Of a stretch of DNA of 37,684 bases, positions 1 through 37,684 are shown piece by piece. Each line of letters begins with the position of its first letter. The first letter of the stretch is position 1. The position numbers and the translations under genes were made by a program. The notes beneath the pieces are model-generated. The model worked only from the letters and a program-made list of their open reading frames with translations. It did not search any database and was not told where the DNA came from. Source of the DNA: Thermoleophilia bacterium (GTDB lineage Bacteria; Actinomycetota; Thermoleophilia; Gaiellales; Gaiellaceae); assembly GCA_025925195.1 (NCBI GenBank), contig JAICLU010000006.1, forward strand, positions 1-37,684. Direction: 5' to 3'.

Positions 1-969
1 CGCCTGTTCGCCGGCGACCGGATCAAGGGGATCATGGAGCGCTTCAACATCCCCGACGACCAGCCGATGGAGGCGAAGATCCTCAGCCGGCAGATCGAGG
101 GGGCGCAGAAGAAGGTCGAGGAGCAGAACTTCGTCATGCGCAAGAACGTCCTCAAGTACGACGACGTCCTCAACCGTCACCGTGGCCGGATCTACGAGCA
201 GCGGCGTCAGGTGCTCGAGGGCGACGACATGTCGGAGCAGGTGAAGATGTGGATCGACGAGATCGTCGAGGAGACGGTGCGGACGTTCACCGCCGACGGC
301 TTCGCCGAGGAGTGGGACCTCGAGGCATTGACGAACGCGATGGGTCAGCTCTACGGCACGGACGTGACCGTCGCCGAGCTCGTGGAGGACGGCGTCGACG
401 TCACGTCCCGCGAGGCGCTGATCGAGGAGTTCCAGACCGACGCGCGCGCGGTGTACGAGGAGAAGGAGAAGGAGTTCGGCGAGACCGACGACGGCACCGC
501 GCTGATGCGCGAGCTCGAGCGGTTCGTGATCCTCCAGGTCGTCGACGTCCGCTGGCGCGAGCACCTCGAGAACATGGACTACCTCCGCGAGGGCGTCGGC
601 CTGCGCTCGATGGCGCAGAAGGACCCGCTCGTCGAGTACACGTCCGAGGGCGAGCGCCTGTTCACCGAGCTCGGCTCGGCGATCCGCGGCGAGGTCGTGC
701 TGCACCTGTTCCACGCCGAGCTCGCGCCGGACGAGGCGCAGCAGCTGACGCAGACGCAGACCGCGAACGGCTCGCTTCACTACGAGCACGAGACGACCGC
801 CGGCGCGGCGGCGATCGCGGCCGCAGGCTCCGGTCAGGCCGTGATGGAAGGCGTGCCGTCGTCTGCCGGCGTCCAGACCGTCTACGCGAGCGAGCTGGAC
901 AAGATCGGCCGCAACGATCCGTGCTGGTGCGGAAGCGGCAAGAAGTTCAAGAAGTGTCACGGCGCCTAG
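1..969 (+). CDS. secA: Protein translocase subunit SecA, C-terminal part (5' truncated)
   Basis: SecA is the ATPase that drives unfolded preproteins through SecYEG. The window opens inside the gene in frame 1; 322 residues are visible and the true start lies upstream. The text includes the conserved stretch EEQNFVMRKNVLKYDDVLN, the helical wing/scaffold region (VDVRWREHLENMDYLREG, then LRSMAQKDPLVEY), a variable Ala-rich linker, and the C-terminal SEC-C zinc motif near the end (NDPCWCGSGKKFKKCHG; ligands C-x-C-x8-C-H), which in the family binds zinc and contacts SecB or ribosomes. The gene ends in TAG. In many Gram-positive genomes secA is next to prfB; here five genes separate them. Identification is certain; only the N-terminal motor is missing from view. 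Confidence 0.97.
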   Translation, partial: RLFAGDRIKGIMERFNIPDDQPMEAKILSRQIEGAQKKVEEQNFVMRKNVLKYDDVLNRHRGRIYEQRRQVLEGDDMSEQVKMWIDEIVEETVRTFTADGFAEEWDLEALTNAMGQLYGTDVTVAELVEDGVDVTSREALIEEFQTDARAVYEEKEKEFGETDDGTALMRELERFVILQVVDVRWREHLENMDYLREGVGLRSMAQKDPLVEYTSEGERLFTELGSAIRGEVVLHLFHAELAPDEAQQLTQTQTANGSLHYEHETTAGAAAIAAAGSGQAVMEGVPSSAGVQTVYASELDKIGRNDPCWCGSGKKFKKCHGA

Positions 970-988
970 CGCCCGCCTGAGCCCTCAC

Positions 989-994
989 TAGGCT
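989..994 (+). promoter_or_regulatory. Candidate -10 element (TAGGCT) for the ABC exporter operon
   Basis: TAGGCT lies 7 nt before the GTG start at 1002, the spacing of a leaderless actinobacterial transcript. No Shine-Dalgarno sequence is seen before that start and no clear -35 box is visible. The same TANNNT-N6/7-start layout recurs at several other first genes in the window. Confidence 0.45.
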
Positions 995-1001
995 GCATCC
1001 G

Positions 1002-1886
1002 GTGAGCGGAGTCGCGCTTCGGGAGCTGACGAAATCGTTCGGAGCGGTCCAGGCCGTGCGCGGGATCGACGTCTCGATCGAGACCGGTGAGACGGTCGCG
1101 CTGCTCGGGCCGAACGGTGCCGGCAAGTCGACGACGCTCGACATGGTGCTGGGCCTGCTCCGGCCCGACGCGGGCACCGTCAGCGTCCTCGACCTGCCGC
1201 CCGCGGACGCGGTCGCGCGCGGCTCCGTCGGCGCCATGCTGCAAACGGGCTCGCTCGTGCGGGACCTCACGGTGCGCGAGCTGCTGGCGCAGATGGCGTC
1301 GCTGTACCCGCACCCGCTCGACGTCGACGAGACGATCGCGCTCACCGGCATCGGCGAGATCTCGGACCGCAGGACGCAGAAGCTTTCGGGCGGGCAGACG
1401 CAGCGTGTCCGTTTCGCGCTCGCGCTCGTCACGAACGCGGAGCTGCTCGTCCTCGACGAGCCGACTGTCGCGATGGACGTCGAGAGCCGCCACGCGTTCT
1501 GGACGACGATGCGCGACATCGCCTCGCGCGGCAAGACCATCCTCTTCGCCACGCACTACCTCGAGGAGGCGGACGCCTACGCCGATCGCGTCGTGCTGAT
1601 GGCCCAGGGACGGGTCGTCGCCGACGGGCCGCCGACCGAGATCAAGGCGATGGTCGGCTCGCGGACGATCCGCGCCACGTTGCCGGACGTGCCGCTGGAA
1701 CGTCTCGAGCGGCTCCCGGGCGTCGCCCACGCCGAGCGGCGCGGCGAGGCAGTCGTGCTCCGCTGCTCCGACTCCGACCGGGCTGTCCGCGCCTTGCTCG
1801 CCCGCCATCCCGAGGTGCGCGACCTCGAGATCGGCGGCGCCGGGCTCGAGGAGGCATTCCTGCAACTCACGGCCGCACGCGCATGA
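1002..1886 (+). CDS. ABC transporter ATP-binding protein (ABC-2 / DrrA-like exporter)
   Basis: This 294-residue nucleotide-binding subunit should power the permease encoded next to it. Visible motifs are Walker A GPNGAGKST near residue 35, Q-loop region MLQTGSLVRDLTV, signature LSGGQTQR, Walker B LLVLDEPT and H-loop ATHY. The roughly 80-residue C-terminal extension is typical of drug, antibiotic or polymer exporters of the DrrA/CcmA type. The start is GTG, 7 nt after a TAGGCT box. The stop overlaps the permease ATG by 4 bp (ATGA), so the two are translationally coupled. Substrate is unknown. The downstream sigma factor and membrane propellers suggest an envelope-related role, which is inference. 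Confidence 0.92.
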   Translation: MSGVALRELTKSFGAVQAVRGIDVSIETGETVALLGPNGAGKSTTLDMVLGLLRPDAGTVSVLDLPPADAVARGSVGAMLQTGSLVRDLTVRELLAQMASLYPHPLDVDETIALTGIGEISDRRTQKLSGGQTQRVRFALALVTNAELLVLDEPTVAMDVESRHAFWTTMRDIASRGKTILFATHYLEEADAYADRVVLMAQGRVVADGPPTEIKAMVGSRTIRATLPDVPLERLERLPGVAHAERRGEAVVLRCSDSDRAVRALLARHPEVRDLEIGGAGLEEAFLQLTAARA

Positions 1887-2617
1887 GCTCGACGACGTAC
1901 ATGCGGTACGAGCTGTTGCGGACGTTCCGCCAGCGGCGGTTCGTCCTGCTCGCGTTCGGTTTTCCGCTCGTCCTCTACTTCGTCGTCGCCGCGCCGAACC
2001 GGAACGAGCACGACCTCGGCGGCACGGGGCTCGGCGCGCCGCTCTACTTCATGGTCGGCTACGCGGCGTTCGGCGCCATGAACGCGATGCTGAGCTGCGG
2101 CGCGCGCATCGCGGGCGAGCGGCAGGCCGGCTGGACGCGGCAGCTGCGCCTGACGCCGCTCTCGCCGCGGACGTACCTGCGGACGAAGGTGCTGACCGGG
2201 TACCTGATGGCGATCTGCTCGCTCGCGACGATGTACGCGGCCGGCAGCATCCTCGGCGTCCGGCTCGGCGCCGGCGAGTGGCTGCGGATGATCGTGCTCG
2301 TCCTCGTCGGACTCGTCCCGTTCGCTGCGCTCGGCGTCTGCCTCGGCCATCTGCTCACGACCGACGCAGTCGGGCCGGCGATGGGCGGGACGGTCGCTCT
2401 CTTCTCGATCCTCGGCGGGACGTGGTTCCCGGTGCAGCACGGCGCGCTGCACGACATCGCCACCGTCCTGCCGTCGTACTGGCTCGTCCAGGCCGGTCAC
2501 GTGGCGCTCGGCGGCAAGGGCTGGACGGCGACCGGCTGGCTCGTGATCGCCGCCTGGACGGCGGCGCTCGCGGCCGCGGCGACCGCCGCCTACCGCAGGG
2601 ACACCGGCCGGACCTGA
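1883..2617 (+). CDS. ABC-2 type transporter permease
   Basis: This 244-residue integral membrane protein has about six hydrophobic segments: near residues 20-37, 52-75, 105-125, 133-155, 165-185 and 218-238. The C-terminal part (ILGGTWFPV, then LPSYWLVQAGHVALGG) is typical of ABC-2 permeases of antibiotic or lipid exporters. It overlaps the ATPase gene by 4 bp, and its TGA shares a base with the ATG of the sigma-factor gene (TGATG), so exporter and regulator appear to be one transcript. It presumably dimerises and pairs with the preceding ATPase. Substrate cannot be told from sequence. Confidence 0.9.
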   Translation: MSSTTYMRYELLRTFRQRRFVLLAFGFPLVLYFVVAAPNRNEHDLGGTGLGAPLYFMVGYAAFGAMNAMLSCGARIAGERQAGWTRQLRLTPLSPRTYLRTKVLTGYLMAICSLATMYAAGSILGVRLGAGEWLRMIVLVLVGLVPFAALGVCLGHLLTTDAVGPAMGGTVALFSILGGTWFPVQHGALHDIATVLPSYWLVQAGHVALGGKGWTATGWLVIAAWTAALAAAATAAYRRDTGRT

Positions 2618-3168
2618 TGGACCTGACGGCCCGTCTCGGCCGTATCTCTCCCATTGAGGCCGGGACGCCAGACGAGCGAGCGCTGGTCCGGGCCGCGCAG
2701 GACGGATCGGCCGAGGCGATGGAGGGGCTGTACCGCGCCCACTGGCCTCGCGCGTACCGCGCTGCCTATCTCGTCGTGCACGATGCGGCCGGGGCCGAGG
2801 ACATCGCCCAGGAGGCGTTCCTCGCCGCCATCCGTGCGCTCGACCGGTTCGACCGCCGCCGGCCCTTCGGGCCGTGGCTGCACCGGATCGTCGTCAACCG
2901 TGCCATCGACTGGTCGCGCGCACGAAGCCTGCGGCGGGAGGTCGAGGAGGACGCATCGGCGGCGGCCGAGCCCGACCCGCCGGCCGAGTTGCCCGAGCTC
3001 GTCCGCTCGCTCGCCGCGCTGCAGCCGGAGCAACGTGCCGTGATCGTGCTGCGCCACCTCCTCGGGTACACGCCGGGCGAGATCGCCGACCTGCTCGACC
3101 TGCCGCGGGGCACCGTCAACTCCCGGCTGCGCCGCGGGCTCGACGCCCTCTCGAAGGACGTCGAGTGA
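2617..3168 (+). CDS. ECF-type RNA polymerase sigma factor (sigma-70 family)
   Basis: This 183-residue protein has the two-domain ECF layout. Sigma region 2 covers about residues 25-95 (AEDIAQEAFLAAIRAL, then PFGPWLHRIVVNRAIDW). An acidic Ala/Glu/Pro linker follows. Sigma region 4 covers about residues 125-180, with the helix-turn-helix YTPGEIADLLDLPRGTVNSRL. It should recruit RNA polymerase to a specific regulon, perhaps this operon. The ATG was chosen because it gives the normal ECF length and overlaps the permease stop as TGATG. The next gene, also TGATG-coupled, encodes a single-pass membrane protein in the usual anti-sigma position. Confidence 0.92.
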   Translation: MDLTARLGRISPIEAGTPDERALVRAAQDGSAEAMEGLYRAHWPRAYRAAYLVVHDAAGAEDIAQEAFLAAIRALDRFDRRRPFGPWLHRIVVNRAIDWSRARSLRREVEEDASAAAEPDPPAELPELVRSLAALQPEQRAVIVLRHLLGYTPGEIADLLDLPRGTVNSRLRRGLDALSKDVE

Positions 3169-4238
3169 TGAGCCCGCTCGACGGCTTCCGGGCGCCGGGC
3201 GAGGCCGCGGCGCAGGAGCGGGGCCGGCACGTCGTCGCCGCCGCGTACGCGCGGCGCCAGCCGGTGCAGCGGCGCCGTGCCCCGATCCGGCTGCTGCTCG
3301 CGCTCGGCACCGTGGCGGCGCTGGCCGCGGTCGCATTCACGCCGCCCGGCCATGCCGTTCTCACCTCGGTTCGCAAGGCGATCGGCATCGAGCACGCGCA
3401 GGACGCCCTCTCGGCGCTGCCGGCTCCGGGCCGGATCCTCGCCGGCGGCTGGATCGTGAATGCCGACGGCTCGGCACGCCGCCTCGGCGCGTACGCCGAC
3501 TCTTCCTGGTCGCCCTTCGGACGGTTCGTCGTCACCGCGGCGGGCGATCGGATCGTGGCCCTCACGGACGCCGGTGCCGTGCGGTGGCAGCTAGGTCGGC
3601 CGGTGACGTCCCTGCCTCGGTGGGGCGGCACGCGGACGGACACCCGCATCGCCTATTTCAGCGGGCAGCAGCTTCGCATCGTCGCGGGCGACGGAACGGG
3701 GGACCGGCCCGTCTCCATGCACCTCGTTCCGCGCATCGCACCGGCCTGGCGGCCCGGGTCCTCGTTCACGCTGGCATACGCGGAGACGCACGGCCGGGTG
3801 CGAGTGCTCGACGTCGAGCGCCGCCGCCTGGTGTTCGCGGCAGGCGGCCTCGCAGCACCGCGGAAGCTGGAATGGTCGTCGGACGGCCGCCGTCTCCTCG
3901 TGGTGACGCGATCGGGGCTCGTCGTGTTCGACGAGCGCGGCCGTCGAGTCGCGCGCCGCACCGGCCGCTTCGTCGACGCCGCATTTCTGCCCGCATCCGA
4001 TCGCGTCGTGACGCTGACCCGTCACGTGCTGTCGCTCGACGGCAGGACGCTCTTCCGCACCTCGGGCGAGCTCGGGCAGGTCGTCCCGTCGCCGAACGGC
4101 CGCCGGCTGCTCGTCACCTGGCCGGAGGCCGACCAGTGGCTGTTCGTGCCGACCCAAGGCGGCCGCGTGCGCGCAGTCGGGAACATCGCCGCCCAGCTCG
4201 ACGGCAGCGGCTTCCCGGTCGACGGCTGGACCTCCTGA
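3168..4238 (+). CDS. Membrane-anchored beta-propeller protein, putative anti-sigma factor
   Basis: This 356-residue protein has a short basic cytoplasmic N-terminus (about residues 1-42), one transmembrane helix (about 43-62, LLLALGTVAALAAVAF), and an outside domain built from repeats of the TolB/PD40 propeller type. Repeat-like pieces include SSWSPFGRFVVTAAGDRIVAL, LEWSSDGRRLLVVT and VVPSPNGRRLLVTWP. There is no zinc-binding HxxxCxxC anti-sigma motif. Position directly after an ECF sigma gene with a TGATG overlap makes an anti-sigma or sensor role likely, the propeller sensing an envelope signal; this is inference. The propeller identification is fair, the regulatory role less sure. Confidence 0.72.
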   Translation: MSPLDGFRAPGEAAAQERGRHVVAAAYARRQPVQRRRAPIRLLLALGTVAALAAVAFTPPGHAVLTSVRKAIGIEHAQDALSALPAPGRILAGGWIVNADGSARRLGAYADSSWSPFGRFVVTAAGDRIVALTDAGAVRWQLGRPVTSLPRWGGTRTDTRIAYFSGQQLRIVAGDGTGDRPVSMHLVPRIAPAWRPGSSFTLAYAETHGRVRVLDVERRRLVFAAGGLAAPRKLEWSSDGRRLLVVTRSGLVVFDERGRRVARRTGRFVDAAFLPASDRVVTLTRHVLSLDGRTLFRTSGELGQVVPSPNGRRLLVTWPEADQWLFVPTQGGRVRAVGNIAAQLDGSGFPVDGWTS

Positions 4239-4261
4239 GCGCCGGCGAGCGTAGTTCGCAC

Positions 4262-5209
4262 ATGACACGTCTGGTGCTCGTCCTCGCCGCCGCGCTCGCC
4301 CTGGCCCCCGTCGCGCTCGCCGACGGCCCGATGCCCTATTCGTCGCAGCAGGGGACGGGCGTCCTCTCGGCGGACGGCTCGCTCCGCTATACCGCCGTCG
4401 GCGCCGTCTTCGGGGGAAGCACGATCATCGAAGCGATCTCGACGCACGGCGGGACGATCCGCCGGTACGACAACCTGCCCGGCTCCTACGGCGTCCCGCT
4501 CGGGGCAGACGGCAACGGCGACGGCATCTCGCCGGACGGCAAGACCCTCATCCTCGGAGACGTCTCGTACAGCTACCCGCGCACGAAGAGCGCATTCGCC
4601 GTCGTCGCCCTCCCGTCGCTGCGCGTGCGGCAGGTGTTCGCGCTGCACGGCGACTTCGCGTTCGACGCCCTGTCGCCCGACGGCTCGCGCCTCTATCTCA
4701 TCCAGCACGTCGACCGGCAGGATCAGACCCGTTACGTCGTACGGGCATACGACATCCCGTCGCTGACGCTGCTCCCGGGACGCATCGCCGACCGGACGCA
4801 GAAGAGCTGGGTGATGAAGGGATCGCCGGTCACGCGCACCGCCTCCGCCGGCGGGCGCTATGTCTACACGCTGTATTCGAACCCCGGCGGCTTTCCCTTC
4901 GTCCACGCCCTCGACACGGTGCGCGGCGTCGCGCACTGCGTCGGCCTGCCGTGGCGCGGAGCCGAGAGCGGCGTCTACAACATGCGGCTCGCGCTGCACG
5001 GCGGCAAGCTCCGGGTGCACTTCGTGAGCGGGCGGTCGTGGCTGAGCGTCGACACGACCACCTGGCGCGTTTCGGCCGATCGGGGCGGCGGCTTCGCGTG
5101 GTGGTGGCTCGCGGCGGCTCTCGTTGCCGTCGTCACGCTCGGCGGCGCCGGGTACCATCGCCTCCGCCATGGCCGACGAACGGGAGCTTTCACTCCAAGA
5201 ACAGCTTGA
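4262..5209 (+). CDS. Exported beta-propeller-like protein with C-terminal membrane anchor
   Basis: This 315-residue protein starts with a signal peptide (LVLVLAAALALAPVALA, probable cut before DGP). The domain that follows has PD40/WD40-like pieces such as GVLSADGSLRYTAVG, GISPDGKTLILGD and ALSPDGSRLYLIQH. Near the C-terminus a hydrophobic helix (WWWLAAALVAVVTLGGAGY) is followed by basic residues HRLRHGRR, so the mature protein would be anchored outside with a short cytoplasmic tail. It lies 23 bp after the putative anti-sigma gene and may be a partner or target of that system. Its last 41 bp overlap the start of prfB in another frame. The family is not recognised further. Confidence 0.7.
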   Translation: MTRLVLVLAAALALAPVALADGPMPYSSQQGTGVLSADGSLRYTAVGAVFGGSTIIEAISTHGGTIRRYDNLPGSYGVPLGADGNGDGISPDGKTLILGDVSYSYPRTKSAFAVVALPSLRVRQVFALHGDFAFDALSPDGSRLYLIQHVDRQDQTRYVVRAYDIPSLTLLPGRIADRTQKSWVMKGSPVTRTASAGGRYVYTLYSNPGGFPFVHALDTVRGVAHCVGLPWRGAESGVYNMRLALHGGKLRVHFVSGRSWLSVDTTTWRVSADRGGGFAWWWLAAALVAVVTLGGAGYHRLRHGRRTGAFTPRTA

Positions 5210-6267
5210 AGGGATCGGAGCCCAGTTGGACTGGGTTCGTGGTTACCTTTGACCCGGCTGCGCTGAAGGCCCGCGTCGACGAGCTCGAGGGTGAGCTCTC
5301 GAAGCCCGATTTCTGGAACGACCAGCAACGCGCGGCCAAGCTGAGCGGCGAGCACCAGCGCGCGCAGCGCAACCTGACGCGCTACGACGAGCTCGTCTCG
5401 AACGTCGAGTTCCTGCGTGAGGGAATCGGCGCGTTCCCCGACGAGGAGCTGCTGCCGACGCTCGCCGAGGTGCAAAACGAGCTGGCGCGACTGCAGGAGG
5501 CAGCGCTCTTCCGCGGTGAGTACGACTCGGGCGACGCGGTCGTCACGATCCAGTCCGACGCCGGCGGCACGGACGCGCAGGACTTCGCCGAGATCCTCCT
5601 GCGCATGTACCTCCGCTGGGCGGCCGACCGGAAGTTCAAGACCGAGATCCTCGAGACGAGCCCGGGCGAGGAGTACGGCATCAAGTCGGCGACGTTCACG
5701 ATCGGCGGCGAGAATGCGTACGGGATCCTCAAGGCCGAGCGCGGCAAGCACCGTCTCGTACGGCAGAGCCCGTTCGACCAGGCGCACCGCCGGCACACGA
5801 GCTTCGCGCAGGTGATCGTCGCGCCGCTGCTCGACGAGACCGGCGACATCGAGCTCGACGAGGACGAGATCCGCGTCGACACCTTCCGTTCCTCAGGCGC
5901 GGGCGGGCAGCACGTCAACAAGACCGACTCCGCCGTGCGGCTGACCCACCTGCCGTCCGGCATCGTCGTATCGGTGCAGAACGAGCGCAGCCAGACGGCG
6001 AACAAGGACACCGCGATGAAGATTCTCCGCTCGCGCCTCGCCGAGAAAGCGGAGGAGGAGCGCGACGCCGAGCTCGCGAAGGAACGGGGCGGCGTCTCGA
6101 TGGGCTTCGGCGGCAACGCGATCCGCAGTTACGTCCTGCACCCGTATCAGCTCGTAAAAGACCACCGGACCGAGTACGAAGTGGGCAATACGCAGGGGGT
6201 TCTCGACGGCGACCTCGACGGGTTCATCCGGGCGTATCTCTTGCAAGCAGCAGGAAACGGCGCTTGA
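5169..6267 (+). CDS. prfB: Peptide chain release factor 2 (RF2), programmed +1 frameshift
   Basis: RF2 terminates translation at UGA and UAA. The gene is split over two frames. Codons 1-27 run from ATG 5169 to CTT 5247-5249 and meet an in-frame TGA at 5250-5252. A +1 shift on CTT-TGA-C continues at GAC 5251 to the stop at 6267. The joined protein is 365 residues, exactly the E. coli RF2 length, and the junction reads RGYL-DPAA. The anticodon-like SPF tripeptide is in RQSPFDQAHRRHTSF and the catalytic GGQ is in SSGAGGQHVNKTDSAVR. The start overlaps the upstream propeller gene by 41 bp. ftsE follows after 21 bp. Confidence 0.96.
5247..5253 (+). other. prfB: prfB programmed +1 frameshift site (CTT TGA C)
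   Basis: The slippery codon CTT, the in-frame stop TGA and the following C match the classical autoregulatory RF2 site. When RF2 is scarce, slow termination at the UGA lets the ribosome shift +1 and make full-length RF2. The Shine-Dalgarno-like stimulator that E. coli has 3 nt upstream of CTT (AGGGGG) is here only a weak GTGG at 5239-5242. Confidence 0.93.
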
Positions 6268-6288
6268 GCCGCCGAAGGGTCGGCTAGA

Positions 6289-7098
6289 GTGGAGGCTCCG
6301 CCCCGTCCAGAACCTCCGCCATCCCAGGACGTGACCGACCTTCAGATAGAGCCCATCGTCGACTCCACCGAGGAGCGTCTCCGCGTGGCCGAAGCCGCCA
6401 CGGGCGCAGGGGCGATGATCGTGTTCGACACGGTCTCGAAGGTCTACGACCCCGACGTCGTCGCGCTCCGCGCGGTCTCGTTCGTGATCGACAAGGGCGA
6501 GTTCGTCTTCATCGTGGGCGCCTCCGGCTCGGGCAAGTCGACGCTGATCAAGCTGTTGCTGAAGGAGGTCGAGCCGACCGAAGGTCGCATCATGGTCGGC
6601 GGTCGCGACCTAACGCGCCTCACCGGCGGCAAGGTGCCGGCGCTGCGGCGCAACGTCGGCTGCGTCTTCCAGGACTTCAAGCTGCTGCCGAGCCGCACCG
6701 CAGCCGAGAACGTCGCGTACGCGCTCAAGGTGCAGGGCGAGAGCCGTACCTCCATCCGCCGCAAGGTGCCCGAGGTCATGAACATGGTCGGCCTCGCGCA
6801 CAAGATGAACAGCTATCCCGACGAGCTGTCGGGCGGGGAGCAGCAGCGCGTGTCGATCGCGCGCGCCGTCGTGAACCATCCGCCGCTCCTCGTCTGCGAC
6901 GAGCCGACCGGCAACCTCGACCCGGACACCTCGGTCGGGATCATGCAGCTCCTGTATCGCATCAACCGGGCCGGCACGACGATCCTCATGGTCACGCACG
7001 ACCGCGAGATGGTCGACAAGATGCGCAAGCGCGTGATCGCGCTCGAGGGCGGGCGCCTCGCCCGCGACGAGCGCCGCGGCGGGTACACGTCCGAATGA
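6289..7098 (+). CDS. ftsE: Cell division ATP-binding protein FtsE
   Basis: FtsE is the ABC-type ATPase that, with FtsX, activates peptidoglycan hydrolases at the division site. Motifs: Walker A GASGSGKST, Q-loop CVFQDFKLLPSRT (the FtsE hallmark), signature LSGGEQQR, Walker B LLVCDEPTGNLDPDTS, H-loop VTHDREM. With the GTG at 6289 (GAAGGG 9 nt upstream) the protein has 269 residues, about 42 more than usual. The ATG at 6415 (MIVFDTVSKVY) would give the normal length, but its ribosome-binding site is badly spaced. So the acidic N-terminal extension is either genuine or a start error. It overlaps ftsX by ATGA. Confidence 0.93.
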   Translation: MEAPPRPEPPPSQDVTDLQIEPIVDSTEERLRVAEAATGAGAMIVFDTVSKVYDPDVVALRAVSFVIDKGEFVFIVGASGSGKSTLIKLLLKEVEPTEGRIMVGGRDLTRLTGGKVPALRRNVGCVFQDFKLLPSRTAAENVAYALKVQGESRTSIRRKVPEVMNMVGLAHKMNSYPDELSGGEQQRVSIARAVVNHPPLLVCDEPTGNLDPDTSVGIMQLLYRINRAGTTILMVTHDREMVDKMRKRVIALEGGRLARDERRGGYTSE

Positions 7099-7970
7099 TC
7101 GCTCGGGTCAGGCTGCTGTTCTCCGAGGCGTGGTCCTCGATCACGTCGAACGTCTCGACGACGTTCGCGGCGACGATGACGGTGTTGATCGGGATGTTCC
7201 TGCTCGGCCTGTTCATCGCGCTCGGCACATGGGTCCTCTCGTGGAGCGACCACATCAAGAAGGAGCTGCAGGTCAAGGTCTACTTCGTCTCGAACGCGAC
7301 CGACGCCCAGGAGGTCGCGGTCGGGCAGAAGCTGAAGCGCCTCGACAACGTGAAGCTCGTCACCTTCGTCTCCAAAGAGAAGGCGTTCGCGACGCAGAAG
7401 AAGAAGTACCCCGACCTGTACTCGCATGTGCCGTCGAATCCGCTGCCGGACGCCTACCTCGTGACTCCGACCAAGGGCGACTTCACGCCCGAGATCGGCA
7501 AGACGATCGTCCGCGCCCACTACGCCGGCGTCGACGACGTCAACTGGGGCTCGCAGACCGCGAAGCGCGTGCTGACGATCGCGGAGGTGATCTGGATCGC
7601 CTTCCTCGTCGCGGTCGTCCTGCTCGTCATCGCGTCGACCCTGCTGATCGCGAACACGATCAGGTTGTCGATCTTCGCGCGGCGACGGGAGATCGAGGTG
7701 ATGAAGCTCGTCGGCGCGACGAACTGGTTCATCCGCGGCCCGTTCATGCTCGAGGGGCTGCTCTGTGGCCTCATCGGGGCGGTTGTGGCGGTGATCCTGC
7801 TCGTGATCGGCAAGGAGGTGGCGCTGCCGGCGCTCCTGCCGCACATCGGCGGCGGCTCCGACGTCCACGCGCTCCCGTTCGGCCTCAACGCGCTCGCGTT
7901 GCTCGCGGCCGGCCTCTTACTGGGTGCCGCAGGCTCCGGCCTGACGATGCGCCGCTTCCTCCAGGTCTAG
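7095..7970 (+). CDS. ftsX: Cell division protein FtsX (permease-like)
   Basis: This 291-residue partner of FtsE has the expected topology: a short cytoplasmic N-terminus, TM1 at about residues 22-50, an extracellular domain (about 55-165, containing VKVYFVSNATDAQEVAV and LPDAYLVTP), then three further membrane helices (about 172-198, 220-245 and 262-285). The cytoplasmic motif RREIEVMKLVGATNWFIRGPF between TM2 and TM3 is the FtsX signature. In Gram-positives the extracellular loop binds a peptidoglycan hydrolase or its activator. None is encoded here; an S41 protease gene follows instead. The start overlaps ftsE by 4 bp. Confidence 0.95.
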   Translation: MIARVRLLFSEAWSSITSNVSTTFAATMTVLIGMFLLGLFIALGTWVLSWSDHIKKELQVKVYFVSNATDAQEVAVGQKLKRLDNVKLVTFVSKEKAFATQKKKYPDLYSHVPSNPLPDAYLVTPTKGDFTPEIGKTIVRAHYAGVDDVNWGSQTAKRVLTIAEVIWIAFLVAVVLLVIASTLLIANTIRLSIFARRREIEVMKLVGATNWFIRGPFMLEGLLCGLIGAVVAVILLVIGKEVALPALLPHIGGGSDVHALPFGLNALALLAAGLLLGAAGSGLTMRRFLQV

Positions 7971-8005
7971 CGAAGAGCGCGCGGCGGTCGTATGCTGCCG
8001 CCGAC

Positions 8006-9151
8006 CTGAAGCGGCGCCCCCTCATCCTTGCGGCAGTCGGGCTCGCAGTCGTCGGCGCCTTCGCCGTCGGCTATGCCGTGTCCGCCGGCAGCCGCGCGAC
8101 CGCACGGATCGCCGCGCCGCGCGTCGTCGACCAGGTGCGTCTTGCGCTCGCGTCCCGGTACTACCGGCCGGTCCCGGACCAGGTGCTGCAGTTGCACTCG
8201 GTCTCGAAGATCATCTCTGCGCTCGGTGACCCGTACACGACGTATCTCGCGCCGGATGCGTACCGGCTCGTCCGGCAGGAGACGTCGTCGGCCTACGGCG
8301 GCATCGCGGTCGGCGTCCTGCCGTCGCCGCGCGGGCTCGTGGTCGCCTCGCTGCGCAGCGGCCCGGCGCGGCGCGCGGGAGTTCGCGTCGGCGACACGAT
8401 CGTGCGCATCGACGGCGTCGCGACGGCGTCGCTGAGCCCGGCTGCGGCGATGGCGAGGATCCTCGGCCGGCCCGGGACGCCGGTGCGACTGCAGTTGTTG
8501 CGCGGCGGCGACCGCGTCGACGTGCGCGTGCGGAGGCAGCGGATCGAGGCGCCGACCGTCGGCGCGCGCCTGATCTCGTTCGCCGGCCGCCGGTGGGGCG
8601 ACGTGCAGCTGAGCAGCTTCCGCGCCGGCGCGGCGATCGTGCTGCGGCGGGAGCTGCGGTCGCTCGAGCGGCAGGGCGCGGCGGGGCTCGTGCTCGACCT
8701 GCGCGACAACCCGGGCGGGCTGCTGCGGCAAGCCGTCGCCGTCTCGTCGCTGTTCCTCGACAAGGGCGTCGTCGTGTCACTCACGGGCGCGCACCAGCCG
8801 CGCCGTGTCCTCCACGTGCTGCCGGGCTTCGCAACGCGGCTGCCGGTCGTGGTGCTCGTCGACCGGTACACGGCGAGCTCGGCCGAGATCGTGGCCGCCG
8901 CGCTGCGCGACAACCACCGCGCCACCGTGGTGGGCGAGCGGACGTTCGGCAAGGCGCTCGTCCAGATGGTCGACCGGCTCGACAACGGCGCGGCGCTCGA
9001 GCTGACGGTCGCGCAGTACCGGACCCCGTCGGGGCAGGATCTCTCCGGCTCCGGCCTGACGCCGCAGATTGCGGCGGTCGACGACACGCGGACGAAGCAG
9101 GACGAGGCGCTCGGCGTCGCCTTGCGCGTCCTGGCACGGCCCACCTCGTAA
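8006..9151 (+). CDS. S41 family (CtpA-like) PDZ serine protease, CTG start
   Basis: This is a carboxy-terminal-processing peptidase acting outside the membrane. From the proposed CTG the 381-residue protein begins M-K-R-R-P-L-I-L with a signal-anchor helix (about residues 5-25). A PDZ domain covers about 95-180 (YGGIAVGV, RAGVRVGDTIVRIDG), and the S41 domain carries Ser291 (TASSAEIVAAAL) and Lys316 (ERTFGKALVQ), 25 residues apart as in CtpA/Prc. DLRDNPGG is also conserved. No ATG, GTG or TTG exists in this frame between the end of ftsX and GTG 8078, which would cut into the membrane helix. A TATGCT box lies 9 nt upstream of the CTG. In several lineages ctpA follows ftsEX. Confidence 0.86.
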   Translation: MKRRPLILAAVGLAVVGAFAVGYAVSAGSRATARIAAPRVVDQVRLALASRYYRPVPDQVLQLHSVSKIISALGDPYTTYLAPDAYRLVRQETSSAYGGIAVGVLPSPRGLVVASLRSGPARRAGVRVGDTIVRIDGVATASLSPAAAMARILGRPGTPVRLQLLRGGDRVDVRVRRQRIEAPTVGARLISFAGRRWGDVQLSSFRAGAAIVLRRELRSLERQGAAGLVLDLRDNPGGLLRQAVAVSSLFLDKGVVVSLTGAHQPRRVLHVLPGFATRLPVVVLVDRYTASSAEIVAAALRDNHRATVVGERTFGKALVQMVDRLDNGAALELTVAQYRTPSGQDLSGSGLTPQIAAVDDTRTKQDEALGVALRVLARPTS

Positions 9152-9152
9152 G

Positions 9153-9158
9153 TACGGT
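9153..9158 (+). promoter_or_regulatory. Candidate -10 element (TACGGT) for the SUV3-like helicase
   Basis: TACGGT lies exactly 6 nt before the ATG at 9165, and no ribosome-binding site is visible, which suggests a leaderless transcript. It begins 1 nt after the stop codon of the upstream protease gene. Confidence 0.45.
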
Positions 9159-9164
9159 GCGGGC

Positions 9165-10805
9165 ATGGCCCGCGGACGTCAGAAGCGACCGAGCAGGAGC
9201 GAGCGCTACGAGCGGCGGCAGCAGCCCGTGCGCAAGCCCGTCGCCGACCTGACCGTCCGGCTGCCTTCGCGGGCGCACGAGCCCGTGAGCGTGATCGCGC
9301 ATCTCGGGCCGACCAACTCGGGGAAGACGCACGACGCGCTGCGCTTCCTCGTCGAGTCGGGCCGGGGCGTCTACGCGGCGCCGCTGCGGATGCTGGCGCA
9401 GGAAGCGCATCGCCGGCTGGCGGCCGACGTGGGGGAGGAGGGCGTCGGCCTCGTGACCGGGGAGGAGCGGGTCAATCCCGGCGCGCCGATCATCTGCTGT
9501 ACGGCCGAGATGGCGCCGATGCACGGCGAGACGCTCGTGCTCGACGAGGTGCAGTGGGCTGAGGACGAGGAGCGCGGATCCGCGTGGACGCGGCTGATGC
9601 TCGGCGGCGACTACAAGAACATTCTGCTGCTCGGGGCCGTCGAGGCGCTGCCGCTCGTCGAGGAGGCGTTCCCCGAGGTCGAGGTGCGGTTCTTCGAGCG
9701 GAAGTCGCCGCTCGAGTGGACGGGCAAGAGGGGGATCGTCGGGCTGCGGCCCGGCACGGTGATCGTGGCGTTCTCGCGGCGAGCGGTGATCGGCCTCGCC
9801 GGTGAGCTGAACCAGCTGCATCCCGGCAAGGTGGCGGTGCTGTACGGCGCGATGCCGCTCGCGTCGCGACGCGAGGAGATCGACCGCTTCCTCTCGGGCG
9901 CCGCCGAGGTGTGTGCGGCGACCGACGTGCTCGGCCACGGCGTCAACCTGCCGTGCGAGACGCTGCTCTTCGCCGAGACCGACAAGTTCGACGGCAAGGA
10001 GCGGCGCGACCTCGAGCCGTGGGAGATCGCGCAGATCGCCGGACGCGCCGGACGGTTCGGCTTCCACGAGCGCGGCCACGTCGGAGTGCTGACGGGCGTG
10101 CCGTGGGCGCATCCCGATCCCGGGCTCGTGCAGGCTGCGCTGACGCCGCACGTCGAGCTCGGCGACGGCCACTGGGGCTACCGCGTCGTCGACACCGGCC
10201 GGATCCGGCCGCAGCTCTCCGATCTCAACGTGACACGCGTCGACGAGCTCGAGCCGGCGCTGCACGCCTGGCGATCGGCGGCGCTCCGCTACTGGAGTGT
10301 CGACGGCTGGCTCGAGGTGGAGTCGATCGCGCCGCTGCTCGGGCGACTCGACGCGATCCGCGAGGCGCTGCACCACTGCCGCCGAAAGCTCGAGCTCGCG
10401 GACGTGTGGAAGCTGATGCAGGCCCCGATCGACGAGGACGCGGGCGCGCTGCTCGGAACGCTCGCGTGCGCGGTCGCCGGCGACGCGCCGCAACGGACGG
10501 TGATCGGCTGGATCCTCGATCCGCACCGGTTGCGCGCGGCGAGTCTCGAGGAGGCCGAGGCCGCGGCGCGCGAGGCATCGATTCTCCGTTGGTTTGCTCT
10601 CCAATACCCCGGCGTGGCAGGAGTGACGATCGAGAAGGCGGCGGCGCTCGAGGAGACGGCCGCGAAGCGGGTCGTCGAGGAGTTGCGTGCCGAGATCGAC
10701 GACCCGACGATCGGTCGCTGCCGTGCGTGCGGCTCTCGCACAGCGCCGTGGGCGACGCTGTGCGACCGCTGCTTCATGGCGCGCGGCTACAAGAGCCGGC
10801 GCTAG
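9165..10805 (+). CDS. SUV3-like superfamily 2 RNA helicase with C-terminal zinc ribbon
   Basis: This 546-residue protein matches the mitochondrial SUV3 family motif by motif: motif I GPTNSGKTHDALRF with Lys54, Ia APLRMLAQE, a TGEER segment, motif II DEVQ at 127-130, ATDVLGHGVNLP, and motif VI QIAGRAGRFGF from Gln290. Family members unwind RNA 3'-5' and work with PNPase in RNA decay. The N-terminus is short and very basic. The C-terminus adds a zinc ribbon, C519-x2-C522 and C533-x2-C536. It is not DEAD-box (DEVQ instead). It ends in the CTAG shared with the minus-strand gene. An RNA-decay role is family-based inference. Confidence 0.88.
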   Translation: MARGRQKRPSRSERYERRQQPVRKPVADLTVRLPSRAHEPVSVIAHLGPTNSGKTHDALRFLVESGRGVYAAPLRMLAQEAHRRLAADVGEEGVGLVTGEERVNPGAPIICCTAEMAPMHGETLVLDEVQWAEDEERGSAWTRLMLGGDYKNILLLGAVEALPLVEEAFPEVEVRFFERKSPLEWTGKRGIVGLRPGTVIVAFSRRAVIGLAGELNQLHPGKVAVLYGAMPLASRREEIDRFLSGAAEVCAATDVLGHGVNLPCETLLFAETDKFDGKERRDLEPWEIAQIAGRAGRFGFHERGHVGVLTGVPWAHPDPGLVQAALTPHVELGDGHWGYRVVDTGRIRPQLSDLNVTRVDELEPALHAWRSAALRYWSVDGWLEVESIAPLLGRLDAIREALHHCRRKLELADVWKLMQAPIDEDAGALLGTLACAVAGDAPQRTVIGWILDPHRLRAASLEEAEAAAREASILRWFALQYPGVAGVTIEKAAALEETAAKRVVEELRAEIDDPTIGRCRACGSRTAPWATLCDRCFMARGYKSRR

Positions 10806-11209
10806 CTCGCGAGATGCAGGACGCGCGCGAGCCGTCGCGTGCGCGACTTCGGCGGTTCCGTCTGCGTGAGCATCGCCATCCCGATCTCGAACGCGCCGAG
10901 CATGGCGTGCGGTAGCCAGTGACGTGTGCCGCGCTTGCGGGCGCCGGTCGCCAGCGGGATTGCTGCGAGCGCGGCACCGCTCATCGCGTCGAGCGCGAGG
11001 TGCAGCCTCATCGGGATCACGTTCTTCAGGCTGAGCTCGTAATCGGTGAGGTTGGAGTAGATCGCGGCGGCGACGCCGTTCACGCGGGGCGTAAGGCCCT
11101 CCGGGCTCGCGCTGTCGAGGTGGAGGACTGTCGGGGCTGCGATCAGGGTGGGGCCGACGACGTGGTCGACGGCACTGTGGACGCTGGTGGGTATCACACG
11201 GAGTCTCAT
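10802..11209 (-). CDS. Small multi-pass membrane protein (SPW-repeat-like), function unknown
   Basis: This 135-residue protein has about four hydrophobic stretches (near residues 16-30, 43-55, 68-87 and 98-115). Conserved-looking text includes VIPTSVHSAVDHVVG, SNLTDYEL, and MRLHLALDAMSGAALAAIP followed by HAMLGAFEIGMAMLTQTEPP. I know this pattern from small uncharacterised SPW-type membrane proteins, but no function is assigned. It lies 30 bp after the hotdog gene on the same strand and is probably co-transcribed with it. Its TAG and that of the helicase are both supplied by one CTAG. An AGAGG is only 1 nt from the ATG, so the start is not certain. Confidence 0.7.
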   Translation of the reverse strand: MRLRVIPTSVHSAVDHVVGPTLIAAPTVLHLDSASPEGLTPRVNGVAAAIYSNLTDYELSLKNVIPMRLHLALDAMSGAALAAIPLATGARKRGTRHWLPHAMLGAFEIGMAMLTQTEPPKSRTRRLARVLHLAS

Positions 11210-11239
11210 GCCTCTACAACGGCTGAGGCCCGTCGCCGG

Positions 11240-11644
11240 TTATCGCAGGATCAGCTGACTGCAGCGAAAGAGCGCCATCGTGCGGGCCTCGGCGTCCCGC
11301 ACCGTCGCGTCCCAGAGCTGCGTCGTCCGGCCGCCGTGGACGAGCCGCGCCTCGCAGGTGATCGTGCCCTCCTTCGCGGAGCGGAGGAAGTTCGTCTTCA
11401 GCTCGATCGTCGTGAAGCCGATCGCTCCGTCGGGCAGGGTCAGGATGCAGCCGTAGCCGCACGCGGTGTCGGCGAGCGACACGACGGTGCCGGCGTGCAC
11501 GTAGCCGTTCGGCGCAAAGTGGTCGCGCCGCAGCTCGAGCCGCGCGCGGACGAGGCCGTCGTCCGCACCGTCGAACTCGATGCCCAGGAGGCCCGGTAGC
11601 AGGTCGGCGCCGGCCTGCTGGAGTGCGTCGAGCGAGACGTCCAC
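11240..11644 (-). CDS. Hotdog-fold thioesterase (PaaI/YdiI family)
   Basis: This 134-residue single hotdog domain has the PaaI-type active-site region NGYVHAGTVVSLADTACGYG (about residues 46-65), followed by ELKTNFLRSAKEG and VHGGRTTQLWDATV. The family hydrolyses acyl-CoA thioesters as tetramers in the cytosol. The exact substrate is not predictable; aryl- or hydroxyaryl-CoA is common. The GTG start is preceded at 7 nt by TAGGGT on this strand. That box shares its TA with the -10 box of the divergent smpB gene. The small membrane protein gene follows. Confidence 0.88.
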   Translation of the reverse strand: MDVSLDALQQAGADLLPGLLGIEFDGADDGLVRARLELRRDHFAPNGYVHAGTVVSLADTACGYGCILTLPDGAIGFTTIELKTNFLRSAKEGTITCEARLVHGGRTTQLWDATVRDAEARTMALFRCSQLILR

Positions 11645-11651
11645 GGGGGCG

Positions 11652-11661
11652 ACCCTACACT
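11652..11661. promoter_or_regulatory. Overlapping divergent -10 elements between the thioesterase gene and smpB
   Basis: The decamer ACCCTACACT reads as TACACT on the plus strand (11656-11661, 6 nt before the smpB GTG at 11668) and as TAGGGT on the minus strand (11657-11652, 7 nt before the thioesterase GTG at 11644). The two boxes share the central TA. Both transcripts would be leaderless. Confidence 0.55.
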
Positions 11662-11667
11662 TGGCGC

Positions 11668-12123
11668 GTGGCCGAGAAGCTCATCGTCGACAACCGCCGC
11701 GCGCGGCACGACTACCACCTCTCCGACAAGGTCGAGGCCGGCCTCGTGTTGAGCGGGACCGAGGTGAAGTCTCTGCGGAGCGGGCAGGCAACGCTCCAGC
11801 AGGCCTACGCCGAGGTGCGCGAGCGCGAGGCGTGGTTGAACGGGCTGCACATCCCCGAGTACGTGCAGGGGAACCGGTCGAATCACGATCCCGACCGGCC
11901 GCGGAAGCTCCTGTTGCACCGCCGCGAGATCGAGCGGATGTACGCCCAGGTGCGCGAGAAGGGCTTCACGGTCGTGCCGACGCGCGTCTACTTCAAGGAC
12001 GGCAAGGTCAAGGTCGAGATCGCGCTCGCGCGCGGCAAGGAGGTCAGGGACAAGCGGCGCGACATCGCCGAGCGCGACGCGAAGCGCCAGATGGATCGCG
12101 CGCTCAAGGAGGCGCGGCGGTAG
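11668..12123 (+). CDS. smpB: SsrA-binding protein SmpB
   Basis: SmpB binds tmRNA and places it in the A site of stalled ribosomes for trans-translation. The 151-residue length and motifs fit: VDNRRARHDYHLSDKVEAGL, GTEVKSLRSG, then HIPEY and NHDPDRPRKLLLHRREI, KGFTVVPTRVYFKDGKVKVEIALARGK split over the next segment, and the basic tail RDIAERDAKRQMDRALK that folds into the mRNA channel. The GTG start lies 6 nt after TACACT. The tmRNA gene begins 26 bp after the stop, the classical smpB-ssrA pairing. Confidence 0.97.
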   Translation: MAEKLIVDNRRARHDYHLSDKVEAGLVLSGTEVKSLRSGQATLQQAYAEVREREAWLNGLHIPEYVQGNRSNHDPDRPRKLLLHRREIERMYAQVREKGFTVVPTRVYFKDGKVKVEIALARGKEVRDKRRDIAERDAKRQMDRALKEARR

Positions 12124-12128
12124 TTCGA

Positions 12129-12134
12129 TACAAT
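12129..12134 (+). promoter_or_regulatory. Candidate -10 box (TACAAT) of ssrA
   Basis: TACAAT lies 15 nt before the mature 5' end of the tmRNA. A start about 7 nt downstream would leave a short 5' leader (about 9 nt) for RNase P to remove. No good -35 box is seen in the smpB 3' end. Confidence 0.5.
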
Positions 12135-12149
12135 GGCTGCACACACATA

Positions 12150-12517
12150 GGGGGCGACCTGGCTTCGACGTGGTCGAATCACCCGAATGAGCTGCAAGCC
12201 GAGGTCGCCGGTAGGCCTCGTAAATCAACCGGCAAAAACCAAATGCGAACAAGAACGATCTCGCACTCGCTGCCTAATCTCGTCAAGAGTTAGTCCAGCG
12301 ACGCCCCCTCGGATGGGCCTGTGATCCGGGGCGGCGTTAACCAACAGGCTCGGCACCGAGAGAACGCCAATCGCTCGAGGTGCGACAGCTAAGGATGGCT
12401 AACGCGTCGGCAGGGCGGTGGCACTCCGGCCGGCGTGTGAGCAAGAAGTGCCGCCTATGCTTGTAGACGCTCAGCTCGGTGCGGCTGCGGACGCGGGTTC
12501 GATTCCCGCCGCCTCCA
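12150..12517 (+). ncRNA. ssrA: tmRNA (transfer-messenger RNA)
   Basis: The 368-nt RNA rescues stalled ribosomes and tags the nascent peptide. The acceptor stem pairs GGGGGCG (12150-12156) with CGCCTCC (12510-12516), including the typical G-U third pair, with discriminator A at 12517. CCA is not encoded. The 5' CTGGCTTCGACG segment is characteristic. The T arm is GCGGG-TTCGATT-CCCGC (12493-12509). The tag reading frame begins at GCG 12245 and ends at TAA 12275-12277, giving ANKNDLALAA after the tRNA-borne alanine. The C-terminal LAA is the usual protease signal. It is the partner of the upstream smpB. Confidence 0.97.
12245..12277 (+). other. ssrA: tmRNA proteolysis-tag coding segment
   Basis: The resume codon GCG is followed by nine more sense codons and TAA, encoding A-N-K-N-D-L-A-L-A-A. 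This is 10 codons, the same as the E. coli tag ANDENYALAA, with K replacing D, N replacing E, and D-L replacing N-Y. Confidence 0.88.
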
Positions 12518-12539
12518 TCGCATCTCTCGCGCGATTCAG

Positions 12540-13567
12540 CTAGGCCGTCTCTGCAGGCGGCGGCCCGGCTGTCGGCTGAGGTTGCTCGCGGCGACGAAGC
12601 GGAGGCATCGCGTTCCGTGCGCGGCCGAGGACGCGCTGCGTCGCCGCCACGTTCGAGACGGTCACGGCCAGCAGCAGGACGCTGCCGTTGAAGACCGGGG
12701 TGACCCACGACTCGACGCCCTTCAACTGCAGTCCGGTGATCCCGACGGCGACGAGGAAGATCGCGATCACCGTGCCCCACACGTTGAAGAAACCGGTTCG
12801 GATGGCGGTCGCGCCGAGGAACGCCGCCGCGTACGCGGGCAGCAGGAACGACGGGCCCGAGGTCGCATCGGCTGCGCCGACCTGCGCCGTCACGAGGATC
12901 CCGCCGACCGCCGCGAGCAGGCCCGCGAGCACGAATGCGGTCGAGCGCGCACGACCCGTATGGATGCCGGACAGCCTCGCGGCGCCGCGGTTGGCCCCGG
13001 TCGCGCGCATCTGCCGGCCGAGCACGGTGAACTCGAGCAACACCCAGAGCACGACTGCCGTGAAGAGCGCGTAGTACACGGGCAGCACCACCAGGTGCTT
13101 CGTCTGCGCGAGCGTCGTGAATCCGGCCGGCGTGCCCCCGTAGATCGGCTCGCTGCCGCTCGAGATCCACTGGACGAGACCCTCGAGGATCGTCGCGACG
13201 CCGATCGTCGCGATGAAGGAGTTGATACCGAGTCCGACGACGAGCAGCGCGTTGGCCACGCCGATCGCGATGCCGACGCCGAGCGTCGCGAGGATCGCCG
13301 TCTGCCACGAGAGGCCGTAGTGCGTGATCAGCTTCAGCACCAGGTACTGCGACATCCCGAGCGTCGCGCCGAGCGACAGGTCGAACTCCGCGACGACGAG
13401 CACGATCATCGCCGCGAACGCCATGAAGATCCCCGGCGGCTGCGACGTGAGGATGTCCTGGACGTTCCCGCTCGTCGGGAACTTGCTCGGCAGCCACGCC
13501 GAGAATCCCCCGAATACGAGGACGAAGACGACCAGCAGTCCCCACCGAGACAGGAGCCGCGACGCGG

Positions 13568-13571
<4 letters not shown>
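12540..13571 (-). CDS. Sugar-type ABC transporter permease (RbsC/MglC-like)
   Basis: This 343-residue membrane protein has about nine to ten hydrophobic helices. It carries the BPD_transp_2 family's VVAEFDLSLGATLGMSQYL near residue 60, GINSFIATIGVATILEGL near 115, GRQMRATGANRGAARLSGI near 195, and AAFLGATAIRTGFFNVWGT near 260. The family forms the channel of carbohydrate-uptake (CUT2) importers but also carries other small molecules. The ATG overlaps the stop of the ATPase gene by 4 bp. It ends with a Pro/Gln-rich tail. It is the last gene of the importer operon and converges on ssrA. Confidence 0.92.
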
Positions 13572-15081
<1,510 letters not shown>

Positions 15082-15109
<28 letters not shown>

Positions 15110-16218
15110 GCCGACTTGAAGTCGTACGAGTTCGCGATCGCGGCGCCCGTGGTCGAGCCCGCGTTCGTCTTGTCCATCAGGCGGAACGGCACGTTGTACT
15201 TCACCTGCGGCTTGTGGTTCATCGCGCGGAGCACAGCGTCCATCGCGAACCAGCCGTACTCGCTCGTGTCAGGCCCGATCTCGACGAAGTTCGCGCCCTT
15301 CCGGATCTGCGGCAGGAAGAAGTCCCCGTCCGTGCCGAGCCCCGTGATGTCCTTGCGCCCGGTCGCCTGGACTGCCTGGGCGAAGGTGCCGGCCCACGAC
15401 TCCGACAGGCAGAAGATGTACTTCGCCTGCGGGTATTTGCGGAACAGGGCGGCCATCCGCTGCGCGCCCGAAGCGGTGCCGATATCGGTGGCGGGCGACT
15501 GCGTCGTGTTGATGATCTGGTACTTCGAGCCCGCGTCCTTGATGCCCTGGCGGAACCCGGCCAGGGCGACCTCGAGATCGGAGAACTGCGGCGAGTCGTA
15601 CGCGAGGATCTTCGCGCCCTTGCCGCCGGTGTTCTGGACTATCCACTCGGCGAGCCGGTAGCCCTCGGTCCGTTCGCGCGGGCCGACTTGCGCGACGAGA
15701 CCGGGCGGCGGGTTCTTGACACCGTTGAAGATGTCGACGAACGGCGCGCCGGCCGACTTCGCCTTGGCGATGCCCGGTGCCATGAGCGCGGGGACGCCTG
15801 CGCTCATCACGACCGCGTTCGCGCCGCCCGTGACCGCAGTGTTGATCGCGGCGAGCCACCCGGGCGGGGTGCCGTTGCCGTAGACGACCTTGCCGCTCCA
15901 GCCGATCGCCTTCGCCGCGTCGACGACGCCGCCGGCCGACCGCTGCGGCAGCGGCGCCGGAACGCTGTAGATCGAGACGACGCTCTTGCCACTCGGGACC
16001 TTGCCCGGGGAGGTCTTCGGCCCGGTGAACTTCGTCATCGGCTTCCGTGCGGCCGCGACGTCGGCCTTCGCCTTCGCCAGTGTGAGCTTCGGCCCGGCGG
16101 CCGCATGGCGAGCGGCCCCGGCGGTCGGAATCGCAGCCGCGGCCATGACGGCGATCGCGGCGGCAGCTGCCGTCGGCAGGAGCAGCCTGCGTCCGCGATG
16201 GGCCCTCGATACGTACAT
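15082..16218 (-). CDS. ABC transporter substrate-binding protein (periplasmic-binding family 4 type)
   Basis: This 378-residue exported protein starts with a long signal peptide (RRLLLPTAAAAAIAVMAAAA, cleavage near the Ala-rich PTAGAARHAAA). A type I periplasmic-binding fold follows: KSVVSIYSVPAPLPQRS, INTAVTGGANAVVMSAG, KILAYDSPQFSDLEVALAGF and ITGLGTDGDFFLPQIRKG, with the DUF-like EYGWFAMDAVLRAM near the end. No lipobox Cys is evident. The ATG was chosen for its AGGAGG at 16228-16223, 4 nt upstream. It is the first gene of the importer operon and diverges from the aldehyde dehydrogenase gene. The ligand is unknown; an aromatic substrate is possible from context. Confidence 0.88.
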
Positions 16219-16294
16219 GCGCCCTCCTCGATTGTTGATCGTGAGCCGAGCTAAACAGGTGCAAGCAGGCCGGTCAACCACCGCTTGTGTCGAT

Positions 16295-16320
16295 TGCACA
16301 TCGGATGAATCCGTTGTGCA
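16295..16320. promoter_or_regulatory. 26-bp imperfect palindrome, candidate operator in the divergent region
   Basis: The arms are TGCACA and TGTGCA, with inner arms GGAT and ATCC around a GA centre. Only the two dinucleotides between outer and inner arms (TC and GT) do not match. It lies between the importer operon and the oxygenase operon, 77 bp from one start codon and 63 bp from the other. A second, weaker inverted repeat sharing the ACAACGGA half lies at about 16350-16366. Size and symmetry fit a dimeric repressor or activator; the regulator is not encoded in this window. Confidence 0.6.
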
Positions 16321-16382
16321 GCGCCGCCTGTATACGTGAGAATGTGCACACAACGGAGTGCGTCCGAACAGGAGGCCTGGAG

Positions 16383-17834
16383 ATGGTGACAGCGGTGAGC
16401 CGCCAGTTGATCGACGGCCAGTGGCAGGACGGGTCGAGCGGGCAGGTGCTCGTGGACCGCAACCCGTACGACGGGTCGGTCATCGCAGAGTTCCCCGTCG
16501 CCACGCCTGACGACATCGACGCGGCGTACCGCGCTGCAGCACGCGCGAAGGAGGAGTGGGACCGCGTCAACCCCTACGCCAAGCGCACCGTCTTCGAGAA
16601 CGCCGTCAAGTACATCGAGTCGAGCTTCGGCGAGATCACCGAGATCATCGTCGACGAGCTCGGCGGCACGCGGTTGAAGGCCGGCTTCGAGATCGGCCTC
16701 GTGCTCGACATGCTGAAGGAGGCCGGAACGTTCCCGCTGCGCATGGAGGGCAAGATCCTCCCGTCGGCCGTCGACGAGCGCGAGAACTTCCTCTACCGCG
16801 TCCCCGTCGGCGTCGTCGGCGTGATCAGCCCGTTCAACTTCCCGTTCTTCCTGTCGATGAAATCGGTCGCGCCCGCGCTCGGCGCCGGCAACGGCGTCGT
16901 GCTGAAGCCGCACGAGGAGACCCCGATCATGGGCGGCACCCTGATCGGGAAGATCTTCGAGGAGGCCGGGCTGCCGTCCGGCTTGCTGAACGTCGTCGTC
17001 ACGGAGATCCCTGCGATCGGCGACGCCTTCGTCGAGCATCCGATCCCGCGGGTCATCTCCTTCACGGGGTCGACGGCGGTCGGCCGGCACGTGGCCGAGG
17101 TCGGGGCCCGCAACTTCAAGAAGGTGCTGCTCGAGCTGGGCGGCAACAGCGCGTTCATCGTGCTCGACGACGCCGATCTCGAGTATGCGGTCGACGCGGC
17201 CGTCTTCAGCCGGTTCACGCACCAGGGCCAGATCTGCATGTCGGCGAACCGGGTGCTCGTCCACCAGGACGTCTTCAAGGAGTTCGCCGAGCGATTCGTC
17301 GAGAAGGTGAAGACGCTCGCGGTCGGCGACCCGCGCGCCGACGACACCGTCATGGGCCCGCTGATCACGGCCAAGCAGGCGGAGAACCTCAACGCCGTCG
17401 TCGACCAGGCGATCGCCGACGGTGCGACGCCGATCCTCCGCGGCGGCGTCGACGGCGGTCTCTTCGATCCCGTCGTGCTGCTCGACGTGAAGCCGGACAT
17501 GGACATTGCGCAACGCGAGCTGTTCGGCCCCGTCGTGTCACTGATCCCCTTCAAGGACGACGACGACGCGGTCGAGATCGCGAACAACACCCAGTTCGGC
17601 CTCAGCGGTGCCGTGCACACGAGCGACATCGACCGCGGCGTCGCGCTCGCGAAGCGCGTGCAGACCGGGATGATCCACGTCAACGACTGCACGATCCACG
17701 ACGAGCCGATCGTCGCGTTCGGCGGCGAGAAGCAGTCGGGTCTCGGGCGGCTCAACGGGCCGTGGAGCCTCGACGAGTTCACGACGATGAAGTGGGTATC
17801 CGTCAACCACGGCCGTCGCCGGTTCCCGTACTGA
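16383..17834 (+). CDS. NAD(P)-dependent aldehyde dehydrogenase (benzaldehyde/vanillin-type)
   Basis: This 483-residue ALDH should oxidise an aldehyde to the acid. Catalytic residues are Cys285 in FTHQGQICMSANR and Glu251 in LLELGGNSAF. The cofactor-binding region ISFTGSTAVGRHVAEVGA and the Asn in GVISPFNFPFF are present, as is the late motif ELFGPVVSLIPF. The closest look is to aromatic aldehyde dehydrogenases (HQGQICMS plus GEKQSGLGRLNG). ATG 16383 has a perfect AGGAGG (16370-16375) 7 nt upstream, better than the earlier in-frame starts. It leads the oxygenase operon; the Rieske alpha gene follows after 11 bp. Confidence 0.93.
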   Translation: MVTAVSRQLIDGQWQDGSSGQVLVDRNPYDGSVIAEFPVATPDDIDAAYRAAARAKEEWDRVNPYAKRTVFENAVKYIESSFGEITEIIVDELGGTRLKAGFEIGLVLDMLKEAGTFPLRMEGKILPSAVDERENFLYRVPVGVVGVISPFNFPFFLSMKSVAPALGAGNGVVLKPHEETPIMGGTLIGKIFEEAGLPSGLLNVVVTEIPAIGDAFVEHPIPRVISFTGSTAVGRHVAEVGARNFKKVLLELGGNSAFIVLDDADLEYAVDAAVFSRFTHQGQICMSANRVLVHQDVFKEFAERFVEKVKTLAVGDPRADDTVMGPLITAKQAENLNAVVDQAIADGATPILRGGVDGGLFDPVVLLDVKPDMDIAQRELFGPVVSLIPFKDDDDAVEIANNTQFGLSGAVHTSDIDRGVALAKRVQTGMIHVNDCTIHDEPIVAFGGEKQSGLGRLNGPWSLDEFTTMKWVSVNHGRRRFPY

Positions 17835-17845
17835 AAGGAGCGGTC

Positions 17846-19171
17846 ATGGACATCGCCGATCTGATCGTCGAACGGGAGGAGGAGGGCTACTTCGCCTACC
17901 ACCGGTCGGCGCTGACCTCCGACGAGCTGCACCGCGCCGAGATCGAACGGATCTTCCACAAGAGCTGGCTGTACGTTGCGCACGAGTCGGAGCTGCCCGC
18001 GCGCGGTGACTTCGTCCGCCGGATGGTGGGAAAGCGGCCGCTCTTCGCCGTCCGCAGCCGCACGACCGGCGAGGTGCAGGTGTTCGCGAACAGCTGCACG
18101 CATCGCGGCGCGACGATCTGCAGGCAGGACCGTGGCAACGCGAAGACCTTTCAGTGCTTCTACCACGCGTGGACCTTCGACAGCGACGGCGCGCTGATCG
18201 GCGTCCCCGACGAGGAGACGTTCGGGCCGACGTTCGACAAGTCGAAGTTCGGACTCGTGCCGGTGCCGCGGATGGAGTCGTACCGCGGGCTGATCTTCGC
18301 GAGCTACGACCCCGAGATCGAGGATCTCGTCGACTATCTCGCCGGCGCGCGGGCCTACATCGACGCGATGATGGACGCGGCCGAGGTTGCCGCAGCGTTC
18401 TCGGCGAACGGGAACGGAAACGGCAACGGCAACGGGAAGCCCGCCGACGGCTGGTCAGGCCCGTTGCAGGTCCTGCGCGGTACGCACGAGTACGCGATCA
18501 AGGCGAACTGGAAATTGCTCGTCGAGAACAGCTTCGACGGCTACCACCTCGGCCCGACGCACGCGACCTACTTCCAGTTCCTGAAGGATCAGAACGTCGA
18601 CGTGTCACCGAGCACGGGCACGATGAAACTGCTCGGCAAGGGGCACGCGGTGATCGAGTACTCGGGTTCCTGGGGCCGGCCGATCGCGCGCTGGGCGGAG
18701 CAGTTCGGCGACGCGTCGCGTGAACAGCTCGACGCGCTTCGGGCGAAGATCATCGACGAGCTCGGCGACACGGGCTTCCGCATGGCGGAGCTCAACCGCA
18801 ACCTGTTCATCTACCCGAACCTCTTCGTGATGGACAACAACGCGACGGCGCTACGGGTGATCGAGCCGACCGCCACCGACTACATGGACGTCGCCCAGTA
18901 CGAGCTCGCGCCGCGAATCGAGGATCCGACGGTCCGCAAGGTCAGGCTCGAGAGCTACGTCACCTTTGCCGGCCCGGGTGGGCTCGCGACTCCCGACGAC
19001 GTCGAGGCGCTCGAGTCCTGCCAGCAGGGCGCGTCGTCGGGCGTCGAGTGGAGCCTGCTCTCGCGCGGCTACTTCAGCGAGGAGCCGCCGATGTCGGGCG
19101 AGTTGCAGATGCGCACCTTCTGGCGGCGCTGGCAGGAGCAACTCCTCGACGGGGCGCTGGTGGCGCCGTGA
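17846..19171 (+). CDS. Rieske non-heme iron oxygenase, alpha (large) subunit
   Basis: This 441-residue catalytic subunit belongs to an aromatic-ring-hydroxylating dioxygenase. The Rieske [2Fe-2S] ligands are C84-x-H86 (CTHRG) and C104-x2-H107 (CFYHAW). The mononuclear iron site is in NWKLLVENSFDGYHLGPTH, with H234, H239 and a later Asp at 384 or 385 (PDDVEALE). Between the domains sits an Asn-Gly repeat (five NG units) not usual for the family. AAGGAG lies 5 nt before the ATG. The stop overlaps the beta-subunit GTG by 4 bp. The substrate is unknown; an aromatic acid or biaryl is typical. Confidence 0.93.
   Translation: MDIADLIVEREEEGYFAYHRSALTSDELHRAEIERIFHKSWLYVAHESELPARGDFVRRMVGKRPLFAVRSRTTGEVQVFANSCTHRGATICRQDRGNAKTFQCFYHAWTFDSDGALIGVPDEETFGPTFDKSKFGLVPVPRMESYRGLIFASYDPEIEDLVDYLAGARAYIDAMMDAAEVAAAFSANGNGNGNGNGKPADGWSGPLQVLRGTHEYAIKANWKLLVENSFDGYHLGPTHATYFQFLKDQNVDVSPSTGTMKLLGKGHAVIEYSGSWGRPIARWAEQFGDASREQLDALRAKIIDELGDTGFRMAELNRNLFIYPNLFVMDNNATALRVIEPTATDYMDVAQYELAPRIEDPTVRKVRLESYVTFAGPGGLATPDDVEALESCQQGASSGVEWSLLSRGYFSEEPPMSGELQMRTFWRRWQEQLLDGALVAP
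18407..18436 (+). repeat. Five-unit (Asn-Gly) hexanucleotide repeat inside the Rieske alpha gene
   Basis: Five AAC-GGN codon pairs in tandem (third bases G, A, C, C, G in the Gly codons) encode NGNGNGNGNG. It sits about residues 188-197, after the Rieske domain and before the catalytic core, and looks like a flexible linker that grew by repeat expansion. Confidence 0.85.
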
Positions 19172-19698
19172 GCCGCCGCGAGGCTCCGGTGCTCGAGCGG
19201 CGCGATCTCGCGCCGACCGACGTGACGCGCGGGGAGATCGAGGATCTTCTCTACCACGAGGCGTACCTGCTCGACGAGTGGCGCATGGAGGACTGGCTCG
19301 AGCTGTGGACCGAGGACGCGGAATACGTCCTGCCGACGAACGACAACCCGCATGCCGATCCCGAGAACGACCTGATGTACATCAACCACGACTACCGCCT
19401 CCTCAAGGGGCTCGTGGTGCGGCTGATGAGCGTCCACGCGCACCGCGAGTACCCATGGTCGAAGACGCGGCATCTCGTGTCGAATGTCCGCGTGCTCGGC
19501 GAGGACGCGGACGGGGTCGTCCACGGCGACGCCGCCTTCATGGTGTGGCGGTTCCGCAACAAGGACCGGGACTGCTACGTCGGCCGCTACGACTTCCGCG
19601 TCCGCCGCGTCGGCTCCGAGTTGAAGCTCGCCGGCAAGTGGGTCACGCTCGACGCCTGGACACTCGCGCCGTACGGCGCCGTGAGCATCATTCTCTGA
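19168..19698 (+). CDS. Ring-hydroxylating dioxygenase beta (small) subunit
   Basis: This 176-residue protein has the NTF2-like fold of the structural beta subunits (BphE/BenB type) that form alpha3beta3 hexamers. Recognisable text includes FLYHEAYLLDEWRMEDWLELW-like helices near residues 25-50, DAEYVLPTNDN, then NHDYRLLKGLVVRLMS, SKTRHLVSNVRVLGED and RYDFRVRRVGSELKLAGKWV. The GTG start overlaps the alpha stop as GTGA, so the two subunits are translationally coupled. No ferredoxin or reductase gene follows. Confidence 0.92.
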   Translation: MSRREAPVLERRDLAPTDVTRGEIEDLLYHEAYLLDEWRMEDWLELWTEDAEYVLPTNDNPHADPENDLMYINHDYRLLKGLVVRLMSVHAHREYPWSKTRHLVSNVRVLGEDADGVVHGDAAFMVWRFRNKDRDCYVGRYDFRVRRVGSELKLAGKWVTLDAWTLAPYGAVSIIL

Positions 19699-19702
19699 CG
19701 GC

Positions 19703-20302
19703 GTGTCTACGGCCGTCGTCGCAGTTCACTTCCAGAACGACGTTCTCGACCCGGAAGGCAGGATCGAAGCCGGGCTCGAGCGGGAGGACTCGCGGCGTGC
19801 CGCGCTCATCAAGGCGGCGCGGCGCTTGCTTGCCGGCGCCCGCAAGCGGGGCATTCCCGTCGTCTCGGTGGGGATCGAGTTCCGCCGTGGCTATCTCGGC
19901 GTCGTGCAGAACTCGCCGATGATCCGGGCGGCCGTCCAGCGGCGTGCGCTCGTCGAAGGATCGTGGGGGGCCGAGTTCCACCCGCAGCTTCGCCCGCGCC
20001 GCGGCGAGCTCGTCGTGCGGCATTCGCGAATCAACGCGTTCCACGGCTCCGACCTCGAGCTCGCGCTGACGTCGCTCGGCGCGACGCAGCTCCTCATCGC
20101 GGGAGTCGCGACGCATTCGGCGGTCGAGGCGACGGCTCGGCACGCGGCCGATCTCGGCTACGACGTCCGCGTCGCAGCCGATGCCTGCGCCGCCGCCGAC
20201 CCCGAGCTCCACGCTGCGAGCCTGCGCGCGCTCGCGCTGCACGTGGAGCGTGTGGCGTCGGTCGACGAGCTGCTCGGCGAGCTCGACGGTGCAGGTGGCT
20301 GA
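19703..20302 (+). CDS. Isochorismatase-fold protein lacking the catalytic triad
   Basis: This 199-residue protein has the fold of cysteine hydrolases (isochorismatase, RutB, nicotinamidase). Landmarks are VVAVHFQNDVLDP at the N-terminus, ELVVRHSRINAFHGSDL, and LLIAGVATHSAVEATARHAADLG. In active relatives the triad is Asp (VDMQND), Lys (about 6 residues before the SAF/SGF Phe) and Cys (GVATNVCVEAT). Here these positions hold His9, His107 and Ala140. So either the chemistry differs or the protein is a non-catalytic binder. It lies 4 bp after the beta subunit and its stop overlaps the SDR start, so it belongs to the operon. The GTG start is the only one close. Confidence 0.82.
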   Translation: MSTAVVAVHFQNDVLDPEGRIEAGLEREDSRRAALIKAARRLLAGARKRGIPVVSVGIEFRRGYLGVVQNSPMIRAAVQRRALVEGSWGAEFHPQLRPRRGELVVRHSRINAFHGSDLELALTSLGATQLLIAGVATHSAVEATARHAADLGYDVRVAADACAAADPELHAASLRALALHVERVASVDELLGELDGAGG

Positions 20303-21098
20303 GCTCGACGATCGCGTCGCCATCGTCACCGGCGGCAACTCGCAGCTCGGGTCGGCGATCGCGTCGGCGTTCGTATCGGCGGGGGCCTCGGTGGCCGTCG
20401 CGGCGCGGGACGAGGAGCGTGGGCTCGCCGTCGCCGGCCGACTCGGCGAGCGTGCCTCGTTCGTCCGGACGGATCTCGCCGACGACGACTCGATCCGCGG
20501 CTGCGTCGAGGAGACGTTGCAGCGCTTCGGCCGGATTGACTTCCTCGTCAACAACGCCGTGGTCTACGCAGACAGCGGTATCGCGTCGTCCCGCGCCGAA
20601 TGGCTCGCGGGGCTGAGCGTCAACCTCGTCGGCGGCGCGATCCTCGTGCGCGAGACTGTGGAGCACATGGCTCCCGGCAGCGCCGTCGTCAACGTCGGCA
20701 GCGTCGGCGGCAAGTTCGGCGCGGCCGGCCGGGCGATCTATCCCGCCTCGAAGGCAGCGGTGCTCCAGCTGACGAAGAACCAGGCGGTCGACCTCGCCTC
20801 GCGCGGGATCCGCGTCAACTCGGTCTCGCCCGGCTGGACCTGGTCGGACCCGCTCGAGCGCATGAGCGGCGGCAGCCGCGAGGTCGCCGATCGTGCCGCG
20901 GCGCGCACGCAGCCGCTCGGTCGCGCCGGCAACGCGGACGAGGTCGCAGCCGTCGTCGTCTTCCTCTGCACACCCGCCGCCTCGTTCGTGACCGGGACGG
21001 ACGTCGCCGTCGACGGTGGATACTCCATGCTCGGGCCCGACCAGGGGCTCGGTCCGCGTCACTGGGTGGAGCAGGAAAGGGGAGGAGAATCGGCATGA
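20295..21098 (+). CDS. Short-chain dehydrogenase/reductase (SDR), possible dihydrodiol dehydrogenase
   Basis: This classical SDR has 267 residues. Cofactor motif is [15 protein letters not shown] (Leu replacing the usual Ile in GIG), then NNAVV, catalytic Ser in [17 protein letters not shown] for Tyr and Lys, RVNSVSPGW, and [15 protein letters not shown] at the end. In this setting, oxidation of the cis-diol made by the Rieske enzyme is the natural guess, though SDR specificity cannot be read from sequence. GTG 20295 is used; GTG 20289 is an alternative. It overlaps the preceding gene by 8 bp, and its stop overlaps the next ATG (ATGA). Confidence 0.9.
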
Positions 21099-21526
21099 GC
21101 GAGCAGGAGGAACGGCCGCCGCTGCCGCCGTTCACGGCGGAGACCGCCCGGCAGAAGGTTCAGGCCGCCGAGGACGCCTGGAACACGCGGGATCCCGAGC
21201 GCGTCGCGGGCGCCTACAGCGTCGACTCCGAATGGAGGAACCGCGACGAGTTCTTCAAGGGCCGCGAGGCGATCGTCGAGTTCCTGCGCCGGAAATGGAG
21301 CCGCGAGCTCGAGTACCGGCTCCGCAAGGAGCTCTGGTGCTTCACCGACAATCGCATCTCGGTGCGCTTCGAGTACGAGTCGCGTGACGAGACCGGCCAG
21401 TGGTGGCGGAGCCACGGCAACGAGCACTGGGAGTTCGACGACCACGGTCTCATGCGACGCCGCGACGCGAGCATCAACGACTACAAGATCGAGGAGCACG
21501 AGCGGCGGATCGCCGTCGATCGCTAG
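21095..21526 (+). CDS. DUF1348 / NTF2-like family protein
   Basis: This 143-residue cytosolic protein is clearly DUF1348: [61 protein letters not shown], then [21 protein letters not shown] and [21 protein letters not shown]. The family folds like SnoaL/NTF2; some members are small-molecule enzymes but no reaction is settled. GGAGGAG (21081-21087) sits 7 nt before the ATG. The gene overlaps the SDR by 4 bp, so it is part of the oxygenase operon. Confidence 0.9.
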
Positions 21527-21532
21527 TCGGAC

Positions 21533-22318
21533 GTGCTCGCCACACCGGTCACGCTGACGCCGCTACAGAAGGCGGCGATGGTCGTCGTGACGACCGAGCG
21601 TCCGCGCGTCTTCACCGGCGCGGCGCGCATCAGGTTCGCCGACGAGGAGGGCGGACTGGTGCGGCTGAAGGGGCTCCCTCCGCTCCCCGCTGCGCGCTCG
21701 TACACGAGCGCGGCGCAGGCGCTCGCCGCCGGACGGCGGACGCGAGGGGCGCTGCATGCCGCGGGCATCGACGCCGACTTCGGGCCGGTGTTCGACACGA
21801 GTGACGGCCCGCTCGGTTCGCGCGAGTTCCGGAGTTCCTCGTATGCGACCGCGTTCGCGCGCGGGCTCGGCGACGCAGCCTGCGCCAAGCACTTCCCGGG
21901 CCTCGGCTCCGCCGCGTACTCCACCGACGATCGTCCGCACGTCGACGCACATGTTCGCCCGCAGGATCTCGCGCCGTACCGGCAGGCGATTCGCAGCGGC
22001 CTGCGCTGCGTCATGGTCGGCAACGCCTTCTACGGGACGCGGTTCCGCGCGTCGCTCGAGCCGGGAACGTACCGCCGGCTCCGCGCGCTCGGCTTCAAGG
22101 GCATCGCGATCACCGACTCGCTGTCACTGATCCACGCCGCGCCGGTCGAGCGCTGGGCGCGGCAGGCGATCCGTGCCGGCGCCGACATGGTCCTGTTCGC
22201 GAGCCCGGCGATGGCACGACGCGCGATCGCGGCACTCGTCCCGCTCGCGCGTCGCGGCGAGCTCGACGCACACGTCGCGCGGATCCTCCGGTACCGCGGG
22301 GCGATCAGCCGTCGATGA
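21533..22318 (+). CDS. Short glycoside hydrolase family 3 protein (NagZ-like)
   Basis: This 261-residue GH3 barrel is shorter than NagZ (about 340). Conserved pieces are RFADEEGGLVRL (DQEGG motif), CAKHFPGLG (Lys119-His120, substrate binding), and AITDSLSL with the probable nucleophile Asp195. The usual KHFPGHGDT reads KHFPGLGSA here, and the His of the acid/base loop may be one of those in DDRPHVDAHV. The N-terminal barrel strands look compressed. It could be a beta-N-acetylhexosaminidase in cell-wall recycling. It lies 6 bp after the DUF1348 gene, but a link to the oxygenase pathway is unclear. Its 3' end overlaps recD2 by 14 bp. Confidence 0.8.
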   Translation: MLATPVTLTPLQKAAMVVVTTERPRVFTGAARIRFADEEGGLVRLKGLPPLPAARSYTSAAQALAAGRRTRGALHAAGIDADFGPVFDTSDGPLGSREFRSSSYATAFARGLGDAACAKHFPGLGSAAYSTDDRPHVDAHVRPQDLAPYRQAIRSGLRCVMVGNAFYGTRFRASLEPGTYRRLRALGFKGIAITDSLSLIHAAPVERWARQAIRAGADMVLFASPAMARRAIAALVPLARRGELDAHVARILRYRGAISRR

Positions 22319-24491
22319 TGCGCTCGGCGAGCGCGGAGTTGCGGCGATGCTCCTCCTGCCGGCCGAGCGCCATCGCGACCGCCCGCCTCTCGCCGACGAG
22401 CACGCAGAGACGCTGGGCGCGCGTCACGGCGGTGTAGAGCAGCGCCCGCGACAGCATCACCGCGTACTGCGTCGACCAGGGCGCGACGACGGCGGGGAAC
22501 TGCGAGCCCTGCGAGCGGTGGACGGTCAGCGCCCACGCGAGGTCGTACGTCGCGAGCGCCGAGACCGGCACGACGATCTCGCGCTCGCCGTCGTCGAGCG
22601 AAAGGCGTGCCTCGGCCTCTTCGACGTCGAACGAGGTGATGAACGCGACCTCGCCGTTCATCACCTCGCGGTCGGGCGTGTAGTCGTTCTTCGTCTGGAC
22701 GATGCGCGACCCGACCCGCAACCCGGACGCTGCGACGACGACCTGCTGCGGCCCAGGGTTCAGCCGCTGCTCGAGCAGCGCGTTCAGCGCCTCGAGCCCG
22801 ACGGGGCCGCGCCGCATCGGGACGAGGGTCATCACCTCGGTGCGCGGGTCGAAGCCGCGCCCGGCCATCCGCTCGCACACGAGCTCGAGGACGGCGTCGA
22901 GTGTCGTCTCCGGCCCGCTGCGCGACACGAAATAGAAGTCGTCGTCGAGCTCGGCGTCGGCGCCGAGGACGGCGTGCGCTTCCGCGACCGAGAAGAACGG
23001 CAGCTCGCCGCCGTTGATCCGGCGCGCGCTCTGGATGATCAGCGACCGTGCCGCCTGCCGGTAGATCGCCGTCAGGTGCACGCGCGGGACGACGCCGCTC
23101 GCGACGAGGTCGGCGAGCACGCGGCCGGGGCCGATCGGCGGCAGCTGGTCCGTGTCGCCGACGAGCAGCACATGGCAGTCGCCTGCCGCGCGGAACAGTG
23201 CGTCGGCGAGGTCGAGCGAGAGCATCGACGCCTCGTCCACGATCACGAGGTCGTAGTCGCGTGAGAGCGGATGCGCCTCGTCGCGCTGGAACCCCTCGAG
23301 CGGCGAGTAGCCGAGCGCGCGGTGGATCGTCATCGCGTCGTGTCCGGTCAGGTCGCGCATGCGGCGCGCGGCCTTGCCGGTCGGCGCGCAGAGCAGCACC
23401 CGCCGGCGCGCGCGGCGCGCGATGTCGACGAGGACGCGCTGCGTGTGGGTCTTGCCGGCGCCCGGCAGGCCGGTCAGCAGGACGAGCGGCCGCGTTCGCA
23501 CGAGGTCGACGACGCTCCACTGCTCGTCGGACACCGCGACGTCGGGCCGGATCTGCTCGTCGAACAGCTCGACGGCCTTTGCCCGGGCGCGCGCGCCGAG
23601 CAGCTCGCCGAGCCGGCGCTCGGTCTCCCAGAGCTGTCTTCGGTAGACCCGTTCGCCCTCGACGACGAGCTCGCCCTCGCCGGCGAGGGCACGCACCGCC
23701 GACTCGAGCGGATCCGGGTCGCCGACACCGAGCAGCCGGCCCGCGTTCCGCCAGAGCTCCGGCAGCAGCAGGAACGTGTTGCCGTCCGCCTCCGCCTGCT
23801 GCAGGACGAAGCGTAGGCCGGCCCGCAGCCGGCGCGGATCGTCGAGCTCGAAGCCGAGCGACTGCGCGATGCGGTCGGCGTTCTTGAAGCCGACGCCGCG
23901 GATCTCGGTCAGGCGGTACGGATCGTGGGTCAGCACGTCGATCACGTCGGGCCCGTACTCGCGGACGAGCCGCGCCGCGAGCCCGGCGCCGATCCCATGC
24001 GTGAACAGGAACGTCTCGACCTCGCGGATCGTCGCGACCTCGCGCCACGCCTCGATCGCGCGCAATACGCTCTTGCGCGAGATCGCACGGCCCGCCTTCG
24101 TGCGCACCTCCCGCAGACGCTCGGGATCGCGGTCGAGCTCGTCGAACACGTTCTCGGCGCCGAAGTGCGCGACGATTGCGCGCGCGAACGTCGGTCCGAT
24201 GCCCGGCACGCGGCGCGTCAGCCACAGCTCGACGCCTGCCGCCGACGTCGGCAGCACGGCGCGGAACGACTCGACGACGAACTGGCGGCCGTAGCGCGCG
24301 TGCTCGGCGTACTTCCCGACACAGTGCAGCTGCTCGCCCGGTGTGACGTGGCCAAGCGGGCCGGTGAGGGTTACGGGCTCGGCGTCCCGCTCCTCGCCGA
24401 GGCCGGCGGCCCACACCGCGAACTCGGAGTCGTCGGAGAGGAAGCGCGGGCCCGAGGGCGAGAGGGTCACCACGATCTCGACCGCCGACAT
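22305..24491 (-). CDS. recD2: RecD2-type ATP-dependent DNA helicase (SF1B)
   Basis: This 728-residue 5'-3' DNA helicase acts in repair outside RecBCD. The N-terminal region has the OB-like and helix-hairpin-helix segments of RecD2 (RRVPGIGPTFARAIVAHFG near residue 95, EIRGVGFKNADRIAQSLG near 195). The motor has Walker A GLPGAGKTHT, PTGKAARRM, Walker B DLVIVDEASML, GDTDQLPPIGPG, the motif V stretch ALTVHRSQGSQFPAVV and motif VI LYTAVTRAQ. The ATG at 24491 begins MSAVEIVVTLSPSG, right where homology starts. A TACGCT box lies 9 nt upstream. It diverges from the peptidase gene across 43 bp. Confidence 0.93.
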   Translation of the reverse strand: MSAVEIVVTLSPSGPRFLSDDSEFAVWAAGLGEERDAEPVTLTGPLGHVTPGEQLHCVGKYAEHARYGRQFVVESFRAVLPTSAAGVELWLTRRVPGIGPTFARAIVAHFGAENVFDELDRDPERLREVRTKAGRAISRKSVLRAIEAWREVATIREVETFLFTHGIGAGLAARLVREYGPDVIDVLTHDPYRLTEIRGVGFKNADRIAQSLGFELDDPRRLRAGLRFVLQQAEADGNTFLLLPELWRNAGRLLGVGDPDPLESAVRALAGEGELVVEGERVYRRQLWETERRLGELLGARARAKAVELFDEQIRPDVAVSDEQWSVVDLVRTRPLVLLTGLPGAGKTHTQRVLVDIARRARRRVLLCAPTGKAARRMRDLTGHDAMTIHRALGYSPLEGFQRDEAHPLSRDYDLVIVDEASMLSLDLADALFRAAGDCHVLLVGDTDQLPPIGPGRVLADLVASGVVPRVHLTAIYRQAARSLIIQSARRINGGELPFFSVAEAHAVLGADAELDDDFYFVSRSGPETTLDAVLELVCERMAGRGFDPRTEVMTLVPMRRGPVGLEALNALLEQRLNPGPQQVVVAASGLRVGSRIVQTKNDYTPDREVMNGEVAFITSFDVEEAEARLSLDDGEREIVVPVSALATYDLAWALTVHRSQGSQFPAVVAPWSTQYAVMLSRALLYTAVTRAQRLCVLVGERRAVAMALGRQEEHRRNSALAERIIDG

Positions 24492-24522
24492 TTCGCCTCG
24501 AGCGTATCCCCGGCGGGTCTCA

Positions 24523-24528
24523 TAGGCT
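24523..24528 (+). promoter_or_regulatory. Candidate -10 element (TAGGCT) for the C39-like peptidase
   Basis: TAGGCT lies 6 nt before the ATG at 24535, without a ribosome-binding site, consistent with a leaderless transcript. The same hexamer serves the ABC exporter at 989-994. Confidence 0.45.
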
Positions 24529-24534
24529 GTCGGG

Positions 24535-25815
24535 ATGACACGTAAAGCGCTCGTCCTCGCCGCCGCGGCGTCGGCTCTCTCGCTCGTCGCCGCGGGATCT
24601 GCGCTTGCCGCGCAGCCGTATCCGATCGACTTCCACAGCTTCGACCTCGCGCAGGGCACGACCGCCGGGCTCACGTACGCGAACGGCGCGTTGACCCTGT
24701 CGACCACGGGCCTCGTATCCGCGCCCTACACCGACCCGTACGCGAACGCGAACGGCGACGGCGTCGACGGCTCGGGGACGTACCAGTCCGGTACATGGAC
24801 GTCCGCCCTCCGGACGACCGGTTTCGCGTTCGACGAACTGGTCTCGTCGTGGAACGCGACGACGCCGAAAGGCACGTACGTGCAGTCGGAGGTGCAGCCT
24901 CGGCTCGCCGACGGCCACTTGGCCAAGTGGTACATCCTCGGTCGCTGGACAGTGGGCGACGACGACTTCCACCGGACGTCAGTCGGCTTCCAGGGCGACT
25001 CCGACGGCACCGTCTCCATCGACACGTTCTTCGCGAAAGACCACCCGGCAGTCGCCTACCGGCTTCGCCTGACGCTCTACCGCCGGGCCGGCTCGACTGC
25101 GACGCCGACGGTCACGCGCTACAGCGCGGTCGCGTCGAGCTACGAGAACCAGAAGGGCAGCTTCCCGAGCCCGACGACGATGAAGGGCACGGCGATCGAT
25201 CTCGGCGTGCCGAAGTACTCACAGGAGATCCATCACGGCGAGTACCCGCAGTACGACAACGGCGGCGAGGCGTGGTGCAGCCCGACCTCGACCGCGATGG
25301 TCGTCGCGTACTGGGACGAAAAGTTCCCGAACGCCGGCTACCAGCCGTCATCGACGGAGACCGCGTGGGTGAACCCCGCGTACTCGGACCCCGTCGTCGA
25401 CTTCACGGCGCGCGCCGTGTTCGACTACCACTACGACGGCGCCGGCAACTGGCCCTTCAACACCGCGTACGCTGCGTCGCGGGGGCTCGTCGCCGACGTG
25501 ACGCAGCTCCACAGCCTCGCCGAGGCGGAGCGGTTCATCAAGGCGGGCATCCCGCTCGTCGCGTCGATCAACTTCAGCTCGAACAAGCTGCCGGGCGCCG
25601 ACATCAAGAGCACCGACGGACACCTCGTGGTGATCGTCGGCTTCAGCGGCGACGGCTCGCAGGTCTACGTCAACGACCCCGCGTCGCCGGACGACGCGAG
25701 CGTCGAGCACACGTACGACCGTGAGGCGTTCGAGCGCGCCTGGATCGGCGGCTCGGGCGGCATCGTCTACGTCGACCGGCCCGCCGGCTGGCCGACGCCG
25801 TTCCCCAACTCCTAG
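24535..25815 (+). CDS. Secreted C39-like cysteine peptidase
   Basis: This 426-residue exported protein has a signal peptide (ALVLAAAASALSLVAAGSALA, likely cut before AQP). Residues about 28-210 form a beta-rich domain of unknown type. The C-terminal peptidase_C39_2-like domain has Cys248 in GEAWCSPTSTAMVVAYW, His363 in DGHLVVIVGF and Asn380-Asp381 in VNDPAS, the expected Cys-His-Asp/Asn arrangement. The family cleaves peptides outside the cell, but substrates are mostly unknown. A strong hairpin follows the stop. Confidence 0.85.
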   Translation: MTRKALVLAAAASALSLVAAGSALAAQPYPIDFHSFDLAQGTTAGLTYANGALTLSTTGLVSAPYTDPYANANGDGVDGSGTYQSGTWTSALRTTGFAFDELVSSWNATTPKGTYVQSEVQPRLADGHLAKWYILGRWTVGDDDFHRTSVGFQGDSDGTVSIDTFFAKDHPAVAYRLRLTLYRRAGSTATPTVTRYSAVASSYENQKGSFPSPTTMKGTAIDLGVPKYSQEIHHGEYPQYDNGGEAWCSPTSTAMVVAYWDEKFPNAGYQPSSTETAWVNPAYSDPVVDFTARAVFDYHYDGAGNWPFNTAYAASRGLVADVTQLHSLAEAERFIKAGIPLVASINFSSNKLPGADIKSTDGHLVVIVGFSGDGSQVYVNDPASPDDASVEHTYDREAFERAWIGGSGGIVYVDRPAGWPTPFPNS

Positions 25816-25830
25816 GAACGAACGACGAAC

Positions 25831-25860
25831 GGAAGGGGCCGGCTCCGGCCGGCTCCTTCC
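25831..25860. terminator. Bidirectional hairpin terminator
   Basis: A 12-bp stem (25831-25842 with 25849-25860, one G-U pair) and a 6-nt loop CTCCGG sit between the convergent peptidase and YjbQ genes. No U tract follows on either side, as is common in high-GC genomes. Its position 15 bp after one stop and 3 bp after the other fits termination of both transcripts. Confidence 0.72.
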
Positions 25861-25863
25861 TCG

Positions 25864-26319
25864 TTACTCGTTCCCGACGACCTGCACGAGCCAACGCCGG
25901 TCGCGTTCGCGGTCGAGCTCGATGAAGAGGACACGCTGCCACGTGCCGAGCTGCAGCTCGCCGTCCCGCACCGGCACCGACTCGCCGGCCGTGCCGAGCA
26001 GCATCGCCATGCAGTGCGAATGGCCGTTGCCCTGGTCCTGATCCTCCGGGCAGATGTTCTCGGTCCGGCGGTCCCAGTCGTCGTGCGCGTAGTAGCCCTC
26101 CGTCGGGACGAGGCGGCGCAGCAACTCCGCGAAGTCCTCGAGGAAGCCGGTCTCCCACTCGTTGACGCGCACGCAGCAGGTCGTATGCGGCGAGTACACG
26201 CAGGCGATGCCTTCGCGCACGCCGCTCTCGCGGACGCAGTTCTGGACGTCCTCGGTGATGTCGGTGACCGTCAGTCCGCCGGCCGTACGGAGGTGCGTCT
26301 CGCGCTGAAAGACCTTCAC
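25864..26319 (-). CDS. YjbQ family protein (UPF0047, secondary thiamine-phosphate synthase type)
   Basis: This 151-residue cytosolic protein has the family core ACVYSPHTTCCVRVNEWE, then EGYYAHDDW, GNGHSHCMAMLLGTAGE and LQLGTWQRVLFIELDR near the C-terminus. E. coli YjbQ has weak thiamine-phosphate synthase activity and its true role is unsettled. The GTG at 26319 (start KVFQRETHL) gives a length close to YjbQ's 138. An upstream ATG at 26376 would add 19 residues that look non-homologous. The gene converges on the peptidase gene. Confidence 0.9.
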   Translation of the reverse strand: MKVFQRETHLRTAGGLTVTDITEDVQNCVRESGVREGIACVYSPHTTCCVRVNEWETGFLEDFAELLRRLVPTEGYYAHDDWDRRTENICPEDQDQGNGHSHCMAMLLGTAGESVPVRDGELQLGTWQRVLFIELDRERDRRWLVQVVGNE

Positions 26320-26406
26320 GGGCGCATATTCTGGCGTATGGCGCACCGCCCCCGACAGGAGAAGTGCTCTCCTCAAGAGAACCTGCGCCGGAGCACCTCT
26401 TTCTGG

Positions 26407-26480
26407 GGGCCCGTAGCTCAGCTGGTCAGAGCAGGGGACTCATAATCTCTTGGTCGGTGGTTCGAATCCACCCGGGCCCA
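26407..26480 (+). tRNA. tRNA with CAU anticodon, probably tRNA-Ile2 (lysidine type)
   Basis: The 74-nt cloverleaf has acceptor GGGCCCG/CGGGCCC with discriminator A, D arm GCTC/GAGC, anticodon stem GGGGA/TCTCT around loop CTCATAA (CAT at 26441-26443), and T arm GGTGG-TTCGAAT-CCACC. CCA is not encoded. C4-G69 and C5-G68 are the pairs known for recognition by the lysidine synthetase TilS. The layout also resembles E. coli ileX more than elongator Met, so I prefer Ile2 over Met, with moderate certainty. The anticodon and gene limits are clear. Confidence 0.93.
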
Positions 26481-26484
26481 TCGG

Positions 26485-26490
26485 TACCCT
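26485..26490 (+). promoter_or_regulatory. Candidate -10 element (TACCCT) for msrA
   Basis: TACCCT lies 7 nt before the msrA ATG at 26498 and 5 nt after the tRNA 3' end. No Shine-Dalgarno sequence is seen. msrA may therefore have its own leaderless transcript, independent of the tRNA. Confidence 0.4.
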
Positions 26491-26497
26491 TTTCGAC

Positions 26498-27148
26498 ATG
26501 TTCCTCTTCAGCAAGCCGACCGCGATGGTCACGCCGGACGAGGCTCTGCCGGGCCGCGACGAGGCGATGCCGGTGCCCGGCGCGCACGAGGTCCTCGGCA
26601 CGCCGATCGCGCCGCCGTTCCCGGACGGGCTGGAGCAGGCGGTCGTCGCCCTCGGCTGCTTCTGGGGCGCGGAGCGCGTCTTCTGGCAGGCGCCCGGCGT
26701 CTATACGACAGCGGTCGGCTACGCCGGCGGCTTCACGAAGAACCCGACCTACGAGGAAGTCTGCTCGGGGCGGACCGGCCACGCCGAGGCGGTGCTCGTC
26801 GTCTTCGACCCGCAGCAGACCTCGTACGAGGAGATCCTGCGGCTCTTCTGGGAGAGCCACGACCCGACCCAGGGGATGCGGCAGGGCAACGACACCGGCA
26901 CGCAATACCGCTCGGCGATCTACTGGGCCGACGACGCGCAGCGTGCCGTCGCAGAGGCTTCCCGCGACGGGTTCCAGGCGGAGCTCGGGCGCGCCGGGTA
27001 CGGCGAGATCACGACGGAGCTCGCCGGGGCGGGGCCGTTCTACTACGCCGAGCCGTACCACCAGCAGTACCTCTCCAAGAACCCGAACGGGTACTGCGGC
27101 CTGGCCGGGACGGGCGTCGCTTGCCCGATCGGCCTGAAGACCGCCTGA
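26498..27148 (+). CDS. msrA: Peptide methionine-(S)-S-oxide reductase MsrA
   Basis: MsrA repairs oxidised methionine with thioredoxin as reductant. The 216-residue protein has the catalytic GCFWGAE motif with Cys54, [53 protein letters not shown] split over the central part, and [18 protein letters not shown] with a C-terminal Cys likely to be the resolving residue. The N-terminal 45 residues are longer than in short MsrA forms and include [19 protein letters not shown], common in actinobacterial and proteobacterial long forms. It is a single-domain MsrA, without MsrB. Confidence 0.95.
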
Positions 27149-27155
27149 GCGCTCG

Positions 27156-27968
27156 TTGTTCTGGCTCGGGCTGAGCCTTGCGCTCGTCTCCGCGCTCGCC
27201 GTCAACTGGGCGTACGCGAAGGAGCACGACGCGGCGGCCGATCTGCCGCCGCTCTCGTTCGGCGAGCTGCGCAAGTCGCTCCGTCTACTGCTCGGCGCGC
27301 GAGCCTGGCTCGTCGCCTTCGGCGTCGAGTGCGCCGGCTGGCTCGTCTACGTCGCGTCGCTCCGGCTCGCGCCGCTCGCCCTCGTCCAGGCCGTGTCGGC
27401 TGCGGGGATCGCAGCGCTCGCGTTCGTCAGCTGCCGCGGCAAGGTGCACCTGCTCTCGTGGCGTGAGCGGTCGGCCGTGCTGGCGGCGTTCACCGGCCTG
27501 CTCCTGCTCGGGCTGTCCTTGCGGGGAGTGCACCAGGCCGACCGGCCGCCGTCGCCGCTCTGGGTGTTCGTCTGGCTCGCATCGTGCGCGACCGGCGCGC
27601 TGCTCGTGGTCCGCGTCCTGCCGGTGGCTCGGCCGGACGCGCGCTTCGGCCTGGCCGCGGGTCTGCTGTTCGCTGCGGGCGACATGTCGGCGAAGGTGAT
27701 CGGCTACGGCGGCGCGTGGTTCGCCGTGCTTGTCGCGCTCCTCGTCTGTTACGGGTTCGGGACGAGCGTGCTGCAGGGGGCCTTCCAGCGCGGGGGCGCG
27801 CTGACGGCGGCGGGGATCGCGACGCTGACGGCAAACGCCGTCCCCATCTCGGCCGGGTTCGTGCTGTTCGGCGAGGAGCTTCCGTCGGGCGCCGCCGGTG
27901 GCCTCCAGGTCGCCGCGTTCGCATCGATCGTCCTCAGCGCAACTCTTCTGGGCCGCCACTCGTTGTAG
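27156..27968 (+). CDS. DMT-superfamily (EamA-like) membrane protein
   Basis: This 270-residue integral membrane protein has about eight to ten hydrophobic helices, including LGLSLALVSALAVNWAY, WLVYVASLRLAPLALVQAVS, VLAAFTGLLLLGLSL and a last helix ending in LLGRHSL. LRLAPLALVQAVSAAGI and TANAVPISAGFVLFGEELPSG are the kind of half-repeat features seen in drug/metabolite transporters. The TTG at 27156 is the likely start, 7 bp after msrA, so it is probably co-transcribed. The substrate cannot be predicted. Confidence 0.78.
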   Translation: MFWLGLSLALVSALAVNWAYAKEHDAAADLPPLSFGELRKSLRLLLGARAWLVAFGVECAGWLVYVASLRLAPLALVQAVSAAGIAALAFVSCRGKVHLLSWRERSAVLAAFTGLLLLGLSLRGVHQADRPPSPLWVFVWLASCATGALLVVRVLPVARPDARFGLAAGLLFAAGDMSAKVIGYGGAWFAVLVALLVCYGFGTSVLQGAFQRGGALTAAGIATLTANAVPISAGFVLFGEELPSGAAGGLQVAAFASIVLSATLLGRHSL

Positions 27969-27972
27969 GTGC

Positions 27973-28203
27973 ATGTCAGCGAAGACCGAGGAGCGCGTGC
28001 GGTCCGCGATCGCGCGGGCGGGCGAGGAGATCTCCGAGAAGGCGTGGACCGTCGGCCGGGACAAGAAGGCCGAGCAGCGGAAGCGGCTGGCGTGGGGCGT
28101 GGTGCAGGGCGTGATCGGAGCAGTGTTCACCCTTGGCGCACGCCGCGTCGGCGCGAAGGCGTGGGGCGTCCTCACCGGCGAGCGCCCACCGACGAAGCGA
28201 TAG
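27973..28203 (+). CDS. Small one-helix membrane protein (DUF4235-like), unknown function
   Basis: This 76-residue protein has a charged N-terminal half (KTEERVRSAIARAGEEISEKAW, broken by DKKAEQRKR), one modestly hydrophobic helix (LAWGVVQGVIGAVFTLGA), and a C-terminus ARRVGAKAWGVLTGERPPTK that recalls DUF4235 proteins. That likeness is weak. The ATG lies 4 bp after the DMT gene stop, suggesting coupling. Two strong hairpins follow it. Confidence 0.6.
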   Translation: MSAKTEERVRSAIARAGEEISEKAWTVGRDKKAEQRKRLAWGVVQGVIGAVFTLGARRVGAKAWGVLTGERPPTKR

Positions 28204-28210
28204 TCACGCC

Positions 28211-28239
28211 TTTGCAACGGGGGTTGTCCCCGTTGCAAA
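28211..28239. terminator. Perfect 12-bp hairpin (probable terminator), copy 1
   Basis: TTTGCAACGGGG and CCCCGTTGCAAA are perfect inverted repeats around a 5-nt loop GTTGT. It sits 8 bp after the small membrane protein gene, so it probably ends that transcript. It shares its AACGGGG core with copy 2 about 100 bp on. Confidence 0.7.
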
Positions 28240-28292
28240 GTGGTGACGCGTCCGTTCGGCCGCCGCGCGGGGCGAAAATGCCTGCACATTGC

Positions 28293-28310
28293 CGTGCACG
28301 CACGTGCACG
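28293..28310. repeat. Tandem self-complementary octamer CGTGCACG
   Basis: Two copies of the palindromic octamer CGTGCACG, separated by CA, lie between the two hairpins. It may be chance in a GC-rich gap or a small protein-binding site. Confidence 0.35.
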
Positions 28311-28313
28311 CAA

Positions 28314-28340
28314 ATGTAACGGGGGTAATCCCCGTTACAT
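28314..28340. terminator. Perfect 11-bp hairpin (probable terminator), copy 2
   Basis: ATGTAACGGGG and CCCCGTTACAT pair perfectly around the 5-nt loop GTAAT. It lies 4 bp past the stop of the minus-strand SDR, so it probably ends that transcript. The loop is 5 nt as in copy 1. Confidence 0.7.
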
Positions 28341-28343
28341 CGG

Positions 28344-29045
28344 CTACGCCGTCTCGCCGCCGTCGATCGAGATCGTCGCGCCCGTGAAATAGGCGCCTTC
28401 GTCGCTCGCGAGGAAGGCGAAGAGCGCCGCGATCTCTTCCGGCGACGCGTGGCGGCCGAGCGGGATGCCGGCATTGACCTCGGCGAGCATCGCGTCGGTG
28501 TATTCGCTGCGTTGCATCGGCGTCAGCACGTAGCCCGGACACACTGAGTTCACGCGCACCTTCGGCGCCAGCTCGAGCGCCATCGTCTTCGCCAGCAGGA
28601 TCACGCCGGCCTTCGACGCGTTGTAGTCGGCATAGAACGCGTGCCCGGTCAACCCGTTTGTCGACGCGGTCATCAGGATCACGCCGCCGTCGCCCGCCAC
28701 CATCCGCCGGGCCGCCTGCTGGGCGCAGTGGAAGACGCCCGTCAGGTTCACGTCGAGCACCCGGCGCCAGTCGGCTTCCTCGATCTCGAGGAACGGCTTG
28801 CGGATCGAGATGCCTGCGTTCGCCACGAGCACGTCGACGCCGCCGAGCAGCTCGTCGACGCGCGCGAACGCCCGCTCGACGGAGGCCGCGTCGGCCACGT
28901 CGCACAGCAGACCGGGGTCGTCGACGTCCCGGTCGGCGATCGCCGCGACGCGCGCACCTTCCTCGACGAACCGCTGCGCGGTCGCCGCGCCGATGCCGCT
29001 CGTGCCGCCGGTGACGACGACCCGCTTGCCCGCCAGACCCTTCAT
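28344..29045 (-). CDS. Short-chain dehydrogenase/reductase (SDR)
   Basis: This 233-residue classical SDR has the cofactor motif VVVTGGTSGIGAATAQRF, NAGI, Ser in ILMTASTNG, YNASKAGV for the catalytic Tyr and Lys, then RVNSVCPGYVLTPM and YFTGATISIDGGE at the C-terminus. Acidic residues after the second strand (ADRDVDD) suggest NAD preference. The substrate is unknown. The ATG lies 7 nt after TAGACT on the minus strand, whose box overlaps the -10 of the divergent aminotransferase gene. Divergent pairing suggests a shared pathway. Confidence 0.92.
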   Translation of the reverse strand: MKGLAGKRVVVTGGTSGIGAATAQRFVEEGARVAAIADRDVDDPGLLCDVADAASVERAFARVDELLGGVDVLVANAGISIRKPFLEIEEADWRRVLDVNLTGVFHCAQQAARRMVAGDGGVILMTASTNGLTGHAFYADYNASKAGVILLAKTMALELAPKVRVNSVCPGYVLTPMQRSEYTDAMLAEVNAGIPLGRHASPEEIAALFAFLASDEGAYFTGATISIDGGETA

Positions 29046-29052
29046 CGGGACG

Positions 29053-29062
29053 AGTCTATGAT
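29053..29062. promoter_or_regulatory. Overlapping divergent -10 elements between SDR and aminotransferase genes
   Basis: The decamer AGTCTATGAT reads TATGAT on the plus strand (29057-29062, 6 nt before ATG 29069) and TAGACT on the minus strand (29058-29053, 7 nt before ATG 29045). The boxes share the central TA. The layout is the same, to the base, as at 11652-11661. Confidence 0.6.
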
Positions 29063-29068
29063 CGACGG

Positions 29069-30367
29069 ATGGGCGAGGTGTCCGTGACGAGGAGCACCGA
29101 GCGCTCGGCGGCGCTGTTCGAGCGGGCGCAGCGGGCGCTCGTCGACGGTGTCTCGTCGCCGTCCCGCGGCCCGCTCAACTACCACCCGCACCCGCTCTAC
29201 ATGGCGCGCGGCTCCGGCGGCCGGATGACCGACGTCGACGGCAACGAGTACGTCGACCTCATGCTCGCCTTCGGCGCGCTCATCCACGGGCACGCGCACC
29301 CGCGCCTCGTCGACGCGATGCAGCGCGCGGTCGCCGACGGCGCCCTCACGGCGACGGCGAGCGAGGTCGAGGTCGAGGTTGCCGAGCGGATCTCGGCCGT
29401 GCACCCGTCTGCCGAGCGCGTCCGCTTCGCCAACACCGGCACCGAGGCCTGCATGGCCGCGCTCCGGCTCGTGCGCGGGTACACAGGCCGCTCGAAGATC
29501 GTGAAGTTCGAAGGCCACTACCACGGCTGGGCCGACGCCTACTCGCTGCGCTCCAACATGCCCGGCGGCCCTGACGTCGACTCCCTCGGCATCCCGGCAG
29601 GCGCGCTCGCCGACACGCTCGTCGTCCCCTGGAACGACGCCGACGCCGTCGAGCAGGCGCTCGACGCGAACCGCGGCGAGGTCGCGGCGATCGTCACCGA
29701 GCCGGTGATGGCGAACCTGGGCGTCATCCCGCCCGTCGACGGCTATCTCACGACCTTGCGCGAGCTCGCGGACGCGCACGGTGCGCTGCTCTACGTCGAC
29801 GAGACCGTGACCGGCTTCCGGCTCGGGGCCGGCGGCGCGTGCGGGCGCTTCGGCGTTCGCGCCGATCTCGTCACCTTCGGGAAGGCGCTCGGCGCCGGCT
29901 TCCCGGTCGCAGCCATCGCCGGACGCGCCGACGTGATGGACGCGCTCGCCGGCGGCGCCGTCCTCCATTACGGGACGCAGAACGCGAACCCCGCGCTGCT
30001 CGCCGTGGTGCGCGAGTCGCTCGCCCTGCTCGACGCGCCCGCGTACGCCGACCTCGAGCGGCTCGCCGACACGCTCGTGGCAGGTCTGCGTGACGCGCTC
30101 GCCGGCGAGAACGTGCTCGTGCAGTACGTCGGCCCGATGCTGCAGGTCTACTTCACCGACGGAGAGACGGACGCGATCAGGTCGTATCGCGACTTCGGCG
30201 CGCACGTCGACCGCGACCGCTTCAACAGCTTCGTGCACGCGCTCTTCGACGAGGGCGTCTACACATCGCCGTCGCCGGCGCTCCACTCGGTGCTCTGCAC
30301 CGCGCACACCGACGAGGACGTCGAGCGCGTCGTCACCGCCGCCCGCGCCGCCGCCGCACGCATCTGA
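29069..30367 (+). CDS. Class III PLP aminotransferase / aminomutase (HemL-like)
   Basis: This 432-residue PLP enzyme resembles glutamate-1-semialdehyde aminomutase and related class III aminotransferases: SPSRGPLNYHPHP, MTDVDGNEYVDLMLAFGALIHGH across the N-terminal core, FANTGTEACMAALRLVRGYTGR, KFEGHYHGWADAY, LLYVDETVTGFRLG, and Lys272 in VTFGKALGAGFPVAAIAG as the Schiff-base lysine. The following two genes are overlapping dehydrogenases, so a catabolic aminotransferase is more likely than a heme-pathway hemL; no symbol is given. The ATG follows a TATGAT box at 6 nt (leaderless). Confidence 0.9.
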   Translation: MGEVSVTRSTERSAALFERAQRALVDGVSSPSRGPLNYHPHPLYMARGSGGRMTDVDGNEYVDLMLAFGALIHGHAHPRLVDAMQRAVADGALTATASEVEVEVAERISAVHPSAERVRFANTGTEACMAALRLVRGYTGRSKIVKFEGHYHGWADAYSLRSNMPGGPDVDSLGIPAGALADTLVVPWNDADAVEQALDANRGEVAAIVTEPVMANLGVIPPVDGYLTTLRELADAHGALLYVDETVTGFRLGAGGACGRFGVRADLVTFGKALGAGFPVAAIAGRADVMDALAGGAVLHYGTQNANPALLAVVRESLALLDAPAYADLERLADTLVAGLRDALAGENVLVQYVGPMLQVYFTDGETDAIRSYRDFGAHVDRDRFNSFVHALFDEGVYTSPSPALHSVLCTAHTDEDVERVVTAARAAAARI

Positions 30368-31026
30368 AAACCGCCGTCGTCACCGGGGCCGCGTCCGGCA
30401 TCGGCGCCGCGATCGCAAATCGCCTGCGCGCCGACGGATACGACGTGCGCGGCATCGACCGCGCCGAATGCGACGTCACCGCCCTCGACGCGACCGCGGT
30501 CGCCTTCGCAGGTCTCGACGGGCTCGACCTGCTCGTTCCCGCGGCCGGCATCGCCGAGCGCCATACCGCGGAGGAGACGTCGGACGCGGAATGGGACGCC
30601 GTGATCGCGGTCAACCTGACGCACGTCTTCCGCTTCTGCCGCGACGCGCTGCCGCTGCTACGCAGGCGACGCGGCTGCATCGTCACCATCGGCTCGGGGT
30701 GGGGGATGGTGGCCGGCCCGCGCGCCGTCAGCTACGCAGCGTCGAAGGCAGCCGTCGTCAATCTCACCCGCGCGCTCGCGATCGACCACGGGCCCGAAGG
30801 CATCCGCGTCAACTGCGTGTGCCCGGGCGACACGGACACGCCGATGCTCCATCGCGAGGCGGCGCAGCTCGGCGAGACGATCGACGCGTCGACCCGCCCG
30901 TTGCGCCGAATCGGGACGCCGGCGGAGGTCGCTGCCGCCGTCGCCTGGCTCGCCTCCGACGAGGCCTCGAACGTGACGGGCACGACGCTCGTCGTCGACG
31001 GCGGGTCGCTCGCGGGCACGGCGTGA
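30364..31026 (+). CDS. SDR family oxidoreductase, CTG start
   Basis: This 220-residue SDR begins, if CTG 30364 is the start, M-K-T-A-V-V-T-G-A-A-S-G-I-G, the perfect SDR N-terminus. The CTG overlaps the aminotransferase TGA as CTGA, just like the ATGA/GTGA couplings elsewhere in the window. The next in-frame standard start (GTG 30445) would remove the whole cofactor motif. Other motifs are PAAGI, Ser in IVTIGSGWG, YAASKAAV, RVNCVCPGDTDTPM and NVTGTTLVVDGGS. Its stop overlaps the next GTG (GTGA). The substrate is unknown. Confidence 0.88.
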   Translation: MKTAVVTGAASGIGAAIANRLRADGYDVRGIDRAECDVTALDATAVAFAGLDGLDLLVPAAGIAERHTAEETSDAEWDAVIAVNLTHVFRFCRDALPLLRRRRGCIVTIGSGWGMVAGPRAVSYAASKAAVVNLTRALAIDHGPEGIRVNCVCPGDTDTPMLHREAAQLGETIDASTRPLRRIGTPAEVAAAVAWLASDEASNVTGTTLVVDGGSLAGTA

Positions 31027-32048
31027 CGACGGTCGCCGTCGTCGGGCTCGGCGACCTCGGCTCGCGCGTGCTCGACACGCTCGCCCGCTCGTCGCGCGTC
31101 GAGCGCCTGATCGGGGCGACGCGCGACCGCGAGCGCGGCGCTGCACGCGTACATCAGTGCCGACTCGTCGCGGCTATCCAGGGCGGCCCGCGCCATGTCG
31201 AGTTCCACCGGATCAGCGAGGTGGGCGACGCCGCGGCCATCGACGCGGACGTGATCGTCACCGCGGCGACGCGGCACACGTGGTGGAAGCCGAGCCCCGC
31301 CGGAGTCCCCTACGGCGCCTGGCTGCCGCTGCAGCTGACACTCGTCCGGGACCTGATGCGCGCCGGCCCGCGCGCGCCGGTCGTCTGCCTGCCGTTCCCC
31401 GACGCCGTCGGGCCCGCCCTTGCGCCGCTCGGTCTCGCGCCCGCGATCGGCGCCGGCAACGTGGGGGAGACGGCGCCGAAGCTCGCGCTGCTCAGCGGCG
31501 GCGACGTTCGCCTCGTCATGCACCACGCGGTGCAGCGATACGCCTTCCCGTCGTTCGGCGTTCTCGGCGACACGGGCGTGGACGCACCGCCGTGGGCGGC
31601 CGAGCTGCTCGTCGACGGCGAGCCGCTGGCGCACGAGCGCGTCGCCGAGCTGCTTCGCGCGCCCTGGCCGCTGCCGCCCGGCACGGCGACACACGACCTC
31701 ACGGCGGCGTCGACGGCGCAGATCGTCGAGGCGCTGCTCGGCGACGAGCCGGTGCGCGCACACGCACCCGCGCCGGGCGGCCGCGCAGGTGGCTATCCGG
31801 TGCGGATCGCGAGCGGGCGGGTTGAGCTCGACCTCTGGCTCCCCGAGAGCGAGGCGATCGCGATCAACGAGCGGGCGGCGCGCTGGGACGGGCTCGACCG
31901 CGTCGAGGCGGACGGCACGCTCGTCTTCACGCCTGAGATCGCAGACACCGCGGAACGCATCCTCGGCGTGCGCCTCGACCGTGTCTCGCCGCACGACCTC
32001 GATGCGGTCGCCGACGCGCTCGAGCAAGCCCGCAATCGCCGCGGCTAG
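31023..32048 (+). CDS. NAD(P)-binding Rossmann dehydrogenase, family not assigned
   Basis: This 341-residue protein has an N-terminal Rossmann motif (TVAVVGLGDLGSRVLD) and the sequence ADVIVTAATRHTWWKP, as in the malate/lactate-dehydrogenase-like fold. Further landmarks are VVCLPFPDAVGPAL, GAGNVGETAPKLALLSGG, a late GRAGGYPVRIASGRVELDLW and EAIAINERAARWDG. I do not recognise a named family. The GTG start overlaps the SDR stop as GTGA, so it is the third gene of the aminotransferase operon and probably acts on the same compound. Its TAG lies within a CTAG shared with the minus-strand cyclase gene. Confidence 0.8.
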   Translation: MTTVAVVGLGDLGSRVLDTLARSSRVERLIGATRDRERGAARVHQCRLVAAIQGGPRHVEFHRISEVGDAAAIDADVIVTAATRHTWWKPSPAGVPYGAWLPLQLTLVRDLMRAGPRAPVVCLPFPDAVGPALAPLGLAPAIGAGNVGETAPKLALLSGGDVRLVMHHAVQRYAFPSFGVLGDTGVDAPPWAAELLVDGEPLAHERVAELLRAPWPLPPGTATHDLTAASTAQIVEALLGDEPVRAHAPAPGGRAGGYPVRIASGRVELDLWLPESEAIAINERAARWDGLDRVEADGTLVFTPEIADTAERILGVRLDRVSPHDLDAVADALEQARNRRG

Positions 32049-35000
32049 GGAAGCGGCGGCTCGGCGACCGAGACGACGCCGAGCCGGCCGAGGATCTCGT
32101 CCGCCTGCGACGCCGCAGCCGGGTCGACGCCGGTGTCGCCGAGCGCCTTCAGTGTCAGCGCGAGCTCGTACTCGAGGTTCAGGCTGCGGGCGAGCGAGGC
32201 ACTCTGCTCCAGCAGGGTGCGGGCCTCCTCGTTCTGCCGGGCCTGGGCGTACGAATAGCCGAGCGAGCGCGCGAGCGACACGCGCACGACGTCTCCGCCC
32301 TCGACCTGCTCCGCCTGGCGCAGCGCCTCCGTCGCGAGCTCGATCGCCTCCTGGTGGCGGCCGGCGAGGACGAGACACTCGACCTCGCGCGCCTGTGCGT
32401 CGAGCGCGAACGCCGTCGCGCCGATGTCGGCGAAGCCGCGCCGCGCGTCGGCGAGCAGATCGAGCGCCGCGTCGAAGCGGCCCGCGCGCGCCTCGGTGCG
32501 GCCGAGGTTGCTCGTCGCCACCTGCACGCCGATCGGATACCGGCCGGCGCGCCAGATGCGCCGCGCCTCCGCGAGCAGGTCGACCGCATCGGACAGCCGA
32601 CCCTGGTCGGAGAGGATCTCCGCCACGTTGTTGTTCGCGCGCGCACTCGAGATCACGTCGCCCGCGCGCCGGCTCACCTCGCCGCTCTCGCGATAGAAGT
32701 CGAGCGCCTCCTGCCACCGACCGTCGTAGTACGCGCCGACGCCGAGGTTGTTGAGCACGTTCGCCTGGCCGAGCAGGTCGCCCGTCTCGCGGTAGATCGG
32801 CAACGCCTGCTCCCGGTAGAGCGCGTTCGGACGGCCGAGGAGGGTGCAGATCCCGTCGAGGAGGTAGTACGCATGAGCGAGGCTGCGGCGTGCGCCGGCC
32901 GCCTCGGCCTCCTTCGCCGCGCGCTCGGCCCATTCGCGCGCCTCCTCCTGACGACCCTGCCGGTGCCGCACGCCCGCCGTCGCGAGCTCGATCTCGATTC
33001 GCAGCGCCGGGTCCTCGGCGGCGTCGAGCGCCTGCTCGTAGCGCGCAATCGCCTCGTCGTAGCGGCCGGTGCGCTCGTCCACGATCCCGGCACGCCAGAT
33101 CAGCCGCGGACGCGCCGCGTCGTCGGCGAGCGCGAGCGCCTGCTCGTACGCAGCGGCCGCACGGTCGAAGGCCGCGAACAGCGTGCAGACGTCGCCGAGC
33201 GCTTCGTGGACGCGCGACACCTCGGCGGCAGGCAGCGCGGGTACGTGCGTCGCGGCCGCGAGCGCCCGTTCGAACAGCTCGGCGGCGACGACGTTTGCGA
33301 GCGTCTCCTGCGCGCGCTCGCCGGCTGCGACCGCGTGCTCCCATGCCGATGCGTGGTCGCCGGCCTCGAAGAAGTGAAGCGAGAGAAGTGCGGGCGTCTC
33401 GCCGCGCCGCTCGAGCGCTGCTGCGACGCGGCCGTGCAGCTCCCGGCGGCGCCGCAGCGAAAGCCCTTCGTAGGCGGTGGTGCGGAAGAGGTCGTGGACG
33501 AACGAGAGCCGCCGCTCGCCGTCGAACGCGACGAGCTCACGCAGCCCTTCCCAGCGCTCGGGCGAGCCCGCGCCGTCGATCACCTCGCCGACGAGGTCGA
33601 GGTCGAAGCTCGCGCCGAGCACGGAGGCGTGGCGGAGCAGCTGCCGGTCGGCCGGGTCGAGGCGGTCGATGCGCGCCGTCATCAACGCCTCCACCGTCTG
33701 CGGGAGCGCTTCCGCGTCGTCGCTCTGCGAAACCCGGACCAGCTCGCGCACGAAGAGCGGGTTGCCCGCCGCCCGCGCGCGCACCGCCTCGAGCTCGCGC
33801 TCGGTGAGCGGCGTGTCGCCGGCGGCTGCGAGCGCGAGCGCCTCCGCGGCCGCACCGTCGAGCGGCTGCAGCTCGAGCACGACGCCGTGCTCGTCGGTCG
33901 CGTAGGGCTGGCCGCCCGGACGGCGTGTGATCACGATCAGCCACGGAACCGCGACCGACGCACGTGTGAGGTGACGGAGGAGATACGACGAGGCATCGTC
34001 GAGCCAGTGCGCGTCCTCGATCACGATCAGCGTCGGCATCATCAGCATGCGCTGCAGGAATTGCGCGACGCACTCGTGGAGGCGCTCGTGCACGAACTTC
34101 GGGTCGAGCCCGTCGACCTCCGGCGTGGTGGGGACGCTTGCGTCGAAGGCGATTGCGAGCAGCGGCAGCCACGGAGCGAGGTCGGGCATGACCGCAGCGA
34201 TCCACGGCCCGAGCTGCTCGCCCGCCTGCTCGCTCGTCATCTCCTCCGTGATCCCGGCGAGGGGGCGGAGCAGCCCGTGCAGCGCTCCGTACGGCGTCGA
34301 CGTCCCGTACGGGTCGCCGCTCGCGGACAGCTGCTGGAAGCCGAGGGCACGCGTCTTCAGCTCCTCGAGCAGCCGTGACTTGCCGATCCCCGGTTCGCCG
34401 ACGAGCTCGACGAGCGTGCTCGTGCGGCGCCGCGCGCCGTCGAGCGCCGCGGCGAGGGCGGCGAGCTCTTCCTCACGGCCGACGAGCGGCAGGTCGTGCG
34501 TGCGCTCTTCCTTCGCCGCGACAGGTTCGCCGACGCTGAACGCCGTGACGGCTCGCGCCTTGCCCTTGACGAGCAGCGGCTTCGACGCAGTGGCATAGCG
34601 CTTGGTGGACGCGTCGAGCACCGCCTCGGTTGCGAGCAGTTCGCCGTCGCCGGCGCGCGACGTCAGCCGGGCGGCGAGGTTGACGGTGTCGCCCGTGACG
34701 GCGTAGGTGCGGCGGTCCTGCGCACCGACGTCGCCGGCAAAGGCGATACCGGCGTTCGCGCCCGCGTGCAGCTCGAGCCCGACGTCTTCGGCGACGATCC
34801 GCTTCAGCGCGTGCAGCATCGCCGCCTCGTCCTCGCCCGTCGACGACGGCGCACCGGCCGTGAGGTAGAGCTTCCCGCCGTCGACGTCGATGTCCGACTC
34901 GAGCCACGTCAGCCCGAGCTCGTCGGCGGCGGCGCCGGCGACCTCGCCGAGGTGGGCGAGCCGCGCGTGCAGCTGCGCCGGCTCGAGCGCGTCGGAGCCG

Positions 35001-35746
35001 GAGAACTTGACGAAGGCCGCGACAACGTGCCGGTGCTCGGCCTCCACGCCCGCCGCGAGCGCGGCCCGCAGCGGCGCCGGTACGAATCGCGCCGTGTGCA
35101 GATGCGCGACGACCTCGGTGCTCCGTCCCTCGGCACCCGCCTCGACCTCGTCGATCCGCAGCAGGCGCGCGCCGCGGTCGCGCTCCTCGCCGAGGCAATC
35201 CGGGTCGAGCAGCGCCGCCGTCGATGCGGAGACGAGGACCTCGCCCGCGTTCGCGGCCGACTCGAGCGTGATCGTCTCCGTCGCCGCCGGCCCCGCGATC
35301 ATCAGCTCGACGTGCGACGTGCCGACCGCGTGCACCTGGACGGGGCCGGAGTGGACGCCCGTCGTCATCGAGAGCGACACCGGCCCGACGGAGCTGCGAG
35401 ACGGCGCCGCGTTGGCGATGAACCACTGCATCTGCGCGCTCGCTCGGCAGGCCCGTTCGGCGTGACCGTCGCCGTCGAAGAGGATCAGGAGCGCGTCGCC
35501 GCGGAACTTGAGCACGTCGCCGCCGAGGCGCGTCGCGATCCCGATCAACCCCTCGAAGCAACCGCTGACGACGAGGATCAGCTCCTCGGCGCCCTCCTTG
35601 CCCCGGGCGGCGAGCCGTTCGGACAGCGCTGTGAACCCGGAAAGGTCCACGGAGACGAGCGTGCCCTCGAGCTCGCGGTACGGCTCGTCGGCCCACGTCC
35701 ACGCGAGACGGGGCAGATACGGAGTGACCCCCCGGTTTTCCTGCAC
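32045..35746 (-). CDS. Two-cyclase-domain, NTPase, TPR signalling protein (soluble adenylyl cyclase-like)
   Basis: This 1233-residue cytosolic protein has, in order, cyclase domain 1 (about 27-190), cyclase domain 2 (about 225-415), an AAA/NTPase domain with Walker A GEPGIGKSR (Lys456) and VIEDAHWLDD, and TPR repeats from about residue 750. Domain 1 keeps the metal Asp pair, D34 (SVDLSGFTALSE) and D84 (LKFRGDALLILF). Domain 2 keeps N356 and R360 (TGDTVNLAARL) but lacks the metal Asp. This split is that of soluble adenylyl cyclase. The adenine-specifying positions look altered, so the product is uncertain. The start is GTG 35746, near the family's usual PYLPRL beginning. Confidence 0.88.
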   Translation of the reverse strand: MQENRGVTPYLPRLAWTWADEPYRELEGTLVSVDLSGFTALSERLAARGKEGAEELILVVSGCFEGLIGIATRLGGDVLKFRGDALLILFDGDGHAERACRASAQMQWFIANAAPSRSSVGPVSLSMTTGVHSGPVQVHAVGTSHVELMIAGPAATETITLESAANAGEVLVSASTAALLDPDCLGEERDRGARLLRIDEVEAGAEGRSTEVVAHLHTARFVPAPLRAALAAGVEAEHRHVVAAFVKFSGSDALEPAQLHARLAHLGEVAGAAADELGLTWLESDIDVDGGKLYLTAGAPSSTGEDEAAMLHALKRIVAEDVGLELHAGANAGIAFAGDVGAQDRRTYAVTGDTVNLAARLTSRAGDGELLATEAVLDASTKRYATASKPLLVKGKARAVTAFSVGEPVAAKEERTHDLPLVGREEELAALAAALDGARRRTSTLVELVGEPGIGKSRLLEELKTRALGFQQLSASGDPYGTSTPYGALHGLLRPLAGITEEMTSEQAGEQLGPWIAAVMPDLAPWLPLLAIAFDASVPTTPEVDGLDPKFVHERLHECVAQFLQRMLMMPTLIVIEDAHWLDDASSYLLRHLTRASVAVPWLIVITRRPGGQPYATDEHGVVLELQPLDGAAAEALALAAAGDTPLTERELEAVRARAAGNPLFVRELVRVSQSDDAEALPQTVEALMTARIDRLDPADRQLLRHASVLGASFDLDLVGEVIDGAGSPERWEGLRELVAFDGERRLSFVHDLFRTTAYEGLSLRRRRELHGRVAAALERRGETPALLSLHFFEAGDHASAWEHAVAAGERAQETLANVVAAELFERALAAATHVPALPAAEVSRVHEALGDVCTLFAAFDRAAAAYEQALALADDAARPRLIWRAGIVDERTGRYDEAIARYEQALDAAEDPALRIEIELATAGVRHRQGRQEEAREWAERAAKEAEAAGARRSLAHAYYLLDGICTLLGRPNALYREQALPIYRETGDLLGQANVLNNLGVGAYYDGRWQEALDFYRESGEVSRRAGDVISSARANNNVAEILSDQGRLSDAVDLLAEARRIWRAGRYPIGVQVATSNLGRTEARAGRFDAALDLLADARRGFADIGATAFALDAQAREVECLVLAGRHQEAIELATEALRQAEQVEGGDVVRVSLARSLGYSYAQARQNEEARTLLEQSASLARSLNLEYELALTLKALGDTGVDPAAASQADEILGRLGVVSVAEPPLP

Positions 35747-35751
35747 TGCCC

Positions 35752-35779
35752 TTGCAATTTGTAACAGATCCCCTATCGT
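35752..35779 (+). promoter_or_regulatory. Possible promoter of the right-edge exported protein (TTGCAA-N16-TATCGT)
   Basis: TTGCAA (35752-35757) and TATCGT (35774-35779) are 16 bp apart and lie 52 bp before the ATG at 35831. This is a modest sigma-A-like match, and it lies just upstream of the minus-strand cyclase gene start, so both genes would use this 84-bp gap. Confidence 0.3.
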
Positions 35780-35830
35780 CGGCAAAGCGGCGGAAGAAAC
35801 GACAGGTTTCGCCCGTCCGGGAGGATGGAC

Positions 35831-37684
35831 ATGACGGGGAGAGGGAGGATCGGTCTCGCGGTTGCGGCGCTCGCCCTGGCGGCGGCGTTCTCGCCGTGCG
35901 CGTTCGCGGGCACCGGGTCGACCTACGACGCTCCGCTGCTCGAGCAGGCGCCGACGATCGACGGCGCGCTCGGGACCTTCGAATGGGGCCAGGCAGCCTC
36001 CTACGGCGTCGCCGGCGGCACGCTCTACGTCGGGCGGACGGCCGGCGACCTCTACCTCGCGTTCCACACGGACGCCGCTCCGACGTCGTCCGCGGAGACG
36101 GTGTTCTCGTTCGAGTCGGGGAACGACGGCGTTCTCCAGAACGGGGACGATCAGCTCGACATCGCCAACGGCGTCGAGCCCGACTGGTTCAACCTCGACG
36201 GCCGGTACCTCGCGGATGACGAGTCCTTGCTCGCATCGCCCGGAACCGAGGACGTGACGGCCGCTTCGTCCAGCACCAACGGCTACACGGTCGAGGTCAG
36301 CCACCCCCTCTGCGATTCCGACTCGGCGCACGACATCTGCTGGACGGCCGGGTCGATCGGGTTCGACGTCGAGTACGGCGGGAGCGGCGCGCCGGCGGCC
36401 CCCGCCGTCGCCGGCTGGGCGAGCCTCGCGTTCCCAGGGGACACGACGCCTCCGAACCTGACGTTCTCGCCACCGGCGCAGGGCGCCTACTCGAGCTGGC
36501 CGGGGTTCACCGCCGTCGCGGACGACACGTCCGGGCCGCCGACGGTCGCCTTGCAGTACTCCACCAGCAGCAACGGGCCGTGGACGACGGCGGCCGTGAT
36601 GTCGCGCAGCGAGAGCACCTACAGCGCGACGCCGACCGTACCGACCGCTGACGGGCTCTACTACTGGCGCGCGCACGCGCGCGACGCCGCCGGCAACACG
36701 GCCGACAGCGCGTCCGTCCCGCTCGAGCTCGACACGACCGGGCCGTCGATCGACGTCACCTGCAACTCGAAGCCGTGTACGACGTGGTTTGCGCCCGCTG
36801 ACGGCCCGATCGCCGTCCAGTACACGATCCAAGACAGCGCGACGATCGCGAAAGAGGCGTGGGCGCTGAGCGGGGATCCGCTCGATTCGAGCAACACCGA
36901 TGCGCACGTCCTCCCAGGCGACCGACTGCCGGACTTCAGCACGACGACGACGATCAAGTTTGCTGCGACCGACGGCCTCGGCAATCGAAGCGATCAGACC
37001 GTCACCGTGCAGATCGACGATTCGGCGCCGCCGCCGCCGACGGTGACGCTCCTGTCGCCGTCGACGACGCCGGACGGCCACGCCGCCGCGTCGTTCTCCG
37101 GCGGCACCGTCTACTACAACCCGAACGTCGCGGGCTCCTTCAGCCTGTCGGTGCCGCAGGACGACGACCAGGAGTCCGGCATTGCGTCTGCGAGCTTCTC
37201 GTCGCTCGGCGCGACGGGTTGGACCGAGACGGCGAGCCCGCCTCGCTCCGAGTCCTACAGCTGGACGCAGCAGCCGCAGCTGCCGGACACGAGCGTCAAC
37301 GTGAGCGACGTGAACGGCGCCGGCACTGCGAGCTCGGGATCGACGCGCGTCGGCTTCCAGTCGGACGCCTCGCAGCCCACCGGCACGCTGACGTGCGTCC
37401 CCTCTACGTGCACGAATGCGAACGGGCCGGTGACAGTCACGCCGGAGGTGACGGACGCGCTGTCGGGCCTCGACCGCATGACGTACACGACCGACGGCAC
37501 CACGCCGAGCGCGACGAACGGCACGCCCCTGACGCCGGGCGGATCGTTCGAGGTGACGAAGCCCGGGAGCAACGTGCAGGTCTGGGCCGTCGACAACGTC
37601 GGGAATGAGGGGCTCGCCGGAACGAATTCGAACATCAGCGGTGTCGCGCCGACGACGACGAGCTCGGTGCCCTCGGCGCCGCAG
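35831..37684 (+). CDS. Large exported multi-domain Ig-like / CHB_HEX_C-like protein (3' truncated)
   Basis: The frame is open from 35831 to the window edge (618 codons). A signal peptide (GLAVAALALAAAFSPCAFA) comes first. Then follows a CBM9/DOMON-like domain (PTIDGALGTFEWGQAA, GDLYLAFHTD) and several Ig-like repeats beginning TPPNLTFSPPAQG, TTGPSIDVTCNSKP and PPTVTLLSPSTTPDG. A chitobiase C-terminal-type repeat follows (MTYTTDGTTPSATNG, then VWAVDNVGNEGLAG). The GGGAGG at 35819-35824 is 6 nt before ATG 35831, better than ATG 35825. It is probably a cell-surface or secreted protein. The C-terminus and any catalytic domain lie outside the window. Confidence 0.8.
   Translation, partial: MTGRGRIGLAVAALALAAAFSPCAFAGTGSTYDAPLLEQAPTIDGALGTFEWGQAASYGVAGGTLYVGRTAGDLYLAFHTDAAPTSSAETVFSFESGNDGVLQNGDDQLDIANGVEPDWFNLDGRYLADDESLLASPGTEDVTAASSSTNGYTVEVSHPLCDSDSAHDICWTAGSIGFDVEYGGSGAPAAPAVAGWASLAFPGDTTPPNLTFSPPAQGAYSSWPGFTAVADDTSGPPTVALQYSTSSNGPWTTAAVMSRSESTYSATPTVPTADGLYYWRAHARDAAGNTADSASVPLELDTTGPSIDVTCNSKPCTTWFAPADGPIAVQYTIQDSATIAKEAWALSGDPLDSSNTDAHVLPGDRLPDFSTTTTIKFAATDGLGNRSDQTVTVQIDDSAPPPPTVTLLSPSTTPDGHAAASFSGGTVYYNPNVAGSFSLSVPQDDDQESGIASASFSSLGATGWTETASPPRSESYSWTQQPQLPDTSVNVSDVNGAGTASSGSTRVGFQSDASQPTGTLTCVPSTCTNANGPVTVTPEVTDALSGLDRMTYTTDGTTPSATNGTPLTPGGSFEVTKPGSNVQVWAVDNVGNEGLAGTNSNISGVAPTTTSSVPSAPQ

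Follow-up and report, generated by a model that had tools for sequence, protein, structure and literature searches.

Bidirectional promoters, in which one -10 region binds RNA polymerase in either orientation, have been described, and their divergent transcription starts lie most often 18 bp apart, with separations of 10 and 23 bp also common (PMC12825309, PMC10268837). In E. coli, low-level firing from the two sides of such promoters is independent, and competition arises only if one side is strongly activated (PMC12825309). In the leaderless genes of Actinobacteria, a TANNNT box precedes the start codon by ~12 bp (Zheng et al., 2011, PMC3160421; Cortes et al., 2013, PMC3898074). In M. tuberculosis, the genes prpD and Rv1129c are adjacent, divergent, and both leaderless, and closely juxtaposed divergent promoters have been called common in this organism (PMC3898074). 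A search of the open-access literature found no paper describing leaderless pairs that share a box.

The locus described here lies between smpB and a thioesterase gene within a window of 37,684 nt, the window being the whole stretch of DNA that was analysed, and belongs to a probably metagenome-derived genome (G000) of 2.62 Mb in 211 contigs that is 82% complete. The named relatives whose smpB genes come nearest are Thermoleophilia and Actinomycetota MAGs; in one of these, a Gaiellaceae MAG, the sequence upstream of smpB is identical to that of a genome in the family of the window (L042 and L022), and this family is probably Gaiellaceae-like. The spacer separating the two genes very probably serves as a core promoter in both directions, belonging to the 23-bp kind and leaderless on both sides, for which we infer the transcription starts, the sigma factor, and mutual exclusion.

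The spacer and its flanking genes

The features of the locus are as follows.

10802..11209, minus strand: gene for a membrane-type protein with an SPW domain, following the thioesterase gene on the same strand after a 30-nt gap
11240..11644, minus strand: gene for a 134-aa thioesterase of the hotdog fold (4HBT), with a GTG start (PF03061, E 5.9e-18; TIGR00369, E 7e-24)
11645..11667, no strand assigned: spacer with both predicted core promoters, 23 nt, flanked by divergent GTG codons
11652..11657, minus strand: predicted thioesterase -10 box TAGGGT, ending 7 nt before the GTG; TANNNT kept in 8/8 adjacent genomes
11656..11657, no strand assigned: TA common to both -10 boxes, predicted T-12/A-11 on either strand
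11656..11661, plus strand: predicted smpB -10 box TACACT, ending 6 nt before the GTG; TANNNT at 73/85 family smpB loci
11668..12123, plus strand: smpB, SsrA-binding protein, 151 aa, GTG start (PF01668, E 2.1e-59; PRK05422, E 3.4e-61)
12150..12517, plus strand: ssrA (tmRNA), tag ANKNDLALAA, just downstream of smpB

Read directly from the sequence, the divergent GTG codons at 11644 (minus strand) and 11668 (plus strand) enclose 23 nt (11645-11667), inside which the decamer ACCCTACACT (11652-11661) contains TACACT and TAGGGT as -10 elements on opposite strands that overlap by TA, the form of overlap found in the promoter class of Warman et al. (2021). The first-pass annotation had located the two GTG codons, the 23-nt spacer, the decamer, both boxes with their 6- and 7-nt distances, and the shared TA, and all of these coordinates are exact. 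Measured from the first T of its box, the smpB GTG is 12 nt away and the thioesterase GTG 13 nt, both of which are modal distances in G000, and both genes thus carry TANNNT at the ~12 bp typical of leaderless genes. From the box positions alone, the divergent starts are predicted to lie 23-24 bp apart, a distance that would fall within the 7-25 bp of the Warman class. The smpB reading frame stays open upstream to another GTG at 11623, but preference goes to the start at 11668, where both the homology to SmpB and the starts of relatives fall. No Shine-Dalgarno sequence was seen before the smpB GTG.

The smpB stop codon is followed after 26 nt by ssrA on the same strand, placing the trans-translation partners in tandem. 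Positions 9069-10805 of the window hold a gene for a DEXQ-box helicase of the Suv3 type, whose C-terminal tail is Cys-rich; this gene is found upstream of smpB in many relatives, where the helicase and smpB neighbourhood forms a lasting cluster of RNA-related genes. On the minus strand at 12540-16353 lie genes for a sugar-type ABC transporter permease, an ABC ATPase, and a periplasmic binding protein, the permease and ATPase calls overlapping.

Leaderless boxes and shared-TA pairs in the genome and its lineage

A simple gene caller based on open reading frame length and third-position GC was run on 257 kb and then on 737 kb of G000. Over the 737 kb, TANNNT ends 6, 7, 8, 9, and 10 nt before candidate ATG or GTG starts 49, 33, 20, 12, and 10 times, respectively, and only 0-6 times at each of the other distances from 0 to 29 nt. 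G000 shows the leaderless TANNNT signature as a class, with a box 6-10 nt before the start of 123 of the 650 called genes (19% look leaderless). A scan for sigma-70 promoters that included the -35 element returned no matches between positions 11000 and 12700, and no -35 consensus was found among the 123 leaderless-like genes; an account of the locus based on a -35 element was therefore dropped.

The full two-sided pattern, CAY-N7-ANNNTANNNT-N6-RTG, was counted against a control consisting of the same pattern read backwards. G000 contains 11 matches versus 0 in the control, and all 11 are flanked on both sides by open reading frames with coding-type GC. Within the window, a second site of identical geometry reads CATCGGGACGAGTCTATGATCGACGGATG at positions 29043-29071, between genes for a short-chain dehydrogenase (minus strand) and a class-III aminotransferase (plus strand).

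29046..29068, no strand assigned: second shared-TA divergent candidate promoter, minus box 29053-29058, plus box 29057-29062

Across the 103 genomes of the family, the shared-TA geometry occurs 410 times versus 81 in the control (117 versus 10 in the window's own genus), the 18-nt geometry 190 times versus 89, and adjacent boxes without overlap, at an offset two bases longer, 19 times versus 2. Sampling of G000 and G253 gave 161 divergent pairs, of which 19 are leaderless-boxed on both sides and 10 of these 19 share the TA exactly, while each of 11 altered motifs placed at the shared-TA offset yielded 0 or 1 pairs. The distant family member G009 gave no double-leaderless pair among 13 divergent pairs in 100 kb. 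Judged by these sequence counts, the shared-TA arrangement found between smpB and the thioesterase gene exceeds chance. An explanation that we consider unlikely, while still giving it some weight, is that two independent leaderless promoters have been packed together by chance in a compact genome and that the sharing is without functional consequence. The density of genes and the high proportion that look leaderless are compatible with such packing, and both promoters may fire independently, as do low-activity bidirectional promoters of E. coli (PMC12825309), but the shared-TA offset is far commoner in the family than the offset two bases longer, and a single offset accounts for 10 of the 19 double-leaderless pairs.

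In a lineage comparison whose reversed control leaves differing leaderless fractions among lineages uncorrected, 10 genomes from other families of the same order gave 40 shared-TA matches versus 7 in the control; 145 genomes from other orders of the class, pooled, showed no excess (223 versus 201), with family f9 among them at 60 versus 23; and 178 genomes from the phylum outside the class showed a weak excess (802 versus 626). G181 stands at the top of the other-family genomes of the order, with 15 matches versus 0. A phylum-wide extension of the geometry is unsupported by these counts, in which only the same order stands out.

The smpB promoter in relatives

Matches to smpB were obtained in 86 genomes and, with one partial match (G207) left out, 85 family loci were examined. 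At 73 of these, a TANNNT box, typically TACAAT or TACACT, ends 5-10 nt before a start, both with and without a divergent gene, which argues that the smpB half of the promoter is old. The other 12 loci have no TANNNT box at the corresponding place and were dropped before the counts that follow. The smpB start is farthest from its box in L144, at 10 nt, and a short leader on smpB is possible in relatives with starts up to this distance.

The thioesterase gene is the divergent neighbour of smpB at 8 of the 85 loci. Comparison of the orthologous spacer across relatives, a check proposed by the first-pass annotation, shows both boxes kept in all eight pairs, with the thioesterase start (GTG in seven, TTG in one) 7-8 nt from its box. 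The thioesterase box appears in these loci as TAGGGT, TAGGTT, TACGGT, or TAGGCT, in which the T, the A, and the last T are constant. This pattern of variation bears on a different reading of TAGGGT, namely that its AGGG, 8 nt before the thioesterase GTG, is a Shine-Dalgarno-like element for a leadered thioesterase mRNA starting inside smpB. The distance to the GTG would be workable; the G run, however, is unconserved, being lost among the eight orthologous spacers (TACGGT, TAGGCT, TAGGTT) while the -10 positions persist, and it is absent from the genome-wide leaderless boxes in 737 kb of G000, so that we regard a ribosome-binding role as highly improbable.

The outer base needed for the minus-strand box (plus-strand A) is kept at all 10 loci with a divergent gene versus 11 of the 63 others (Fisher 5.7e-7, kinship ignored), and is absent from all seven near relatives in which the thioesterase gene is not adjacent. 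Phylogenetic correction, on a tree that left out L035, L036, and L037 as copies of L135, L006, and L138, retained three independent pairs on well-supported branches, of which 2.8 agreed on average (sign test p 0.25), and with three independent contrasts the tree by itself is therefore no proof of selection. Kinship thus weakens any plain argument from conservation across the smpB loci of the family, just these three pairs being informative, and that argument was set aside.

Two relatives (L138/L282 and L140/L274) carry an SPW-domain gene between the thioesterase gene and smpB. At both split loci, TAGGGT still stands 6-7 nt ahead of the thioesterase start, its mirror having decayed to TACAGG or TACACG, and smpB retains TACACT with a mirror that reads TAGGGA. 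As these predicted boxes read, either gene has retained its own half of the promoter and the mirror box has decayed, making the losses complementary. Among thioesterase genes elsewhere in the family, none of 13 has a leaderless box when starts are sought within 30 nt of the aligned start, these 13 being among the best 23 of the matches in the 57 genomes examined, with weaker paralogues left out. The SPW-domain gene adjoins smpB in L137, L138, L140, L141, and L142, where a sequence similar to TTGCCGCCGGAGCCC is found repeatedly ahead of the smpB box, and in L138 and L140, the two loci read over their whole length, this gene has a GGAGG-like Shine-Dalgarno sequence, giving a leadered gene opposite a leaderless one.

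The split loci also help to weigh a reading in which the promoter serves smpB alone, TAGGGT being a by-product of the CCC common before TACANT and the thioesterase gene being expressed from elsewhere or by read-through. CCTA is indeed common before the smpB box even without a divergent gene, the 11 of 63 such loci being those that read TANNNT on the minus strand. A by-product would sit poorly with a thioesterase gene that, once separated, retains TAGGGT rather than TACACT, with a start 7-8 nt from its box in all eight adjacent genomes, and with a minus-strand -7T kept in all eight while inner bases vary and in 0/7 of the near relatives without adjacency; we consider this reading improbable.

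The TA of the smpB box is also shared by different divergent genes in two other genera, a PLP-enzyme-like open reading frame of 492 aa in L170 and a GNAT-like one in L200 (names read from the translations), with minus-strand box distances of 5 nt, below the G000 mode, and 6 nt, respectively. In L185, the divergent leaderless neighbour has a box of its own, displaced outward by 4 nt. In L010, L032, and L166, the Suv3-like helicase gene leads straight into smpB and ends ~37-43 nt ahead of the reference start of smpB, and in seven of the eight thioesterase genomes a reverse-oriented thioesterase cassette lies between helicase and smpB; no helicase was found within the stretch covered in L009. This synteny suggests that the thioesterase gene, together with the SPW gene in some genomes, entered beside a pre-existing smpB promoter. 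Probably the thioesterase gene came to lie against the existing smpB promoter and acquired a promoter of its own from the mirror side, a direction of change that we infer from the comparison of these loci.

Proposed mechanism and comparison with known systems

In the bidirectional promoter proposed here, two TANNNT -10 elements would overlap head to head by one TA, and RNA polymerase with the housekeeping sigma factor would melt the site in either orientation, one at a time. RNA would begin at one GTG or the other, or no more than a base away, yielding leaderless mRNAs for both smpB and the thioesterase gene. Polymerases would be unable to occupy both orientations at once, to judge from the geometry and from the promoters described in PMC12825309. 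The first-pass annotation had proposed a bidirectional leaderless promoter with a shared TA, which the genome-wide statistics and the relatives support, and had further suggested that smpB would be tied to the thioesterase gene; this second part is not supported: the linkage occurs at 8 of the 85 loci examined, and bidirectional promoters of E. coli fire independently at low activity, competing only if one side is strongly activated (PMC12825309).

Such a locus comes close to the smallest size that is plausible for the control of two genes, with 23 bp, no untranslated leaders, and one melting site. Because the spacing between start codon and -10 box is rigid, shared-TA promoters are recognisable from sequence alone, and two-way transcription can therefore be tallied in uncultured lineages without RNA. 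The locus also offers testable cases of promoter capture, in which the promoter of a housekeeping gene provides expression to another gene from its reverse side, and of promoter splitting through complementary loss. The evidence is about evenly balanced on a broader model for the whole order, in which the shared TA would be the favoured promoter of divergent leaderless pairs, new genes would be captured with their start codon 7 nt from the mirror side, split halves would decay complementarily, and the smpB promoter would have been so used by at least three unrelated genes.

Bidirectional promoters as such are already known, and the wider interest here lies in their enrichment in this order and in the complementary decay at split loci. 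The site resembles actinobacterial leaderless genes in box and spacing (PMC3160421, PMC3898074), and the -35 consensus absent from the leaderless genes of M. tuberculosis (PMC3898074) is not visible in G000 either. The portions of these two papers used here take leaderless genes singly and leave a shared TA undescribed, unlike the smpB/thioesterase site. The prpD/Rv1129c pair (PMC3898074) is similar in adjacency, divergence, and leaderless expression on both sides, the last being predicted here. A shared, pseudo-symmetrical -10 element is also a feature of the promoters that Warman et al. (2021) reported, as described in PMC12825309 and PMC10268837, and the predicted separation of 23-24 bp would correspond to their 23-bp class. 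The site differs from those promoters in its TANNNT box and in its two predicted RNAs, both of which would be leaderless mRNAs coding for the products of divergent genes, and whereas 18 bp is the commonest spacing among the Warman promoters, the family of the window has more matches to the 23-nt form than to the 18-nt form.

Follow-up and report, generated by a model that had tools for sequence, protein, structure and literature searches.

Opposed -10 hexamers sharing one TA step in short divergent gaps of a Thermoleophilia genome point to compact bidirectional promoters of leaderless genes

The 23 bp between the start codons of a divergent short-chain dehydrogenase/reductase (SDR) gene and aminotransferase gene are very probably, on sequence evidence, a bidirectional sigma-70-type promoter consisting of two overlapping, opposed TANNNT hexamers, from which both mRNAs would be leaderless or nearly so. 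Comparison across the genome and its relatives indicates that what is conserved is the register in which the -10 hexamers overlap, not the 24-bp distance between the starts.

Results

Two divergent gaps with one layout

The whole stretch of DNA analysed (the window, 37.7 kb) is contig C9 of a 2.62-Mb draft genome of a soil bacterium (G000) that is 82% complete. Genome-wide counts refer to a 1.36-Mb sample in which genes were called by a codon-usage scorer that ignores promoter motifs, while pattern searches count sequence and not genes. The earlier note had placed the SDR and aminotransferase starts 24 bp apart, like those of a second divergent pair in the window (thioesterase/smpB), and this distance was confirmed. 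Positions 29043-29071 read CAT (29043-29045, the minus-strand SDR start)-N7-AGTCTATGAT-N6-ATG (29069), and positions 11642-11670 read CAC (11642-11644)-N7-ACCCTACACT-N6-GTG (11668); both gaps are thus 7+10+6 (Table 1). Both starts of the SDR/aminotransferase gap are ATG, as had been noted; those of the thioesterase/smpB pair are both GTG, not ATG. The hexamers TATGAT (plus) and TAGACT (minus) overlap with one TA step common to both, as had been described. Both ten-base regions are copies of ANNNTANNNT, which occurs only twice in the window, each time at a divergent gap (11652-11661 and 29053-29062). As 8.1 copies are expected from shuffles, the motif is depleted elsewhere in the window, and the related pattern TANNNTA has 0 copies there.

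Table 1. Coordinates of the two divergent pairs and their -10 elements in the window
Feature	Position	Strand	Evidence or remark
Hotdog-fold thioesterase, GTG start	11240..11644	-	Pfam 4HBT E=5.9e-18
Second shared -10 region ACCCTACACT	11652..11661	.	+ TACACT (N6), - TAGGGT (N7)
smpB (SsrA-binding protein), GTG start	11668..12123	+	Pfam SmpB E=2.1e-59; NCBIfam NF003843, 205.6 bits (cut-off 130)
SDR gene, 233 aa, ATG start	28344..29045	-	Pfam adh_short_C2 E=1.8e-58
SDR -10 hexamer TAGACT	29053..29058	-	N7 to ATG; ortholog with same register
Putative shared bidirectional -10 region AGTCTATGAT (ANNNTANNNT)	29053..29062	.	1 of 2 window copies; 10/10 bases identical in G002 ortholog L128
Aminotransferase -10 hexamer TATGAT	29057..29062	+	N6 to ATG; TANNNT enriched before starts in genome
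Class III aminotransferase, glutamate-1-semialdehyde aminomutase-like, 432 aa, ATG start	29069..30367	+	Pfam Aminotran_3 E=3.4e-61; NCBIfam PRK00062.1, 407.5 bits (cut-off 398)

There is no room for a Shine-Dalgarno leader ahead of the SDR ATG. No convincing -35 element was seen by eye in either direction, and any -35 of either gene would fall within the opposite gene. Promoters dominated by the -10 element can function without a -35. Downstream of the aminotransferase gene lies a second SDR gene (30364-31026), whose Rossmann N-terminus, LKTAVVTGAASGIG, starts at a CTG that shares bases with the stop codon of the aminotransferase gene (CTGA). Because no ATG, GTG or TTG occurs before 30445, this gene may initiate at the CTG and have its translation coupled to that of the aminotransferase.

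The TANNNT hexamers lie 6-7 nt upstream of the starts in both gaps, the position at which this motif is enriched genome-wide. Ahead of 692 likely first genes TANNNT was found 71, 50, 33, 29 and 26 times at N6, N7, N8, N9 and N10, compared with 2-5 times for the average other A/T (W) arrangement at N6-N10 (5.3 at N6), and it fell to background by N5 and N11. Enrichment at N6-N7 was also observed before co-directional genes with gaps of <25 bp (63/675 in G000), which suggests that there are many internal leaderless promoters within apparent operons of this genome.

The shared -10 motif is concentrated in short divergent gaps

The distribution of ANNNTANNNT in the genome bears on whether the motif is the promoter of one gene only, its reverse hexamer being a coincidence in an A/T-containing island. 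Short divergent gaps amount to 3,395 bp, 0.25% of the 1.36 Mb, and hold 25 of the 71 genome copies, a concentration that argues against such a coincidence; the end-swapped control TNNNTANNNA has 1 of its 76 copies in these gaps. TANNNTA behaves likewise, with 13/30 copies in short divergent gaps against 5/444 for its swapped control. A test that required no gene caller gave the same picture: ANNNTANNNT lies between two open coding frames, at N6-N10 on both sides, in 15 cases, whereas the remaining 15 ways of placing A and T at its four A/T positions averaged ∼0.3.

Start-to-start distances of the 196 divergent pairs peak at 24 bp (11 pairs) and then 18 bp (8 pairs), while the remaining bins from 12 to 36 average 2 (Poisson P ∼8e-6 for 24 and ∼1e-3 for 18). 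In 16 congeneric genomes the 24-bp pattern was matched 117 times versus 10 for the reversed control, a ∼12-fold excess. The scan for an excess of 24-bp divergent pairs proposed in the earlier note thus returned one, in the genome and in its congeners, and the view that the arrangement is a reusable divergent-promoter architecture rather than chance was borne out. In the sampled genome the exact pattern coincided with real divergent open reading frames (ORFs) in 8/8 matches at 24 bp and 2-3 of 4 at 23 bp. A looser gene caller, which returned 504 divergent pairs and admitted shadow ORFs, was dropped. Divergent distances of 1-30 bp in G000 are skewed to multiples of three (30 versus 19 and 8); the skew persisted after gene recalling, is absent at 101-300 bp, and may be spurious, arising during gene calling from antisense frames of GC-rich DNA.

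Two registers account for the overlapping hexamers

TANNNT is present on both sides in 35 divergent pairs of the genome sample. Measured from one T(-12) to the other, 14 of these pairs have an offset of -1, 8 of -6 and 1 of -12, while the remaining 12 have offsets of +7 or more, where the hexamers do not overlap. Offsets -1 and -6 therefore make up 22 of the 23 overlapping pairs. The former is ANNNTANNNT, with its shared TA, and the latter is TANNNTA, the register behind the 18-bp peak. Only these two offsets let two specified bases serve both strands, which reduces the number of specified bases from six to four; two opposed TANNNT hexamers cannot be placed at offsets 0, -2, -5 or -10. If both spacers are 6 nt long, offset -1 predicts transcription start sites (TSSs) 23 bp apart and offset -6 predicts 18 bp. 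The opposite-strand -10 elements thus overlap and have key positions in common, the hallmark of symmetric -10 bidirectional promoters. Beyond the sharing of bases, selection for two-sidedness as such is not apparent, as the 35 two-sided promoters compare with 30.6 expected under independence.

The design of the motif makes it partly symmetric, and it could be read as a palindromic operator, bound by a repressor or an activator, that overlaps the promoters by happenstance. We attach almost no probability to this: the sites have only A, TA and T in common, the NNN triplets and the flanks vary freely between gene pairs, unlike in an operator, and the symmetric positions are exactly -12, -11 and -7 of TANNNT.

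The 24-bp distance follows from the spacers

The earlier note had taken the 24-bp distance as the defining geometry, and a special architecture of this length, for example one phased by the reading frame or bound by a dedicated protein, would explain why the histogram of the sampled genome is highest at 24 and why 8 of 9 N6/N7 sites in the caller-free test lie at 24. The first gene caller had also put 24 far above 23 and 25, but that preference did not survive pattern counts across the genus and the order. Across 61 relatives the exact patterns at 23, 24 and 25 bp were matched 152, 242 and 100 times, and the reversed controls yielded 18, 45 and 28 matches. The control-subtracted ratio of 134:197:72 is that expected if either gene takes N6 (0.58) or N7 (0.42) independently of the other (p=0.98; for the genus by itself p=0.45 and for the remainder of the family p=0.04), and the 24-bp class is large because two routes, N6+N7 and N7+N6, yield it. 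Relatives share orthologous sites, so these counts do not represent independent events. The 23- and 25-bp classes are equally real, and an 18-bp class exists as well, the TANNNTA register giving 199 matches versus 50 for the control in the 16 congeners. The distance in orthologous smpB pairs, moreover, varies between 24 and 28 bp while their shared -10 register stays unchanged. The notion of a special 24-bp architecture is thereby largely refuted, and we regard it as very improbable.

Pattern enrichment was seen at the genus, family and order levels. In 23 genomes from other families of the class a hand tally gave 37 matches versus 31 for the control, with no clear class-wide excess, and the claim of enrichment is therefore limited to the order.

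The second hexamer accompanies the divergent gene

An ortholog of the SDR/aminotransferase pair was found in just one relative, G002, the closest that carries the pair, where the genes (locus L128) are also divergent and their products are 89% (SDR) and 79% (aminotransferase) identical. The gap in L128 reads CAC-GACGGCG-AGTCTATGAT-CGGGCA-GTG, in which both start codons and both spacers have changed while the 10-mer is intact. Retention of all ten bases is a further argument against a promoter that serves one gene only.

The smpB locus provides a further comparison. The named relatives of the SmpB protein are from Thermoleophilia MAGs, a Gaiellaceae MAG included, with a best identity of 88%, which probably places the present lineage in Gaiellales. 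The plus-strand TACACT upstream of smpB is retained in 14/14 congeners. The minus-strand -10 is completed by an A, minus T(-7), which is present in 7/7 congeners with a thioesterase start directly opposite and in 0/7 without one (Fisher p=6e-4, a value that ignores shared descent); over all smpB loci it occurs in 7/7 with a divergent gene and 4/27 without (Fisher p=6e-5, likewise ignoring shared descent). In the seven congeneric thioesterase/smpB pairs the minus spacer is always 7, while the plus spacer varies from 6 to 10 and the start distance from 24 to 28. The best smpB tree requires at least three changes of the minus T(-7) state, two of them forced by well-supported branches, which argues against one inherited accident, although few events are involved. 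A plus-strand TANNNT needs just one extra A to create the reverse TANNNT, and this A does occur in those 4 of 27 loci where smpB has no divergent neighbour, as a one-gene promoter with a fortuitous reverse hexamer would allow; the 7/7 versus 0/7 split within the genus, however, leaves that explanation very improbable.

In two congeners without an adjacent thioesterase start (L161 and L164) the thioesterase gene is located ∼570 bp away in the same orientation. L164 has a reverse CAT beside smpB that is preceded by a GGAGGT-like Shine-Dalgarno sequence, which points to insertion of a leadered gene; the minus -10 is absent.

Discussion

In the bidirectional promoter proposed here, the TA step shared by the two -10 elements would supply -12T and -11A of each strand, and RNA polymerase, most likely with the housekeeping sigma factor, would use it in either orientation. 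Steric exclusion would allow the polymerase to bind in one orientation at a time and never in both, a view drawn from PMC12825309. Each transcript would begin at, or within a few nt of, its own start codon, making both leaderless or nearly so. With transcripts that start at or near their start codons, the start-to-start distance would report the TSS spacing, 23 bp plus the 0-5 bp contributed by the spacers, and starts 24 bp apart would predict TSSs ∼23 bp apart if the mRNAs are leaderless, within the 7-25 bp by which divergent TSSs are separated in promoters of the symmetric -10 type.

Such a promoter is a compact form of a bidirectional type already described, not a new kind. In the bidirectional promoters of Warman et al. 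(2021), as presented in PMC12825309 and PMC10268837, overlapping and opposed -10 elements of bacteria and archaea share key bases, and the common TSS spacings given for Escherichia coli are 18, 10 and 23 bp (PMC12825309). The promoters proposed here resemble these in their opposed -10 elements, and their two registers predict 18 and 23 bp, two of the three published spacings. They differ in that protein-coding genes lie on both sides and the mRNAs of both appear to be leaderless; if so, the promoter would fill the entire intergenic region and the spacing could be read off from the distance between the start codons.

Mycobacterium tuberculosis offers another parallel. The account in PMC3898074 describes mapped leaderless TANNNT promoters without a -35 motif, whose TSS is at or near the start codon and which serve about a quarter of genes. 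The elements described here likewise combine a TANNNT -10 and no -35 consensus with a start-proximal TSS, which in this case is predicted from spacing. That account calls closely juxtaposed divergent promoters common and cites prpD and its divergent regulator, both leaderless; the shared-TA register does not figure in the passages considered here. The divergent M. tuberculosis genes lysG and lysE also have overlapping -10/-35 motifs, mapped by RNA-seq, but their intergenic region is 108 bp and regulator-controlled, and only the second lysE promoter is reported to be leaderless (PMC5648196). We found no experimental study of the present lineage in the literature.

As polymerase in either orientation would occlude both start codons, doubly leaderless shared -10 promoters could act as a widespread mutually exclusive switch, with paired genes selected for anti-correlated or noise-limited expression and the choice of partners shaped by this coupling. 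We consider that extension of the bidirectional-promoter reading unlikely.

At smpB the bidirectional arrangement amounts to a natural experiment, in which the -10 of the second strand is there only when a divergent gene adjoins. More broadly, the 18- and 23-bp spacings established by RNA mapping in model bacteria would be readable from the distances between start codons in an uncultured lineage with many leaderless genes, and these distances may thus allow bidirectional promoters to be assayed from sequence alone in large numbers of genomes.
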